Under the pieces are notes generated by a model, which saw only the letters and a list, made by a program, of their open reading frames with translations, was not told the origin of the DNA and did not search any database. From positions 62,001-126,000 of the forward strand of contig CACYWQ010000003.1 of NCBI GenBank assembly GCA_902778165.1: a stretch of DNA of 64,000 nucleotides, in the 5' to 3' direction. Shown one piece after another: positions 1-64,000 of this stretch (the first letter of the stretch is position 1; each line of letters opens with the position of its first letter). Source of the stretch: an uncultured Lachnospiraceae bacterium. Lineage in GTDB: Bacteria; Bacillota; Clostridia; Lachnospirales; Lachnospiraceae. The position numbers and the translations under genes were made by a program.

Positions 1-269
1 CCTACAGTGATCTGAGCATCCTCGCTGCCTTCAGCCTTGAAGTTGACACCCTGATCAGACTCAGCAAAATGATATACACTTGTGCCCGGCACAGACTCAT
101 ATACGAGCATACCGTTCTTCTCAAGCTTGGTCATGGGCTTGTAGGTCTTAACCTTCATTAAGTCCCCGCCGTACTTAAAATCCTCAAGCTTAGCCTTCTC
201 ACTAAGTTCATGGTTGCCGAAGCTTAAGCTTCCGTCCTGTTCCACACGCAATAATTCACTTACTGCCAT
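1..269 (-). CDS. Conserved Lachnospiraceae protein often labelled endosialidase (5' end only)
   Basis: Only the first 89 codons are present; the gene runs off the left edge of the window. The ATG at 269-267 has a GGAGG about nine bases upstream. The peptide opens MAVSELLRVEQDG and contains a NGMLVYESVPGT segment. I recognise this opening from small Lachnospiraceae/Clostridium proteins commonly auto-annotated 'endosialidase', a label without known experimental support. It follows clpC by 23 bases on the same strand, so it probably belongs to the same transcript. No catalytic residues can be assigned, and function is unknown. Confidence 0.75.
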   Translation of the reverse strand, partial: MAVSELLRVEQDGSLSFGNHELSEKAKLEDFKYGGDLMKVKTYKPMTKLEKNGMLVYESVPGTSVYHFAESDQGVNFKAEGSEDAQITV

Positions 270-292
270 CTTGGTAATCCTCCATGTGATAT

Positions 293-2743
293 CTATTTAG
301 TCTTATTTACCTTAAATACAATCTTCTTATCCTTAACGCCTACCGTTACCTTATCGCCGGGTATTACCCGCTTGCATAGTATCTCTTCTGCAAGTTTATC
401 TTCGATCTCCGTCTGAATGGCTCTCTTAAGAGGACGCGCACCCATCTTAAGATTAGAGAAATTATCAACTAAATACTTCTTAACCGAAGCACTAAGCGTA
501 AGAGATATATCCATCTGTTCCTTGCATCTTGCGCTTAAGTTGGCTGCAAGCAGGGTAACAATGGACATCATATCTTCCTTGGTAAGGGCATGGAACACCA
601 TTATCTCATCGATACGGTTAAGGAATTCAGGCTTAAACATCCTCTTGACCTCGTCCATTACGCCGTTTTTCATGCGATCATAATCTTTGTTGTTATCCTT
701 GGATGTCTCAAATCCTAAGTTTTTAGGTTCCACTATCCTCATGGCACCTGCATTGGATGTCATGATAATAACCGTATTCTTAAAGCTTACCTTGCGTCCC
801 TTGGCATCCGTAATATGTCCGTCATCAAGTACCTGTAACAGTACATTGAATACATCCGGATGTGCCTTCTCTATCTCGTCAAACAGTACAACGCTGTATG
901 GATTGCGCCTTACCTTCTCGGATAACTGACCACCGTCTTCAAATCCCACATATCCCGGAGGTGAACCAATCATCTTGGATACGGTATGACTCTCCATGTA
1001 TTCGGACATGTCGACTCTTATAAGTGCATTCTCAGAGCCGAACATCGCCTCTGCCAATGCCTTACTAAGCTCGGTCTTACCTACGCCTGTAGGTCCTAAG
1101 AATAAGAAAGAACCTATCGGGCGCTTGGGGTCCTGAAGTCCCACTCTGCCTCTTCTCATGGCCTTAGAGAGAGCTTCAACCGCCTCATTCTGGCCTATTA
1201 CACGCTTATGTAAGATGCTTTCAAGCTTCATAAGCCTTGCGGACTCCTTCTCATTAAGCTTGGATACCGGAATCTTGGTCCACATAGCTACAACCGAAGC
1301 AATAGCATCTTCATTAACTATATACTGCTTCTTTGATGCGCTCTTAGCTTCCCTGGTACGCATCTTATTAAGCTTCTCAATAAGCTTATCTTCCTGTCTC
1401 TTAAGCTCACCCGCCTGAGTGAATGCCTCTATCTTAATAGAGCGTTCTATCTGCTTATCAAGCTTGCTTATCTCGGCTTCAAGTTCACCTATCTTAGACT
1501 GCTTAACAGGCGCATTAAGTCGTATGGCACTTGCAGCCTCATCAATAAGGTCTATTGCCTTATCAGGAAGATTTCTGTCATTGATATATCTTGATGATAA
1601 TCTTACGGCAGCATCTATGGCTTCATCCGTAATTGTTACCTTATGATGCTCTTCGTATTTATGCGCGATACCCTTAAGGATTCTGATAGCCTCTTCTTCT
1701 GTAGGCTCAGCCACATCTACGGGCTGGAATCTTCTCTCAAGAGCCGCATCCTTCTCAACATACTTACGGTACTCACCTATGGTGGTAGCACCTATAAGCT
1801 GTATCTCTCCTCTTGCAAGGGAAGGTTTGAGTATATTGGATGCATCTATTGCACCCTCAGCTCCGCCGGCACCGATAAGAGTATGAATCTCATCTAAGAA
1901 TAAAATGATATTGCCCGCTTCAATGACTTCTTTCATCACCTTCTTGATGCGCTCTTCGAATTCACCTCTGTACTTACTTCCGGCTACCATTCCCGATAAA
2001 TCAAGCGTAAGTAATCTCTTATTCTTAACCGTATCGGGTACTTCATCCGCAACAATCCTCTGGGCTAATCCCTCAACAATTGCAGTCTTACCTACACCGG
2101 GTTCACCAACAAGACAGGGATTGTTCTTGGTTCTTCGGCTTAATATCTGTACTACTCTTCTTATCTCATTGTCTCTTCCGACTACGGGATCAAGCTTACC
2201 TTCTGAAGCTAAAGCCGTTAAATCTCTGCTGTACTGCTCAAGCATAGAGTGGCCGGCCTTCTTTGAATTACTCTTATTCTTAAGTTCCTCGGCACCTATC
2301 TTGCCGTCTTCACCCATTGCCACAAGCACATCCACATAGAGTTTGCCCGTGTTGATTCCGACGGTTGTAAGTAACCTTGCACCGACATTCTCTCCCTCTC
2401 TTATGATACCAAGAAGTATATGTTCGGTACCGATAAGTTCGCTTCTGTATTTGATTGCAATACTCTCGGCTTCTTCCAAAACAGCCACAGCTCTTGGAGA
2501 ATATCCTCCTCTTTCTGCAATAGCCGTCGTAGAATCAGGTGCAACGAAATCTTTGATAAGTTCTATTATCTCTTTTTCGCCAGCACCGTTTTCAATCAAA
2601 ACCCTTGCAGCCACACCGGTATTCTCCTGTATAAGACCAAGCAAAATATGCTCTGTCCCTACATAACTCTGGTGTAGTTTCTTAGCTGCCTTCTCTGCCA
2701 AATGTAATGCAGTTCTTGCTTTGTCGGTATAACCTAATCTCAC
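293..2743 (-). CDS. clpC: ATP-dependent Clp protease ATP-binding subunit ClpC
   Basis: AAA+ unfoldase that feeds substrates to the ClpP peptidase in the cytosol. Counting from the longest frame, two Clp_N repeats occupy residues 1-145. AAA1 has Walker A GEPGVGKT (215-222) and Walker B LFLDEIH. A UVR-type helical segment lies near 427-460, and AAA2 has Walker A GPTGVGKT (552-559). A LGF loop (678-680) matches the ClpP-docking loop. The UVR segment and the LGF loop mark ClpC rather than ClpB. The longest frame starts at TTG 2749, but GGAGG is only one base from that codon and seven bases from GTG at 2743, so GTG is chosen. It follows the SH3 protein and purD closely. The ctsR-mcsA-mcsB genes that usually precede clpC in Bacillota are absent. 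Confidence 0.95.
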
Positions 2744-2769
2744 TGTCAATCCTCCGGTATATCCGGTAA

Positions 2770-4128
2770 TTAATTATCAAGATCTAAGAATTCAAATTCC
2801 ATGTCATCATCGATATCGCTTAAGCTTCTTGATGACCAAGCGCCGTCATCACCTCTTGATGCGCTTCTGCGCTCGCTTCTTTCGGGAGTACGGGTTCTTC
2901 TTACGGGACGTGTATATACTTCTTCCTCTTCCTCGTCCTCATCGTCCTCTTCTTCATCCTCATACTCATCGTAATCTCTGTTACGACCTCTGCCTAAGAA
3001 GCCTTTCTTCTGTCTGGGAGCACGTCTCCTTCTGTCGTAGTCGTCCTCCTCTTCATCCATCTCTTCTATCTCTTCTTCGTCTTCCTCGTCCTCATCATAA
3101 TCATCATCGATGTCGCCGAAGTCTTCGTAAGAATCTCTTAATCTGAACAGAAGAATTGCAACAGCCGCAATAAGAAGAAGCATTATAACCGCCATAACGA
3201 TTATTATTATCTTCATTGTCTTAACCTCACCCCTGTCATCAACTACAGGGTTAAGGCTCTGCTGCATAACATCATGGATGTTGTTGATACTCTGCTTGGT
3301 TCCGTTGATATGATCGTATAAGAACCATTCTTCGATTCCTTCGCTGTTGGCCTCATACTTAACTTCGTAGTCATTACTAACTGCAGGAGTCTCGGGTACT
3401 TCGGGAACTTCCTCTTCAACAGGCTCTTCTTCTGCTTCTTGATCAGCCTTGGTGGCCGTAACTGTAAGAAAATCTGATCTTATGAATCCTTCGATACTCT
3501 TGCCGTTATCCTCATAGCTTACCTGATACCATGTCTTGCCGTCAGACCCTGTTGCTTCACCTGTGATTGTGACTTCCTGGCCGTTGCCTGCGCTTGCTTT
3601 CTTATCAGACTTGGTTGAAGCATTGCTTCTGACAGTTACCGAATCAGCTGATACGCTACCTGTTACTGCATCTGACTCAACTACTTCTGCAGCGGGTTCG
3701 GGTTCTGACTTGGTCTCTGTCTTGGTCTCTTCCTTCTTAGTCTCTGTCTTAGTTTCTTCTTTCTTGGTCTCTGTCTTGGTCTCTTCTTTCTTAGTCTCTG
3801 TCTTTGATGAAGAATCCGAACTTGAAACGCTTCCGTCCGGTGTAGACACAAGATCAGCTCTTATATATCCGGTCGTATCTCCTTCAACCTTGACTTTGTA
3901 CCATGTATATCCGTCGGAAGCCGTTACTTCTCCCAACACATCAAGTTTCTTACCGTTATCTACGCTTGATATTGCCTCAGATGTTGTACTTGCATCACTT
4001 CTGATTCTGCAAGGACCGTCCGTAACCGTAATCGTGGCAGCCAATGCCTGATTAAGGTCGCCTCCGAACATTCCGAATGCTGCAACAAGCGCAACAAGCG
4101 TTAATACGTACCTAATACCTTTTCTCAT
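2770..4128 (-). CDS. Secreted/membrane protein with two SH3b domains and a long acidic cytoplasmic tail
   Basis: 452 residues. An N-terminal signal sequence (MRKGIRYVLTLVALVAAFGM) is followed by two bacterial SH3 (SH3b) domains at about 32-95 and 160-227. These are joined by a Lys/Glu/Thr tandem repeat (unit KKEETKTET, about 3.5 copies, near 108-142). A membrane segment (IIIIVMAVIMLLLIAAVAIL) lies near 305-328, and the tail is very rich in Asp/Glu with a basic patch. SH3b domains commonly bind cell-wall peptides, so the N-terminal part is probably outside the membrane; the acidic tail would then be cytoplasmic. The ATG has an AAGGAGAGGAG site. It sits between purD and clpC. No enzymatic domain is seen. 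A wall-sensing or scaffold role is inference. Confidence 0.8.
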   Translation of the reverse strand: MRKGIRYVLTLVALVAAFGMFGGDLNQALAATITVTDGPCRIRSDASTTSEAISSVDNGKKLDVLGEVTASDGYTWYKVKVEGDTTGYIRADLVSTPDGSVSSSDSSSKTETKKEETKTETKKEETKTETKKEETKTETKSEPEPAAEVVESDAVTGSVSADSVTVRSNASTKSDKKASAGNGQEVTITGEATGSDGKTWYQVSYEDNGKSIEGFIRSDFLTVTATKADQEAEEEPVEEEVPEVPETPAVSNDYEVKYEANSEGIEEWFLYDHINGTKQSINNIHDVMQQSLNPVVDDRGEVKTMKIIIIVMAVIMLLLIAAVAILLFRLRDSYEDFGDIDDDYDEDEEDEEEIEEMDEEEDDYDRRRRAPRQKKGFLGRGRNRDYDEYEDEEEDDEDEEEEEVYTRPVRRTRTPERSERRSASRGDDGAWSSRSLSDIDDDMEFEFLDLDN

Positions 4129-4143
4129 TTAAAACTCCTCTCC

Positions 4144-5415
4144 TTAGATTTCGTCTATTGCCTTTCCAATGTCATTTCTCATGTATTTACCGTCAAAATC
4201 CACCCACGCCGTAGCTTCATAAGCCTTGGCTCTGGCTTCCTTAAGCGTATTTCCTTTGGCAGTTATTCCAAGTACTCTTCCGCCGTTAGTCACTACATTG
4301 TTATTATCAAGCTTAGTGCCTGCGTGGAAACAATAATATCCTTCTTTATTATCGAATGCCTCTAATCCTGTTATAGTCTTGCCCTTCTCATACTTAACAG
4401 GATAACCTGCCGATGCAAGTACCACGCATACTGCCGCATTGTCTTCAAATCTAAGATCTATATCGGATAATGTGCCGTCCACACATGCTTCCATTACATC
4501 TATAATATCATTAGTCATTCTGGGAAGCACTACCTGAGCTTCGGGATCTCCGAATCTTGCATTGTACTCAAGCACCTTGGGACCGTCCTTGGTTAACATA
4601 AGTCCGAAGAATATAACTCCTTTAAATGTTCTTCCCTCTGATGCCATGGCATCAACTGTTGCCTGATATATATGCTCCTTACAGAACTTATCAACTTCAT
4701 CCGTATAGAAGGGGCTGGGTGAGAATGTGCCCATTCCTCCTGTATTAAGACCTATATCGTTATCTCCTGCTCTCTTATGATCCTGAGCAGAGGTCATGAT
4801 CTTAATTGTCTTACCATCAGTAAATGACAGAACTGATACTTCTCTTCCGGTCATAAATTCCTCTATGACCATCTTTGAGCCTGCATCACCGAATTTCTTA
4901 TCAAGCATTATCTCCTTAGCACCGGCTAAGGCCTCATCAAGTGTATTGCAGATAAGTACGCCCTTACCAAGAGCAAGTCCGTCCGCCTTAAGTACTATCG
5001 GCATCTTTGCACTTTTAAGATAGGTTACGGCGTCATCATAATTATCAAAATTCTCATAAGCAGCTGTGGGAATACCGTATTTCTTCATTAACTCCTTAGA
5101 AAAAGCCTTGCTGCCTTCAAGTATTGCCGCATTCTTCTTAGGTCCGAATGTACGGATTCCGGCTTCTTCCATCCTATCCGTAAGTCCGCCCACAAGGGGA
5201 TCGTCCATTCCTACGATACAGAAATCTATGCCTTCGCTTACGGCAAACTCCACAAGCTTGTCAAATTCCATGGGACCTATATTAACGCAGGTTGCAATCT
5301 TGGCTATTCCGGCATTGCCCGGTGCACAATAAAGCTTATCTACCTTAGGACTCTTGGCCGCACATGTACATATGGCATGCTCTCTTCCGCCGCCGCCTAC
5401 TACCAATACTTTCAT
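4144..5415 (-). CDS. purD: Phosphoribosylamine--glycine ligase
   Basis: Second step of de novo purine synthesis: joins glycine to phosphoribosylamine using ATP, giving GAR. It begins MKVLVVGGGGREHAI, the diagnostic PurD N-terminus. An ATP-grasp fold follows, with KADGLALGKGV and EYNARFGDPEAQ segments typical of the family, and at 423 residues it has the usual length. The longest frame adds five residues (MLGGY), but the SD GGAGG sits directly before the ATG at 5415, so that start is used. It is last of four purine genes (purE-purM-purN-purD) with 16 bases to purN. Confidence 0.97.
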   Translation of the reverse strand: MKVLVVGGGGREHAICTCAAKSPKVDKLYCAPGNAGIAKIATCVNIGPMEFDKLVEFAVSEGIDFCIVGMDDPLVGGLTDRMEEAGIRTFGPKKNAAILEGSKAFSKELMKKYGIPTAAYENFDNYDDAVTYLKSAKMPIVLKADGLALGKGVLICNTLDEALAGAKEIMLDKKFGDAGSKMVIEEFMTGREVSVLSFTDGKTIKIMTSAQDHKRAGDNDIGLNTGGMGTFSPSPFYTDEVDKFCKEHIYQATVDAMASEGRTFKGVIFFGLMLTKDGPKVLEYNARFGDPEAQVVLPRMTNDIIDVMEACVDGTLSDIDLRFEDNAAVCVVLASAGYPVKYEKGKTITGLEAFDNKEGYYCFHAGTKLDNNNVVTNGGRVLGITAKGNTLKEARAKAYEATAWVDFDGKYMRNDIGKAIDEI

Positions 5416-5431
5416 ATATCCTCCTAACAAT

Positions 5432-6028
5432 CTATGAGATCTTATATCCCTTGGCTATCATATCTATAGCCTTAGGTAAGATTATCCACTCAGCCTGCTC
5501 CATCACTCTTCTCTGAAGTACTTCCGGTGTATCACCTTCCATAACTTCTACTGCTTTCTGAAGTATTATAGGACCGGTATCTGTTCCTTCATCAACGAAA
5601 TGTACCGTAGCTCCGGTTACTTTAACTCCGCGTTCAAGAGCCTTCTCATGGACTTTAAGCCCGTAACAACCCTTGCCGCAGAATGACGGTATCAAAGAAG
5701 GATGGATATTGATTATCTTATTCCTGTATTTGGCTACCATCGTCGCAGGAATATTAACAAGGAATCCCGCAAGTACTACAAGATCAGGATCATATTTATC
5801 AACCGTATTAAGCAATGCCTCATTGAATGCTTCTCTGTCATCATAATTCTTAGGGCTTACACATACGGCATCAATTCCCGCCAGCTTAGCTCTTGTTAAT
5901 GCATAAGCATCCGCATTATTGCTTATAACTCCGACAATCCTAGTATCGGATATTGTTCCGTCAGCAACCTTATCTATTATGGCCTGAAGATTGGTTCCGC
6001 CTCCGGATACACATACCACAATGTCCAA
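5432..6028 (-). CDS. purN: Phosphoribosylglycinamide formyltransferase
   Basis: Transfers a formyl group from 10-formyl-THF to GAR in purine synthesis. It has the GAR-binding N-terminus VSGGGTNLQAI, the catalytic INIHPSLIPSF segment (Asn and His of the active site) and HFVDEGTDTGPII with the conserved Asp. At 198 residues it is family length. The start is TTG: GGGAGG lies six bases upstream of TTG at 6028 and there is no ATG nearby, so this is a non-canonical start. It lies between purM and purD in the purine cluster. Confidence 0.96.
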   Translation of the reverse strand: MDIVVCVSGGGTNLQAIIDKVADGTISDTRIVGVISNNADAYALTRAKLAGIDAVCVSPKNYDDREAFNEALLNTVDKYDPDLVVLAGFLVNIPATMVAKYRNKIINIHPSLIPSFCGKGCYGLKVHEKALERGVKVTGATVHFVDEGTDTGPIILQKAVEVMEGDTPEVLQRRVMEQAEWIILPKAIDMIAKGYKIS

Positions 6029-6066
6029 TTTGATCCTCCCGCTTACTTATATCTTATAAGTCAGTA

Positions 6067-7098
6067 CTATATAAGTTCTACTTCCTTATTACCCTTAACT
6101 ACCTCACCGACAACATATGCCTTGTCTCCGGCTTTCTCAATTGCCTTAATCGCGGCATCCGAATCAGCTTTATTAACAGCGACGACCATTCCAAGGCCCA
6201 TGTTATAGGTATTGTACATCATCTTATCATCTATACCGCCCTTTGATTGTAACAATGCAAATATGGGAGGTATGGGATAACTGTCTTTACTTATCTTAAC
6301 AGCCACTCCGTCAGGAAGCATACGAGGAATATTCTCATAGAATCCGCCGCCTGTAATATGCGAGCAGCCCTTAACCTTGATTCCGGCTTCCTTAACATTC
6401 TTAAGAGCATTTACGTATATTCTGGTGGGTCTTATAAGGGCTTCTCCCAGAGTCTCACCAAGCTCATCATAATATGTATTAAGGCTTTCCTTGGTCATCT
6501 CGAATACCTTACGAACCAATGAAAAACCATTACTATGCACACCTGTGGATGCTATGCCTATCAAAGCATCTCCTTCGGATATGTCTTCGCCCGTGATCAT
6601 ATCCTTCCTGTCTACTACACCTACGGTGAATCCGGCAAGATCGTATTCATCCTCAGGCATAAGTCCCGGATGCTCAGCTGTCTCACCGCCTACAAGCGCC
6701 GCACCGGACTGCTTGCAACCTTCGGCAACACCCTTAACAATTGCCGCTATTTTCTCGGGGATGTTCTTGCCACATGCTATATAATCTAAGAAGAACAACG
6801 GCTCACCGCCCGAACATACCACATCATTAACACACATTGCAACCGCATCGATTCCGATGGTATCATGCTTATCCATTAAGAAAGCAAGCTTAACCTTGGT
6901 TCCGCAACCGTCTGTGCCGGACAGAAGCACGGGGTCTTCCATATTCTTGATATTCTTAAGAGAGAACGCTCCCGCGAATCCTCCTATTCCGCCTAATACT
7001 TCGGGTCTTACCGTAGACTTAACATAGTCTTTCATAAGCTCAACCGACTTATAACCTGCTTCGATATCCACTCCGGATGATTTGTAATCCAGTGCCAT
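6067..7098 (-). CDS. purM: Phosphoribosylformylglycinamidine cyclo-ligase (AIR synthetase)
   Basis: Closes the imidazole ring, converting FGAM to AIR with ATP. The N-terminal LLSGTDGCGTKVKLAF segment and VGGETAEHPGLMP are PurM hallmarks, and the C-terminal part carries SHITGGGFYENIPRMLP. It has 343 residues, normal for the family. The ATG is preceded by AAGGAGGAAGC. It lies 12 bases downstream of purE and 38 bases upstream of purN, so it is probably cotranscribed with them. Confidence 0.97.
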   Translation of the reverse strand: MALDYKSSGVDIEAGYKSVELMKDYVKSTVRPEVLGGIGGFAGAFSLKNIKNMEDPVLLSGTDGCGTKVKLAFLMDKHDTIGIDAVAMCVNDVVCSGGEPLFFLDYIACGKNIPEKIAAIVKGVAEGCKQSGAALVGGETAEHPGLMPEDEYDLAGFTVGVVDRKDMITGEDISEGDALIGIASTGVHSNGFSLVRKVFEMTKESLNTYYDELGETLGEALIRPTRIYVNALKNVKEAGIKVKGCSHITGGGFYENIPRMLPDGVAVKISKDSYPIPPIFALLQSKGGIDDKMMYNTYNMGLGMVVAVNKADSDAAIKAIEKAGDKAYVVGEVVKGNKEVELI

Positions 7099-7110
7099 GC
7101 TTCCTCCTTA

Positions 7111-7629
7111 CTACTTGGTGTAATTCTTATATCCTACTTCTTTAAGTTTCTTATCCTTGGCTACGACCTGGTCCTTAAGACCTTCCTTATATGCAACCAG
7201 CTTATCTCTTAATTTATCATCGCTTATTGCAAGCATTCTGGCCGCAAGCAATGCCGCGTTGGCACCTCCGCCTATAGCTACTGTTGCTACCGGAATTCCC
7301 GAAGGCATCTGTACTATCGAGTATAAGGCGTCTTCTCCGCCTAATGCTCCGCCTCCCATCGGTATTCCGATAACGGGAAGAGGGAAAATAGCAGCGCACA
7401 TACCGGGTAAGTGAGCCGCCATGCCTGCGCCCGCGATAATAACCTTAATGCCCCTGCCTTCGGCCTCCTTGGCATATGTAAAGAACTCTTCGGGCTCTCT
7501 GTGAGCTGAGATAATATTCATCTCATATCCGATACCCAACTCTTCAAGTATATCGGCTGCCTTACTCATTACGGGCATATCCGAATCGCTGCCCATAACA
7601 ATGCTTACCTTAATATCATTTGCTGCCAT
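7111..7629 (-). CDS. purE: 5-(carboxyamino)imidazole ribonucleotide mutase / AIR carboxylase PurE
   Basis: Carries out carboxylation or carboxylate shift to CAIR in purine synthesis. The GSDSDMPVM nucleotide-binding loop and ISAHREPEEFF (with the catalytic His) are diagnostic, and AGAGMAAHLPGM follows. It has 172 residues. No purK lies next to it, so whether it uses N5-CAIR (class I) or CO2 and AIR directly (class II) cannot be decided here. The SD is GGAGG six bases before the ATG. It is first of the four clustered pur genes. Confidence 0.96.
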   Translation of the reverse strand: MAANDIKVSIVMGSDSDMPVMSKAADILEELGIGYEMNIISAHREPEEFFTYAKEAEGRGIKVIIAGAGMAAHLPGMCAAIFPLPVIGIPMGGGALGGEDALYSIVQMPSGIPVATVAIGGGANAALLAARMLAISDDKLRDKLVAYKEGLKDQVVAKDKKLKEVGYKNYTK

Positions 7630-7644
7630 ATTAATCCTCCGTCT

Positions 7645-9723
7645 TTATAATGATGCATCTAAGGGCTTATTGAGTTCTTCGCATCCCTTAAGTACAAATC
7701 TTCCGTCTCTTATTATATCAGTCTTCTCGCCATCTGCACTAATTGCCGTAATTGATTTAAGTTCATCATAAGGAATCGTTATATCCGTATGACAACCGAA
7801 ATATGCCTTAAGCGGGTCAGTATTGCGAAGAGCCGATATCGAATTCTCTCTTGCAACAATTGCCTTACCGTCGGGATTATAGGTCACCATATCCTCTTCA
7901 TGAGAATAACACGTATCTCCCACGGCGAAATGCGGTCCCGTCTTCTCGGCTATAAGAATCGGCATTATGCTCTCAAGATTATAACGCTTGGTCATCATAT
8001 AGGCCGTCGTATTGGTACCTATGGCGAACTCTCCCATGGGAAGAGTCCCATGGAAGAAGAGCAGATACTTCATTATATATTCTTTGTTATCTTCTTCCTT
8101 ATCATAATTGCCGCATGTATATGAAGCAATCTTGCCATCCTTAAATCCAAGCCTAAGGTCCTTAAAGGGCATTTCGTTAAGATATACGTTCTTAACGTGC
8201 AGAATTCCCTCCGTGCCCTCAAGCCTCGGTGATGTAAATACCTCACCTACGGGAATATTGACATCCGCAACACAGTTCTCAAATATGGTCTCATGTTCGG
8301 GGTCTGCCAGTCTGTGTAAGTTAACCTTAATGTCTGTCTTATTGTCTCCCGCGCCCAGAATATGCACATATTCCGCTTTATCAAGGGCATCTATAATCTT
8401 CTGCTGTATATCTCTGTATAACGTATAGTCAAGGGTATTAAGCTTAACGGTCTCATCAAATATCTTCTCAAAATCCTTACCGATATCCGGTATGGGGAAA
8501 GCGATTATCGTAAAGCTTCTCTCATCGCCCTTAACATATTCATTAAGAATATCAACGGATCTGGCCGTGTATTCCGCATACAGCGTATTGTACTCATCAT
8601 TCGTCTTATATACGCTGTCCTTGGCAATTATGGGCTTATTGTGCGCACCGAATGATTCTATTACGGCAGGTCCACCGAATCCCGAAGTGTTAATCTTAAG
8701 TTTCTCCAATGAATTCTTATAGCACATCAAACGATGTTCCATAAGCTTACGGGTAAAATACATTACCCTGTCATTCTCATGGTCGGCTTCAAACTGTCTG
8801 TTAGCAAGAGTTGAACTGTACCCTACCTTATTAAGCCTTCTGCCTGCCATGAAGCTTAACTCTGCGCGTCTGAATGAGGTCTTAATGCCTATATCTTCTA
8901 GGATAGCGACAGCCTTCCTTACCACACGCTCAAATCCAATGAAGTATCTTATCTCCGCAAGATTCTTGATCTTAATATCCTTGCCTGTAGCCTCAAATCC
9001 TTTGACATATCCGCCTATAAATACGGAAGCCATAAGGTCTATGTCATCTTCAGACATACCTGCCAGATATTCAGACATCTTCACTTCATTATCGGTTATA
9101 TATTCACCGTACTCATACAGATATGAAGGATCGCTTAGATCCGCTTCCTCTATAATCCTGCCGGCTACGCCGTTATTATCCGCTCTGTATAATATGCCGG
9201 CTGCATGATCGGTTATATCCTGGGAATGATCAAATACATGGTCTGCAAATACGGTGGTGATCAACTCTACCGTAAACTCTTCGTTATCATCAGTTGCAGC
9301 CCTGTATGCTCCGTATATCTCAAGGAATAATTCAAGCTTAAGAACTATTGCCTCTGTGTCTGCTTCATATGCATAACCAATTAAGGATGTGAGCTCGGCA
9401 TACACGGCACTTAACGCTCTTCCGATATCGGCACCGAGGCGTTCAACCGCAACATCCGGATTAAGGAAACTTCCCTCATATCCGTCCGTTAAACGAACAT
9501 ACAGTCCGTCAAGGAGCGTTCTCTTATCTTCAAGGGACATATCCTTAAGTGCGCCGGTTTTTACAAGGTCAGCCGCTTTAATAACATCTGTTATAAAACT
9601 GCAGACTTCCGTGAAGTACTCACTGAATCCGTCATTTACCTTAAGTTCGTCCGCTATAAGAGCTATTCTGTCCTTATATATATCATACAGCTCTGTGGCC
9701 ATGCTATCCGTCTTATCTGACAT
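7645..9723 (-). CDS. M29-type metallo-aminopeptidase with a long N-terminal extension
   Basis: The C-terminal 400 residues resemble peptidase family M29 (AmpS/AmpT/PepS). All six family metal and active-site positions can be assigned by order and spacing: Glu494 in GEVFTSP, Glu565 in LPMGEFAIG, His598 in GPHFAVGD, Tyr606, His645 and Asp647 in CHTDITI. M29 enzymes are cytosolic dizinc or cobalt aminopeptidases of about 400-410 residues. This one has 692, so about 290 helical residues precede the catalytic part and have no assigned role. The SD is GGAAG nine to ten bases before the ATG. It sits between pyrE with a small membrane protein and purE, suggesting cotranscription. A link to nucleotide synthesis is not evident. 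Confidence 0.85.
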   Translation of the reverse strand: MSDKTDSMATELYDIYKDRIALIADELKVNDGFSEYFTEVCSFITDVIKAADLVKTGALKDMSLEDKRTLLDGLYVRLTDGYEGSFLNPDVAVERLGADIGRALSAVYAELTSLIGYAYEADTEAIVLKLELFLEIYGAYRAATDDNEEFTVELITTVFADHVFDHSQDITDHAAGILYRADNNGVAGRIIEEADLSDPSYLYEYGEYITDNEVKMSEYLAGMSEDDIDLMASVFIGGYVKGFEATGKDIKIKNLAEIRYFIGFERVVRKAVAILEDIGIKTSFRRAELSFMAGRRLNKVGYSSTLANRQFEADHENDRVMYFTRKLMEHRLMCYKNSLEKLKINTSGFGGPAVIESFGAHNKPIIAKDSVYKTNDEYNTLYAEYTARSVDILNEYVKGDERSFTIIAFPIPDIGKDFEKIFDETVKLNTLDYTLYRDIQQKIIDALDKAEYVHILGAGDNKTDIKVNLHRLADPEHETIFENCVADVNIPVGEVFTSPRLEGTEGILHVKNVYLNEMPFKDLRLGFKDGKIASYTCGNYDKEEDNKEYIMKYLLFFHGTLPMGEFAIGTNTTAYMMTKRYNLESIMPILIAEKTGPHFAVGDTCYSHEEDMVTYNPDGKAIVARENSISALRNTDPLKAYFGCHTDITIPYDELKSITAISADGEKTDIIRDGRFVLKGCEELNKPLDASL

Positions 9724-9759
9724 ATAATCTATCTTCCTTAAATCGGATCAACCGCAATA

Positions 9760-10077
9760 TTACATATAGGCACCTGCATATAGTATCGCACTTATACCCA
9801 TAATGGCAAGTATATTAAGTATCATTCCTATATATGCGAATATGTGGAAACGTTCCGATTCCTGTCTTCCGATAAGCCCGAGTATGATTCCGATGAATGC
9901 GAACACCAGAACAAGTACACAGGCTGAGGCGAAACGAAGCGGTGCCGAGCCGCCCCTGGCATAGGTATTATAGACCACATAGGTGATAGACACCAGATTA
10001 ATTACTCCTAAGGCCGAAGACATTATACCTTTGCCCGTATGCTGTTTGTCAGTATATATGTATTTACGACTAAGCAT
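9760..10077 (-). CDS. Small membrane protein, possibly DUF6142-like
   Basis: 105 residues with three predicted membrane helices: GVINLVSITYVVYN; ACVLVLVFAFIGIILGLIG; FAYIGMILNILAIMGISAIL. A short polar N-terminus (MLSRKYIYTDKQ) precedes them. The longest frame would start nine codons earlier inside pyrE. The ATG at 10077 is preferred because it overlaps the pyrE stop (GAATGCTTAG) and GGAG lies about ten bases upstream, which suggests translational coupling. The layout resembles a Lachnospiraceae family I recall as DUF6142, but that assignment is tentative and no function is known. Confidence 0.75.
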   Translation of the reverse strand: MLSRKYIYTDKQHTGKGIMSSALGVINLVSITYVVYNTYARGGSAPLRFASACVLVLVFAFIGIILGLIGRQESERFHIFAYIGMILNILAIMGISAILYAGAYM

Positions 10078-10747
10078 TCGCACCGTACTCCGCATAATAT
10101 GCATCTATGCGTGATTTGATATCATCATCTATAACGACTCTTCCGCCGACTTCTCTGCCGTAGAGGTATTCTGTTACCTCTGCCATATTGACTATAGCAC
10201 CTGTAGGGAAACCGTATAACTTGCTTACTTCCTTAAGTGCGCTCTCATCGCCCTTGCCCTTCTCCATACGATCCAGGGATACCATAAGACCGAGTATGTT
10301 GACATCACCGACGGCCTTGATGATAGGCACGGTCTCTTCCATGGACTTACCTGATGTAGTCACGTCCTCTATGATCACAACCTTATCTCCCGGTTTGATT
10401 ACGCTGCCTAAGAATATGCCGACATCGCCGTGGTCCTTAATCTCCTTGCGGTTAGAGGAATATCTGATGTTCTTGCCGTAGAGATTGTTAAATGCCATAA
10501 CCGTTGCAACGCTTAAGGGAATGCCCTTATATGCGGGGCCGAACAGCACATCGAAATCCTCTCCGTATGCATCATGTATGGCCTTGGCATAGTATTCGCC
10601 GAGTTTAATAAGCGCTTCGCCGGTAACGTATGCTCCCGCGTTCATGAAGAAAGGCGACTTTCTTCCGCTCTTTAATGTAAAATCTCCGAACTTAAGCACA
10701 TCCTGTGCCACCATAAACTCTATAAATTCCTGTTTATACTGGGTCAT
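10070..10747 (-). CDS. pyrE: Orotate phosphoribosyltransferase
   Basis: Joins orotate and PRPP to give OMP in pyrimidine synthesis. The PRPP-binding motif appears as KVVIIEDVTTSGKSM, and FGPAYKGIPL is the loop upstream of it. At 225 residues it is usual length. The SD AAGGAG is seven bases before the ATG. It lies ten bases downstream of pyrF, so the last two UMP-synthesis enzymes are encoded together. Its stop codon overlaps the start of the next membrane-protein gene. Confidence 0.97.
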   Translation of the reverse strand: MTQYKQEFIEFMVAQDVLKFGDFTLKSGRKSPFFMNAGAYVTGEALIKLGEYYAKAIHDAYGEDFDVLFGPAYKGIPLSVATVMAFNNLYGKNIRYSSNRKEIKDHGDVGIFLGSVIKPGDKVVIIEDVTTSGKSMEETVPIIKAVGDVNILGLMVSLDRMEKGKGDESALKEVSKLYGFPTGAIVNMAEVTEYLYGREVGGRVVIDDDIKSRIDAYYAEYGANA

Positions 10748-10757
10748 ATCTTACTCC

Positions 10758-11678
10758 TTAATTCAGTGCCGACTTAATGTCAGCAATCATATCCTTAACC
10801 GCTTCAAGCGCAGCATCTGCATATCCGTGCTCTGTTAAATGTGCATATTTCTCATTCTGGTATGCGCCGATAATTCCTCTTGAAGAATTGATGATGGCGC
10901 CAAGGCCGTCTTTGTCAAAGAAATGTACAAGGTCGGCCCCCTTACCGCCCTGTGCACCGTATCCCGGTACAAGTATATAACTCTTGGGCATGATCTCTCT
11001 TAATATCTTGCCCTGCTCAGGATATGTAGCTCCGACAACAGCGCCGATATAACTGTATTTACTTCCCATGCAGTCATTGGCATAAGCAGCTATGTTCTCA
11101 CCCACATGCTCATATAAGGGTTTGCCGTCTATAAGCTTATCCTGATACTCGCCGCTGCTTGGATTCGAAGTCTTAACAAGTACGAATATTCCCTTCTTAT
11201 GTTCTTTACATACATCGATAAACGGCTTAATTCCGTCAGTGCCAAGATAAGGATTGACAGTTGCGAAGTCTTCATCAAAAGGCTTATGTGTCTTGCTTCC
11301 CACCTTAACGGTTCCAAGGTGTGCATCCGCATAAGCAGCAGATGTTGAACCGATATCACCTCTCTTAACATCGCCTATAACTACAAGACCCTTATCCTTG
11401 CAATAATCAACCGTACGCTTAAATGCTATAAGTCCCGGAATTCCATATCTCTCATACATGGCTATCTGAGGCTTAACAGCAGGGATATACTCATATACCG
11501 CGTCGATTATTCCCTTGTTGTACTCCCAGATGGCTTCACCCATTGCTTCCAATGTCTCGCCGAATTCACTGACCTTATTCTGAATAATATAATCAGGAAT
11601 TAATTTCTCTGTAGGGTCAAGTCCTACGACTATAGGGGCCTGCTTCTTCTGAATCTGCTCTACCAGTTTGTCTATCAT
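10758..11678 (-). CDS. pyrF: Orotidine 5'-phosphate decarboxylase (long, type 2)
   Basis: Decarboxylates OMP to UMP. The N-terminus PIVVGLDPTEKLIPDYI and the catalytic VIGDVKRGDIGSTSAAYA segment (Lys and Asp charged network) identify it. At 306 residues it belongs to the longer subfamily of about 270-310, not the 230-residue form. The SD CGGAGGAG lies before the ATG. It is the first gene of a run that continues through pyrE, the aminopeptidase and the pur genes. The 129-base gap to nrdD upstream is where a promoter would be expected, though no clear one was found. Confidence 0.97.
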   Translation of the reverse strand: MIDKLVEQIQKKQAPIVVGLDPTEKLIPDYIIQNKVSEFGETLEAMGEAIWEYNKGIIDAVYEYIPAVKPQIAMYERYGIPGLIAFKRTVDYCKDKGLVVIGDVKRGDIGSTSAAYADAHLGTVKVGSKTHKPFDEDFATVNPYLGTDGIKPFIDVCKEHKKGIFVLVKTSNPSSGEYQDKLIDGKPLYEHVGENIAAYANDCMGSKYSYIGAVVGATYPEQGKILREIMPKSYILVPGYGAQGGKGADLVHFFDKDGLGAIINSSRGIIGAYQNEKYAHLTEHGYADAALEAVKDMIADIKSALN

Positions 11679-11727
11679 TTTACTCCTCCGTATGGGATTA
11701 TTTTATCTGTCCTATAAGCGCAACAAA

Positions 11728-11756
11728 GGGGCCACAGGTCTTATTGACCCTAGCCC
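11728..11756 (-). promoter_or_regulatory. Possible hairpin in the pyrF leader
   Basis: Between nrdD and pyrF, a minus-strand GGGC pairs with GCCC around an inner AGG-GTC/GACCT stem and a short loop. It is not followed by a T-run, and I see no PyrR-binding consensus. It may be a leader structure or an mRNA-processing site. The assignment is weak. Confidence 0.3.
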
Positions 11757-11807
11757 TATTGTCTCTTGGTATTAAATCATAAGCGCCTTCGCGTTGTATT
11801 TCTCATC

Positions 11808-14198
11808 TTACTTAACCAACATATTGCGCTCTGTGGCAAATCTCTTGATATTGCTTGCGTTCACATACTTGGTGTAATTATCTCCGTTAACCACTACAAG
11901 CGTGGGTGCCTGCATTATACCGTATCTGCTGGCCAGTTCCATGTTCTCCTCTGCATCTATCGGTATGTATGTCTCGTTCTTAAGATACTCCTTGGCAAGC
12001 TTGCAGTTCGGACAGGTCTTGGTCGTGAATAAATACATCACATCCTGAGGTGTCTCCACATCTACCTGTACGTCCTTATCATAATCCGACAATGTCACAA
12101 CTGTGCTCACCGGACGCTTAAGAGATGAATGCTCTATATCGTACTCTGTTCTGTTAGCGTATTCCTGAAGTTTACCGTCGTTCCAGTTCTGTACCGGTCT
12201 GTAGTAACCTGTGATACGGCTGTATACCTCTGTAGGTGCGCCACAGTGAGGACATACATTCTTCTCACCGTTAAGATATCCGTGCTCCTTACATATTGAA
12301 TATGTAGGAGATAATGTGAAGTACGGAAGTCTGTAATTCTCGGCTATCGTACGAACAAGTCCTGCGGCTGCATTCCAATCGGGTAACTTCTCACCTAAGA
12401 ATGCATGGAACACTGTACCTGATGTATAGAGCGTCTGTAATTCATCCTGAATATCAAGCGCATCAAATATATCTGTTGTATAGTCAACCGGAAGATGCGA
12501 TGAATTCGTATAATAAGGTGTATCTCCCGGCTTACCTGCCGTCTTGATCGCAGGCCATTGCTTCCTGTCATGCTTAGCTAATCTGTATGAAGTACTCTCG
12601 GCCGGAGTTGCCTCAAGGTTGTATAAATCACCGTACTGCTCCTGATAATCAGATAAGCGGTTACGCATGTGATTAAGTACTTCCTTGGTAAATTCCTGAG
12701 TTCTGGGATCCGTCATATCGGCTCTTAACCAATTGGCGTTAAGTCCCACTTCATTCATTCCCACAAGACCGATCGTAGAGAAATGATTGTCAAATGTTCC
12801 GAGGTATCTTCTTGTATAAGGATATAATCCTTCATCAAGCAACTTGGTGATGACACCTCTCTTAATCTTAAGAGATCTTGCTGCGATATCCATCATCTTA
12901 TCAAGTCTCTTATAGAAGTCGCCTCTGTCTGTTGCAAGATATGCTATACGAGGCATATTGATAGTAACAACGCCCACAGAACCCGTGCTCTCGCCGGAAC
13001 CGAAGAATCCGCCGGATTTCTTACGAAGTTCTCTAAGGTCAAGTCTTAATCTGCAGCACATTGAACGTACATCCGAAGGCTCCATGTCTGAATTGATGTA
13101 GTTAGAGAAATACGGTGTTCCGTACTTAGACGTCATCTCGAATAAGAGCCTGTTATTCTCTGTATCCGACCAATCAAAATCTCTTGTAATAGAGTATGTA
13201 GGAATGGGATACTGGAATCCGCGTCCGTTGGCATCACCCTCGATCATGGTCTCGATGAATGCCTTATTGACCATGTCCATCTCTTCCTTACAATCCTTGT
13301 AGCAGAAATTCTGCTCTACTCCGCCTACTATAGCCGGAAGTTCCGCAAGGTCGGCAGGAACCGTCCAGTCAAGAGTAATATTGGAGAAAGGTGCCTGTGT
13401 GCCCCAACGGCTGGGAGTATTGACTCCGTATACGAAGGCCTCTATGCACTTCTTAACTTCCTTATAACTTAAGTTATCTATCTTAACAAACGGAGCGAGG
13501 TATGTATCGAATGAAGAAAAAGCCTGTGCTCCTGCCCATTCGTTCTGCATTATACCCAGGAAATTAACCATCTGGTTGCACAGAACCGATAAATGAGCCG
13601 CGGGAGCTGAGGTAATCTTACCTGTGATACCGCCAAGTCCTTCCTTAATAAGCTGCTTAAGTGACCAACCTGCACAGTATCCTGTAAGCATTGATAAGTC
13701 ATGGATATGAATGTCGGCGTTACGATGTGCCTTGGCGATTTCCTCGTCATAGATCTCAGAGAGCCAATAATTGGCTGTAACCGCACCTGAATTACTTAAG
13801 ATAAGTCCACCGACTGAATATGTAACCGTAGAGTTCTCCTTAACTCTCCAGTCTTCTACCTTAACGTAGTTATTAACAACATCCTTATAATCAAGGATTG
13901 TAGATTTCATGGTACGCAGCTTCTCACGCTGCTTACGATACAGAATATATGCCTTGGCAGCTTCGGTATATCCTGCCTGTTCAAGTGTCTTCTCAACACT
14001 GTCCTGGATATCCTCCACCTGTATCTTGTCATCCTTTACTTTACTCTGGAAATCAGCAGTTACTCTAAGCGAAAGTAAGTCGATTACATCATTGGTATAC
14101 TGTACTTCCGTAGCGTTAAATGCCTTGATGATCGCATCGCTTATCTTAGATAACGCGAAATCCGTCTCTTCTCCATCCCTCTTAATTACCTGAAACAT
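11808..14198 (-). CDS. nrdD: Anaerobic ribonucleoside-triphosphate reductase with fused thioredoxin/glutaredoxin-like tail
   Basis: Class III ribonucleotide reductase that makes dNTPs under anaerobic conditions. In order: an ATP-cone (about 1-90), the glycyl-radical barrel, a cysteine pair MCCRL near the expected thiyl site, a zinc region CKEHG...CPHCG, and the glycyl-radical loop SRITGYYRPV (Gly near 664). The enzyme normally ends soon after that loop. Here about 75 extra residues form a thioredoxin-like domain with a CPNC redox motif (729-732) and a MQAPTLVV stretch typical of the cis-Pro strand. A TTG five codons upstream opens the longest frame, but GGAG is placed for the ATG at 14198. 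The activase gene nrdG is not adjacent. Two NrdR boxes flank the promoter upstream. Confidence 0.96.
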   Translation of the reverse strand: MFQVIKRDGEETDFALSKISDAIIKAFNATEVQYTNDVIDLLSLRVTADFQSKVKDDKIQVEDIQDSVEKTLEQAGYTEAAKAYILYRKQREKLRTMKSTILDYKDVVNNYVKVEDWRVKENSTVTYSVGGLILSNSGAVTANYWLSEIYDEEIAKAHRNADIHIHDLSMLTGYCAGWSLKQLIKEGLGGITGKITSAPAAHLSVLCNQMVNFLGIMQNEWAGAQAFSSFDTYLAPFVKIDNLSYKEVKKCIEAFVYGVNTPSRWGTQAPFSNITLDWTVPADLAELPAIVGGVEQNFCYKDCKEEMDMVNKAFIETMIEGDANGRGFQYPIPTYSITRDFDWSDTENNRLLFEMTSKYGTPYFSNYINSDMEPSDVRSMCCRLRLDLRELRKKSGGFFGSGESTGSVGVVTINMPRIAYLATDRGDFYKRLDKMMDIAARSLKIKRGVITKLLDEGLYPYTRRYLGTFDNHFSTIGLVGMNEVGLNANWLRADMTDPRTQEFTKEVLNHMRNRLSDYQEQYGDLYNLEATPAESTSYRLAKHDRKQWPAIKTAGKPGDTPYYTNSSHLPVDYTTDIFDALDIQDELQTLYTSGTVFHAFLGEKLPDWNAAAGLVRTIAENYRLPYFTLSPTYSICKEHGYLNGEKNVCPHCGAPTEVYSRITGYYRPVQNWNDGKLQEYANRTEYDIEHSSLKRPVSTVVTLSDYDKDVQVDVETPQDVMYLFTTKTCPNCKLAKEYLKNETYIPIDAEENMELASRYGIMQAPTLVVVNGDNYTKYVNASNIKRFATERNMLVK

Positions 14199-14269
14199 GA
14201 AACTCTCCAATTCGTATACTACTATACCTACTTGTTGCTAAATTGGCGCCAAATTTACCCACCAGACAT

Positions 14270-14298
14270 ATAATATCATTGCCGGGTACATAAGTCAA
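14270..14298 (-). promoter_or_regulatory. Sigma-A type promoter of nrdD
   Basis: On the minus strand, TTGACT (14298-14293) and TATTAT (14275-14270) are separated by exactly 17 bases. The transcript would start near 14263 and give a leader of about 65 bases. That leader contains an imperfect dyad around TTGGCGCCAA at 14243-14252. Confidence 0.75.
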
Positions 14299-14304
14299 CA
14301 TAAA

Positions 14305-14320
14305 ACACAAGATATTGTAC
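14305..14320. promoter_or_regulatory. NrdR box 1
   Basis: The 16-base sequence ACACAAGATATTGTAC fits the NrdR-box consensus (acaCwAtATaTwGtgt). It lies seven bases upstream of the nrdD -35 hexamer. NrdR is a zinc-finger/ATP-cone repressor of ribonucleotide reductase genes that binds paired boxes. Confidence 0.75.
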
Positions 14321-14336
14321 CCGCATTTATCCGATG

Positions 14337-14352
14337 ACATAACATATTGTGT
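14337..14352. promoter_or_regulatory. NrdR box 2
   Basis: ACATAACATATTGTGT is a second NrdR-type box, 32 bases (about three helical turns) from box 1 centre to centre. This spacing puts both on the same DNA face, as expected for cooperative NrdR binding. Confidence 0.75.
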
Positions 14353-14377
14353 TTTTATGTTTCACGAAACAAGCATC

Positions 14378-14418
14378 AAAAAAGCCTGTTTATCACGCTA
14401 TTTGGGTGATAAACAGAC
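14378..14418 (-). terminator. Rho-independent terminator of the TPR lipoprotein gene
   Basis: A perfect 11-bp stem (CTGTTTATCAC with GTGATAAACAG) and a nine-base loop. On the minus strand it is followed by a run of six T. It insulates the nrdD promoter from upstream transcription. Confidence 0.85.
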
Positions 14419-14467
14419 TTAAATTTAGTCGACATAAATTTTGTACTAATTTTCATACAATCCATAT

Positions 14468-14503
14468 ATAGTGTGTAATTGGTACTTAGTTCCTACACAC
14501 TAT
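14468..14503. repeat. Inverted repeat overlapping the TPR gene stop codon
   Basis: ATAGTGTGTA (14468-14477) and TACACACTAT (14494-14503) form a perfect 10-bp stem with a 16-base loop. One arm contains the stop codon of the TPR gene. No T-run follows on the minus strand, so it is more likely an mRNA 3' structure than a terminator. The true terminator lies about 50 bases further on. Confidence 0.6.
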
Positions 14504-15564
14504 CTTGTGGATAAGAAAACGTTCTCTCTTATAGCATCCGGATCGTCCGGATACTTGCGTAAATACTCGCTCATAAGCGCTTTGGCCTGATCAAAATCTC
14601 CGAGATATTCATTAGCCACTATCTCGTTAAAGCTAAGCATCTGATCAAGACCTGTATTACCAAGATTCTTGGCCGTATAGAAAGCCTCTCTTGCACCGGA
14701 ATAGTCGCCTGATTTGATCCTGCTTAAGCCAAGCTGATTATATATCACTGCGGACTCCGGATGTCTTGTAAGATAGTTCTGATAAGTACTGGTCGCGTAG
14801 TTATAATCGCCTAACATCTCATATGTCTTGCCAAGGAATAGGATTGTGTTCTGATCGTCATCATCCCTTGCATCCTCGAAATATATCTTGGCATTCTCAT
14901 AATCTTCCATATAGAAGTATATGCGTCCCTTATCGAATTTGGATAATTTCTTCTCTTTCTCTATAAGGAACTGTTCAAGGTAGCTTCTTCCCTCTTCGTC
15001 ATATCCTGCCTCGGATAATCTGCCCGCTATCTCTATTCTCAAGTCATAGTTATCGGGATCAAGACTTAATGCCTTGTCAAAATCCGCCGATGCCAGTTCA
15101 TGCTTATCAAGGATAAGATAGTCGCAACCTCTTCTGTATAATGCGGTAACTTCCTTACCCTTAAGGCTTAAGATGTCCGTATATGTCTTAACGGCTTCAT
15201 CATAATTCTTCATCTTCTCATAAGTGTCCGCCAGATAGTAATTGACATCATAGTCAAGATCATCCACCTGCCAGTCACTGTATGATAACGCAGTCATGAA
15301 TTCGCTCTCCGCTTCTTCATACTGTGCAAGCCCAAGATGTGCTATGCCTCTTGCTCTTGCAATTAATGCAGGGTTCTCGCCCTCTTCTTCTGCAGAGGCA
15401 AGAGTATTAAGTGCATTCTCATACTCAAGCGCTTCTATCTCACCCATCGCAGTCTCGGTAAATCCCTTGGTACGCGGGACACCGCAACCTGAAATAAGCA
15501 ATCCGGCCATGACCAATACGGCACTTATATATGTAATTCTTCTTATATAAATGGTCCTGTTCAT
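14500..15564 (-). CDS. TPR-repeat lipoprotein
   Basis: 354 residues. The N-terminal membrane stretch ends in a lipobox (LLISGC), so it is probably anchored outside the cytoplasmic membrane by a lipidated Cys. The rest is tandem tetratricopeptide repeats with signatures such as ALYRRGCDYLILDKHELA and AVIYNQLGLSRIKSGDY, which usually serve protein-protein contact. The longest frame begins 19 codons upstream inside the ligase gene. The ATG at 15564 is chosen because it has AAGG upstream and yields a clean signal sequence (MNRTIYIRR). It lies 17 bases downstream of the acyl-CoA ligase gene and ends at a strong terminator. Partner unknown. Confidence 0.85.
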   Translation of the reverse strand: MNRTIYIRRITYISAVLVMAGLLISGCGVPRTKGFTETAMGEIEALEYENALNTLASAEEEGENPALIARARGIAHLGLAQYEEAESEFMTALSYSDWQVDDLDYDVNYYLADTYEKMKNYDEAVKTYTDILSLKGKEVTALYRRGCDYLILDKHELASADFDKALSLDPDNYDLRIEIAGRLSEAGYDEEGRSYLEQFLIEKEKKLSKFDKGRIYFYMEDYENAKIYFEDARDDDDQNTILFLGKTYEMLGDYNYATSTYQNYLTRHPESAVIYNQLGLSRIKSGDYSGAREAFYTAKNLGNTGLDQMLSFNEIVANEYLGDFDQAKALMSEYLRKYPDDPDAIRENVFLSTR

Positions 15565-15581
15565 ATACTGCCTTATAAGAA

Positions 15582-17216
15582 TCAACCTCTGTTCTGCTTG
15601 GCAACAACACTCTCTCCGCAATACTTCTGTCTTAACTTCGGTTTCTCAATCTTACCTGTGGGATTGCGGGGTATATCTTCAAATACAATGTGATGAGGTC
15701 TCTTGTATCTGGGAAGCTTAAGGCAGAATTCATTGATCTCATCCTCAGTGCATTCCATTCCTTCCTTAACCTCTATTATAGCCATTGTTGCCTCACCGAG
15801 TCTTGAATCCGGCACACCTATAACAGCTACATCCTTAACCTTATTATTACCTCTTATGAAGTTCTCGATCTGAACGGGATAAATATTCTCACCGCCCGAG
15901 ATAACTACATCCTTCTTACGGTCTACCAAGAAGATGAATCCGTCCTCATCTTCCATGGCCATATCACCGGTAAGCAACCACTCGCCCTTAAGTACTTCAT
16001 CGGTTGCAGCCTTATCATTGTAATAACAGGTCATAACACCGGGGCCCGATACGCACAATTCACCTACTTCGCCCTGTTTAACCTCATTGCCGTTCTCATC
16101 TATTATCTTGGTCTTCCATCCGTATCCGGCCTTACCTATTGCGCCGACCTTATGGATATTCTCAACGCCCAAATGTACGGCACCGGGTCCTATGGACTCA
16201 CTCAATCCGTAGTTGGTATCATACTGGTGGTTCGGGAAATGTTCCTTCCATCTTGCAATTAATGACGGAGGAACGGGCTGTGCACCTATATGCATGAGTC
16301 TCCACTGTGAGAGTTCATACTTGCTTAGATCGATATCGCCTCTGTCTATTGCATCCAATATATCCTGAGCCCAGGGAACGAGCAACCATACTATGGTACA
16401 CTTCTCTGCGGACACCGCTTCTATTATGGTCTTAGGCTTGGTACCCTTTAAGAGTACTGCCTTGCCTCCTACAAGGAAACTTCCGAACCAATGCATCTTG
16501 GCTCCCGTATGATACAGGGGCGGAATACATAAGAACACATCATCCTTGGTCTGTCCGTGATGAGCCTGTTCCACCTTACAAGAATGCATAAGGCTTGTAT
16601 GATTGTGAAGTATAGCCTTAGGGAATCCCGTTGTACCTGATGAGAAATATATAGCCGCATCGTCGTCATCGCTTAACTTAATCTCAGGGGAACGGCTTAA
16701 GCTGTTGGCCGTAAGCTCCGAATAATCCTCTGCAAACGAAGGACAGTTGGCACCCACGTAGAATAACAGTCTGTTCTTGCTTATTGAATCGGCGATCTCT
16801 TCTATACGACCGATAAACTCTGGTCCGAATACCAATATATCGACCTCTGCCAGATTAAGACAGTACTCTATCTCATCCGATGCATATCTGAAATTAAGAG
16901 GAACTGCAATAGCGCCCGTCTTAAGAATACCGAAATAAACCGGCAACCACTCAAGACAGTTCATAAGAAGGATCGCTACTTTATCACCTTTCTTGACTCC
17001 TCTTGATAATAAGAGATTGGCAAATCTGTTGGCCTTCTCGTTAAATACGTTCCATGTGATCTCCCTGCGGTAATGTGCTGCCGGTGCAGGCTCAGTCAGT
17101 TCGTATTCCTTCCATGTTACACGTCTGACTTCCTGGATCTCGGGATTGATCTCCACAAGGCATATGTCATCGCCGAATTTGCGACAATTCTCTTCAAGTA
17201 TCTCTGTTATTGGCAT
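15582..17216 (-). CDS. AMP-dependent acyl-CoA synthetase/ligase
   Basis: Class I adenylate-forming enzyme (acyl-AMP, then acyl-CoA). 544 residues. The P-loop-like A3 motif is YFSSGTTGFPKAILHNH. A5 is YGLSESIG, A7 is LLTGDMAMEDEDGF, A8 is DRKKDVVISGGENIYP, and the A10 lysine lies in NPTGKIEKPKL. These place it with medium/long-chain fatty-acid:CoA ligases. The substrate cannot be read from sequence. Residues 30-50 contain a Pro/Ala-rich stretch with a repeated TW motif (RRVTWKEY and RREITWNVF), possibly a small internal duplication. The SD AGGAGAG lies before the ATG. It is followed by the TPR lipoprotein in the same transcript. Confidence 0.9.
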   Translation of the reverse strand: MPITEILEENCRKFGDDICLVEINPEIQEVRRVTWKEYELTEPAPAAHYRREITWNVFNEKANRFANLLLSRGVKKGDKVAILLMNCLEWLPVYFGILKTGAIAVPLNFRYASDEIEYCLNLAEVDILVFGPEFIGRIEEIADSISKNRLLFYVGANCPSFAEDYSELTANSLSRSPEIKLSDDDDAAIYFSSGTTGFPKAILHNHTSLMHSCKVEQAHHGQTKDDVFLCIPPLYHTGAKMHWFGSFLVGGKAVLLKGTKPKTIIEAVSAEKCTIVWLLVPWAQDILDAIDRGDIDLSKYELSQWRLMHIGAQPVPPSLIARWKEHFPNHQYDTNYGLSESIGPGAVHLGVENIHKVGAIGKAGYGWKTKIIDENGNEVKQGEVGELCVSGPGVMTCYYNDKAATDEVLKGEWLLTGDMAMEDEDGFIFLVDRKKDVVISGGENIYPVQIENFIRGNNKVKDVAVIGVPDSRLGEATMAIIEVKEGMECTEDEINEFCLKLPRYKRPHHIVFEDIPRNPTGKIEKPKLRQKYCGESVVAKQNRG

Positions 17217-17299
17217 ATTATTTCTCTCCTAATTATATATTTAAGTCACGCTTAATCTGATGCTTGCCTGGACAATTTTACCATTTAAAGTGCTAAAAT

Positions 17300-18085
17300 T
17301 CAAGTTTTCTTAAGTATATCAACGGTATGAGCCGCCGCACCTATTAGTTCACTTCTTTCGGCTATGGACTCAACATAATCAACGAATGTATCAAATTCTT
17401 CATCCGTAAGTTTCTTAAGCGTCTGCCTGATATAGTTCGTCGGGCCGTCCGGACTTATGAGTTTAAGGCGTGTCAGTCCGCTCTCATTTGCAAGTCTGTC
17501 AATATCTTCAACTCTTACATAATCATATATGTCTTCAGGCTCCGATACGGTGTGATAGTCCGCAGTAAGCCTTCCTGCCTTCATAACTTCGCTTAAATGC
17601 CCCTCATTAAGAGCATAAGTAACAAATGCATATTCATTCATGCAATATCCCACAAATATCACGCCGCCCTGTTTGGTCACCCTCCTGGCTTCGTTAAGAG
17701 CCTTAAGCTTATCTTCATGACTAAACAGATGATACATGGGACCAAGCATTATGGTAATGTCGTACTGATCATCATCAATACCTTTAAGATGCCTGGCATC
17801 TCTTTTAAGACAGATAAGCTTATCCGACTTATTCTGCATGCGCTTAAGGTTGTGATTGACCGGTTCAACTGCACAGACGTTATAGCCTTCATTAACTAAC
17901 GGAACGGCATATCTGCCGGTACCTGCGCCTATATCAATTATGCTTATCTGTTCTGCAGCTTTACCTGTAGCCTTAATGAATTCTTTAATGTATTTCATGG
18001 TCACGCGGTACTCCACCTGACCGTGTCGCGAATCAAATCGCTTCTCTTCATTAAACTTGCCGTAGTATTCTTCTATTGGATTCAT
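17300..18085 (-). CDS. Class I SAM-dependent methyltransferase
   Basis: 261 residues. The SAM-binding motif I is IDIGAGTGRYAVPL and the motif IV region is YDITIMLGPMYHLF, typical of small-molecule methyltransferases of the UbiE/YcgJ-like type. The substrate is unknown. A longer frame exists, but MNPIEEYYGKF at 18085 is the likely start. No SD is seen: instead a TATAAT lies seven bases before this ATG, so the transcript would begin at or next to the start codon and may be leaderless. It diverges from the araC gene. Confidence 0.85.
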   Translation of the reverse strand: MNPIEEYYGKFNEEKRFDSRHGQVEYRVTMKYIKEFIKATGKAAEQISIIDIGAGTGRYAVPLVNEGYNVCAVEPVNHNLKRMQNKSDKLICLKRDARHLKGIDDDQYDITIMLGPMYHLFSHEDKLKALNEARRVTKQGGVIFVGYCMNEYAFVTYALNEGHLSEVMKAGRLTADYHTVSEPEDIYDYVRVEDIDRLANESGLTRLKLISPDGPTNYIRQTLKKLTDEEFDTFVDYVESIAERSELIGAAAHTVDILKKT

Positions 18086-18092
18086 AAACTTG

Positions 18093-18120
18093 ATTATAAC
18101 ATTAAAAAATGTGTTATAAT
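18093..18120. promoter_or_regulatory. Divergent -10 boxes formed by one inverted repeat
   Basis: ATTATAACA (18093-18101) and TGTTATAAT (18112-18120) are perfect inverted repeats. Each arm presents a TATAAT: one faces the methyltransferase (minus) and one faces araC (plus). No good -35 hexamer is visible on either side, which fits promoters needing an activator such as the adjacent AraC protein. Confidence 0.55.
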
Positions 18121-18172
18121 ACATAACATGAGTAAAAAACAAGAACAAATTAATAAGGTCGGAGAGGACGAT

Positions 18173-19123
18173 ATGCTGCATTCAGTTGAATACTTAAGTC
18201 CCATCCAACCACTTCCCGAATACTCGGATTATCCCTTAAGTCTGCTGACTCCTATCCTCGCAAGACAGATTTCTCTGTCGGATGCGGATTATATGGAGAA
18301 TACCCCCCATAAGCATTCCGAATTTGAGCTTATATATGTACGTCGAGGCATGATCAATATCCAATTTGACAACATGTCCGTTAATGTCTGCCCAGGAGAT
18401 GCTGTATGCATTATAAGAGGTGTTACGCATTCCATCGAAGGAGATAAGGATACGGAACTTGAGATGGTTCATTTCCATCATTCGGTACTCTTCGGATCCG
18501 TAATAAGTACATTAACCAGTCGCAACCTTATGAGTCTTCTTGACAATGACCGTCATACACACTTCTCGTTTGACCATAACAGCGAGGATGACGAAGCATT
18601 AATTAAGCGTATACACGATATATACGAATATATGCGCTCGGAAGTGGCAGGAAGCGAACTTCGTGCGATAGGTGCACTGTTTGATATATGGGGATTAGGC
18701 ATTTCCCACAGAACTCAGGTAAATGATGTGCCCCTTACCAAGCAACAGGCCCTTGATAAATGGCGCATAGAGAGAGCCACCGAATATATTGCGGCCCATT
18801 ATTCCGAAGATATACTTTTATCCGATATAGCATATTGTTGCGAGGTCAGCGAGAGCGAGTGTTGCAGAACATTTAAGCGTGCGCTTCATTCATCGCCCAT
18901 TGATTACATCAACAGGTACCGAGTGTACGCTGCAGCCGAGATGTTAACAAATGACGTGCATCAGACACCAATGTCGGATATAGCTTCAAGTGTGGGATTT
19001 AACTACGCAAGTTATTTCAACAAGACATTTAAACGATATGTCGGAATGACTCCGATGCAGTATCGCAAGAAATTCAACAAAAGCGACAGCATTCGCAAGA
19101 ATCAGCAGGAATTCAGGATATAA
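18173..19123 (+). CDS. AraC family transcriptional regulator
   Basis: 316 residues. The N-terminal cupin-like ligand domain contains HKHSEFELIYVRRG and the CPGDAVCIIRG loop. The C-terminal double helix-turn-helix begins near AATEYIAAHYSEDILLSDIA and ends SSVGFNYASYFNKTFKRYVG, the classic AraC signature. The longest frame starts at 18023 inside the divergent gene. ATG 18173 has GGAGAGG upstream and is preferred; ATG 18128 is an alternative. By position it probably controls the divergent methyltransferase or itself. The ligand is unknown, though members with this domain order often sense sugars. Confidence 0.88.
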   Translation: MLHSVEYLSPIQPLPEYSDYPLSLLTPILARQISLSDADYMENTPHKHSEFELIYVRRGMINIQFDNMSVNVCPGDAVCIIRGVTHSIEGDKDTELEMVHFHHSVLFGSVISTLTSRNLMSLLDNDRHTHFSFDHNSEDDEALIKRIHDIYEYMRSEVAGSELRAIGALFDIWGLGISHRTQVNDVPLTKQQALDKWRIERATEYIAAHYSEDILLSDIAYCCEVSESECCRTFKRALHSSPIDYINRYRVYAAAEMLTNDVHQTPMSDIASSVGFNYASYFNKTFKRYVGMTPMQYRKKFNKSDSIRKNQQEFRI

Positions 19124-19127
19124 TAAC

Positions 19128-19269
19128 AGCCCGTGGGCACAGTTAAATAAAAGCCAGACAATATGGAGGCGTCGGTACTTAGCCGGCGTCTTTCAGACGG
19201 CTTATGTACCGCTACGCCGGAATCTTAGCGCAAGCGTGTCTGGATTATATTTAACTGTGCCCACGGGCT
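19128..19269. repeat. 142-base structured palindromic element
   Basis: Perfect 22-bp terminal inverted repeats (19128-19149 and 19248-19269, beginning AGCCCGTGGGCACAG) enclose about 98 bases that also fold. CCAGACA (19154-19160) pairs with TGTCTGG (19237-19243). GGTAC pairs with GTACC, AGCC with GGCT, and CGTCT-TTC-AGACG forms a central hairpin. It fills the gap between the convergent genes araC and argC. The outer stem could terminate both genes, but the long folded interior is unlike a terminator. It could be a MITE-like mobile repeat or a structured RNA. Confidence 0.7.
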
Positions 19270-19279
19270 TATATTTATT

Positions 19280-20236
19280 CTAAATATTCAGTCCCGTCTC
19301 TTCCGGGATACCAAGCTTAATGTTCATACATTGGATGGCTGCACCGGAAGCTCCTTTACCTAAGTTGTCAAATCTTGCAGATATAAGGACTCTGTCTTCA
19401 TTACCCGTTATGATTATCTCCGCATCATCTCTGCCGGCAAATGCATTGGCATGCAAGAAGCCGTTATTCGGCTCTCCCTGTTCGTATCCGAACTCTCTTA
19501 CCGTTATAAACTGTTCGCCCTCATAATGTAAGGCAAATACATCCGCAATTTGCTCAGGCGTCATCTTGTTTTTCATAAGATGTGTATATAAAGGCACGGA
19601 TACTATCATTCCGCAGTAATAATCATCCACAACCGGAGTAAAAAGCGGTTCATATGCAAGTCCAGATATGGCCTTCATCTCCTTAAGATGCTTATGGGAC
19701 TGTGTAAGCGCATATTCTCTCGGTGCATAGAGATCTTCTCTCTTATCATCGGCTTCATATAAAGCAATCGCCTTCTTACCCGCACCCGAATAACCTGACA
19801 GCGCAGTAACCGATACGGGATAGTCGCTTCCTATGATACCGTGTGACACAAGGGGGTAAACTATCATGTTAAATCCCGATGCATAACAACCGGGAACCGC
19901 GATTCTGTTACCCTTTCTTATCTTCTCTCTGAACTTTGGTGATAACTCAGGCAGACCATATGCCCAATCAGGCAATGTCCTGTGGGCGGTGGATGCATCA
20001 ATGATAACCGTCTTGTCATTATCAGGATCAACAAGACTAACCGCCTCTATTGCCGCCGCATCCGGGAGGCATAAGAACGTGATATCCGATTCATTGATAA
20101 GTCTCTTACGCTCAGTCGCATCCTTACGAAGTTCACTGTCTATCTTAATGATCTCAACGTCATTTCTTGCGGCGAATCTTTCCTGTATACGAAGTCCGGT
20201 AGTTCCTTCACCACCGTCTATAAAGACTTTCTTCAT
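19280..20236 (-). CDS. argC: N-acetyl-gamma-glutamyl-phosphate reductase (short type)
   Basis: Third step of arginine synthesis: NADPH-dependent reduction of N-acetylglutamyl phosphate. The N-terminal nucleotide loop is [13 protein letters not shown], and the catalytic cysteine sits in [12 protein letters not shown]. 318 residues match the type 2 ArgC group. The ATG overlaps the prfA stop by four bases (ATGA), so translation is coupled to release factor 1. No other arginine gene is nearby, so it appears to have been added to the end of the rho-rpmE-prmC-prfA cluster. Confidence 0.93.
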
Positions 20237-21309
20237 GCACTCTCTCCCATCTTAAGCAGCTTGGCCGCCTGGTCAGCCGCTATGCAGGCATCTATTATCT
20301 CCTGTATATCCCCGTTCATGATCTTATCTATCTTATATAATGTAAGATTGATCCTGTGGTCCGTAACACGACCCTGAGGAAAATTATAGGTCCTTATCTT
20401 CTCAGAGCGGTCTCCCGTTCCTATCTGGCTGCGTCTTGCTTCTGCTTCAGCATCATGTGCATTCTGCATTGCAAGGTCGTATAACTTCGTTCTAAGTAAG
20501 GCATAAGCCTTGGCCTTATTCTGAATCTGACTCTTCTCAGTCTGTGAATAGATAACGATTCCTGTCGGCATATGCGTAAGTCTTACGGCCGAATCAGTTG
20601 TATTGACACACTGTCCGCCTGCTCCGGATGATCTGCAGACATCAATCCTTATATCCTTCTCATCGATCACCACATCGACCTCTTCAGCCTCAGGCATAAC
20701 GGCAACCGTAATCGTCGATGTATGAATACGTCCGCCTGACTCTGTCTCGGGTACACGCTGCACTCTGTGAACACCGCTTTCATACTTCATCACAGAATAA
20801 GCACCCTGGCCGCTTATCATGAAGGTTACGCTCTTCATACCGCCGATACCGATTTCTTCCATTTCCATCGTCTCGACCTTCCAGCGTCTGTTCTCAGCAT
20901 AATGCACGTACATACGATAGATCTCAGCCGCAAACAATGCCGCCTCATCTCCGCCTGCACCCGCTCTTATCTCGACAATAACGTTCTTATCATCATTAGG
21001 GTCCTTGGGAAGCAACAGAATCTTAAGCTTATTCTCAAGCTCACCGACTCTGCTCTTGGCTTCAGCAAGCTCATCCTTAAGCATCTGACGCATTTCCTCA
21101 TCAGACTCACCCTCAAGCATGCTAAGTGAATCCTCTATCGTCTCATTGCACTTCTTATATTCCTTGTATGTTTCGATTAGGGGAGTAAGGTCAGACTGCT
21201 CCTTCATAAGCGCTCTGAACCTGTTCTGGTCATTGGCCACATTAGGCTCACTTAACTCATTCATTATCTCCTCAAATCTTCTAAGCAGATCCTCTAATTT
21301 ATCAAACAT
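20233..21309 (-). CDS. prfA: Peptide chain release factor 1
   Basis: Recognises UAA and UAG stop codons and triggers peptide release. The universal GGQ motif is in [18 protein letters not shown], and 358 residues is standard. The SD GGAGG lies before the ATG. Its glutamine-methylating enzyme, PrmC, is encoded 12 bases upstream, a conserved pairing. argC overlaps its stop codon. Confidence 0.97.
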
Positions 21310-21321
21310 GGGTATCCTCCG

Positions 21322-22164
21322 TCAATTCTCCCATCTTCCGCGTACCACTCTGTCAAGCCCGCTTAAATCCTTAACCACTTCAACATCCGAGTATCCGGCA
21401 TCTCTCATAAGCCCGCTTACCGCTTCGCCCTGATCATACCCTATCTCAAACATTAAGTTTCCGCCTTTTGTTATAAATGCGGGCGACTCACTTATTATCC
21501 TTCTATAGTAATCAAGCCCATCAGCCGAACCGTCAAGAGCAAGTATGGGCTCATGTTCTTTAACTTCTTCCATTAAAGTAGGAATTACATCCGTGGGAAT
21601 GTATGGCGGGTTGGAAATAATTAAATCATAAGTTAATTTATTATCCTTTAATCCGTCAAACAGATCACTTAATACGAACTCGGCATCTATTCCCAGCCTG
21701 TCTGCATTCATACGGGCCACCTCTAAGGCTTCGGGTGAGATATCAACGCCCACTCCCTCACAGTCATGTGAATAATGCAGAAGGCTTAACAGTATACAAC
21801 CGCTTCCCGTGCACATATCCAAGATTCTTAAATGCGACAGTTCAATGCGCATTGCCTCTTCGACCAGCACCTCTGTATCAAATCTTGGTATTAACACATG
21901 CTCATTAACCGCAAATTCAAGTCCCATGAACTCCTGTCTGCCGGTTATGTGCTGGACCGGTATATGGTCTATCCGTTTATTAACGGCTTCCATACACTTA
22001 TTCACAGACTCATTGCTTAATTCCTTATCAGGATTTAAGTAGAGTTCACTTGTGGTAACACCTGTTATATATTCAAATAATATCTTGGAATCACTCTGTG
22101 AATCTTCAATTCCTGCAGATGCAAGCTTATCTGCCATGGCCTTGCAGACTTCCATTACTGTCAC
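21322..22164 (-). CDS. prmC: Release factor glutamine methyltransferase
   Basis: Methylates the GGQ glutamine of release factors using SAM. The catalytic NPPY motif appears in DLIISNPPYIP, and the SAM loop is RILDMCTGSGCILLS. 280 residues is normal. The start is probably GTG at 22164, overlapping the stop of the preceding DUF1385 gene (GTGA). An in-frame ATG three codons later is the alternative. It lies directly upstream of its substrate gene prfA. Confidence 0.95.
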   Translation of the reverse strand: MTVMEVCKAMADKLASAGIEDSQSDSKILFEYITGVTTSELYLNPDKELSNESVNKCMEAVNKRIDHIPVQHITGRQEFMGLEFAVNEHVLIPRFDTEVLVEEAMRIELSHLRILDMCTGSGCILLSLLHYSHDCEGVGVDISPEALEVARMNADRLGIDAEFVLSDLFDGLKDNKLTYDLIISNPPYIPTDVIPTLMEEVKEHEPILALDGSADGLDYYRRIISESPAFITKGGNLMFEIGYDQGEAVSGLMRDAGYSDVEVVKDLSGLDRVVRGRWEN

Positions 22165-23111
22165 AGTTCATCTTCCTCGTATTCGAAGTTCTCCCTAAGG
22201 AAAGCTTTCCAATCAAATACAGCTTCCACGGATTTGATTGCCACTTCTATCATCTCTTCGTCGGGTTCCTTAGTCGTAAGTCTCTGAAGCATCAGACCCG
22301 GAGCTGACAGAATACGAATCACTATATTGTTGCTTCTTCCGGCAAGTTTGATTATCTCATACGATATACCCGCTATTACCGGAAGCAGAAGAATCCTTAT
22401 TACCACCTTAAGTACAGGATTGGATACCGTAATGAACATGAACAATATGATACTTATTACCATTACGAACAACAAGAAACTTGTTCCGCATCTTCTGTGG
22501 AATCTTGACGATCTCTTAACATTATGAACATTAAGATTATGTCCTTTCTCTATACAGTTGATGCACTTGTGTTCCGCACCGTGGTACTGATACAGCCTCT
22601 TGATATCCTTCATGGCCGTAATAGCCACTATATATGCAAGGAATATCAACAGCCTTATAATTCCTTCGAATATGGCAAGAAGTGATGCATTTCTTACATA
22701 CTTCTCAAGCAGAGTCGAAAGATAATAAGGCAATATCATAAACAATGCTATAGCCAAAGCAAATGATATAAGCACAGTAAGGACAGAGAAAGTCTTCTCT
22801 GACTTATCGCCTAAGGCCTTGTCAAACACTGTCTCCTTAGCATTCTCATCCTCATAGAAAGATGCCGAATGATCAAGGGTGCGCATTCCGAGTATCAAAG
22901 AATCAAGGAAATTAAATACTCCTCTTATAAAAGGAATCTTAGTTAACTTGCTTCCGTGAAGTACACCGTGGTATTCGGCGGTCTCAACATCTATCTCTCC
23001 GTCGGGTTTACGAACCGCTACGGCATAGAAATCCTTATTCTTCATCATTACGCCTTCCAATACGGCCTGTCCGCCGATGCCGGAATTGCATATCTTCTTC
23101 TTTCTTGCCAT
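22161..23111 (-). CDS. DUF1385 integral membrane protein
   Basis: 316 residues. The N-terminus GIGGQAVLEGVMMKNKD is the hallmark of DUF1385 (YqhQ-like) proteins. Several membrane segments follow, for example VLTVLISFALAIALFMILPYYL and FLLFVMVISIILFMFITV. A conserved YHGAEHKCINC block lies between them with His and Cys residues that could bind metal. The biochemical role is unknown, but position between rpmE and prmC-prfA is conserved in many Bacillota. The SD AAGGAG is six bases before the ATG. Confidence 0.9.
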   Translation of the reverse strand: MARKKKICNSGIGGQAVLEGVMMKNKDFYAVAVRKPDGEIDVETAEYHGVLHGSKLTKIPFIRGVFNFLDSLILGMRTLDHSASFYEDENAKETVFDKALGDKSEKTFSVLTVLISFALAIALFMILPYYLSTLLEKYVRNASLLAIFEGIIRLLIFLAYIVAITAMKDIKRLYQYHGAEHKCINCIEKGHNLNVHNVKRSSRFHRRCGTSFLLFVMVISIILFMFITVSNPVLKVVIRILLLPVIAGISYEIIKLAGRSNNIVIRILSAPGLMLQRLTTKEPDEEMIEVAIKSVEAVFDWKAFLRENFEYEEDEL

Positions 23112-23133
23112 ATAACTCCTTAATTAACGAAAT

Positions 23134-23162
23134 AAGGCTGAGATCCCACCGACCTCAACCTT
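23134..23162 (-). terminator. Weak hairpin after rpmE
   Basis: On the minus strand AAGGTTGAG pairs with CTCAGCCTT (one G-U pair) around an 11-base loop. It is followed by ATTTCG rather than a clear T-run. It is probably an attenuating or processing hairpin rather than full termination. Confidence 0.4.
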
Positions 23163-23186
23163 ATCAAATCACATAAATTAAGACAA

Positions 23187-23390
23187 CTACGCGTTAACGC
23201 CGTATTTCTTATTGAACTTATCTATACGTCCGTCAGCCCTTGCAGACTTCTGCTGACCTGTATAGAAAGAATGACACTTACTGCACACCTCGACATGAAT
23301 CTCAGGCTTGGTAGAGCCTGTTACGAATGTGTTACCGCAGTTACATGTAACTGTTGCCTGATAATACTCAGGATGAATTCCTTCTCTCAT
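23187..23390 (-). CDS. rpmE: 50S ribosomal protein L31 (zinc-binding type)
   Basis: 67 residues, beginning [20 protein letters not shown]. Cys16, Cys18, Cys36 and Cys39 (CNC and CSKC) form the zinc site, so this is the C+ form. Organisms with zinc control sometimes carry a second, Cys-less form, but none is seen here. The SD AGAGAGGTG precedes the ATG. It has its own likely promoter at 23467-23495 and follows rho. Confidence 0.97.
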
Positions 23391-23466
23391 ACTTTCACCT
23401 CTCTATAATCAATAGTTATGTTCTCATCCGCTACTGTCCGCAATCCAATCCACAGACAGCTATATG

Positions 23467-23495
23467 ATTGTAACACAGCCTGTCCTGACACGCAA
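23467..23495 (-). promoter_or_regulatory. Predicted promoter of rpmE
   Basis: Minus-strand TTGCGT (23495-23490), a 17-base spacer and TACAAT (23472-23467) lie in the 114-base gap between rho and rpmE. Confidence 0.5.
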
Positions 23496-23504
23496 TACCA
23501 AAAA

Positions 23505-24926
23505 TCAGAAAATCTTCATCTTCTTCATCATCTGAACAAACTCAACATTGTTCCTTGTACGTGCAAACAGATCGATGACCTTATCAGCCGCTTCCTCGGC
23601 CTTCATTCCGTTAAATGCTCTTCTCATTGTGGCTACAGCATCCTGTTCATCGGGAGTAAGTAACAGATCATCTCTTCTTGTACCTGACTTAAGGATATCA
23701 ATGGCAGGGAAGACTCTTCTTTCGGATAACTTTCTGTCAAGAACCATCTCCATGTTACCTGTGCCCTTGAATTCCTCGTATACCACATCATCCATCTTAC
23801 TTCCAGTCTCAACAAGTGCCGTTGCAAGAATCGTAAGGCTGCCGCCTTCTCTAATATTACGGGCTGCACCAAAGAATTTCTTGGGCATATGCAGAGCTGC
23901 CGGATCAAGACCTCCGGATAATGTACGTCCTGAAGGCGGAACCGTAAGGTTATAAGCTCTTGTAAGTCTTGTAATACTGTCTATAAGTATCATTACATCC
24001 TTACCGTGCTCCACAAGTCTTCTGGCTCTTTCTATTACCATCTCTGATACTCTCTTATGATGCTCCGGGAGCTCATCGAAAGTAGAATATATTACCTCAA
24101 CATTGGGTCCCTCTATCGCTTCCCTGATATCAGTTACTTCCTCAGGACGCTCATCTATAAGAAGCACGATAAGATGAATCTCGGGATTATTGGCTTTGAC
24201 CGACTTGGCGACATCCTTAAGAAGCGTTGTCTTACCGGCTTTAGGAGGTGATACTATCATACCTCTCTGTCCCTTACCGACGGGACTCATTATATCCATG
24301 ATCCTCATGGCAACCGATCCGCCGGGATGCTCAAGTTTAAGCTTCTCATCCGGGAAGATGGGCGTCATGTCTTCAAAATTAGGACGTCTTGCTATCTCTT
24401 CAAGTGTACATCCGTTGACGGTCTTAACAAATAACAGAGCCGAGAACTTCTCGTTCTGTGACTTAATACGGGTATTACCCGTAACTATATCACCGGTCTT
24501 AAGTCTGAATCTCTTGATCTGGCTGGGTGCCACATATACATCATTATCACCGGGCAGGTAGTTGGCCGATCTTATAAATCCGAATCCGTCAGGCATTACT
24601 TCTAAGATTCCGGATACCTGAATACCGCTGTCAAGCTCCTTAAGGCTCTCTTCTTTCTCTTTCTCCGAACCGTCGGCAGCCACATCGGCATCAGTCATCT
24701 TACTGACCTTGGCCTGAGACTTATCTGTAGCCTGTGCCTTGGCAGAGACTCCTATCTCATCTGCTTCCTTGGCACCGCCGCTTTCTAAGCTCTCCTTCTT
24801 ATCTAGCTCCATCATGGCATCGATAAGATCGCCCTTGGTCATCTTGGATGTGCCCTTAATTCCTCTTGTTTTTGCGATTTCCTTAAGGTCGGCTATCGCA
24901 AGTGATTCATACCTTTCTCTTGTCAT
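23505..24926 (-). CDS. rho: Transcription termination factor Rho
   Basis: Hexameric RNA helicase for factor-dependent termination. A SAP-like Rho N-domain (1-40) is followed by a low-complexity Lys/Glu/Ser/Ala insertion (41-100). The cold-shock RNA-binding fold contains MPDGFGFIRSANYLPG, and the ATPase core has Walker A SPPKAGKTTLL (226-236). Q- and R-loop regions are intact. 473 residues; the N-terminal insertion explains the length. The SD GGAGAGG lies before the ATG. It begins the rho-rpmE-DUF1385-prmC-prfA-argC cluster. Confidence 0.97.
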   Translation of the reverse strand: MTRERYESLAIADLKEIAKTRGIKGTSKMTKGDLIDAMMELDKKESLESGGAKEADEIGVSAKAQATDKSQAKVSKMTDADVAADGSEKEKEESLKELDSGIQVSGILEVMPDGFGFIRSANYLPGDNDVYVAPSQIKRFRLKTGDIVTGNTRIKSQNEKFSALLFVKTVNGCTLEEIARRPNFEDMTPIFPDEKLKLEHPGGSVAMRIMDIMSPVGKGQRGMIVSPPKAGKTTLLKDVAKSVKANNPEIHLIVLLIDERPEEVTDIREAIEGPNVEVIYSTFDELPEHHKRVSEMVIERARRLVEHGKDVMILIDSITRLTRAYNLTVPPSGRTLSGGLDPAALHMPKKFFGAARNIREGGSLTILATALVETGSKMDDVVYEEFKGTGNMEMVLDRKLSERRVFPAIDILKSGTRRDDLLLTPDEQDAVATMRRAFNGMKAEEAADKVIDLFARTRNNVEFVQMMKKMKIF

Positions 24927-25084
24927 TTAATACCTCTCCGATAATAAGATCATATGTTGCAAATAAACCATTACTTATGCATATAATTAATACACTGTAA
25001 ATGTTCGCTATTAATCCTCAATGTTGGAAAATGTATCGATTCGATACTCCAAGACTTGAATCAATGTTCACCTTCATTATACAT

Positions 25085-25121
25085 AAAATCCCGAAAAAAT
25101 AAAGAACTTTTTCGGGATTTT
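25085..25121 (-). terminator. Terminator of the malic enzyme gene
   Basis: A 14-bp perfect stem (AAAATCCCGAAAAA with TTTTTCGGGATTTT) and a nine-base loop lie 46 bases beyond the malic enzyme stop. The A/T-rich arms make it usable in either direction. The stretch from here to rho (about 160 bases) is AT-rich and should hold the rho promoter, but no confident -35/-10 pair was found. Confidence 0.8.
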
Positions 25122-25166
25122 TGATATTTTGGTTATAAATATTAGCAAATACCGGTTATAAAGCCA

Positions 25167-26315
25167 CTAGATAAGTGCCTTAACGGCTGCCGCTACCTTA
25201 TCGGCAACTCTGGGATCGAAAGCCTCGGGCATGATCATATCTTCGCATAACTCATCATCTGATACAAGAGAAGCAATTGCCTCTGCGGCTGCAAGCTTCA
25301 TCTCTTCTGTGATCTGTCTTGCTCTGCCTTCAAGCGCTCCTTTAAAGATTCCGGGGAATGCAACCACGTTATTGATCTGATTCGGGAAGTCACTTCTTCC
25401 TGTTCCGACTATACGTGCACCTGCAGCCTTCGCTACATCAGGCATGATCTCCGGGATGGGATTGCTCATTGCGAATATGATAGGGTCAGTTGCCATTGAT
25501 TTAACCATATCGGCAGTCATCGTGTCGGGAGCAGACACACCTACGAAGATATCGGCATTCTTAACAACATCCGCAAGTCCGCCCTTCTCATCGTCAGGAT
25601 TGGTAAGTGTAAGCATCTCCTTCTTGGATGAGTTAAGGTCCGTTCTGTCTGATGCTATTGCACCCGTTCTGTCTACCATGATAATGTTCTTAAATCCGTA
25701 TCTTAACAACAACTTAGTAATAGCCACGCCGGCACTACCCGCACCGTTAACAACTATCTTACAGCTCTCCTTAGGCTTGTCCACTATCTTAAGCGCATTG
25801 ATCGTTGCCGCAAGCACGACGATGGCTGTTCCGTGCTGATCGTCATGGAATACGGGAATATCAAGAGTCGCCTTAAGTCTTTCCTCTATTTCGAAACATC
25901 TCGGAGCAGAGATATCTTCAAGATTGATACCGCCGAATCCCGGTGCAAGATAAGTTACGGCCTTGATTATCTCCTCCGTATCCTGTGTATCAAGACAGAT
26001 GGGTACGGCATTGACTCCGCCGAATTCCTTGAATAACACAGCCTTACCTTCCATAACGGGCATAGCTGCCTTGGCACCGATATTACCGAGTCCAAGCACA
26101 GCACTTCCGTCAGAAACAACAGCTATCGTATTGGCCTTCATCGTATACTTATAAGCAAGTTCGGGATCTTTGGCTATCACCTTACAAGGCTCCGCAACAC
26201 CGGGCGTATAAGCAATCGCTAAGTCCTCTCTTGTCTTAACCTTGCTCTTGGCAATGGTCTCGATCTTACCGTTCCACTCTTCATGCATCTGCATGGCTTT
26301 CTCTGCTGTAGTCAT
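25167..26315 (-). CDS. NAD(P)-dependent malic enzyme, short bacterial type
   Basis: Oxidative decarboxylation of malate to pyruvate and CO2. Visible signatures are [11 protein letters not shown] (with the catalytic Tyr), the [16 protein letters not shown] region with the catalytic Lys, [13 protein letters not shown] (metal-binding Asp residues) and the Rossmann loop [11 protein letters not shown]. 382 residues match the short form without a C-terminal phosphotransacetylase-like domain. The cofactor is not decided. The SD AAGGAGAG lies before the ATG. It follows rarA, and a small hairpin lies between them. Confidence 0.94.
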
Positions 26316-26343
26316 TGTTCTCTCCTTCTTATCTTTATATAGT

Positions 26344-26367
26344 CGGTCTCCTTATATCTTAAGACCG
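26344..26367 (-). repeat. Small hairpin between rarA and the malic enzyme gene
   Basis: A 6-bp stem CGGTCT/AGACCG with a 12-base loop and no T-run. It may be a processing or attenuation structure. Confidence 0.35.
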
Positions 26368-26373
26368 TCATCA

Positions 26374-27699
26374 TCACTCTTCAGCTTCTTCTTTGATCTT
26401 CTTCATATGCTCGCGTATCTTGGCTTCGTAACCGTTACCCGACGGCTTATAGAACTCCTTGCCGTCAAGTTCATATGGAAGATACTGCTGTTTCACATAG
26501 TGATTCTTATAATCATGCGCGTATTTATATCCTGTTCCGTGTCCCAACTTGGCTGCTCCCTTATAATGTGCATCCTGTAAATGCGGCGGAACGGGAAGTG
26601 AACCCGTCTCCCTAACCGTATCCATAGCTTCAAATATTCCGCAAGCGGCATTGGACTTGGGTGCCGTTGCTATATATGTGGCAGCCTGAGCAAGTATTAA
26701 CTGACTCTCAGGCATTCCGACTCTCTCAACAGCCTGTGCCGCTGCTACCGCTACCTGCAAGGCCTGAGGATCTGCATTACCCACATCTTCGGATGCGCAT
26801 ATCATGATCCTTCTTGCAATAAACTTCACATCCTCGCCGGCATATAACATCTTGGCAAGGTAATACAATACCGCATCGGGATCCGAGCCTCTCATGCTCT
26901 TAATAAATGCCGATATCGTATCATAGTGATTATCGCCTGTCTTATCGAATCTTACGACACGCTTCTGAATACACTCCTCTATTATGGGAAGAGTTATATG
27001 AATCGTGCCATCTTCAGACTTATCCGTTGTAAGTACCGCAAGTTCTATGGCATTAAGCGCATGTCTTGCATCACCGCCTGATATATCCGAAAGCGCTTCC
27101 AAGGCATCCTCATCTATCTTGGCATTATATGCTCCGAGTCCTCTCTCAGAATCGCTCAAAGCTCTGTTAATAAGGGTCTTGATATCATCCGTCGTAAGCG
27201 GCTTAAGTTCAAATATCATTGAACGGGAAATCAAAGCCCCGTTGACCTCAAAGAAAGGATTCTCCGTGGTCGCTCCGATAAGTATAAGGGTTCCGTCTTC
27301 CACGAAAGGTAACAGATAATCCTGCTGCCCTTTATTAAATCTGTGTATCTCGTCTATAAACAGTATGGTCTTCTTACCATACATTCCCGCAGTCTGCTTA
27401 GCCTGCTCCACGACTTCTTCCATATCTTTCTTGCCGGAAGTCGTAGCATTGATCTGCTTAAATTCACTGCTCGTGGTACCAGCTATTACCTTGGCAAGCG
27501 TAGTCTTACCCGTCCCCGGAGGGCCGTAGAATATAAGACTGCTTAACTTATCCGCCTTAATTGCGCGATATAACAGCTTATCCTTGCCTACGATATGCTG
27601 TTGTCCCACTATTTCATCAAGAGTACGCGGACGAAGTCTTGCCGCAAGCGGCGATTCTTTCTCCTTATTACTCTCTCTCATATAATCAAAAAGATCCAT
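26374..27699 (-). CDS. rarA: Replication-associated recombination protein A (MgsA/WRNIP1 family AAA+ ATPase)
   Basis: Acts at stalled replication forks. Walker A is FYGPPGTGKTTLAK, Walker B FIDEIHRF, sensor 1 LIGATTENP. The C-terminal MgsA domain has RGSDPDAVLYYLAKML and YKYAHDYKNHYVKQQYLP. 441 residues is family length. No strong SD is seen. The ATG lies two bases after the stop of the upstream DUF4250 micro-gene, so translation is probably coupled. Confidence 0.95.
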   Translation of the reverse strand: MDLFDYMRESNKEKESPLAARLRPRTLDEIVGQQHIVGKDKLLYRAIKADKLSSLIFYGPPGTGKTTLAKVIAGTTSSEFKQINATTSGKKDMEEVVEQAKQTAGMYGKKTILFIDEIHRFNKGQQDYLLPFVEDGTLILIGATTENPFFEVNGALISRSMIFELKPLTTDDIKTLINRALSDSERGLGAYNAKIDEDALEALSDISGGDARHALNAIELAVLTTDKSEDGTIHITLPIIEECIQKRVVRFDKTGDNHYDTISAFIKSMRGSDPDAVLYYLAKMLYAGEDVKFIARRIMICASEDVGNADPQALQVAVAAAQAVERVGMPESQLILAQAATYIATAPKSNAACGIFEAMDTVRETGSLPVPPHLQDAHYKGAAKLGHGTGYKYAHDYKNHYVKQQYLPYELDGKEFYKPSGNGYEAKIREHMKKIKEEAEE

Positions 27700-27701
27700 A
27701 T

Positions 27702-27875
27702 CTACTTAAATTGATTATTATCCTTATTGTATCTGTAACCGACAGCGTTTAGCTTGCTTATTATCTCATCTTTACTGACATCAAGATTATCACAAAGCGC
27801 ATCAAGACTGTCGTATTCATCTCTTAACTTCATATTGATATAGCTTAGAAGCATCATGGGATCGTTTGGTATCAT
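27702..27875 (-). CDS. DUF4250 family microprotein
   Basis: 57 residues beginning MIPNDPMMLLSYINMKLRDE and ending NNQFK, recognisable as the DUF4250 family of Clostridia. It is a small helical protein with a possible helix-turn-helix (SLDALCDNLDVSKDEIISKL). No function is known. It lies two bases upstream of rarA and has a good promoter 75 bases upstream, so it leads the rarA transcript. A GGAT about nine bases before the ATG is a weak SD. Confidence 0.85.
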   Translation of the reverse strand: MIPNDPMMLLSYINMKLRDEYDSLDALCDNLDVSKDEIISKLNAVGYRYNKDNNQFK

Positions 27876-27949
27876 AGCTTTATCCGTATCTTCGCCATCC
27901 GCCCGTTGCAGGCGCCTGACCGTTTATCATCAATCTGCAAAACACTTGT

Positions 27950-27978
27950 ATTATAGCCTATGCCTGTATTTATCTCAA
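27950..27978 (-). promoter_or_regulatory. Promoter of the DUF4250-rarA operon
   Basis: Minus-strand TTGAGA (27978-27973), a 17-base spacer and TATAAT (27955-27950). The -35 hexamer abuts the T-run of the clpB terminator, so the two units are separated with no spare sequence. Confidence 0.75.
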
Positions 27979-28049
27979 TAAAAAATTAGGGCGACTGACT
28001 ATAATTCTGCCCCGGAGTATCTATGCCCGGGGCGAACCGTCAATCGCCC
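27979..28049 (-). terminator. Terminator of clpB
   Basis: A compound structure: outer GGGCGA/TCGCCC with GAC/GTC pairing, and an inner GCCCCGG/CCGGGGC stem. On the minus strand it is followed by TAATTTTTTATT. It lies 25 bases after the clpB stop. Confidence 0.8.
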
Positions 28050-28074
28050 GTTTCTTAGTCACATATTACAGTAT

Positions 28075-30654
28075 TTACTTAACCGAAGCCGTAAGGGCAT
28101 CCCCTGATCTGTCTATATAGATTGTTCGCCCTGCATCGATATCACCCTCTAGGATAAGCCTAGCAGATAAAGTCTCCACATTTTTCTGCATATAGCGCTT
28201 AAGGGGTCTTGCTCCGTATATGGGATCATATGCATTATCCGCTATGAATCTCTTGGCATCATCGCTTATATCTATCTTAATGTCACGGTCTGCTAATCGC
28301 TTATTAAGATCAGCAAGAATAAGATCCACGATTCCGCCTATATTGTCCTTGGTAAGAGGCTTAAACAGGATGGTCTCATCCAATCTGTTAAGGAATTCGG
28401 GCCTGAAATGTGCCCTGAGTTCATCCATAACCGCTTTCTCAGCATCAGGCTTTATATTGCCTTCGGGGTCTATTCCGTCAATAAGGTACTGCGCTCCGAT
28501 ATTGGATGTCATTATAAGAATGGTGTTCTTAAAGTCCACTGTTCTTCCCTGGCTGTCCGTTATGCGACCGTCATCAAGCACCTGTAACAGTACATTGAAT
28601 ACATCAGGATGAGCCTTCTCTACTTCATCAAACAATACAACGGAGTATGGCTTACGGCGAACGGCCTCTGTAAGCTGACCGCCTTCATCATATCCCACAT
28701 ATCCGGGAGGCGCTCCGATAAGTCTTGATACGGAGTATTTCTCCATATACTCGGACATATCGATACGTACCATGTTATTCTCATCATCAAATAAGCTTTC
28801 GGCAAGGCTCTTGGCAAGCTCGGTCTTACCCACACCGGTAGGACCTAAGAATAAGAAGGAACCTATGGGCTTGCTGGGATCTTTGATACCTGCCTTGGAT
28901 CTTATGATCGCCTCAGTAACCTTGGTCACACCTTCATCCTGACCTATAACTCTCTTATGGAGTTCTTCATCAAGATGCAGGGTCTTATTGCGCTCGGATT
29001 CTCCGAGTTTGCTTACAGGGATTCCGGTCCAACGAGATACGATCCTTGCTATCTCCTCATCGGTTACGGCCTCATGGACAAGTTTCATCTGACCGCCCAC
29101 TGCGGCTTCCTCTGATTCTAGCTTTCTTAATACTTCGGGAAGGATGCCGTATTCAAGCTCTCCCGCCTTCTCATAATCGCCTTCACGTTTGGCGATCTCT
29201 ATGTCATTCTTAAGCTGTTCGCGCTGTTCTCTTAACTTGGAGAGTTTATCAACGGCAGCTTTCTCATTATCAAGTTCGGCTTTCTTGACATTATACTCAT
29301 CCTGAAGTTCCGCCAGTTCTTTCTGTAATGCCTCAAGACGCTCCTTGGATAACTTATCCTCTTCTTTCTTAAGCGCAGCTTCTTCTATCTGAAGCTGTGT
29401 GATCTTACGACTCATCTCATCCATCTCTGCAGGCATGGAATCCATCTCTGTCTTAATCAATGCACAGGCCTCATCAACAAGGTCTATGGCCTTATCAGGC
29501 AAGAATCTGTCGCTTATATATCTGTGAGATAAGGTCGCCGCTGACACAAGCGCATTATCCAAGATCTTAACATGGTGGTAATTCTCATATCTCTCCTTAA
29601 GACCTCTTAAGATAGAAATAGTATCTTCAACCGTAGGTTCATCTACCATAACCGGCTGGAATCTTCTCTCAAGGGCCGCATCCTTCTCGATATACTGTCT
29701 GTATTCGTTAAGAGTGGTCGCACCTATACAATGCAGCTCGCCTCTTGCAAGCATGGGCTTAAGCATATTGCCGGCGTCAAGTGCACCGTCAGTCTTGCCG
29801 GCACCGACTATGGTATGAAGTTCATCTATAAATAAGATGATCTCACCGTCGCTGTTCTTGACATCTTCAAGCACGGCCTTAAGTCTTTCTTCGAATTCAC
29901 CTCTGTATTTGGCGCCTGCTACAAGTGCGCCCATATCAAGAGCAAATATCTTCTTATCCGCCAGAGCCTGAGGCACATCACCTCTTGCGATTCGTTGTGC
30001 AAGTCCTTCGGCCACGGCTGTCTTGCCGACACCGGGCTCACCTATAAGCACGGGATTGTTCTTGGTCTTTCTTGAAAGGATACGGATCACGTTCCTTATC
30101 TCTTCATCACGTCCGATGACGGGATCAAGCTTCTGATCCTTGGCCTTGGCCACAAGTTCCTGGCCATACTTCTCCAGAGTGTCGTATGTAGCCTCGGGAT
30201 TATCGCTTGTCACGGTATGATTACCCCTGACTGCCGCAAGCGCCTGAAGGAAACGGTCTCTTGTGATACCATATTCCTTAAATATAGATTTAATTTCTGT
30301 GTTGGGATTCTTGAGTATGCATAAGAAGATATGCTCAACCGATACATATTCATCCCCCATCTGCTTAGCCTCATCCTCAGCTGTCACCAGGACTTTGTTA
30401 AGCGCCTGACTGACATAGGGCTGTCCGCCCTGTACTTTGACTCTCTTATCAAGTGCCTGCTCAACACGCCTCTTAAATTCCGAGAATCTGATATCCATCT
30501 TCTCAATCAGCTTAGCTATAAGGCTGTCATCTATTGTGATCAAAGAATACAGCAGATGCTCTTGATCAATCTCCTGGTTACCGTATTCCATGGCAACCTT
30601 ATCCATGTTCTGTACCGCTTCTATAGATTTCTGTGTAAATTTGCTTATGTTCAT
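28075..30654 (-). CDS. clpB: Chaperone ClpB (protein disaggregase)
   Basis: Hexameric AAA+ disaggregase that works with DnaK. Clp_N occupies residues 1-145. AAA1 has GEPGVGKT, and a long middle coiled coil rich in Lys/Glu (about 400-520) distinguishes ClpB from ClpC. AAA2 has [14 protein letters not shown]. There is no LGF/IGF ClpP loop, as expected for ClpB. 859 residues is standard. The SD GGAAGGAGGG precedes the ATG. Transcription starts about 160 bases upstream under a CIRCE operator, and the leader contains a structured insertion with a second copy of the SD region. Confidence 0.97.
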
Positions 30655-30656
30655 AT

Positions 30657-30801
30657 TTCCCTCCTTCCGAGCATTTATGCGAGGTCCGCGAGGCGAATGT
30701 CAGATTCGCCGATGCGATCAAGCGATTTGGGCTCGGCTCAAATCGCAGGTGTGATAAATGCTGTATCAGCAGCGTTTATCACACTGTTCCTCCCTTCCGA
30801 G
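30657..30801 (-). repeat. Structured insertion in the clpB leader flanked by near-identical 15-base repeats
   Basis: Two copies of a 15-base sequence containing the SD complement (30657-30671 and 30787-30801, ending CCTTCCGAG) match at 13 of 15 positions and flank 115 bases. That interval folds into three hairpins: GGCGAAT/ATTCGCC (30692-30710), GCGATTTG/CAAATCGC (30722-30746) and GTGTGATAAA/TTTATCACAC (30749-30784) with an inner TGCTG/CAGCA. The pattern looks like an inserted palindromic unit that duplicated its target, here the ribosome-binding region of clpB. Confidence 0.6.
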
Positions 30802-30823
30802 TTCGCTCTCCCTTTTGATTATT

Positions 30824-30851
30824 ATTATATCCCATAATTAGCACTCGTCAA
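30824..30851 (-). promoter_or_regulatory. Promoter of clpB
   Basis: Minus-strand TTGACG (30851-30846), a 16-base spacer and TATAAT (30829-30824). The -35 hexamer lies inside the CIRCE spacer, so repressor binding would exclude RNA polymerase. Confidence 0.8.
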
Positions 30852-30864
30852 TGCCGAGTGCTAA
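30838..30864. promoter_or_regulatory. CIRCE operator (HrcA-binding site)
   Basis: TTAGCACTC, nine bases, then GAGTGCTAA: an exact match to the CIRCE consensus. HrcA represses class I heat-shock genes through this element, so clpB here should be an HrcA target, probably together with dnaK and groE elsewhere. Confidence 0.95.
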
Positions 30865-30917
30865 TAAAAATAGTTAAATATTTATAAACAGCGAAACTTC
30901 CTATTTTCATGACAAGC

Positions 30918-30948
30918 GAAAGCCCCGTGGCATAACCACGGGGCTTTC
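30918..30948 (-). terminator. Terminator downstream of the 21-residue micro-ORF
   Basis: A perfect 13-bp stem (GAAAGCCCCGTGG with CCACGGGGCTTTC) and a five-base loop. It lies 50 bases after the micro-ORF stop and isolates it from the clpB promoter. Confidence 0.8.
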
Positions 30949-30998
30949 TTAAGTATGACAACACTATTTATTGTGAATACCGATATTATAGGGACGAC

Positions 30999-31064
30999 TT
31001 ACCTTGAAAATGTGTCGTAATACTCTTCCATTGCCTTCTCAATAAGTTCAAATAATCTCTTCAT
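30999..31064 (-). CDS. 21-residue micro-ORF with full expression signals
   Basis: Begins MKRLFELIEK and ends DTFSR. The charge pattern (Lys/Arg near the ends, Glu in the middle, hydrophobic residues every third or fourth position) suggests an amphipathic helix. An AAAGGAGGT Shine-Dalgarno, the strongest possible, lies six bases before the ATG. A promoter (TTTACA-17-TATGAT) lies 86 bases upstream and a strong terminator follows. It is divergent from a LysR regulator. I do not recognise the family. It could encode a small functional protein, or the transcript itself could act as a small RNA. Confidence 0.65.
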   Translation of the reverse strand: MKRLFELIEKAMEEYYDTFSR

Positions 31065-31149
31065 AACCGTACCTCCTTTGCACTGTATCAACCTTTAAAC
31101 TATACCTTTGTGTTCTGTATCTTAGAGGTTCTTCCCTCTTTCTGATTAA

Positions 31150-31178
31150 ATCATATCAGATTGACTTGTTAGTGTAAA
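31150..31178 (-). promoter_or_regulatory. Promoter of the micro-ORF transcript
   Basis: Minus-strand TTTACA (31178-31173), 17 bases and TATGAT (31155-31150). It overlaps the oppositely directed lysR promoter. Confidence 0.6.
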
Positions 31179-31189
31179 ATACATATAAT
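31161..31189 (+). promoter_or_regulatory. Promoter of the LysR-family gene
   Basis: TTGACT (31161-31166), 17 bases and TATAAT (31184-31189). A near-consensus promoter giving a leader of about 54 bases. Confidence 0.8.
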
Positions 31190-31201
31190 GTAATAGTGGT
31201 C

Positions 31202-31216
31202 ATACCTTATTGGTAT
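31202..31216. promoter_or_regulatory. Probable LysR-type operator
   Basis: ATACC-N5-GGTAT is a perfect dyad that fits the T-N11-A LysR-box pattern. It lies just downstream of the expected lysR start site, where binding could repress lysR itself. Confidence 0.55.
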
Positions 31217-31249
31217 ATCTGTTATTTGTATATAAAGAGGGATTAGACT

Positions 31250-32125
31250 ATGGAATTACGACATATAAGATACTTTCTTACGGTTGCAGAAGAAGGAAGC
31301 TTTACCAAGGCTGCAGACAAACTGCTTATTGCGCAGCCGCCGTTAAGTCGTCAGATCAGAGATCTTGAAGAAGAACTGGATGCCAAATTATTCGAACGTA
31401 AGAATCACGGCGTGACACTTACGGAAGCAGGTGTACGTTTCAGGCAGTATGCAAGTCAGATTGCGGCATTATCAGATCGTTCTATAGAAGATATTAGAGA
31501 TATGAGCGAAGGTTTGCAGGGAATACTCTATCTGGCTACCGTTGAAGCCAAGGCACCTCAGATACTCTCAGGCTGGATAGCGGGATTTGCCCAGGAATAC
31601 CCTCATGTAGAATTCAACCTCTGGAACGGCAATACGGATGATATCGTCCAGAGGATCCACAACGGTCTGTGTGAGATCGGCTTAATCACCGCGCCTTTTG
31701 ATGAAGAATCTCTTGAAGGTGTCGAAGTCTATAAAGAGCCATGGGTAGCCATTATGCCAAGCGACCACCCTCTTGCACTTATTCCCGGAGATACTGTGGA
31801 ATTATCCAAACTTGCTCCCTACGGACTCTTAATTCCCTCAAGAGCTTCAAGACTTAAGGAGATTGAGGATTGGTTTGCTCCTCTTGATATAGTACCGAGG
31901 ATTGTATGTCGACTGGCGCATATGCAGAATGCAATAGAGCTAACAAGAAAGGGTGTAGGTATATCGATATTCCCCGGTGCAGTAGCCGACTATATAGGCG
32001 AGGATATCGCCGTTAAGCGCATTACCTCGCCTGATGTGTTCGCTACTTATATATGTGTCCGAGACAAGGAACGTAAATTATCCATGGTCGCGGAGAAATT
32101 CTGGGAGACTTACTGCTTAGAATAA
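31250..32125 (+). CDS. LysR family transcriptional regulator
   Basis: 291 residues. The N-terminal winged helix-turn-helix begins MELRHIRYFLTVAEEGSFTK, and AADKLLIAQPPLSRQIRDLE is the recognition segment. A periplasmic-binding-like effector domain follows (about 90-290). It resembles the CynR/CatR-like group in its MELRHLRYF opening; the ligand is unknown. The SD GAGGG is eight bases before the ATG. It diverges from the micro-ORF and converges with glpK, whose stop codon is one base away, leaving no room for a terminator between them. Confidence 0.93.
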   Translation: MELRHIRYFLTVAEEGSFTKAADKLLIAQPPLSRQIRDLEEELDAKLFERKNHGVTLTEAGVRFRQYASQIAALSDRSIEDIRDMSEGLQGILYLATVEAKAPQILSGWIAGFAQEYPHVEFNLWNGNTDDIVQRIHNGLCEIGLITAPFDEESLEGVEVYKEPWVAIMPSDHPLALIPGDTVELSKLAPYGLLIPSRASRLKEIEDWFAPLDIVPRIVCRLAHMQNAIELTRKGVGISIFPGAVADYIGEDIAVKRITSPDVFATYICVRDKERKLSMVAEKFWETYCLE

Positions 32126-32126
32126 T

Positions 32127-34095
<1,969 letters not shown>

Positions 34096-34105
34096 ATATC
34101 CTCCA

Positions 34106-35290
34106 TTACATCTTGGACATTGGCATTCGCAGTCCGTCACTTTCTATTAACTTAAGCATACATCCCACAACCTCCGGATCAAACTGGGTTCCGGAATTCT
34201 TCTTAAGTTCGGCAATAATCTCTTCTTTGCTAAGCCTTGGCCTGTAGCAACGATCTGAACTCATGGCATCATATGAATCTGCCACACAGATAATACGGGC
34301 AAAGAACGGAATATTCTCTCCGGATAAACCGGTAGGGTATCCTGTACCGTCATAATGCTCATGGTGATATCTTGCACCGTCTGCAATACCGTCTATCTCA
34401 GTGAAATCCTTAAGAATCTCAGCTCCTTTGGCTGCATGAGTCTCTATAATGGCTCTTTCATCGGGATCAAGTCTGCCGGGCTTATTAAGTATCTCATCGG
34501 GAATATAGACCTTACCTATATCATGCAGAAGCGCAATGTAATATATTAGTTCTATATCCTTGGGCGGAAGCTTAAGCTTCTTGGCAAGTTCCCTTGAATA
34601 ATGTGCCACACGTGTCGAATGACCCTTGGTTGAAGGGTCTTTGGTATCGATGAAATTAGAGAAGGTCTGCATCGTCTGAACTATAATGCTCTTATCCTTC
34701 TCGCGCTCCCTTCTCATGGGACCGAGTCTTGTATCAACAATGACGGTAGTAATTATACCGATTATGATGCCTATCGTGAACAGAAGATTGATCCAGAATA
34801 CAGGATAATCCGTCATATGAAAAACAGGTTCAACCGAGAGCACTAACTCATTAAGATCTTCTATTTCATCATTAATTATAATGAATCCGAAGCTCTGAAT
34901 ATCTCTTGCTTCTACCAGTCTGCTATGTTCCTTGCCGACCACCTTAAGCAGTCTTCCGTCCAGTTCATACTCCACATTCCATGAATCGGTCATTCTTGCA
35001 CTCTTGGGCAATCTTATGACCATACTCCAGTTGGTCAGATTCTGTGAAGTATTATTATGAATAACACAGTCATATTGTATTCCGTATTCGGTCGGGCCTT
35101 CCACCCAATCCTTGGAATGATCAAGTGTTACGAATATATCATCTTCTGAGTCCTCGGACATATGCGTCTTCTGATCTATTGTCATGGTAACCGGCACAGA
35201 AACCTTATACTCAAGCACACTGTAAAAGAACATATTAAGAAGCGCCAATGCTCCGAATACAAATATCTTTAATCCGTTCTTCTTAAACAT
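34106..35290 (-). CDS. Membrane-anchored HD-GYP cyclic-di-GMP phosphodiesterase
   Basis: 394 residues. An N-terminal membrane helix is followed by an extracytoplasmic domain of about 140 residues with a beta-rich look (SKDWVEGPTEYGIQYDC). A second helix (FWINLLFTIGIIIGIITTVI) leads to a C-terminal HD-GYP domain with HSTRVAHYS, ALLHDIGKVYIPDEIL and YHHEHYDGTGYP. All metal-binding His/Asp residues and the GYP motif are present, so it should hydrolyse c-di-GMP. The start is uncertain: ATG 35290 or TTG 35293, both poorly placed relative to the AGGA at 35307-35310. That SD instead suits a five-codon ORF (35283-35300) that overlaps the start. Confidence 0.9.
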   Translation of the reverse strand: MFKKNGLKIFVFGALALLNMFFYSVLEYKVSVPVTMTIDQKTHMSEDSEDDIFVTLDHSKDWVEGPTEYGIQYDCVIHNNTSQNLTNWSMVIRLPKSARMTDSWNVEYELDGRLLKVVGKEHSRLVEARDIQSFGFIIINDEIEDLNELVLSVEPVFHMTDYPVFWINLLFTIGIIIGIITTVIVDTRLGPMRREREKDKSIIVQTMQTFSNFIDTKDPSTKGHSTRVAHYSRELAKKLKLPPKDIELIYYIALLHDIGKVYIPDEILNKPGRLDPDERAIIETHAAKGAEILKDFTEIDGIADGARYHHEHYDGTGYPTGLSGENIPFFARIICVADSYDAMSSDRCYRPRLSKEEIIAELKKNSGTQFDPEVVGCMLKLIESDGLRMPMSKM

Positions 35291-35407
35291 CAATACACAT
35301 GTTTAGTCCTTTCGATACATAATTAAATTTACTATTTCCTTATATAAATGTCAATAAAACCAAGATTATAAGCAATCCATAACACATCAAAAAATTATAA
35401 AACATAC

Positions 35408-35435
35408 TTGACATTATGAATTTATGTGATAATAT
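35408..35435 (+). promoter_or_regulatory. Promoter of the arsR-HMA-ATPase unit
   Basis: TTGACA (35408-35413), a 16-base spacer and TAATAT (35430-35435), lying immediately upstream of the operator dyad. Confidence 0.7.
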
Positions 35436-35436
35436 G

Positions 35437-35462
35437 AACATATGAGCAGTCGTTCATATGTT
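35437..35462. promoter_or_regulatory. ArsR/SmtB-type operator
   Basis: AACATATGA and TCATATGTT form a perfect 9-bp dyad with an 8-base spacer at the expected transcription start. It matches the ATATGA...TCATAT core of SmtB/CzrA-class operators. Confidence 0.75.
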
Positions 35463-35488
35463 ATTTGTAACAGACAAAGGAGAATCCA

Positions 35489-35782
35489 ATGGGTAAGATG
35501 CCAAATGACGAAACATTGTATGACTTATCAGAATTCTACAAAGTGTTCGGAGATTATACGAGGGTTAAGATCCTCTGCGTCTTAAGAGACGGAGAACTGT
35601 GCGTACAGGACATAGCGTCAAAGCTTAACATGACACAGTCGGCTATATCTCACCAGTTAAGAGTTCTTAAGGCTAACAGTCTGGTTCTTGGCAGACGTGA
35701 CGGCAAGGCAATACTATACAGTCTGGCCGACGATCACATTGCAGGCATCCTTGATATGGGTCTTGAACATATCCTTGAATAG
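35489..35782 (+). CDS. ArsR/SmtB family metal-sensing repressor
   Basis: 97-residue winged-helix repressor. The recognition helix region is MTQSAISHQLRVLKANSLV. The alpha-3 motif reads ELCVQDIA with a single Cys, not the ELCVCD pair of As/Cd sensors. The last helix carries Asp81-x-His83 and His94 with 11-residue spacing, then Glu97. This reproduces the CzrA/SmtB alpha-5 zinc site (Asp, His, His) with Glu in the last position, so zinc or cobalt sensing is likely. The SD AAAGGAG precedes the ATG. It is first of a three-gene plus-strand unit with an HMA protein and a P1B ATPase. Confidence 0.92.
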   Translation: MGKMPNDETLYDLSEFYKVFGDYTRVKILCVLRDGELCVQDIASKLNMTQSAISHQLRVLKANSLVLGRRDGKAILYSLADDHIAGILDMGLEHILE

Positions 35783-35829
35783 CTGCCAAAGATTCTATCA
35801 ATTAATTACTACATAATCGGAGGTTTGAT

Positions 35830-36054
35830 ATGAACAAATTATTTATCTTGGAAGATTTGGATTGCGCACACTGCGCAGAGAAGATTCAGAACGATGTCGC
35901 AGAGATTGCCGGCGTAATAAGCAGCAAGTGCACTCTTCTTACACAGAAGCTTAAGCTTGAACTTGCAGATGATGCCGATGTTGCGGCAATAGTTAAGGAA
36001 GTTAAATCTATAGTTAACAAATATGAGCCCGATGTGACTGTGATTGAGAAATAG
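35830..36054 (+). CDS. Free-standing heavy-metal-associated (HMA) domain protein
   Basis: 74 residues with the metal-binding motif LDCAHCAEKIQ near the N-terminus and a ferredoxin-like beta-alpha-beta pattern. The SD CGGAGG precedes the ATG. The ATPase encoded next has no N-terminal HMA domain of its own, so this small protein probably serves as its detached metal-binding domain or metallochaperone. Confidence 0.88.
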   Translation: MNKLFILEDLDCAHCAEKIQNDVAEIAGVISSKCTLLTQKLKLELADDADVAAIVKEVKSIVNKYEPDVTVIEK

Positions 36055-36095
36055 GACTTATCATATATTATAGATAATAATCAGAGAGAAGCGCC

Positions 36096-38006
36096 ATGAG
36101 TAAGAAACTTAAGAAGAGACTGACAAGAATAATTATATGCCTTGCGGCATTCATATTAATCAAGATACTTGAAGAAGGGTTACATGTATTTGATACAGGC
36201 TACGGTCCGTACTGCATGCTTGCTTCTTATCTCATAGTGTATATCGCAATAAGTTACGATATTATTAAGAATGCGGCACTTAATACAATACGCGGAAGCA
36301 TGCTTGATGAGAATTTCTTAATGGTCATTGCTTCTGTGGGTGCATTCTTCATAGGCAGTTATTCCGAAGGTGTCGCTGTTATGCTCTTCTATCAAATCGG
36401 CGAATGGTTCCAGTCATATGCAGTGGGTAAATCCCGTGCATCCATCAAGGAACTTATGGATATCCGTCCCGATTATGCCGTTGTACTTCGTGACGGTACC
36501 GAATCGGAAGTGGATCCGGATGAGGTATCGGTCGGCGAGATAATAGTAGTTAAGCCCGGCGAGAAGATTCCGTTAGACGGAATAATTACGGAAGGCATAT
36601 CTTCTCTTGATACTAAGGCACTTACCGGTGAGAGCCTTCCCCGTGATGTAGTTGCGGGCAATGAAGTTATAAGCGGATGCATCAACTCAAACGGCCTTCT
36701 TCACATAGAAGTAACCAAGGAATTCAGCGAATCAACCGTAACCAAGATTCTTGAACTTGTAGAATCGGCAACAGATAAGAAGGCAGAATCCGAGAACTTT
36801 ATCTCAAGATTCGCAAGATACTATACTCCTGCAGTGGTGGGCGCAGCAGTATTATTAGCTGTTATCCCTTCGCTTATTACAGGCAATTGGCTGACATGGA
36901 TATATAGAGCTCTGTCCTTCTTAGTAATATCCTGCCCTTGTGCACTGGTAATAAGTATCCCTCTTAGTTTCTTCGGAGGAATAGGCGGAGCAGGCAGACA
37001 GGGAATTCTTGTCAAAGGAAGCAGTTATCTTGAACAGCTTGATAAAGCCGAGATAATTGCAATGGATAAGACAGGCACTCTTACCAAAGGTGTATTCGGT
37101 GTTGATTCAATTCACTGTATCGCACAGGATATATCCAAAGATCAGCTCCTTAAGATTGCAGCTACGGCAGAGAGTTACTCTTCCCACCCCATTGCAACTT
37201 CTCTTGTAAATGAATATCTTAGCAGAACGGGGCAGAATGCAGAGGAACTTAAGTCGCATATAGATAATATCTCTGAACTTGCCGGACACGGCATAGAGGC
37301 AGTAATAGACGGAATCGGTTACTATATAGGCAATGATGACCTTATGTCCGATAAGGGAATCGTTGTTAATAATCTGCCTGATGATGCGACATCCGTTGAA
37401 GTTGGAACCATCGTATATATCGCAGATCATAACAGAATCTTAGGCTGTATTTTATTATCTGACATAGTCAAAGAAGATGCCGCCGATGCTATCAAGGGTA
37501 TCAAAGCGGCAGGTGTTAAGCGTATCGTCATGCTTACAGGTGACAGAAAAGCGACTGCCGAAGCAGTCGCCGCAAGAATCGGTATTAATGAATATCATTC
37601 AGATCTGTTACCTGCCGATAAGGTCGATATAGTAGAGCAGCTCATAGCCGACAGGTCTGCAGATGGTAAACTTATATTTGTAGGTGACGGCATCAATGAC
37701 GCCCCGGTACTTGCCAGAGCGGATATCGGAATCGCCATGGGAGGACTTGGAAGCGATGCGGCAATCGAGGCCGCCGATATCGTGATCATGACGGATGAAC
37801 CCGCCAAGATTGCCAAGGCAATTCAAATATCGCGAAGAACTCTTCGCATAGTCAAAGAAAATATCGTATTTGCCATAGGCGTTAAGCTGCTTATCCTCTT
37901 ACTTGCAGCTGTAGGATTCGCCTCAATGTGGGCAGCCGTATTCGCCGATGTGGGTGTGGCATTCATAGCAATACTAAATGCCATGAGAGCACTCAAAACC
38001 GACTGA
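36096..38006 (+). CDS. P1B-type heavy-metal exporting ATPase (Zn/Cd/Pb group)
   Basis: 636 residues with eight expected membrane helices. The metal-path motif is SCPCALVIS (CPC 280-282) and the phosphorylation loop is DKTGTLTKG (Asp324). LTGESLP and GDGINDAPVLARADIGIAMG are also present. The last helices contain a conserved Lys (IGVKLLILLL) and an Asp-x-Gly (FADVGVAF), the P1B-2 signature for Zn2+/Cd2+/Pb2+ transport. No N-terminal HMA domain. It lies downstream of the ArsR-type sensor and the HMA protein, forming a metal-efflux operon. Confidence 0.93.
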   Translation: MSKKLKKRLTRIIICLAAFILIKILEEGLHVFDTGYGPYCMLASYLIVYIAISYDIIKNAALNTIRGSMLDENFLMVIASVGAFFIGSYSEGVAVMLFYQIGEWFQSYAVGKSRASIKELMDIRPDYAVVLRDGTESEVDPDEVSVGEIIVVKPGEKIPLDGIITEGISSLDTKALTGESLPRDVVAGNEVISGCINSNGLLHIEVTKEFSESTVTKILELVESATDKKAESENFISRFARYYTPAVVGAAVLLAVIPSLITGNWLTWIYRALSFLVISCPCALVISIPLSFFGGIGGAGRQGILVKGSSYLEQLDKAEIIAMDKTGTLTKGVFGVDSIHCIAQDISKDQLLKIAATAESYSSHPIATSLVNEYLSRTGQNAEELKSHIDNISELAGHGIEAVIDGIGYYIGNDDLMSDKGIVVNNLPDDATSVEVGTIVYIADHNRILGCILLSDIVKEDAADAIKGIKAAGVKRIVMLTGDRKATAEAVAARIGINEYHSDLLPADKVDIVEQLIADRSADGKLIFVGDGINDAPVLARADIGIAMGGLGSDAAIEAADIVIMTDEPAKIAKAIQISRRTLRIVKENIVFAIGVKLLILLLAAVGFASMWAAVFADVGVAFIAILNAMRALKTD

Positions 38007-38035
38007 TTATTATAATATCTGATTAAATAATAAAT

Positions 38036-38059
38036 GAGGGTCTGTTATTTCAGACCCTC
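38036..38059. terminator. Shared hairpin between the ATPase and lipoprotein genes
   Basis: GAGGGTCTG/CAGACCCTC with a six-base loop. The stop codon of the minus-strand lipoprotein gene lies in the loop and its last codons form one arm. It is positioned to end both converging transcripts. Confidence 0.7.
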
Positions 38060-40432
38060 AAGATATTTACTCACTTTCTCATCAATGGCTTTGGCCGCGG
38101 TTTCGGCATCATATGCACCCATATAGTATGCATCCGTCTCCTGCGTGATAATGTCACTTATAGTCAAATCATCAAATGACAGTCTGTTGATTCCGTATAT
38201 ACTCTTAAGCAGTTTATCCGTTTCCTTCTTATCAAGAGGATGAAGATTCACATATTCCGATCCCACAAGATATGTGGGATCCTCCCAAGTATATTCATTT
38301 TCAGATGCGTAATTCTTATACTTTCCGCCAGCGTCTTTGATGGCCTTTCGCAGTCTTTTATCGGACGTTGGAAGGCCTAAATTTAACATATCAGCAACGT
38401 CTTTATCATAGAATTCCCTGACAAACTGCCATGCACCGTCCTTACCTATACTGTCTTCATATATAGCAAATGCATAATCAAACGCTATACTGCTTCCCAC
38501 ATCTGATGTGGTAGGAAATCCGACCATTGTCACATCTTCGCCGAATACACCGTCAAGCGCTTCAATATATCCGTCTATATCGTATAACGTCCTGATCTCA
38601 CACAGAGCTTTACCTTCTCTGTACGGCAGCGCATACGAATTATACGGATCTTCATGCTCCTGCCCGTCATATGAATAATCATATTCACTGGGATATTTGC
38701 CGGTATAAGACAACAACTTCACAAAATCCGTGGAATCAAAGTCACAGCTTAGATTCTCCCAATCAATATAATCATTACCGGTAGCATGAATTACACTATA
38801 CATGAGACTTTCATCGGTCACATCACTATACATATCTGCCCCGGTCCATCCGCATGTTGATAAGAAATCCGTTAGGCTGTAACCGAGTTTTTCTCCTACA
38901 TATGTACTCTTGGCAAATGCAGTATTAATCGTAAATCCGGGAGTGAACATCATAAGCTTGTCATTAACTGACATCGCTTCTATAACATTGGGTGCATAAT
39001 CATCGATGTTTACCGAAGGATCAGCCTCAATAAACATCTTCTGATCGGCAAATACTCCGTTATGCATATAGGCCATATACGGTACGGCATTAGTCACTAC
39101 CATAATATCGTGGGGTTTGCCGGATGCAATATCGGCATTCAGCATTTCAGCGCCCTTTCTGTAATCATACTCCAAACCTAAAGAAGCATAATCATGGACG
39201 AGAATCCTGTAATCATCATTGGTATTGTTAAAATCAATTACACGACCCATTACATCAGGAGACAGTCCGATACAGTCAAGGATAAGTTTCTGCCTTGTAT
39301 CAGTCGAAATATCATAGGGCTTAAATCTTGCTATTATATACGATTCAAGCACATCATCATAATAGAATCCGAGGATATTCTTATCAGGCAGCATCTTGAT
39401 ACAATACAGGCCGTAGAATAATCTGTCCGTAACCGGAGTCTTCATGACAGTCTCATATGTAAGATCCTCAAAGTTAAATGAATATACTCCGTTGTCGGAA
39501 CTTATCAGGGCGTCCGTACCGTATCCCTGGTTGATCGAATACTGACTGCATAATGCCAAGGGAGCAACACCAAGATCCTTACGACTTCTTGAATCTATAT
39601 TTATAACAGATATCTCATAGTCTTCATATCCGTACGAAAGCACCGCGACATCACCGTCTTCCATGGGATAAAAACTTCCGAAGGAATCTGCATCATCATA
39701 ATTGATCTTATTCTTGGTCTGTCCGTCTCCGCATTCCATGATGCCTTCATTCGTAAGTACCAACAGTCTGTCCTTAGCATCGATCGCGATATCCTTGACC
39801 ATGAAATCAAAGTCCGCATCCTCAAAAATCACGGAGTCAACAAGCTTACCCGTCTTATCGTATGCAACAAGCTCATATGCCGTGAAATATCCGTAGGAAT
39901 CATCATAATTCTGAATGGCATGTATGAAATACACATTACCCTTAGAATCAAGATTAAAGTCATAATAGCTGTCGCTGCTGTCATTATATGTAAGGAATCC
40001 GTCAACGGGATTGCCTTCATAGTCATAGTACTTAACCTCAAGCATCGTCGCATTGTCAGGATAACCCTCTGAATAGGTATCCGAATTGTATTCGGTATGA
40101 CCGTATACAATATAATCATCATTATATGCGACGGTTCCGTAATTAAGGCCCTCTACCAGTGCCTTGTCGAAACTGTATGTGTATTCATCATCATGGAAAT
40201 CCACTGGAGGAGTGTCAGCATGATCGGATTCAGGTTCCGCATCGGTTCCTGCCGCAGGGTTATCAGTTGTCTGCTCATCGGTTATCTCTTCGGATTCCGT
40301 TCCCTGCTTATTCTTACCGCAGCCCACAAGTAAAGACATAAGCATCATAAATGCCAATATTAATGCCATAAACATCCGAAACGAGTGCTTGTTGTTCTTC
40401 CCGTATTCGGCACGACTAAACATTCCCTTCAT
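38045..40432 (-). CDS. Large lipoprotein: propeller-like N-part fused to a solute-binding-protein-like C-part
   Basis: 795 residues. The signal ends in lipobox LLVGCG and is followed by an acidic linker. Residues about 80-400 contain repeated blocks (for example DSKGNVYFIHA, DAKDRLLVLTNEGI, NGVYSFNFEDLTYETV) that look like beta-propeller blades. Residues about 400-795 resemble an extracellular family 1 solute-binding protein (EMLNADIASGKPHDIMVV; the C-terminal AWQFVREFY...NLGLPTSDK is typical). No ABC permease genes are adjacent, so it may be an orphan binding or sensing lipoprotein. The SD AAAGGGAG precedes the ATG. Propeller assignment is inference. Confidence 0.8.
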   Translation of the reverse strand: MKGMFSRAEYGKNNKHSFRMFMALILAFMMLMSLLVGCGKNKQGTESEEITDEQTTDNPAAGTDAEPESDHADTPPVDFHDDEYTYSFDKALVEGLNYGTVAYNDDYIVYGHTEYNSDTYSEGYPDNATMLEVKYYDYEGNPVDGFLTYNDSSDSYYDFNLDSKGNVYFIHAIQNYDDSYGYFTAYELVAYDKTGKLVDSVIFEDADFDFMVKDIAIDAKDRLLVLTNEGIMECGDGQTKNKINYDDADSFGSFYPMEDGDVAVLSYGYEDYEISVINIDSRSRKDLGVAPLALCSQYSINQGYGTDALISSDNGVYSFNFEDLTYETVMKTPVTDRLFYGLYCIKMLPDKNILGFYYDDVLESYIIARFKPYDISTDTRQKLILDCIGLSPDVMGRVIDFNNTNDDYRILVHDYASLGLEYDYRKGAEMLNADIASGKPHDIMVVTNAVPYMAYMHNGVFADQKMFIEADPSVNIDDYAPNVIEAMSVNDKLMMFTPGFTINTAFAKSTYVGEKLGYSLTDFLSTCGWTGADMYSDVTDESLMYSVIHATGNDYIDWENLSCDFDSTDFVKLLSYTGKYPSEYDYSYDGQEHEDPYNSYALPYREGKALCEIRTLYDIDGYIEALDGVFGEDVTMVGFPTTSDVGSSIAFDYAFAIYEDSIGKDGAWQFVREFYDKDVADMLNLGLPTSDKRLRKAIKDAGGKYKNYASENEYTWEDPTYLVGSEYVNLHPLDKKETDKLLKSIYGINRLSFDDLTISDIITQETDAYYMGAYDAETAAKAIDEKVSKYLEGLK

Positions 40433-40481
40433 ATTATCTCCCTTTTACACATGTATAAAAATCAAATTATGATTATATATA

Positions 40482-41087
40482 TCACTCGTTATTCCCGGCA
40501 GTCTCTTCAAGCATCTCGTCTATAAGAGCGTATACCTCTTCTCTTCCGGCCTTGGTCTGTGATGAGAACGGTATAAGTATATCTTCGGGATTAAGCTTAA
40601 GAGTCTTCTTAATCACATCAACACAGCCTTTGACCTCACTTCTTTTGAGTTTATCAAGCTTGGTGGCAATGATTATCGGTCTGAAACCACTTGATACGAT
40701 CCAATCATACATCTCTATATCATTAGCCCCCGGCTTATGTCTTATATCTATAAGCAGAAATACCAACTTAAGCTGTTTGGACTTATTAAGGTATCTCTCT
40801 ATCATCTTGCCCCATTTGGCCTTAACCTCGACACTTGCCGTGGCGTAGCCGTAACCCGGAAGATCCACAAGATAGAGCGCATCATTGATATTATAGAAGT
40901 TAATCGTCTGGGTCTTACCCGGACTTGAACTGATTCTGGCATAAGACTTGCGATTCATTATGGCATTAATAAGTGAGGACTTACCCACATTACTCTTGCC
41001 TGCAAATGCTATCTCCGGATACTTATTATCCGGTAGTTTGCTTGTTATTCCGCATACTGTCTCAAGATTGACCGATTTAATAACCAT
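40482..41087 (-). CDS. engB: Ribosome biogenesis GTPase EngB (YsxC/YihA)
   Basis: Essential-type GTPase for 50S subunit assembly. G1 is AGKSNVGKSSLINA, G3 DLPGYG, G4 ATKLDKL. 201 residues is family length. The SD GAGG lies before the ATG. It is last in the tig-clpP-clpX-lon-engB cluster, and its neighbourhood with lon is conserved in Bacillota. Confidence 0.96.
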   Translation of the reverse strand: MVIKSVNLETVCGITSKLPDNKYPEIAFAGKSNVGKSSLINAIMNRKSYARISSSPGKTQTINFYNINDALYLVDLPGYGYATASVEVKAKWGKMIERYLNKSKQLKLVFLLIDIRHKPGANDIEMYDWIVSSGFRPIIIATKLDKLKRSEVKGCVDVIKKTLKLNPEDILIPFSSQTKAGREEVYALIDEMLEETAGNNE

Positions 41088-41108
41088 ATATCCTCACATA
41101 TCCGTAAT

Positions 41109-43499
41109 CTAGATATCCATAGCCTGGTATATCACTTCATCCATATCGGACACGAATATAATATCCATACCACCTAATATCTCTTCCGAGAGTTCGGTAA
41201 CATCCTTCTCATTCTCCGATGGCACTAATACCTTGCGTATTCCCGCAGTCTTGGCAGCAAGTAACTTCTCCTTAAGTCCGCCTATGGCAAGCACCTTACC
41301 TCTTAGGGTAATCTCTCCCGTCATTGCGACTTTGCAGAATACTTTCTTATTAAGAACCGCCGATAATATGGCTGTAGCCATTGTGATTCCGGCGCTGGGA
41401 CCGTCCTTGGGAACCGCTCCTTCCGGAATATGTATATGGAAGTCATTATCCTTAAATATCGCCTGGTCAATATGGTATTTATCGCCCACCGAACGCACAT
41501 AACTCATAGCAATCTCGGCTGACTCCTTCATTACGTCTCCCATTTGGCCCGTTAGCTTAATCTCTCCCTTACCGGGCATTATACCCACTTCAATCTGAAG
41601 GGTATCTCCTCCTACGGCAGTCCATGCAAGACCTCTTACTATTCCTACCTCATCCTTCTTATTAGCCATATAGAGGCTGTATTTACGTTTGCCTAAGAAT
41701 TCATCAAGATTACGTGTTCCTACACTTATCTTACCATCCTTAACAGTTCGCCCCGCTTGCTTAGTGCCTTTGCTTAAAGATGACTTAGTCGCAGTCTTTT
41801 TATCTTTAGACTGTATCTGCTCAAGCCTTATTCTTGCGCATTTGCGGCATATTTCTCCAAGTTTACGCTCAAGTTCTCTGACTCCGGCTTCTCTGGTGTA
41901 ATAGCGGATTATGTCCTTAACAGCGCCGTCCGTTATCACAAGTTCCTTCTTAGTCATTCCGTTGGCCTCATACTGCTTGGCCATAAGATGTTCTTTGGCT
42001 ATGTGGAATTTCTCATTCTGGGTATAGCCGGACACTTCGATAAGTTCCATTCTGTCAAGCAGAGGGCGCGGAATATTGCTCGTATCGTTGGCCGTTGCTA
42101 TAAACAGCACATCCGATAAATCTATGGGCAATTCAACATAATGATCCCTGAAAGCCTTATTCTGATCGGGGTCAAGCACCTCTAAAAGTGCCGAGAAAGT
42201 ATCGCCCTTATAGTCATTGCTGACCTTGTCTATCTCATCAAGTAACATAAGCGGATTCTTAACCCCCGCATGCCTTAGACCAGTGGCTATACGGCCCGGC
42301 ATGGCGCCGACATATGTACGTCTGTGACCTCTTATCTCAGCCTCATCTCTGACACCGCCCAAACTTACTCTGATATATTCTTTGTTAAGGGCGCGCGCAA
42401 TGCTCTTGGCAACCGATGTCTTACCGGTTCCGGGAGGTCCCACAAGGCACATGATGGGGCTGCGGCCCTTATCTGTCATGGCACGTACGGCTAAGAATTC
42501 AAGGACCCTTTCCTTGACCTTATCAAGACCGTAGTGGTCCGCATCAAGTATCTCTGCCGCATGCTTAAGATTCTTATCATCCTCTGATACATGGTCCCAG
42601 GGAAGTTCAAGCAGGGTCTCTATGTATGCCCTCTGCACATATCCCTCCTGGCTTGATTCCGATATATTGTCAAATCGGCGGATCTCCTTGCGGATCTTGT
42701 TCTTAATATCATCCGAAGCCTCTAACTCATCGACTTTCTTAAGGAAGAGTTCGCTGTCGGTGTATTCCTCACCTTTGGACAATTCCTTGCGTATAAATGC
42801 CATCTGCTCACGCAGAATATATTCTCGCTGATTCTTATTGACTCTGCTCTGGATATCCTGATTAAGCTTATAGTGTATTCCCGCTATATTGGTCTCCTGG
42901 CAGAGAATCGTAGAGAGTAACTCGTATCTCTCAGCTGTTGACTCGGCTTCAAGGATGGCCTGCTTCTTATCAAAAGATAAGGGGATATTCATGGCGATCC
43001 TGTTAACGATCTCACCCAAGTTCATCGCAGGATCTATCTGTGAATTAAGAGTCTGGCTGATCTTGGGATGATACTCAAGATATCCGCCCAACATCTCTAC
43101 CATCGTACGGAATGCCGCTTCCTCATATTCCGTATCGGAACTTATGTGTCCGTCATCCTCAACTATGGGAGTTATATCACCTTCGGCATATATTCCCTGC
43201 GCCTTGACACTTACCATGGAATTGAGTCTGGCACGGCTTATACCCTCAGCCAGTACCCGCATGGTATTATTGGGAAGCTTGGTGATCTGTCTGACCTGTA
43301 TGATGGTTCCGACCTCATACAATCCTTCTATACCCGGTGTCTCTTCGGTCATGACACGCTGAGTAACGGCGAATAATCTTCCGCCGCTTTTCATTGCCAC
43401 TCTCACAGCCGCGATTGACGGCTTACGGTTTAAGTCAAAATGAATGACCATTCCCGGGAATATTGTAAGACCCTTTAGTGCAACAACAGGTATGTTCAC
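41109..43499 (-). CDS. lon: ATP-dependent protease Lon
   Basis: AAA+ serine protease for misfolded and regulatory proteins. An N-terminal LON substrate domain is followed by Walker A VGPPGTGKTSVAKS. The Ser-Lys dyad is Ser702 in PKDGPSAGI and Lys745 in GGLKEKLLAA. 796 residues. A Lys/Ser/Thr-rich insertion (near ATKSSLSKGTKQAGRTV) sits between the AAA+ and protease domains and is unusual in length and composition. The start is GTG at 43499, with GGAGG six bases upstream. Confidence 0.96.
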   Translation of the reverse strand: MNIPVVALKGLTIFPGMVIHFDLNRKPSIAAVRVAMKSGGRLFAVTQRVMTEETPGIEGLYEVGTIIQVRQITKLPNNTMRVLAEGISRARLNSMVSVKAQGIYAEGDITPIVEDDGHISSDTEYEEAAFRTMVEMLGGYLEYHPKISQTLNSQIDPAMNLGEIVNRIAMNIPLSFDKKQAILEAESTAERYELLSTILCQETNIAGIHYKLNQDIQSRVNKNQREYILREQMAFIRKELSKGEEYTDSELFLKKVDELEASDDIKNKIRKEIRRFDNISESSQEGYVQRAYIETLLELPWDHVSEDDKNLKHAAEILDADHYGLDKVKERVLEFLAVRAMTDKGRSPIMCLVGPPGTGKTSVAKSIARALNKEYIRVSLGGVRDEAEIRGHRRTYVGAMPGRIATGLRHAGVKNPLMLLDEIDKVSNDYKGDTFSALLEVLDPDQNKAFRDHYVELPIDLSDVLFIATANDTSNIPRPLLDRMELIEVSGYTQNEKFHIAKEHLMAKQYEANGMTKKELVITDGAVKDIIRYYTREAGVRELERKLGEICRKCARIRLEQIQSKDKKTATKSSLSKGTKQAGRTVKDGKISVGTRNLDEFLGKRKYSLYMANKKDEVGIVRGLAWTAVGGDTLQIEVGIMPGKGEIKLTGQMGDVMKESAEIAMSYVRSVGDKYHIDQAIFKDNDFHIHIPEGAVPKDGPSAGITMATAILSAVLNKKVFCKVAMTGEITLRGKVLAIGGLKEKLLAAKTAGIRKVLVPSENEKDVTELSEEILGGMDIIFVSDMDEVIYQAMDI

Positions 43500-43521
43500 T
43501 GATAACCTCCGTATTAATTTA

Positions 43522-43542
43522 CAGCCGCCATAAAGGCGGCTG
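43522..43542 (-). terminator. Hairpin between clpX and lon
   Basis: CAGCCGCC/GGCGGCTG with a five-base loop, followed on the minus strand by TAAATTAAT rather than a solid T-run. Likely partial termination or an mRNA end-protecting structure within the protease operon. Confidence 0.5.
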
Positions 43543-43546
43543 ATTG

Positions 43547-44800
43547 TTAGTTCCTATGTACTTCGGGCTTCTGTCCGTCCGTAACCGATGCTTTGGTGAT
43601 CACGCATTTATTAATGCTTTCATCCGATGGAATCTCGTACATCACATCCATCATTATCTTCTCCATGATGGTACGTAATCCTCTCGCTCCGGTCTTCTGT
43701 TCAAACGCCTCATCCGCTATGGCCTCAATGGCGTCATCCGTAAATTCAAGCTTAACACCGTCGAATCCGAACAGTTTCTTGTATTGCTTGATAAGCGCGT
43801 TCTTGGGCTCTTTGAGTATCTTAACAAGGGAATCCTTATCAAGGCCCTCAAGCGATACCCTGATAGGCACACGACCTACAAATTCAGGTATAAGACCGAA
43901 CTTGATAAGATCCGGAGTGGATACATGACTTAATACCTCTCCGATATCGCTGCCCGACTTCTTGCCAAGCTCCGCATTAAATCCGATGGACTTGCGGTTA
44001 AGTCTCTCCTCTATTATCTTATCTAATCCGTCAAATGCTCCGCCGCAGATGAATAAGATATTGGAAGTATCTATCTGTATCAGTTCCTGATGAGGATGCT
44101 TACGTCCGCCTTGAGGAGGAACCGAAGCCTGCGTACCCTCAACTATCTTAAGAAGCGCCTGCTGTACGCCTTCTCCCGATACATCTCTGGTGATTGATAC
44201 ATTCTCACTCTTCTTCGTAATCTTATCTATCTCATCTATATAGATAATACCGTATTCAGCTCTGTCCACATCATAATCGGCCGCCTGAATAAGCTTAAGC
44301 AGGATATTCTCAACATCCTCGCCGACATAACCGGCTTCCGTAAGTGTTGTGGCATCCGCTATAGCAAAAGGCACATTGATTATACGTGCAAGGGTCTGTG
44401 CAAGATATGTCTTACCGCTTCCGGTAGGACCCATCATGATAATATTGCTCTTCTGAAGCTCTACATCATCATCATCGTCCTTGCCTACGCTTAATACTCT
44501 CTTGTAATGGTTGTATACAGCCACCGAAAGAATCTTCTTGGCCTCTTCCTGACCGATTACGTACTCATCTAAGAACTCTTTGATCTGTACAGGCTTAAGC
44601 AAATTAATATCCTTGGATATATCGCTGTTCTGCTCTTCCTTCGTATCTCCGAATTCTTCTTCCAATATATCACTGCATATGCCGATACACTCGTCACATA
44701 TGTATATATTGTTGGGGCCGGCTATTAACTTAAGTACCTCATTCTGACTCTTACCGCAGAAGGAGCAACATATTTCGCCTGATCCCTGATTATTTCTCAT
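43547..44800 (-). CDS. clpX: ATP-dependent Clp protease ATP-binding subunit ClpX
   Basis: AAA+ unfoldase partner of ClpP. The N-terminal zinc domain has Cys12, Cys15, Cys35 and Cys38 (CSFC and CDEC). Walker A is GPTGSGKT (124-131), and an IGF loop (NRKSIGF) docks ClpP. 417 residues from the ATG at 44800. The longer frame starts ten codons earlier inside clpP without a ribosome-binding site; GAGG lies nine bases before the chosen ATG. The gene overlaps the clpP 3' end by 11 bases, so the two subunits are translationally coupled. Confidence 0.96.
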
Positions 44801-45395
44801 CTTTACCAACCTCGGCCCTGCTTGATACAACCGAATCGATAAGACCGTATTCCTTGGCCTCTTCGGCGTTCTTCCAGTTATCTCTCTCAGTATCTGCAGC
44901 TACAGTCTCATAATCCTGACCGGTATTGGCAGCGAGTATTCTGTTAAGTTTCTCCTTGGTTCTTAAGATATGCTCTGCAGTAATCTGAATCTCCGTAGCC
45001 TGTCCCTGAGCACCGCCGCTGGGCTGGTGTATCATTATCTCGGCATTGGGAAGTGCAAATCTCTTGCCCTTGGCACCGCCGGCAAGTAAGAATGCACCCA
45101 TGCTGGCTGCCATACCTATGCATATTGTGGATACGTCACACTTGATATACTGCATCGTATCATATATAGCCATTCCGGCAGTCACTGAACCTCCGGGACT
45201 GTTGATGTAGAGATTGATATCCTTATCCGGATCCTCTGCCTCAAGAAAAAGAAGCTGGGCAACTATGGTTGCGGCATTATCCTCTCTTACATCCTCTCCC
45301 AAGAAGATTATTCTGTCCTTAAGTAATCTTGAATAAATATCATATGAGCGCTCACCTCTGGAAGTCTGCTCTATGACGTAAGGTATCAGACTCAT
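44790..45395 (-). CDS. clpP: ATP-dependent Clp protease proteolytic subunit
   Basis: Serine peptidase forming the double-ring chamber used by ClpX and ClpC. The catalytic triad Ser98 (GMAASMGAF), His123 (IMIHQP) and Asp172 is intact at the canonical positions. 201 residues. The SD AAGGAAAA overlaps the end of tig, whose stop is three bases upstream. Its 3' end overlaps clpX. Confidence 0.97.
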
Positions 45396-45398
45396 TAA

Positions 45399-46688
45399 TT
45401 ATTTTCCTTCCTTAGCATTCTCTGTTACAAATTCAACAGCCTTGGATACGGCGATATCCTCAAGCAGCTGCTTCTTACCTTCTTCGCCGATCATCTCTAC
45501 GACCTTATCCTTCTCCATCTTATAGCTCTCTGCAAGCTTATCGACTTCCTTATCAAAGTCCTCATCAGTAGCTGTAAGATTCTCAGCCTTGGCAACAGCC
45601 TCAAGTACAAGTCTTGACTGGATACGATCCATAGCCTGAGGAGCAACCTGCTCCATCATCTGCTCAGCCGTCATACCTGTAAACTGCATATACTGACTGA
45701 AGTTAAGACCCTGTGACTGGATTCTCTCAGCGAACTCTTCAAGCATCTGTCTCTTCTGAGTCTCGATCATTGCCTCAGGGATATCCATCTTGGCGTCTTC
45801 TATAATAGCCTTAATAACAGCATCTTCCTTGGCATTCTTAGCCTCAGCCTGCTTCTTATCTTCAAGGTTCTTACGTACGTCAGCCTTGTACTCATCAAGT
45901 GTATCGAATTCAGATACTTCTGAAGCAAACTCATCATCAAGATCGGGTAACTGCTTCTCCTTGATCTCCTTAACAGTACACTTAAATACGGCTGCCTTAC
46001 CCTTAAGCTCTTCAGCCTGATAATCCTCGGGGAATGTAACATTAACTTCACACTCTGTACCGATCTCCTTACCGATAAGCTGATCTTCAAATCCGGGAAT
46101 GAACTGACCTGAACCGATTGTAAGGGGGTAATTCTCACCCTTGCCGCCGTTAAATGCAACACCGTCTACGAAACCTTCGAAATCAAGAATGATATCATCC
46201 TTATCCTTAACAGGTCTGTCTGTAACGGCGATGCTTCTTGCATTACGCTCTCTCTCTTCTTCTACTGCCTTATCTACATCTTCATCGGATACGGCAGTAT
46301 CGATCTTCTCAACCTTAACACCCTTATACTTGCCAAGTGTAACTTCCGGCTTAAGAGCAACCTCAGCCGAGAATATGAAAGGCTTACCTGCCTCTAACTG
46401 AACAACATCGATCTTGGGTGTTGAAACGATATCCTCACCACACTCCTCGTAGGCCTTATCATATGCATCGGGAATAACTTCATTAGCTGCATCCTCGAAG
46501 AATATTTCCTTGCCGTACATCTTCTCTATCATGGCCTTGGGAGCCTTACCCTTACGGAATCCGGGTATTGTTATCTTATTCTTCTGCTTCTGATATGCTT
46601 TCTCACAAGCTGCTGCAAAATCGGCCTCCGCTACCTCTATAATAAGCTTGGCCATGCCACCGTCTAATTTCTCTACCTTAACACTCAT
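45399..46688 (-). CDS. tig: Trigger factor
   Basis: Ribosome-associated folding chaperone and prolyl isomerase. The ribosome-docking signature is PGFRKGKAP (about 43-51), followed by an FKBP-like PPIase domain (DDIILDFEGFVDG) and a helical C-terminal chaperone domain. 429 residues. The SD AAGGAG precedes the ATG. It heads the tig-clpP-clpX-lon-engB cluster; an extended -10 promoter lies about 95 bases upstream. Confidence 0.97.
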   Translation of the reverse strand: MSVKVEKLDGGMAKLIIEVAEADFAAACEKAYQKQKNKITIPGFRKGKAPKAMIEKMYGKEIFFEDAANEVIPDAYDKAYEECGEDIVSTPKIDVVQLEAGKPFIFSAEVALKPEVTLGKYKGVKVEKIDTAVSDEDVDKAVEEERERNARSIAVTDRPVKDKDDIILDFEGFVDGVAFNGGKGENYPLTIGSGQFIPGFEDQLIGKEIGTECEVNVTFPEDYQAEELKGKAAVFKCTVKEIKEKQLPDLDDEFASEVSEFDTLDEYKADVRKNLEDKKQAEAKNAKEDAVIKAIIEDAKMDIPEAMIETQKRQMLEEFAERIQSQGLNFSQYMQFTGMTAEQMMEQVAPQAMDRIQSRLVLEAVAKAENLTATDEDFDKEVDKLAESYKMEKDKVVEMIGEEGKKQLLEDIAVSKAVEFVTENAKEGK

Positions 46689-46783
46689 TAATTCTACTCC
46701 TTATATGTGTATTTATATCACTTACGATACGTTATCTGTTGCGGAATCCGTGCTTTTCGCCATTTTTCCACAGTCAATTTGGT

Positions 46784-46789
46784 ATTATA
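46784..46789 (-). promoter_or_regulatory. Extended -10 element of the tig promoter
   Basis: Minus-strand TATGCTATAAT contains a TGn extension and a consensus -10. The -35 region is poor, as is often tolerated with extended -10 promoters. Confidence 0.55.
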
Positions 46790-46834
46790 GCATAAAAGCC
46801 CTTAGAATGCCATAGTTTTCGCTATTTTTTGGCA

Positions 46835-46879
46835 TTTTTACGGAAGCATTGCCGTTTTTTGTTGTTACTTCCGTAAAAA
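46835..46879. repeat. 12-bp inverted repeat between tig and malQ promoters
   Basis: TTTTTACGGAAG (46835-46846) and CTTCCGTAAAAA (46868-46879) are perfect inverted repeats around 21 bases containing GCCGTTTTTT. The position between two divergent promoters makes a terminator unlikely. An operator or a DNA-bending/cruciform site is possible. The rest of the 361-base gap (46689-47049) holds the tig extended -10, a TATAAT at 46924-46929 facing malQ without a clear -35, and the tandem repeat at 46991. Confidence 0.6.
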
Positions 46880-46990
46880 TGTCCATTGTGGAAACTGCAC
46901 AAAAATAGTTTAGTAAATTTTAGTATAATGACGAAATTCGGTCAAATGCCCCGGAACCACTTGCATATAGCGCTTTGCGGGACTATCATC

Positions 46991-47026
46991 ATATACAGAT
47001 AACTATTAATATACAGATAACTATTA
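46991..47026 (+). repeat. Perfect 18-base tandem duplication upstream of malQ
   Basis: ATATACAGATAACTATTA occurs twice head to tail, 23 bases before the malQ start codon and next to its SD. It may be a replication-slippage duplication or a tandem binding site in the leader. Confidence 0.85.
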
Positions 47027-47049
47027 TCCGTATCATGGGAGATAAACAT

Positions 47050-48528
47050 ATGAAAAGAAGAGCAGGAGTATTGCTGGCGATATCGAGCATTCCGTCCAAA
47101 TACGGTATAGGCGGCTTCACTAAGGAGGCATATGATTTCGTAGATTTCCTGGAAAGCGCAGAGCAAAGCTTGTGGCAGATACTGCCGCTTGGTCCTACCG
47201 GATACGGAGACAGTCCATATCAGTCATTCTCAACATTTGCCGGTAATCCTTATTACATAGATCTTAAGGAATTCATTGACAAGGGATGGTTGACGGCAGC
47301 CGAGTGTGCCAAGTATAAGGTTTCTCATCCCGAGTACGTTGATTACGAAGCTATATATAATTCCAGATTCGCATTACTCCGTAAGGCATACAACAAAAGC
47401 GGCATTGCCAATGACAAGGACTTTAAAGTTTTTGTCAAAGACAACGCATACTGGCTTGACGGATATGCCCTCTATATGGCCATTAAGGATTCCAAGAAGG
47501 GAATCTCATGGCTTGAATGGGAAGATGATATCAAGCTTCGTAGGCCTTCAGCCGTTAAGAAGTACAAGGATAAGTTAAATGATGATTATATTTTCTACCA
47601 GTTTCAACAATACTTCTTCTTCAAACAATGGTACGCTTTAAAGTCTTATGCCAATGAGAAGGGTATAGAGATAATAGGTGACATTCCGATATATGTGGCG
47701 CTTGACAGCGCCGATACATGGTGCAATCCCGAACTGTTTAAGCTGGATAAGGATTGCAATCCTACTCATGTTGCAGGTTGTCCTCCCGATGTATTCACGG
47801 CGGATGGCCAGTTATGGGGCAACCCCCTTTATAAGTGGGATTACCATAAAAAAACCGGGTATAAGTGGTGGATCGACAGACTGGCTGCCTGCTATAATCT
47901 CTATGACATAGTCCGCATCGATCATTTCAGAGGCTTTGACGAGTACTATTCGATAGAATATGGCAGAAAGAACGCTATCATCGGTGAATGGCTGCCAGGA
48001 CCCGGATATGAACTCTTTGATGTTCTTAAGAAGAAGCTTGGTAACAAGCAGGTCATAGCTGAAGATCTTGGCTTTATGACAGACTCCGTAAGGCGCCTCG
48101 TTAAAAAGACCAAGTATCCAAATATGAAGATCATCATGTTCGCATTCGATCCTGAAGGGGACAGCGAGCATATGCCGCACAATTATGAGCATAATTGTGT
48201 GGTATATACCGGCACTCATGACAATGATACCCTTGTACACTGGTATCAGACACTTAAGCGCAAGGAGAAGAGATTCGTCAAGGAGTATCTGGGACTTAGC
48301 AGAGCATCTTCGACGATTATTTGTGAAGCGATCATTCGTGCAGCTTATGCATCCGTCGCCGATACTGCAGTCATACCTATGCAGGATATCTTAGCCTTAG
48401 GCGGTGAGGCCAGGATGAATGTGCCTTCAACCCTCGGAACTAACTGGAAATGGCGTCTTAAGAAGGATGCTCTGACACCAGAACTTGCAGAGAAGATGGC
48501 CTTGTGGACGAGAACCTACAGGAGATAG
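47050..48528 (+). CDS. malQ: 4-alpha-glucanotransferase (amylomaltase, GH77)
   Basis: Transfers alpha-1,4-glucan chains in maltodextrin and glycogen metabolism. GH77 signatures are QSLWQILPLGPTGYGDSPYQ near the N-terminus, the nucleophile region DIVRIDHFRGF, the acid/base region VIAEDLGFMT, and FVYTGTHDND-like VVYTGTHDNDT with the stabilising Asp. 492 residues. The longest frame begins 25 codons earlier across the tandem repeat. ATG 47050 has GGGAG eight bases upstream; ATG 47035 is an alternative. It is a single-gene plus-strand unit ending at a strong terminator. Confidence 0.95.
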   Translation: MKRRAGVLLAISSIPSKYGIGGFTKEAYDFVDFLESAEQSLWQILPLGPTGYGDSPYQSFSTFAGNPYYIDLKEFIDKGWLTAAECAKYKVSHPEYVDYEAIYNSRFALLRKAYNKSGIANDKDFKVFVKDNAYWLDGYALYMAIKDSKKGISWLEWEDDIKLRRPSAVKKYKDKLNDDYIFYQFQQYFFFKQWYALKSYANEKGIEIIGDIPIYVALDSADTWCNPELFKLDKDCNPTHVAGCPPDVFTADGQLWGNPLYKWDYHKKTGYKWWIDRLAACYNLYDIVRIDHFRGFDEYYSIEYGRKNAIIGEWLPGPGYELFDVLKKKLGNKQVIAEDLGFMTDSVRRLVKKTKYPNMKIIMFAFDPEGDSEHMPHNYEHNCVVYTGTHDNDTLVHWYQTLKRKEKRFVKEYLGLSRASSTIICEAIIRAAYASVADTAVIPMQDILALGGEARMNVPSTLGTNWKWRLKKDALTPELAEKMALWTRTYRR

Positions 48529-48529
48529 A

Positions 48530-48567
48530 ATGAAGAAGCGGGTAGCTGTTGCTACCCGCTTCTTCAT
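48530..48567 (+). terminator. Terminator of malQ
   Basis: A 17-bp perfect stem (ATGAAGAAGCGGGTAGC with its complement) and a TGTT loop, starting one base after the malQ stop. It also faces the end of the minus-strand micro-gene at 48586. Confidence 0.85.
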
Positions 48568-48585
48568 TTGAGTTATTCACATCGG

Positions 48586-48735
48586 TTATTTGCGGATAAA
48601 GAATCCGATAGCAAGGGCGATCACGCCTAATACTATCAGGAAACCGCCGCTTACGGTAAGCTGATTGGTACCCTGTGTCTCAGGATGGGCGATGAACTCA
48701 CCGTCTTTTACCGCATATAAAAGCTTGTTAAGCAT
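48586..48735 (-). CDS. 49-residue single-pass membrane protein
   Basis: Begins MLNKLLYAVKDGEFIAHPET and ends with one membrane helix (GGFLIVLGVIALAIGFF) and IRK. It is eight bases downstream of the HerA-like ATPase gene, with only a weak GAAG before the ATG, so translation is probably coupled. I do not recognise the family. Coding potential is supported by the clean membrane-helix pattern and tight spacing. A role with the ATPase is inference. Confidence 0.65.
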   Translation of the reverse strand: MLNKLLYAVKDGEFIAHPETQGTNQLTVSGGFLIVLGVIALAIGFFIRK

Positions 48736-48743
48736 ACTTCAGA

Positions 48744-50408
48744 CTACTTAAGGAATGTTCCGAATATACCGCGGCCTAAAGCTGCGCCTAAATTGCCGCC
48801 CAAGGTCTTGCCGAACTTACCGCCGACAGAACCGCCGACAGTCTTGCCGACTTCACGACCTACGGTACCGACTACCGAATTACCGACACTCTTAACCGCA
48901 CGCTTCTTAGCTGCTGCCTTGGCAGCTTCTTCCTTGGCTGCCGCCTTAGCCTTAGCCTCAATCTCTTTCTGAGCCGCTTTCTCCGCAGCTGCCTTGGCTC
49001 TGGCTTCATCTCTTTCTGCCTGCGCCTTGGCCTTCTCTGCCGCCTTGGCAGCTTCTGCCTCTGCCTTGGCAGCTTCCTTGGCTGCAAGTTCATCGGCCTT
49101 ATTCTGCTCTGCCCTTTCAGCTATTTTAACGCCCTGACGGACGAGGAATTCGTATGCTGAATCTCTGTCAATCGACTCCTGATACTTGATGTAAAGATTA
49201 CCGGACTTGATCATGGTATCACGTGAGTAGTCATCAATGGGCTTCATCGAACTGTGAGGGAGCATAACCTTGGTACGCTCTGCTATTGTAGGTATACCGC
49301 TTTCATCAAGTACGGATACTATAGCCTCGCCTATCTGCATCTCCTGCAATACATCATAAGTCTTAAACTGCGGGTTCTCCCTGAATGATTCGGCTGCAGC
49401 CTTAACTCTCTTCTGCTCTGCCGGAGTATATGCTCTGAGAGCATGCTGTATCTTATTACCAAGCTGAGCCAATACACCGTTAGGTATATCCTGAGGCGCC
49501 TGAGTAATAAAGAATATGCCTACTCCCTTAGATCTTATAAGTTTAACCACCTGCTCGATCTTATCAAGCAGAGGCTTGCTTGCATTATCAAAAAGAAGGT
49601 GTGCCTCATCAAAGAAGAATACCATCTTAGGCTTGGGAAGATCTCCGACTTCGGGCAAGGTCTCATATATCTCCGATAACATCCATAATAAGAATGTTGA
49701 ATACATTGTAGGATTCTGTATCAGTCTCTGACAATCAAGTACCTGAATCACACCGTTACCGGTCGAGTTCTCCACAACAAACCAATCTCTTATATCAAGT
49801 GCGGGCTCACCGAAGAAATACTCTCCCCCTTCGCCCTCTAATGTAATGATCGAACGGATAATGGCAGATAAAGATGCCTTGGCCATATTACCGTACATGG
49901 GCGAGAACTTATCGGTATAGTCGCTTATATGAGATATCATGGCACGAAGGTCCTTGGTATCGATTAATAAAAGCGGATCTCCCTGTGCAAGCTCACCGTC
50001 TTCATCTATGAACATTCCGTCATCCGCAATCTTAAATATTATGGTAAGAATATCTGACTGTGTCTGATTAAGACCTAAGATACGCGCTAAGAGCATGGGA
50101 CCCATCTCGGATATAGTGGTTCTTAAAGGCATACCCTTCTCTCCGTATACATCCCAGAAATTAACAGGATGCGCACAGGCTCCTTCTGTATCACCTGCTG
50201 CCGCTATACCGGATAAATCTCCCTTGACATCAGCTATAAATACAGGAACGCCTGCTTCAGAGAATGATTCTGCAATAGTCTTAACAGTCGTAGTCTTACC
50301 CGTACCTGTAGCTCCGGCGATCATACCGTGGCGATTGGCCATCTTGGGAATTATGCTTATTTCCTTATCACCTGCATTACCGAAATAAATCAGTTCATCC
50401 TTATACAT
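48744..50408 (-). CDS. DUF853/HerA-like ATPase (YjgR type)
   Basis: 554 residues. Walker A is GATGTGKTTT (32-41), a Walker B-like stretch is MVFFFDEAHLLFD, and VGIFFITQAPQDIPNGV fits the HerA/FtsK-like P-loop superfamily. These are DUF853 proteins annotated as putative helicases; substrate DNA or protein is not established. The C-terminus has about 90 residues of Ala/Glu/Lys coiled coil, then a Gly-rich tail (GKTVGGSVGGKFGKTLGG) that resembles a glycine-zipper. The SD GGAGG precedes the ATG. Confidence 0.88.
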   Translation of the reverse strand: MYKDELIYFGNAGDKEISIIPKMANRHGMIAGATGTGKTTTVKTIAESFSEAGVPVFIADVKGDLSGIAAAGDTEGACAHPVNFWDVYGEKGMPLRTTISEMGPMLLARILGLNQTQSDILTIIFKIADDGMFIDEDGELAQGDPLLLIDTKDLRAMISHISDYTDKFSPMYGNMAKASLSAIIRSIITLEGEGGEYFFGEPALDIRDWFVVENSTGNGVIQVLDCQRLIQNPTMYSTFLLWMLSEIYETLPEVGDLPKPKMVFFFDEAHLLFDNASKPLLDKIEQVVKLIRSKGVGIFFITQAPQDIPNGVLAQLGNKIQHALRAYTPAEQKRVKAAAESFRENPQFKTYDVLQEMQIGEAIVSVLDESGIPTIAERTKVMLPHSSMKPIDDYSRDTMIKSGNLYIKYQESIDRDSAYEFLVRQGVKIAERAEQNKADELAAKEAAKAEAEAAKAAEKAKAQAERDEARAKAAAEKAAQKEIEAKAKAAAKEEAAKAAAKKRAVKSVGNSVVGTVGREVGKTVGGSVGGKFGKTLGGNLGAALGRGIFGTFLK

Positions 50409-50442
50409 ACTTATCCTCCGTCATAATGCTGCCTATAAACGC

Positions 50443-52806
50443 CTATTCCTTACGTATGGAAGTACGTCTCTTAGCCTTATCTTCATACATAGCCTCATCG
50501 GCCTGTTTGATTATACTCTCAAGATCCACATCTTCGTTGCAGACAAATCCCGAAGAGCCCATAGAGCACTCGATATAATACGGCTTGCCTGAAGTCTTAT
50601 TGATCCGCTCAAGGGTAGTCTTAACATTGCTTATAAGTTTCAACGCTTCATTATCCTTGCACGCCAGAATCGCCACAAATTCATCGCCGCCTATCCTTGC
50701 AAGGCAACCCTTCTTACCGAATATTTCCTGAGTGACATTGGCCAATGTCTTAATCGCATAGTCTCCGTCCGCATGACCGAACTCATCGTTGATCTGTTTA
50801 AGATGATCAAGATCACAGAAGAATAATCTAGCTTCTCTTCCATCATTGGCAGCCACAAGTTCAAGGGCTTTCTCCATGAATCCTCTTCTGTTATATACAC
50901 CGGTCATGGGATCGTTACTTGATACTGATGCCAGGATCTTATTCCTGTCGCTAAGCTGTCTCATGGCTTTCGTAAGCTCATTCTTAGCTGCATCTTCCTT
51001 ATTCGTAAGGCTCATTATTGATAATCCGTTACTAAGCTGCATGCTCACTCCGTGCATTCCGCTTAACTGACTCGGCGTAATCTCCGCAATTAACAGCCCG
51101 TACTGCTCAGTCTCTGAGAATAACAGGAATGTCATATACAGATGCCCCTTATCCTTGGAATAGAAACGAGTGAATCCGGACTTCTTATTTACCTTCTCTT
51201 CTTGCTTTCTTCCGTATACCTTAATCTCATCCCCACGTGTATATGCCACTAGTCTCATGGATTCGGGGCATGAAGTATCCTTGCCTTTCTCGTGGATGAT
51301 AGGCTTGGTGTTAAGCAGAAGATATGAGCTTACGGCACCCTGTGCTATAACCTGCTGCATGGCTGTCCGTAAGAAAGCCTCATTGTCTCTGACGCGCTCT
51401 TTAAGTCTCTGAATTACAAGAGCCGCATCCCATGTAGACTGTTGCAATCTGTCTCTTTGCTCAAGGCCTGTCTGAATAATCATTGCCTCTATATGGTCAT
51501 GAGTTCGTTGCATAAGTTTAATTATGCAACGCCTCTTATCATTATCCACTGCCACGCCAAGTGACCTGTCAATTATCCTGTGGAAATACTTGGTTAAGCG
51601 ATTAAGATTGATATAGTCTCTTGCTCTGAACTCAAGCTTGGCTCTTAACAGTTCCCTGTAAGTGCTCATCAGTTCGCCGCGTTCGCCGTTGATGTCTCTG
51701 GTGTCGATTATCTGACGCATTATATAGATAAACTGCTTAAAGAACTCCTCACAGTCAACCCGCGCCTTCACATCCTTGGAATATCCCATTACATCATCGG
51801 CAATGGCAGATGCGCACATCGCTATATCCGGTCTGTCTTCATCAAATAGAGTATCAATAAGCTTATTGACCGTCTCCAGTGAATCCACCGCATTATAATC
51901 ACAGCCGCAGGAACCTCGTATCACAAGGGGTACATCTATCCTGTGAAGCTTCTTATCCTCTTCCGTGATACCTTTGGTAACAAGTTCAATGGCCATACGT
52001 CCCATCGCATAACCATCCTGTCTGCAGGTAGTAAGAGGCGGATTAAGTGTTGATGCGAATTCAACGTCGTCAAATCCCGTGATGGAAATATCTCTGCCTA
52101 TTGCAAGACCTCTGGCCTTACATACCCTGTATGCACAAATGGTCATCTCATCATTGGCACAGGCTATGGCATCCGTATCCGGATACTTATCAAGCAGTTC
52201 TTCCACCAGATAATCAACAGAATCCGAGTAATCACCGTAGGCGAGCATATCACTCTCTACTGTAAGCCCGTGGCTTAACATTGCATCGTAATAGCCTCTT
52301 AATCTCTCGGAAGCATCCGTATTCATCTTCGGACCGCCCAAGTATACGATACGCTTTCTGTTATGAACTTCTATAAGGTGGGATACAACATTGAACAATC
52401 CCTTATAGTTATCAGCAATAAGATAGCAATAATGCTCATTCTCATTGAATTCCTGAAGGACAACCATGGGAATGCCTTTGAATCTGTCGAAGAAATGCGC
52501 TTTCTCATCGGCACTTAAATACATCATAAGAGTACCGTATGTGATGATCAGAGCGTCAAAGCCCGCTATCTGCGCATAATCATAGAGTGCATTATACTGA
52601 TAATTGTATTCGGAGAAATTCAGATCATCCGACTCCCCGTCATTATTCTCCCAATAATTGTAGATAGAGCCCTGTGCACCCGGAATAACCGTCAATGTAA
52701 CATTGTGTTCTTCCGCGCCTACACCCAGGCCCTTAAGCACCTCGTGCGGATGCTTAGTGAAGACGTTGCCCATCAGCACGCCTACCTGAAGTACTCTGTC
52801 TTCCAT
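50443..52806 (-). CDS. LacI-type sensor domain fused to a GGDEF diguanylate cyclase
   Basis: 787 residues with no membrane helix. Residues about 5-280 form a LacI/PurR-like periplasmic-binding domain (VGVLMGNVFTKHPHEVLKGL; IVYLGGPKMNTDASERLRGY; SITGFDDVEF), but the usual DNA-binding helix-turn-helix is missing. A helical linker follows, then a GGDEF domain (MTGVYNRRGFMEKALE; GGDEF at 706-710). The catalytic motif is intact and no RxxD inhibitory site is seen five residues before it, so it should make c-di-GMP without product inhibition at that site. The likely signal is a cytosolic sugar or nucleobase. The SD is weak (GGGG about 11 bases upstream). Confidence 0.9.
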   Translation of the reverse strand: MEDRVLQVGVLMGNVFTKHPHEVLKGLGVGAEEHNVTLTVIPGAQGSIYNYWENNDGESDDLNFSEYNYQYNALYDYAQIAGFDALIITYGTLMMYLSADEKAHFFDRFKGIPMVVLQEFNENEHYCYLIADNYKGLFNVVSHLIEVHNRKRIVYLGGPKMNTDASERLRGYYDAMLSHGLTVESDMLAYGDYSDSVDYLVEELLDKYPDTDAIACANDEMTICAYRVCKARGLAIGRDISITGFDDVEFASTLNPPLTTCRQDGYAMGRMAIELVTKGITEEDKKLHRIDVPLVIRGSCGCDYNAVDSLETVNKLIDTLFDEDRPDIAMCASAIADDVMGYSKDVKARVDCEEFFKQFIYIMRQIIDTRDINGERGELMSTYRELLRAKLEFRARDYINLNRLTKYFHRIIDRSLGVAVDNDKRRCIIKLMQRTHDHIEAMIIQTGLEQRDRLQQSTWDAALVIQRLKERVRDNEAFLRTAMQQVIAQGAVSSYLLLNTKPIIHEKGKDTSCPESMRLVAYTRGDEIKVYGRKQEEKVNKKSGFTRFYSKDKGHLYMTFLLFSETEQYGLLIAEITPSQLSGMHGVSMQLSNGLSIMSLTNKEDAAKNELTKAMRQLSDRNKILASVSSNDPMTGVYNRRGFMEKALELVAANDGREARLFFCDLDHLKQINDEFGHADGDYAIKTLANVTQEIFGKKGCLARIGGDEFVAILACKDNEALKLISNVKTTLERINKTSGKPYYIECSMGSSGFVCNEDVDLESIIKQADEAMYEDKAKRRTSIRKE

Positions 52807-52823
52807 AAAAAATATAACCCCAC

Positions 52824-52841
52824 AGATTTATAATTAAATCT
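52824..52841. repeat. Short dyad upstream of the LacI-GGDEF gene
   Basis: AGATTTA-TAAT-TAAATCT, a perfect 7-bp inverted repeat 18 bases before the start codon, in the 68-base gap. It contains a TATAAAT-like -10 on the minus strand. Possible operator, weakly supported. Confidence 0.35.
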
Positions 52842-52874
52842 AAATTAAATATACTCCCAACAACACCTTACTGA

Positions 52875-53318
52875 TCAGAAGAACCCGAACAACCTCTTCT
52901 TAAAGCCCGCATACAAATCTTCGTATGTGGTGTATGAGATATTGCACCCCAATATCTCATTCCATTTATCCTTAAGTATAGGTGCAAGTTCATCGGCTGC
53001 CTTACCCTGCTTCTTAAGAAGATAAGGGAACACATAATATATCATTATGAAATTAAGATCCATCAAAAGTGTCGGTGTGATCTTACCCTTCTTGGAATAT
53101 GCATCAAATACTCCCTGTGCCAGTTGCACCGAAAACTCTGCGCATTCTTTAGCCGAATCTTCACTGCCTGAAATCACTTCTATCGCTTCATCTATAACAG
53201 GCCCGTATTCAGTCGCAAATTCCGCCGTATTGGCCTCGTATGTCACTTGTTTAAGTTTCTTAAGATACTTATATCGTTCTTCGAATACGTCAAGTAATCG
53301 ATCTGTATTATACGCCAT
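52875..53318 (-). CDS. Hypothetical helical protein
   Basis: 147 residues, predicted mostly helical, no signal peptide or membrane helix. It begins MAYNTDRLLDVFEERYKYLK and has hydrophobic patches LLMDLNFIMIYYVFPYLLK and an aromatic C-terminus (KKRLFGFF). I do not recognise the family. The SD AGGAGAG precedes the ATG. It lies upstream of the LacI-GGDEF gene and downstream of a terminator, so it probably starts that transcript. Confidence 0.75.
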   Translation of the reverse strand: MAYNTDRLLDVFEERYKYLKKLKQVTYEANTAEFATEYGPVIDEAIEVISGSEDSAKECAEFSVQLAQGVFDAYSKKGKITPTLLMDLNFIMIYYVFPYLLKKQGKAADELAPILKDKWNEILGCNISYTTYEDLYAGFKKRLFGFF

Positions 53319-53365
53319 TATTCTCTCCTGATATTTTATTCAAATACTAGATTTACTCTAACATA

Positions 53366-53400
53366 AAGCCCCTCAAATATCAATTGAATTTAAGGGGCTT
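53366..53400 (-). terminator. Terminator of the two-component operon
   Basis: AAGCCCCT pairs with AGGGGCTT, with further A/T pairs inside and a central TCAATTGA. It begins five bases after the histidine kinase stop. Confidence 0.75.
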
Positions 53401-53404
53401 AAGC

Positions 53405-54598
53405 CTATATCGTTATAATAAATGCCTTGGTATATTCAGGCGGTAAATTATATCTTGCTATGTCCGGTCTCTGCCGTAATTTAAGCTTATATCCGTGAAG
53501 GTTCGCAACCTTGGATGCTATGGATAATCCAAGCCCCGTGCCGCCCTTGCTGCTTCTTGATGCATCTCCCGTATAGAAGGGTTCAAACAGATGCTCTGAT
53601 ATCTCTTTATCTATCATCTTACCCGTATCTGCAACCATAACACGTATCCTGGTTCCGTCCCGCTTAACAAACACGCCTATCTTAGTTCCTGCATCATTAT
53701 GTCTTACGGCATTGATGATCAGATTGGTAATCACACGTGATAATTGCGCCTTATCGGCCCGAATCTCATAATACTCCTCCGGAATATTGATATCGACTTC
53801 CATACCGGCATCCTCTATGTCCGTATATGCGCCGGCCGCACACTCTCTTACAAGTTCGCAGATATCAGCCTTTCTAAGATCAAGCTTATAGTCTTCATTC
53901 TCAAGCTTGGTATAGTCAAATAAAAGCCCTATAAGTTCATCCATTCTGGCCGTCTTATTACGTATTGCTTCTAAGTATTCCTCTTTCTTATCCTCGGGCA
54001 CAATACCGTCGGATAAAGCCTTTGCATACCCGGAAACGGTGGTCATGGGAGTTCTAAGGTCATGTGCAATATCCGTAAGCATCAGGTTCCTCATGCGAAT
54101 GCGTTCATGCTCTTTATTTCGTTCCGCTTCTTCAACCGCACCGAATTCCTTCATTATGACTCTTGTAAAATACAGAGCGCCTATGATAAACGGCAGTATT
54201 ACGATCAAGAAGAAACCCGCGGCGAACACCGAAAGCATAATCTTCTCTTTAAGTCCCATACCGGATAATCCGACTTGTGATTTACCTCTGTATAATACTT
54301 CCTGGATGGTTGAATATATACGTGCATAGGCGGCATCGGCAAGAAAATGTATCTGGCTTGGAAGCACATACTCGATAAGGCGAATGATTAACGCAATCAA
54401 TATACCCAAGAATATAACTATAACGCCGCCTACCTTAAGATCTGCTATGTCCATTCCGGCAAAGAAAACGGAACGAATAAAGGGCATAATAAGTGCATTG
54501 ATAAACGTCATAACGAAATACTCTGCGATGCTTACCAATATCATTATCTTTATAAACCTTAAGATTATACGGCCCTTTAACCTGCTTCTGTCGCCCAT
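53405..54598 (-). CDS. Sensor histidine kinase
   Basis: 397 residues. Two membrane segments (IMILVSIAEYFVMTFINAL... and SVFAAGFFLIVILPFIIGALY) flank a short external loop of about 75 residues. The HisKA H-box is DIAHDLRTPMTTVSGY (phospho-His), followed by N-box NLIINAVRHND, G1 VADTGKMID and G2 GGTGLGLSIA. It partners the response regulator encoded 12 bases upstream. The signal is unknown; the preceding DUF975 membrane protein is in the same operon. The SD GGGAAG precedes the ATG. Confidence 0.93.
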   Translation of the reverse strand: MGDRSRLKGRIILRFIKIMILVSIAEYFVMTFINALIMPFIRSVFFAGMDIADLKVGGVIVIFLGILIALIIRLIEYVLPSQIHFLADAAYARIYSTIQEVLYRGKSQVGLSGMGLKEKIMLSVFAAGFFLIVILPFIIGALYFTRVIMKEFGAVEEAERNKEHERIRMRNLMLTDIAHDLRTPMTTVSGYAKALSDGIVPEDKKEEYLEAIRNKTARMDELIGLLFDYTKLENEDYKLDLRKADICELVRECAAGAYTDIEDAGMEVDINIPEEYYEIRADKAQLSRVITNLIINAVRHNDAGTKIGVFVKRDGTRIRVMVADTGKMIDKEISEHLFEPFYTGDASRSSKGGTGLGLSIASKVANLHGYKLKLRQRPDIARYNLPPEYTKAFIITI

Positions 54599-54610
54599 AT
54601 CATCTTCCCG

Positions 54611-55297
54611 TTAATTATCCATCCTGTATCCTAAGCCGCGAAGGGTCTTAATATACCCGTTCTGATCGTCGGATAACTTGGTACGAAGTTTACTGATGCA
54701 TACCATAATATTATTATCCGATACTATATAATCATCTTCCCAACCGTACTCATATATCTGCTGTTTGGTAAATACCTTGCCCGGGTGAGTCATGAACAGT
54801 TCCATTATTCTGTATTCTACGGAGGTAAGGTCAATCAGTTGCCCTCCTTTTTTTAAGGAGCAGGACTGCCTGTCAAGTTCAAGATCCCTGACTTTAACCA
54901 CATCCGCTGCGGTATCGCCCGATCCAAGCGAATAGAACCTGCGCATTGCGGAATTGACCCTTGCAACAAGTTCAAGGGGATTAAAGGGCTTGGCTATATA
55001 GTCATCGGCACCCAGATTAAGTCCCAGTATCTTCTCTGAATCCGCATCCTTGGCTGAGAGAATTATTACGGGGATATTGGAATCCGTCCTTAACTGTTTA
55101 AGCACCTGATATCCATCGATTCCCGGCATCATAATATCTAATATGCACAGATCAGGTGTCATAGAATGAAGTTTAAGGATGGCTTCATTGCCATCCTTAG
55201 CTTCAGTTACTTCATAGCCTTCATTTTCAAGATATAACTTGATAAGCTGTCTTATCTCCGCTTCATCATCCGCTATAAGTATCTTCTTATCATTCAT
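54611..55297 (-). CDS. OmpR/PhoB family response regulator
   Basis: 228 residues. The receiver domain has acidic pair IADDEAE, phospho-acceptor Asp in LCILDIMMPGIDG and conserved Lys in DYIAKPFNPLEL. The C-terminal winged helix ends KLRTKLSDDQNGYIKTLRG, typical of OmpR/VanR-like regulators. Its ATG overlaps the stop of the DUF975 gene (TGATG). It precedes its cognate kinase. Confidence 0.95.
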   Translation of the reverse strand: MNDKKILIADDEAEIRQLIKLYLENEGYEVTEAKDGNEAILKLHSMTPDLCILDIMMPGIDGYQVLKQLRTDSNIPVIILSAKDADSEKILGLNLGADDYIAKPFNPLELVARVNSAMRRFYSLGSGDTAADVVKVRDLELDRQSCSLKKGGQLIDLTSVEYRIMELFMTHPGKVFTKQQIYEYGWEDDYIVSDNNIMVCISKLRTKLSDDQNGYIKTLRGLGYRMDN

Positions 55298-56202
55298 CAG
55301 AATTCTCCCGATACAACCGTATCTGCTGTATCTTCAATCACTTCCGTTATATCGATACCGTCATTTTTAAGTGTATCATACAATGCGGCACGTGTCGCCC
55401 TCTTATAAGGTCCCACATAGAATATTCCAAGTAATCCTACTGTAAACAATGAAAGGATATTCCAGCCGATGAATGAAAGGTCAAGTACGAATGTCTTCCA
55501 TTTCTGTCCCATCATCATTTCTTTGGATCTTGTAAATACCTCATCCTTATCCATATCCGGATTCTCTGCAAGGATATAAGGGATCATGCGATATTCATAT
55601 GCCTTCACGATACCCGGAATGATGAATAAGAGCGACCATAATACCGTATAAATATCTCTGGCAAACATTACCTTAACCACATTCTTATATCCGTGATCAA
55701 ATCCGTATGCAATCTCGGATACCTCTGCCTGCTCATCTAAGTTCTTATAGAAGAATCTGTCACATCCAAGTTCAAGGGGATTAAATATAAACGCATCTAT
55801 TAAAAGAACGATGGCAAATATCACAAGGAACACTAACATAAATGCTATTCCAAGCAATGCTGCTGCTATGGCTCTTCCTGCACCGCCAATCTTTTTATCG
55901 CCAATGTGATCTATATTGATCACTATGCTGTCATCATCTTTATCCGCACTGTCAATCTCTTCGGCAATCTCATCAAGATCTTCACTAAGTTCATCCATAT
56001 CATCGGATAATTCGCTTATGGCAACCGAAGAATCCTCTGTTGAACTTCCTACAAGTGCACTTGGTGATGCCGCGCCCGATCCGGTATATCCGCTACTGCC
56101 TCCGGAAACGAGACCGATTATCAGTGCTACCAATACGCACTTCCAATAATTCTTGTTAAAGGTCTGCTGACCTTTCTTCTTAACTTCTGCTCTGCTCCAC
56201 AT
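55297..56202 (-). CDS. DUF975 family membrane protein
   Basis: 301 residues. It begins MWSRAEVKKKGQQTFNKNYW, the characteristic DUF975 opening, then a helix, an acidic segment with repeated Asp/Glu/Ser (about 70-105) and four further helices. KEMMMGQKWKTFVLDLSFIGW is another family hallmark. Function unknown. It shares a transcript with the response regulator and kinase, so it may be a target or accessory of that system. The SD GGAGGAG precedes the ATG. Confidence 0.88.
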   Translation of the reverse strand: MWSRAEVKKKGQQTFNKNYWKCVLVALIIGLVSGGSSGYTGSGAASPSALVGSSTEDSSVAISELSDDMDELSEDLDEIAEEIDSADKDDDSIVINIDHIGDKKIGGAGRAIAAALLGIAFMLVFLVIFAIVLLIDAFIFNPLELGCDRFFYKNLDEQAEVSEIAYGFDHGYKNVVKVMFARDIYTVLWSLLFIIPGIVKAYEYRMIPYILAENPDMDKDEVFTRSKEMMMGQKWKTFVLDLSFIGWNILSLFTVGLLGIFYVGPYKRATRAALYDTLKNDGIDITEVIEDTADTVVSGEF

Positions 56203-56252
56203 AATTAATCTCCTCCGTTATAACACTTCTCCCGTTATATGACCCACAAGAG

Positions 56253-56274
56253 ACGGATGATTAATCTCATCCGT
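56253..56274 (-). repeat. Hairpin in the DUF975 leader
   Basis: ACGGATGA/TCATCCGT, an 8-bp perfect stem with a six-base loop, about 50 bases before the DUF975 start. No T-run. Confidence 0.4.
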
Positions 56275-56336
56275 GTCTATCATCTTGTTTATGATGCCAT
56301 GATAACAGTCCTACCTTACTTACAGAATCGATGAAT

Positions 56337-56353
56337 CTTAACTTAACCTTAAC
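56337..56353. promoter_or_regulatory. Triple TTAAG repeats upstream of the DUF975-two-component operon
   Basis: On the minus strand GTTAAGGTTAAGTTAAG holds three direct TTAAG units at 5-6 base spacing, about 135 bases upstream of the start codon. OmpR-class regulators bind direct repeats, so this is a candidate autoregulatory site. No convincing promoter pair was found beside it. Confidence 0.35.
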
Positions 56354-56376
56354 GATATGTATCCTATTCTCACACG

Positions 56377-56411
56377 AATAGGGCAATCATCAAAACGATG
56401 ACTGCCCTATT
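56377..56411 (-). terminator. Terminator of the feo operon
   Basis: A 15-bp stem (AATAGGGCAATCATC with GATGACTGCCCTATT, one wobble pair) and a five-base loop, 36 bases after the FeoB-associated gene. Confidence 0.75.
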
Positions 56412-56446
56412 ATAAAGGAGAGTGTATGTATTACTCGGTATTCCCA

Positions 56447-56596
56447 CTATTTGCCCGTATGACATGCACCTGACATTGCGCATGATTCACATCCGCAACC
56501 ACAGGATGATTTCCCGCTTTTCTTATTCTTAACGATGCTTGCTATGCAGCATCCCACTACCAACAGTATTATGACTATTGCGATAACATTGCCCAT
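56447..56596 (-). CDS. FeoB-associated Cys-rich membrane protein
   Basis: 49 residues. One membrane helix (VIAIVIILLVVGCCIAS) is followed by a basic linker and a Cys-rich tail (SCGCGCESCAMSGACH). The size, layout and position 20 bases after feoB match the FeoB-associated Cys-rich family, thought to assist Fe2+ uptake in Clostridia. The SD AAGGAG is six bases before the ATG. Confidence 0.9.
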   Translation of the reverse strand: MGNVIAIVIILLVVGCCIASIVKNKKSGKSSCGCGCESCAMSGACHTGK

Positions 56597-56616
56597 ACCG
56601 GCTCCTTTCCATGCTG

Positions 56617-59046
56617 TTATGCATCATAACTTGTGACTGTATCCGTGCTTTCCTTACTGGGTCTTACTAACATATAGATCGCAAATGCTATGACAGCAAC
56701 CGCCACGATCACTCCTAATATATTTCCGGCACCGGCAAACGCAGAGCCGAGCTGATTCACAACAAGCGCTGCAAGATAGGCAAATCCGCACTGATATCCT
56801 ATTGCAAACCATGTCCACTTAGCTGAGTTCATCTCTCTCTTAATTGCACCGATAGCTGCAAAACAAGGTGCGCAGAGGAGGTTAAATACAAGGAATGACA
56901 TACCCTGTGCCGATGTAAATGCCGCTCCGATCGCATCATAAGCATTACCTGCTGCACCATAGAGAATTCCCATCGTACCCACGATATTCTCCTTTGCAAC
57001 AAGACCTGTAATAGAAGCAACGGTCGCTTCCCAGTTGCCCCAGCCAAGAGGAATGAATATCCATGCTATGGCGTTACCTACTGTAGCCAATATACTCATA
57101 TCTATCTCATCTTCTTCAAGCATTCTGAATCCGTCGGGAGTGTTGCCGAAGAATGATAAGAACCATATTACGATGGTTGATAAAAGGATGATAGTACCGG
57201 CCTTCTTGATAAATGACCAGCCTCTTTCCCACATGCTTCTTAATACGTTCTTAAGCGTGGGCATATGGTATGCCGGAAGCTCCATAACAAAGGGAGCCGG
57301 CTCGCCGTAGAATCTCTTGGTCTTCTTAAGAATGATACCGGATATTATGATGGCTGCTATACCGATAAAGTAAGCACTCGTTGCAACCCATGCCGATCCA
57401 CCGAAGATTGCACCCGCAACCATTGCTATAAAGGGCACCTTGGCACCACAGGGAATGAATGTCGTAGTCATTATGGTCATACGACGGTCACGTTCGTTTT
57501 CTATTGTTCTTGAAGCCATTACACCCGGAATACCGCAGCCGGTACCCACAAGCATAGGTATGAATGACTTACCTGATAAACCGAATCTTCTGAATACCCT
57601 GTCAAGCACGAATGCGATACGTGCCATATATCCGCATGCTTCCACGAATGCAAGTAAGAAGAAAAGTACAAGCATCTGAGGTACGAATCCAAGTACAGCG
57701 CCGACACCGGCGATAATACCGTCTAAGATAAGACCCTTAAGCCAATCCGCACAATCTGCAGCATCAAGCCAACCTTCAACAACAGCCGGAACACCTCTTA
57801 CCCATGTTCCGTAATCAGCGGGATCGGGCTCTGCACCGTCATACTTGGCAAATGTATCTACTGCAGATGCAAGGTCTTCACCCGTGTATGTTACAGTTTC
57901 TGTGGCAAGTGTCTCATCATCAACAAGTTCATAATCTGCCGTGGCATCTGCCGCTATATCCGCAGCAGCCTTGATTGCCGCAACATCAGCCTCCTCGTCA
58001 AGACCGATAAATGCATCTATTACATTTGAAGCATCTCCGAATTCCTCTGCAGCTTCTTCATATTCAGCTGTTCCGTTACCGAACATATGCCATCCGTCTC
58101 CGAACAGACCGTCATTTGCCCAATCGGTTGCCGAAGCACCTACAGTTACCATTGAAATATAGTAAATAAGGAACATCACAATTGCAAAGATAGGAAGACC
58201 AAGCCATCTGTTGGTAACAACCTTATCTATCTTATCCGATGTTGTTAGTTCTCCTGCCTTTCTCTTCTTATAGCAACCCTTTAATATCTCTGCTATATAT
58301 ACATATCTTTCATTGGTAATAATAGATTCCGCATCATCATCAAGTTCATTCTCTGCGGCCTGAATATCCTGCTCAACGTGATTGAGTTTGTCTTCGGGAA
58401 TGTTTAATTTCTCAAGCACCTTCTCATCACGTTCGAATATCTTGATCGCATACCATCTCTGCTGCTCTTCGGGAAGGTCGTGTACGATTGCCTCCTCTAT
58501 ATGAGCAATTGCATGTTCAACAGGACCGGAGAAACTGTGCTGAGGAATGGTCTTACCGCTCTTAGCCGCTTCTATTGCCGCCTCTGCAGCTTCAATTGTC
58601 TTATCGCCCTTTAAAGCGGATATCTCAATTATCTTACATCCTAACTGCCTTGAGAGCTCTTCTATATTGATCTTATCGCCGTTTTTCTCAACGACGTCCA
58701 TCATGTTGATGGCTACAACCACGGGAATTCCAAGTTCCGTAAGCTGAGTCGTAAGATATAAATTTCTCTCAAGATTTGTTCCGTCAACGATATTTAAGAT
58801 CGCATCCGGACGCTCATTTACAAGATAATTTCTTGCAACTACTTCCTCCAATGTGTAAGGCGAAAGTGAATAGATGCCCGGAAGGTCCATGATAGTTACA
58901 TCATCATGCTTTTTAAGCTTTCCTTCCTTCTTCTCAACCGTTACTCCGGGCCAGTTACCTACGAACTGGTTGGAACCGGTCAGTGAATTGAATAGTGTGG
59001 TCTTACCACTGTTCGGATTACCCGCTAATGCGATTTTTAGTTCCAT
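56617..59046 (-). CDS. feoB: Ferrous iron transport protein B
   Basis: Main Fe2+ permease with a cytosolic G domain: G1 GNPNSGKT (9-16), G3 DLPG (54-57), G4 NMMD (114-117). The membrane part has two Gate regions (SFIPMLVGTGCGIPGVMASR and WGNWEATVASITGLVAKE). Between helix 1 (about 284-303) and helix 2 (about 436) there is an external loop of about 110 acidic, Ala/Asp/Glu-rich residues (318-428). Total length is 809. The longest frame starts four codons earlier; GGAGGAG is placed for ATG 59046. A CAGGG/CCCTG hairpin lies just upstream of the SD. It follows two feoA genes. Confidence 0.95.
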   Translation of the reverse strand: MELKIALAGNPNSGKTTLFNSLTGSNQFVGNWPGVTVEKKEGKLKKHDDVTIMDLPGIYSLSPYTLEEVVARNYLVNERPDAILNIVDGTNLERNLYLTTQLTELGIPVVVAINMMDVVEKNGDKINIEELSRQLGCKIIEISALKGDKTIEAAEAAIEAAKSGKTIPQHSFSGPVEHAIAHIEEAIVHDLPEEQQRWYAIKIFERDEKVLEKLNIPEDKLNHVEQDIQAAENELDDDAESIITNERYVYIAEILKGCYKKRKAGELTTSDKIDKVVTNRWLGLPIFAIVMFLIYYISMVTVGASATDWANDGLFGDGWHMFGNGTAEYEEAAEEFGDASNVIDAFIGLDEEADVAAIKAAADIAADATADYELVDDETLATETVTYTGEDLASAVDTFAKYDGAEPDPADYGTWVRGVPAVVEGWLDAADCADWLKGLILDGIIAGVGAVLGFVPQMLVLFFLLAFVEACGYMARIAFVLDRVFRRFGLSGKSFIPMLVGTGCGIPGVMASRTIENERDRRMTIMTTTFIPCGAKVPFIAMVAGAIFGGSAWVATSAYFIGIAAIIISGIILKKTKRFYGEPAPFVMELPAYHMPTLKNVLRSMWERGWSFIKKAGTIILLSTIVIWFLSFFGNTPDGFRMLEEDEIDMSILATVGNAIAWIFIPLGWGNWEATVASITGLVAKENIVGTMGILYGAAGNAYDAIGAAFTSAQGMSFLVFNLLCAPCFAAIGAIKREMNSAKWTWFAIGYQCGFAYLAALVVNQLGSAFAGAGNILGVIVAVAVIAFAIYMLVRPSKESTDTVTSYDA

Positions 59047-59107
59047 GATCTCCTCCATGACAGGGGTTGTTACCCTGCGCTAACTTATAGTCAAAAATAT
59101 TTGTCTT

Positions 59108-59329
59108 TTATTCCACTTCAATCAACTCAGCATCCGCCTTACGTATGCTCAATTCGTATCCTCTTACCGTGATCTCGATCGGATCTCCGAGCGGTGCTAC
59201 CTTGCGGACATATATATCGGTACCCTTGGTGATACCCATGTCCATGATTCTGCGCTTAAGTGCGCCTTCGCCATGAAGCTTGACAACCTTGGCGGTGTCG
59301 CCGATCTTCACATCTCTTAATGTGTTCAT
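59108..59329 (-). CDS. feoA: FeoA family protein (second copy)
   Basis: 73 residues with the SH3-like FeoA pattern: LRDVKIGDTAKVVKLHGEG, RRIMDMGITKGTDIYVRKVA and PLGDPIEITVRGYELSIRK. It is a cytosolic accessory to FeoB. It lies 61 bases before feoB and 26 bases after the first feoA copy. The SD GGAGGAG precedes the ATG. Confidence 0.93.
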   Translation of the reverse strand: MNTLRDVKIGDTAKVVKLHGEGALKRRIMDMGITKGTDIYVRKVAPLGDPIEITVRGYELSIRKADAELIEVE

Positions 59330-59355
59330 CTGTTCTCTCCTCCGTTATGATGTAT

Positions 59356-59568
59356 TTATACAAATATCTTCATAGCCATCTCTTTACTGATGGCTATTCT
59401 CGATTCTTTGACATTGACGATCACGTTACCGTCTAATTCCGAAATTAACTGAATATTTGATCCCACCACGAATCCGAGATTCTCAAGATGTTGTCTTACT
59501 TCCGGCTTACCTCCGACTTTGCGAACTATCAGATCGTCACCTTGATCTGCCATATTAAGCGGTATCAT
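59356..59568 (-). CDS. feoA: FeoA family protein (first copy)
   Basis: 70 residues, FeoA-like: LNMADQGDDLIVRKVGG, LENLGFVVGSNIQLISE and VNVKESRIAISKEMAMKI. It is divergent in sequence from the second copy, so the two probably have separate roles. The longer frame (MRRRY...) would begin within the SD itself; GAGGAGGAG is placed for ATG 59568. It is the first gene of the feo operon. Confidence 0.92.
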   Translation of the reverse strand: MIPLNMADQGDDLIVRKVGGKPEVRQHLENLGFVVGSNIQLISELDGNVIVNVKESRIAISKEMAMKIFV

Positions 59569-59589
59569 ATATCTCCTCCTCATATGACT

Positions 59590-59605
59590 GTTAGTCTGTG
59601 CTAAC
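59590..59605. promoter_or_regulatory. Feo operator, downstream copy
   Basis: GTTAGTCTGTGCTAAC, a 16-base dyad (GTTAG/CTAAC arms) just downstream of the expected start of transcription. It has the same GTTA-N8-TAAC form as the dyad 32 bases away. Confidence 0.65.
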
Positions 59606-59615
59606 CACCATTGAC

Positions 59616-59644
59616 ATTATAGTTATCACACGCTAACCTGTCAA
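59616..59644 (-). promoter_or_regulatory. Promoter of the feo operon
   Basis: Minus-strand TTGACA (59644-59639), exactly 17 bases, TATAAT (59621-59616): a full consensus promoter. It should be very strong unless repressed. Confidence 0.9.
59622..59637. promoter_or_regulatory. Feo operator, copy within the promoter spacer
   Basis: GTTATCACACGCTAAC fills the spacer between the -35 and -10 hexamers. The GTTA-N8-TAAC dyad would block polymerase when bound. GTTAG/CTAAC half-sites recall DtxR/IdeR-family iron-regulator sites, but the spacing differs from the IdeR box. Confidence 0.65.
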
Positions 59645-59654
59645 TAGTTTTAAA

Positions 59655-59682
59655 TAAAAAACAGTCATCTTGTGATGACTGT
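59655..59682 (-). terminator. Terminator of the ZIP transporter gene
   Basis: ACAGTCATC/GATGACTGT with a four-base loop, followed on the minus strand by TTTTTTATT. It lies 47 bases after the ZIP stop codon, directly upstream of the feo promoter. Confidence 0.85.
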
Positions 59683-59728
59683 CATTTATACTCAATTCAT
59701 TATTTGCATTAGCATTAGATTCTTAGTC

Positions 59729-60508
59729 TCAGCCAAGTGCGGTATCCAGTGCAAGCATGACACAGAAGCCTATCATAAATAAAACCGTTGCGGTATTGGA
59801 GTGTTCTCCCTCACTCATTTCAGGAACAAGTTCTTCTATTACCACGTATATCATCGCACCTGCGGCAAATCCCAGAAAATACGGAAGAACAGGTACAACT
59901 ATACCTGTCAGCAAGATCGTTATAAACCCTGCTACCGGCTCGACTATACCTGACATTATTCCAAGCAAACAGGCCTTAACCTTACCCATTCCGTGCGCCT
60001 TAAGGGGCATTGAAATTATGGCTCCCTCAGGGAAGTTCTGTAATGCTATGCCTATCGCAAGAGCAGTTGCTCCTGCCGCAGTTATATGTGCATTACCCGT
60101 TGCCCAGCCGGCAAATACGACACCCGCTGCCATTCCCTCCGGAATATTATGAAGGGTTACGGCAAGAACCATCATCGTCGTCTGCTGCAATCTGCTTCTC
60201 GGTCCCTCAACCGTGTTGTTCATATGCATATGCGGAATGACAATATCAAGAAATAACAGGAAAAGCATTCCGAAGCAAAAACCGACAACGGACGGGACAA
60301 AAGCAAATCTTCCCATATCCCTGCACTGCTCTATGGCGGGTATCATAAGGCTCCATATTGATGCCGCCACCATCACTCCCGCAGCAAACCCCGTAAGCGC
60401 TCGCTGAACCCTGACGTTAAGTTCCTTCTTCATAAAGAACACGCAAGCTGCTCCGAGTGATGTTCCCATAAGGGGAATCAGCAGTCCGATAGCTATTATC
60501 CCGTTCAT
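59729..60508 (-). CDS. ZIP family metal transporter
   Basis: 259 residues with about eight membrane helices. Helix 4-5 metal motifs are LHNIPEGMAAGV and NFPEGAIISMPL, and a His-containing loop VIPHMHMNNT follows helix 3. These match ZIP transporters that import Zn2+ and sometimes Fe2+ (ZupT-like/GufA-like). The longest frame starts 14 codons upstream, but AAGGAG lies six bases before ATG 60508. It precedes the feo operon, separated by a terminator and a strong promoter, so the two are transcribed apart. Confidence 0.9.
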   Translation of the reverse strand: MNGIIAIGLLIPLMGTSLGAACVFFMKKELNVRVQRALTGFAAGVMVAASIWSLMIPAIEQCRDMGRFAFVPSVVGFCFGMLFLLFLDIVIPHMHMNNTVEGPRSRLQQTTMMVLAVTLHNIPEGMAAGVVFAGWATGNAHITAAGATALAIGIALQNFPEGAIISMPLKAHGMGKVKACLLGIMSGIVEPVAGFITILLTGIVVPVLPYFLGFAAGAMIYVVIEELVPEMSEGEHSNTATVLFMIGFCVMLALDTALG

Positions 60509-60595
60509 ATTAGTCTCCTTAGACATCTCATTAACAAACGGCCGAATCATTCTGACCCGACCGTCTGTTATTTATCTTACTTAGAATATATTCTA

Positions 60596-61675
60596 TTAAC
60601 CAAGCTGAGCTGCAACCTCTGCTGCGAAATCTTCGTTCTTCTTCTCAAGACCTTCACCTGTCTCGAAACGAACGAACTTAGTAATCTTAAGGTTAGCGTT
60701 TACGCTCTTAAGGTAAGCACCTACTGTCTGCTTGCCGTCCTCAGCCTTAACATATACCTGATCCATAAGGCAGATTTCCTTAAGCTGCTTAGAGATACGG
60801 CCGTCTACAAGGCCTGAGAAGATCTTATCTGCGATGTAAGCGCCTCTGCCTTCCATAGCAAGCGCAGCAAGCTTAGCCTTAGCTTCATCTGATAAGAAGT
60901 TGAATAAGAACTTGTTGTTCTTCTCCTTCTCATATGCCTCTATATCAGGCTCTCCCCAGAGCTTATCACATACAGCTCTGTCTATAAGCTTCTGTAAGAT
61001 GGGCTTAGGAAGTGAAGGTGCATCGTTAAGTGCGCTGTCTATTGTGATCTCTCTAAGCTTATCAAGCTCAGCCTCAGAGATATCATCTCTGCTTATGTAC
61101 TGAGGATTCATGGCTGCTATCTGCATAGCAATGTTCTTAAGTGCCTCTGTAGCTTCAGCACCTACGCCCTCAGCGCCTAAGATAACGCCGATTCTTCCGC
61201 CGCCATGGATGTAATCTACAACAACAGGAGCTTCAACCTTTTCAAATCTTCTGATATTAAGGTTCTCACCGATAGTTGCAACCTTCTCAACAAGTGCATC
61301 CTTAACAGTCTTAGAACCATCCTCAATCCAATTCTCTGCAAGAAGTCCGTCAACATCAGCTGCTGATGAAGCAAGCGCCTGCTTAGCTACATTCTCAACA
61401 AATGTCTGGAATACTTCATTCTTGGCAACGAAGTCAGTCTCTGAGTTAACCTCAACAACTGCTGCCTTACCGTCAGCTACTGCTGTACGGCAAATGCCCT
61501 CTGCAGCGATACGGCTTGCCTTCTTCTCAGCCTTCATTGCACCGCTCTTACGAAGGAATTCGATAGCTTCTTCCATGTTACCGTTACATTCTGTAAGTGC
61601 CTTCTTACAATCCATCATGCCTGCGCCTGATATCTCACGCAGTTCTTTAACCATTGACGCTGATATATCTGCCAT
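60596..61675 (-). CDS. tsf: Elongation factor Ts
   Basis: Nucleotide-exchange factor for EF-Tu. It begins with the EF-Ts UBA signature VKELREISGAGMMDCKKAL, then NSETDFVAKNEVF and a HGGGRIGVILGAE segment. 359 residues, longer than the usual 280-310. The extra length lies in the C-terminal half (DISEAELDKLREITIDSAL... to the C-terminus). It is two bases downstream of rpsB, the conserved order. The SD AGGAGGAA precedes the ATG. Confidence 0.97.
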   Translation of the reverse strand: MADISASMVKELREISGAGMMDCKKALTECNGNMEEAIEFLRKSGAMKAEKKASRIAAEGICRTAVADGKAAVVEVNSETDFVAKNEVFQTFVENVAKQALASSAADVDGLLAENWIEDGSKTVKDALVEKVATIGENLNIRRFEKVEAPVVVDYIHGGGRIGVILGAEGVGAEATEALKNIAMQIAAMNPQYISRDDISEAELDKLREITIDSALNDAPSLPKPILQKLIDRAVCDKLWGEPDIEAYEKEKNNKFLFNFLSDEAKAKLAALAMEGRGAYIADKIFSGLVDGRISKQLKEICLMDQVYVKAEDGKQTVGAYLKSVNANLKITKFVRFETGEGLEKKNEDFAAEVAAQLG

Positions 61676-61677
61676 TC

Positions 61678-62433
61678 TTATTCCTCCTCTTTTGCTGCTA
61701 CTTCCTCGATATCCGATGCCTCGGCATCTGCCTGCTGTACATATACAGACTCACCCTGGTTAGCCTCGATAACGGCATCTGCCATCTTGCCTACGATAAG
61801 CTTAACGGCTCTGATTGCATCATCGTTGCCGGGTATGATATAGTCGAGATCCTCGGGATCACAGTTGGTATCGCCGATACCTATAAGTGTTACGCCAAGA
61901 GTCTTGGCCTCCTTAACGCAAATTGCTTCCTTCTTAGGGTCAACTACGAAGATTGCATCGGGAATTCTTGTCATATCCTTGATACCGCCGATGTTCTTCT
62001 CAAGCTTCTCCCATTCCTTCTTAATCTTAATAACTTCCTTCTTGGGAAGTACTTCAAATGTACCGTCCTCGCTCATTCTCTCGATAGCCTTAAGTCTGTC
62101 GATACGGCTCTGGATGGTCTTGAAGTTGGTAAGCATACCACCAAGCCATCTCTCATTAACGTAGTACATACCGCAACGCTCTGCCTCAGTCTTAACTGCG
62201 TCCTGAGCCTGCTTCTTGGTTCCTACAAACAGAATTGTTCCACCTGCATTGGCAATATCAAATACTGCCTTGTAAGCATCATCAACCAGACCTACTGTCT
62301 GCTGTAAGTCGATGATATGTATTCCGTTACGCTCAGTGAAAATGTATGGAGCCATCTTAGGGTTCCATCTTCTTGTCTGGTGACCGAAGTGCACACCTGC
62401 CTCAAGCAGCTGCTTCATAGAAATAACGCTCAT
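61678..62433 (-). CDS. rpsB: 30S ribosomal protein S2
   Basis: 251 residues, with [20 protein letters not shown] and [19 protein letters not shown] as S2 hallmarks, and an acidic C-terminus ([13 protein letters not shown]). The SD GGAGG precedes the ATG. It heads the rpsB-tsf operon, with a promoter and a structured leader of about 134 bases. Confidence 0.98.
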
Positions 62434-62567
62434 TTAATTTACCTCCATTTGGTTTACCTTCCGCATCGGTGAAAACATCGAGCATCTAATGCTTCCTTAA
62501 GCCTATTTCACGGGATAATCCCGCAAACACCCGGGCTTAAACAACCGATACGTGATTTATAGTCAAC
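62434..62567 (-). promoter_or_regulatory. Structured leader of rpsB (candidate r-protein autoregulatory RNA)
   Basis: The leader folds into AAGCC/GGCTT closing an inner CGGGA/TCCCG hairpin, then GCAT-TAG-ATGC and a CGATG...CATCG-type stem before the SD. Ribosomal protein S2 autoregulates its operon in several bacteria. No specific known motif was matched. Confidence 0.4.
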
Positions 62568-62573
62568 GGGCAC

Positions 62574-62602
62574 ATTATAACACGGCATTTGCTCATATAC
62601 AA
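62574..62602 (-). promoter_or_regulatory. Promoter of rpsB-tsf
   Basis: Minus-strand TTGTAT (62602-62597), 17 bases and TATAAT (62579-62574). Transcription would start near 62567. Confidence 0.7.
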
Positions 62603-62647
62603 GAGGTTTTTACCTTTCTTTTATTTAATTTATTAACAGTTCGCCGC

Positions 62648-62677
62648 ATAAATAAAGGACCGGAATTGCTCCGGTCC
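62648..62677 (-). terminator. Terminator of the CheY-like gene
   Basis: GGACCGGA/TCCGGTCC with a five-base loop, followed on the minus strand by TTTATTTAT, 24 bases after the CheY-like stop. Confidence 0.8.
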
Positions 62678-62700
62678 CTATATCACGTGTCTTTTTATTT

Positions 62701-63057
62701 CTACAGATGCTTACCGATCACTTCAAGCATCTCATCCTTCTCAAACGGCTTACGGATGAAATCAAGTGCTCCGTCCTTAAGTGCCTGTAAAACCTTATTC
62801 TTCTGTCCGGCTGCCGAGATCATTATAACCTTAAGATCAGGATAACTCTCCTTAATTCGATTAAGTGTCTCAAGGCCGTCCATAACAGGCATCGTAATAT
62901 CAAGCGTCACAAGATCGGGAGTTACTGTCTCCAATATCTTAAGCGCCTCCTCGCCGTTAGCAGCTTCACCTGCTATCTCATGACCTGCTTCCTTCAATGT
63001 ATTAGTTAGTACTCTTCTTATTATTCTTGAATCATCTACAATCAGTATATTTGCCAT
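62701..63057 (-). CDS. CheY-like single-domain response regulator
   Basis: 118 residues: only a receiver domain. Acidic pair IVDDSRIIRR, phospho-acceptor Asp in LVTLDITMPVMDG, Ser in IMISAAGQ and Lys in FIRKPFEKDE are all intact. It is closest in style to CheY proteins of chemotaxis. The SD AAGGAG precedes the ATG. The upstream gene encodes a CheX-like protein, so the pair looks like a regulator and its phosphatase. Confidence 0.93.
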   Translation of the reverse strand: MANILIVDDSRIIRRVLTNTLKEAGHEIAGEAANGEEALKILETVTPDLVTLDITMPVMDGLETLNRIKESYPDLKVIMISAAGQKNKVLQALKDGALDFIRKPFEKDEMLEVIGKHL

Positions 63058-63086
63058 AAATAATCTCCTTCTCCCTTACTTCCCGA

Positions 63087-63974
63087 CTACAACTCATAAT
63101 CCTTATCGTATACCATCAACAATTCAATGTCATTGCCGCATACGACCATGGGAACAACCAGTATTGAATCACTCTTCATGCTACCGGGTTGTTCTTTGGA
63201 TATTGGAGCTTCCATATCTATGTCAATATCTCTGTTGCTTACATCCGTAGCCATAAGACCGTTAACGCAGTTGATAAGTTCGCACATAGCATCAAGCGAA
63301 TCTTCTTTCTCTATTATATTGTCATTACCTGCAAAGGATACGGCAGCCTTATACATCGCTACGTCCATATCGCCCGAAAGTGCTGTGGTGATTCTGTAAT
63401 CACCCTTAAGCTCCTGAAGCGATAATGCCGGGTACGGAACATTCTTCATAACCGAAGGCTTCTTGATATATACGTGATTATCAACAAGTCTTACGATGGT
63501 ACGTATCATAACGCCACACAAATCCTGCACCATTTCAGGCTGATCATATAAGAAAATAGGGATTACACGATCTATCTCGCAGCTTTTTAATTCCTCCATA
63601 TTCATAAGAGTCAAGCTGTTGTCTTTCTGATAACTTGCCAAAGCACGGTCAAATTCTTCCGCCGACATAATATCAAGATCTATCACTGCCTGCATGAATG
63701 CAAGGAATGCATTACCCTGTAATACAAGAAGTCTGTTAACCTGTTCCGTGGTTAAGAAGCCTTCAGATATGGCTATATCACCAAATCTCTTATCGTAAAT
63801 AGCCTGAAGTTCATTGACTTCCTCAACCTGCTCAATGGTCATGAGTTTCTCGGATATGGCTATAACACCAAGCCTTACATATCTCTTCTCCTGACCGGAA
63901 TAGATCCTCATAAGATCATTCTCGTTTAATAATCCCTTATTAACCAGATAATCCGCAAATATTCTGTCAAACAT
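63087..63974 (-). CDS. MshEN-like repeat protein fused to a CheX-like phosphatase domain
   Basis: 295 residues. Residues 34-57 and 63-86 are two 24-residue repeats starting RLG and RFG and ending in Gln, separated by exactly five residues. This is the geometry of the c-di-GMP-binding MshEN domain (RLGxxL...G...L..L..Q twice). The first copy lacks the Gly and second Leu; the second copy is closer. A helical stretch leads to a CheX-like domain (about 150-295) with the ExxN phosphatase signature Glu232-Leu-Ile-Asn235 and a following NGLMAT. CheX dephosphorylates CheY-P. The SD GGAGGG lies upstream of the ATG. It is 29 bases before the CheY-like gene. c-di-GMP binding is inferred from pattern only. 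Confidence 0.75.
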   Translation of the reverse strand: MFDRIFADYLVNKGLLNENDLMRIYSGQEKRYVRLGVIAISEKLMTIEQVEEVNELQAIYDKRFGDIAISEGFLTTEQVNRLLVLQGNAFLAFMQAVIDLDIMSAEEFDRALASYQKDNSLTLMNMEELKSCEIDRVIPIFLYDQPEMVQDLCGVMIRTIVRLVDNHVYIKKPSVMKNVPYPALSLQELKGDYRITTALSGDMDVAMYKAAVSFAGNDNIIEKEDSLDAMCELINCVNGLMATDVSNRDIDIDMEAPISKEQPGSMKSDSILVVPMVVCGNDIELLMVYDKDYEL

Positions 63975-64000
63975 TTAGGCGTCCCTCCAATACCTTTACC

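Follow-up and report, generated by a model that had tools for sequence, protein, structure and literature searches.

Can the lifetime of phosphorylated CheY (CheY-P) be set directly by c-di-GMP? This question is raised by a locus at the right-hand end of the window, that is, the whole 64,000-nucleotide stretch analyzed here (positions 62,001 to 126,000 of contig CACYWQ010000003.1, from an uncultured Lachnospiraceae bacterium). An earlier note had proposed that a protein encoded there fuses an MshEN-like c-di-GMP receptor motif to a CheX-like phosphatase, beside its CheY. Both open reading frames (ORFs) were recovered as that note had described them, and the features of the locus are given below with the evidence for each.

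63087..63974, minus strand: 295-residue protein, MshEN-like repeats fused to CheX (ORF call, profiles, predicted structure)
63891..63962, minus strand: repeat A, residues 5-28, degenerate in the window (29-residue period, helices)
63804..63875, minus strand: repeat B, residues 34-57, motif I with R34 L35 G36, N54 and Q57 (alignment to MshE 9-32; conservation in 81 sequences)
63717..63788, minus strand: repeat C, residues 63-86, motif II with R63 F64 G65, L83 and Q86 (alignment to MshE 38-61; relaxed motif passed)
63630..63701, minus strand: repeat D, residues 92-115, degenerate (29-residue period, helices)
63105..63536, minus strand: CheX domain, about residues 147-290 (PF13690 at 186-261; CheX structures by Foldseek)
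63270..63281, minus strand: ExxN motif, Glu232 and Asn235 (81/81 near sequences; aligned with T. maritima CheX)
62701..63057, minus strand: receiver-only CheY, 118 residues, with Asp8, Asp9, Asp53 and Lys103 present (ORF call, profile, alignment)
62655..62679, minus strand: terminator-like hairpin 3' of CheY (hairpin scan)

The profile search suggested in the earlier note placed both halves of the 295-residue protein over the cut-offs, with 49.7 bits for NF053729, an MshE-related c-di-GMP motif (cut-off 38, E = 2.4e-13), and 32.3 for the CheX profile PF13690 (cut-off 27). The receiver-only CheY described next door matched PF00072 with 115.7 bits. A single-sequence search of the PDB reached MshE at E = 0.045 only, whereas a profile of 67 sequences retrieved MshE (8.8e-5), T. 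maritima CheX (2e-4) and PilF (0.001). In the alignment from this profile, E232 and N235 fall on the Glu and Asn of T. maritima CheX, in agreement with the ExxN motif that had been assigned to them.

The AlphaFold monomer model, built with the same 67 sequences, has a mean pLDDT of 94.5 and a pTM of 0.87. Foldseek matched it to the CheX structures 3h4y, 3hm4, 1squ, 1xko and 3hzh_B, the last being the CheX of the Borrelia CheX-CheY complex, with a probability of 1.00 and a best E of 1.2e-8. The tandem helical repeats expected in the earlier note are present in the model, and they matched MshE with bound c-di-GMP (5htl) with a probability of 1.00 and 0.7 Å over 53 columns at 34% identity; the weak E of 0.58 is due to the shortness of the match. 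A chance motif was considered and rejected on the NF053729 score, the structure match and the comparison of the 29-residue period with shuffles. The observation of MshEN-type repeats with CheX and a partner CheY is thereby confirmed, as profiles, fold, conservation and gene linkage all speak for it. The interpretation that the earlier note placed upon it is partly supported, with c-di-GMP binding and control of CheY-P lifetime standing as predictions.

The array is larger than had been thought. The 24-residue repeats at residues 34-57 and 63-86 and the five-residue spacer between them hold, but the count of two does not, since four repeats follow one another on a 29-residue period (5-28, 34-57, 63-86 and 92-115). 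Self-similarity of the family profile (residues 1-118) is higher at offset 29 than at any offset in the 2000 column shuffles made for comparison. In the model, each repeat forms two helices, which gives eight in all, at the expected places. The 53 residues of the middle pair B-C (34-86) scored 34.2 with NF053729 on their own, under the cut-off of 38, which indicates that the flanking repeats are needed for a score above it; repeat A alone gave 12.8 bits and repeat D alone gave no match. Identity to MshE 9-61 is 18/53 for residues 34-86 and 14/53 for each of the pairs A-B and C-D. Because the 34% identity found by Foldseek corresponds to 18/53, the middle pair was taken as the part that matches 5htl.

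In the window, only this middle pair retains the c-di-GMP contacts. Position 1 is R or K34 in 81/81 near sequences in repeat B and R or K63 in 79/81 in repeat C, while the other MshE-equivalent contacts, namely L35, the Gly at position 3 (G36, G65) and the Gln at position 24 (Q57, Q86) of both repeats, are found in 81/81. R or K34, G36, Q57, G65 and Q86 are also kept in all 25 further sequences tabulated. Repeat A of the window carries Ile5 at position 1 and Ala7 at position 3; in its relatives, this repeat has Leu at position 1 in 50/81, Gly at position 3 in 61/81 and Gln at position 24 in 71/81. Position 24 of repeat D is Tyr or Phe in 81/81. In several distant relatives, A-B or C-D is the best-scoring pair, and the PilF GSPII motif, in the part of that report covered here, allows Lys and Leu at position 1 (PMC11731258). 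The occupied pair may therefore differ between lineages. Lys stands at motif position 1 in 58/81 near sequences.

The MshEN layout claimed in the earlier note holds for the spacing and the fold, and fails for the consensus. Wang 2016 published a strict and a relaxed form of the motif (PMC5013675, as given in the part of the paper covered). Neither repeat B nor repeat C of the window passes the strict form; repeat C passes the relaxed form and repeat B fails it because of Lys43 in place of Gly and Asn54 in place of Leu. The same is seen among the best 80 of 511 relatives, where the relaxed form is passed by motif I in 0/80 and by motif II in 75/80. Since motif I lies off the published consensus, the array is labeled "MshEN-like" and not a confirmed receptor. 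Asn54 occupies the place of MshE Leu29, under guanine 1. In the other half-site of MshE, the corresponding residue is Leu58, and L58A costs about ten-fold in affinity, compared with 36-fold for L10A, according to the sections of Wang 2016 covered (PMC5013675). These losses suggest that Asn54 need not abolish c-di-GMP binding, and this residue may equally be an adaptation. In the same source, c-di-GMP is reported to change the ATPase activity of MshE by less than 10%, so a catalytic switch does not necessarily follow from binding.

In the CheX domain, Glu232 and Asn235 are invariant among the 81 near sequences. The catalytic Glu is replaced by Asp in 3/25 further sequences (L042, L184 and L185), and the CheX Pfam score falls under the cut-off in several relatives. 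In an alignment of 77 sequences of the partner CheY, at least 95% retain the motifs DDSR, DITMP (with D53) and KP. The window CheY shares 45% identity with the canonical CheY of its own genome, which makes it a second CheY.

The search of GTDB for relatives found 511, of which the best 80 were kept; most of these come from records with Lachnospiraceae or Butyrivibrio in the title. In 76 of these 80, a separate CheY gene begins no more than 300 bases downstream. Of the other four, L066 has a fused receiver, and the contig of L058 ends after the start of CheY. For L078 and L105, the search downstream gave no CheY; neither carries a fusion, and no contig end interrupts them immediately. For 26 other loci, mostly more distant and including one (L033) that repeats the genome of L056, a CheY on the same strand within 500 bases, upstream or downstream, or a fused one was observed in 24; no CheY within 500 bases or fused was found in L182 and L043. 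Natural MshEN-CheX-receiver fusions occur in L019 and L021, with the receiver over the Pfam cut-off, and in L066. The conserved adjacency and the natural fusions are good evidence for the prediction that the CheX domain acts on the adjacent CheY.

The surroundings of the pair were examined in the window and in its relatives. On the minus strand, the MshEN-CheX gene is followed after 29 bases by CheY, then by the hairpin and by rpsB and tsf; here and below, neighboring genes (rpsB, tsf, che, fli, flh and others) are named from visual inspection of their translations, except where a profile is cited. One terminator-like hairpin was found against a mean of 0.9 in shuffles, so the number of such sites is not above chance, and the yield of the promoter scan was at chance level only. 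Past the window edge, the same contig holds a YceG-like gene (24.1 bits, under the cut-off of 32.4) and a DUF6115 gene, and it ends 1.6 kb beyond the window. Elsewhere in this genome, CheA, flagellin, FapA and PilZ/YcgR were matched by profiles, and cheW, cheC, cheD, cheB, sigD, flhF, flhA, fliM, fliY and the canonical cheY were recognized by eye. The genes of the relative G017 run, as read by eye, cheB, cheA, cheW, cheC, cheD, sigD, FapA-like, DUF6115, YceG-like, MshEN-CheX, CheY, rpsB and tsf, and the contigs of the window's genome presumably join in the same way.

Wherever the YceG-like gene and rpsB are both visible in the genus of the window and its near kin (L048-L062, L081 and the window), they flank the pair. 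The pair is co-oriented with these two genes in 8/17 loci (L048-L051, L053, L056, L057 and the window) and inverted in 9/17 (L052, L054, L055, L058, L059, L060, L061, L062 and L081). The protein tree requires three to four changes of orientation, two of which are forced by well-supported branches, and a search of three loci (L030, L052 and L060) for inverted repeats on either side of the pair, as a possible cause of the inversion, found none. This variable orientation indicates that what is conserved is the pair itself rather than a link to the fla/che operon. A common transcript, as proposed in the earlier note, can plausibly be assumed for two genes separated by 29 bases, but it does not extend to the fla/che genes upstream as a conserved linkage. 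Enrichment of c-di-GMP enzymes near the pair gave no clear sign, with GGDEF or EAL matches in 15 of 1558 ORFs and as immediate neighbors of the pair three times in 99 loci; the profiles used for this count were home-made from three GGDEF and two EAL seeds, and two of the seed proteins came from the loci searched.

Among 393 Clostridia genomes, 152 match the family profile at E ≤ 0.001, and 25 are full-length carriers (E < 1e-50). The weaker matches, among those listed, are repeats-only or CheX-only, many of them in ORFs as long as those of PilB-type ATPases. The phylum-wide sample of 398 genomes gave 18 matches at E ≤ 1e-12, some of them outside class Clostridia; in two (G475 and G690), the part that holds repeats B and C is absent. 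The gene is present in 17 of the 20 genomes of the window's genus as sampled. CheA was found in all 25 class-sample carriers, a count that covers carriers only, and GGDEF proteins in 25/25 class carriers versus 273/368 other genomes (Fisher 0.0012, kinship ignored). Within a set of 61 relatives, CheA occurs in 25/25 carriers versus 24/36 others (Fisher 0.0008, kinship ignored), where the PilB-type matches G039 and G052 were left out of the carriers and G035, a match cut by a contig edge, was counted.

These observations, namely homology, predicted fold, conserved contact and catalytic residues, pairing and fusion with CheY and co-occurrence with CheA and GGDEF proteins, support a c-di-GMP-tuned phosphatase for CheY-P. 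From them we infer binding, phosphatase activity, their coupling and an action of the partner CheY on the motor. Phosphatase activity toward CheY-P is predicted with high confidence and binding of c-di-GMP by the repeat array is likely, while the coupled whole is probable at a more moderate level. In the proposed mechanism, c-di-GMP would bind between repeats B and C of the four-repeat array, and the bound array would shift against the CheX domain, by analogy with PilF, in which a subdomain reportedly changes its orientation when GSPII-B binds c-di-GMP (PMC11731258, in the part covered). Such a shift may alter the access of CheX to CheY-P or its turnover, and thus the lifetime of CheY-P. The main substrate would be the adjacent CheY, phosphorylated via the CheA of the cell, and the output in the window's genus is predicted to be, most likely, the flagellar motor. 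If this is true, c-di-GMP acts on chemotaxis at the removal of CheY-P, on the time scale of swimming reversals, by a route other than transcription, motor speed or receptor methylation. The small two-protein system would make a direct link between two signaling networks testable in Lachnospiraceae and other Clostridia.

The unusual motif I allows the array to be read in other ways. Repeats that no longer bind c-di-GMP could form a docking or dimerization arm, with CheX as a constitutive phosphatase for the adjacent CheY. The departure of motif I from the relaxed pattern at two positions, the degeneracy of repeat D, plus repeat A in the window, and the homologue XpsE, reported as a non-binder with L29R among its listed changes in the part of Wang 2016 covered (PMC5013675), are consistent with such an arm; we nevertheless consider it unlikely, because a relic would hardly be expected to keep R/K34, G36, Q57, G65 and Q86 in 81/81 and 25/25 sequences, and GGDEF proteins are present in 25/25 class carriers. 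Alternatively, half-site I, with Val/Ala/Ser50, Asn or His54 and Phe or Ile64, is rebuilt while half-site II is near-canonical, so that the array could sense another cyclic dinucleotide, or one guanine with another base. Position 54 is indeed Asn in 81/81 near sequences and, in the 25 further ones (of which one, L033, is from the window's genus), 12 Asn, 11 His, 1 Leu and 1 Asp, and cGAMP is a reported, weaker ligand of MshE (PMC5013675, same sections). However, the base edge is read in MshE by backbone amides after a Gly, according to that source, and this Gly is unchanged here, while all class carriers have GGDEF proteins, which makes a different ligand very unlikely.

The output of the pair was weighed in the same manner. 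If the partner CheY were not a motor protein, the pair would run pili, surface behavior or a like output and its fla/che neighborhood would be incidental, a reading that can be compatible with c-di-GMP control of the phosphatase. The flagellin profile had no match in three class carriers of a single genus, g150 (G185, G375 and G444; loci L180, L189 and L190), in which the pair is kept with CheA and GGDEF proteins, and this suggests a non-flagellar output there. Moreover, in Butyrivibrio L068 and L085 the pair lies among seemingly non-motility genes (by eye, two loci), and its orientation relative to fla/che genes varies in near kin. On the other hand, flagellin was matched in 22/25 class carriers versus 129/368 others (Fisher 1.8e-7, kinship ignored), and the genes that adjoin the window pair end the fla/che operon in G017. 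We therefore regard a non-motor output as somewhat unlikely.

Inputs of c-di-GMP to motility or chemotaxis are known from the YcgR/PilZ flagellar brake and from MapZ-CheR; to our knowledge, neither acts through a CheY-P phosphatase. The window protein shares with CheX (T. maritima 1XKO/1SQU; B. burgdorferi 3HZH) the fold, the single ExxN motif and a CheY beside the gene, and differs by about 130 extra N-terminal residues that carry the repeats. T. maritima CheX is a homodimer. A related CheX protein without N-terminal repeats (L028:1456-2040, G027) occurs in the same genome as the fusion L021. With the MshEN of V. cholerae MshE (5HTL; NF053729), the window protein has in common 24-residue repeats five residues apart, the four-helix fold and the Arg, Gly and Gln contact positions, whereas MshE has two repeats and an ATPase in place of four repeats, CheX, and Lys43 and Asn54 in motif I. 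T. thermophilus PilF GSPII resembles it in having several consecutive MshEN-type units, which are, in contrast with the single run of four 29-residue repeats found here, separate domains, GSPII-B with a C-terminal subdomain (PMC11731258, in the part covered).

The earlier note knew MshEN mostly from other partners, but its combination with CheX is already in print: a single clause of Wang 2016 lists CheX as a partner of MshEN and, in the part of the paper covered, comes without protein, gene context or function (PMC5013675). Beyond this clause, no study of an MshEN-CheX protein was found among the matches listed by our literature search. The architecture is thus known by name, and the module, the four-repeat sensor and its function are not described in the literature covered. 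New are the pairing and fusion with CheY, the locus in either orientation between fla/che genes and rpsB in near kin, the spread to other classes of the phylum and a form with a kinase in genus g121.

In this genus, a gene for a CheA-like kinase lies 3' of MshEN-CheX and CheY (L173:6815-8749, L183:10052-11992 and L174:10955-12157). The kinase has CBS-like and Hpt-like regions, both under the Pfam cut-offs, and HATPase_c over the cut-off; its ATPase region matched CheA_Halo with 160 and 167 bits, under the whole-protein cut-off of 950. It is 644-646 residues long in L173 and L183, and the gene of L174 is shorter, is without an ATPase match and is followed by a transposase gene (by eye). The trio looks like a kinase, a receiver and a phosphatase in one operon. 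Tentatively, and with considerable doubt, a distinct class of cyclic-dinucleotide sensor may be proposed, in which a four-repeat MshEN-like array with one rebuilt half-site (Asn/His for Leu) sets the lifetime of a dedicated CheY-P. Such a sensor would be a portable cassette that serves flagella in most lineages and, where these have been lost, a different output; in g121, together with the CBS-Hpt-CheA-like kinase, it would make a complete c-di-GMP-gated phosphorylation circuit.

Elsewhere in the window, the ORF at 50443-52806 on the minus strand joins a LacI-type sugar-binding domain to GGDEF, both over their cut-offs, and its product is possibly a ligand-sensing diguanylate cyclase.
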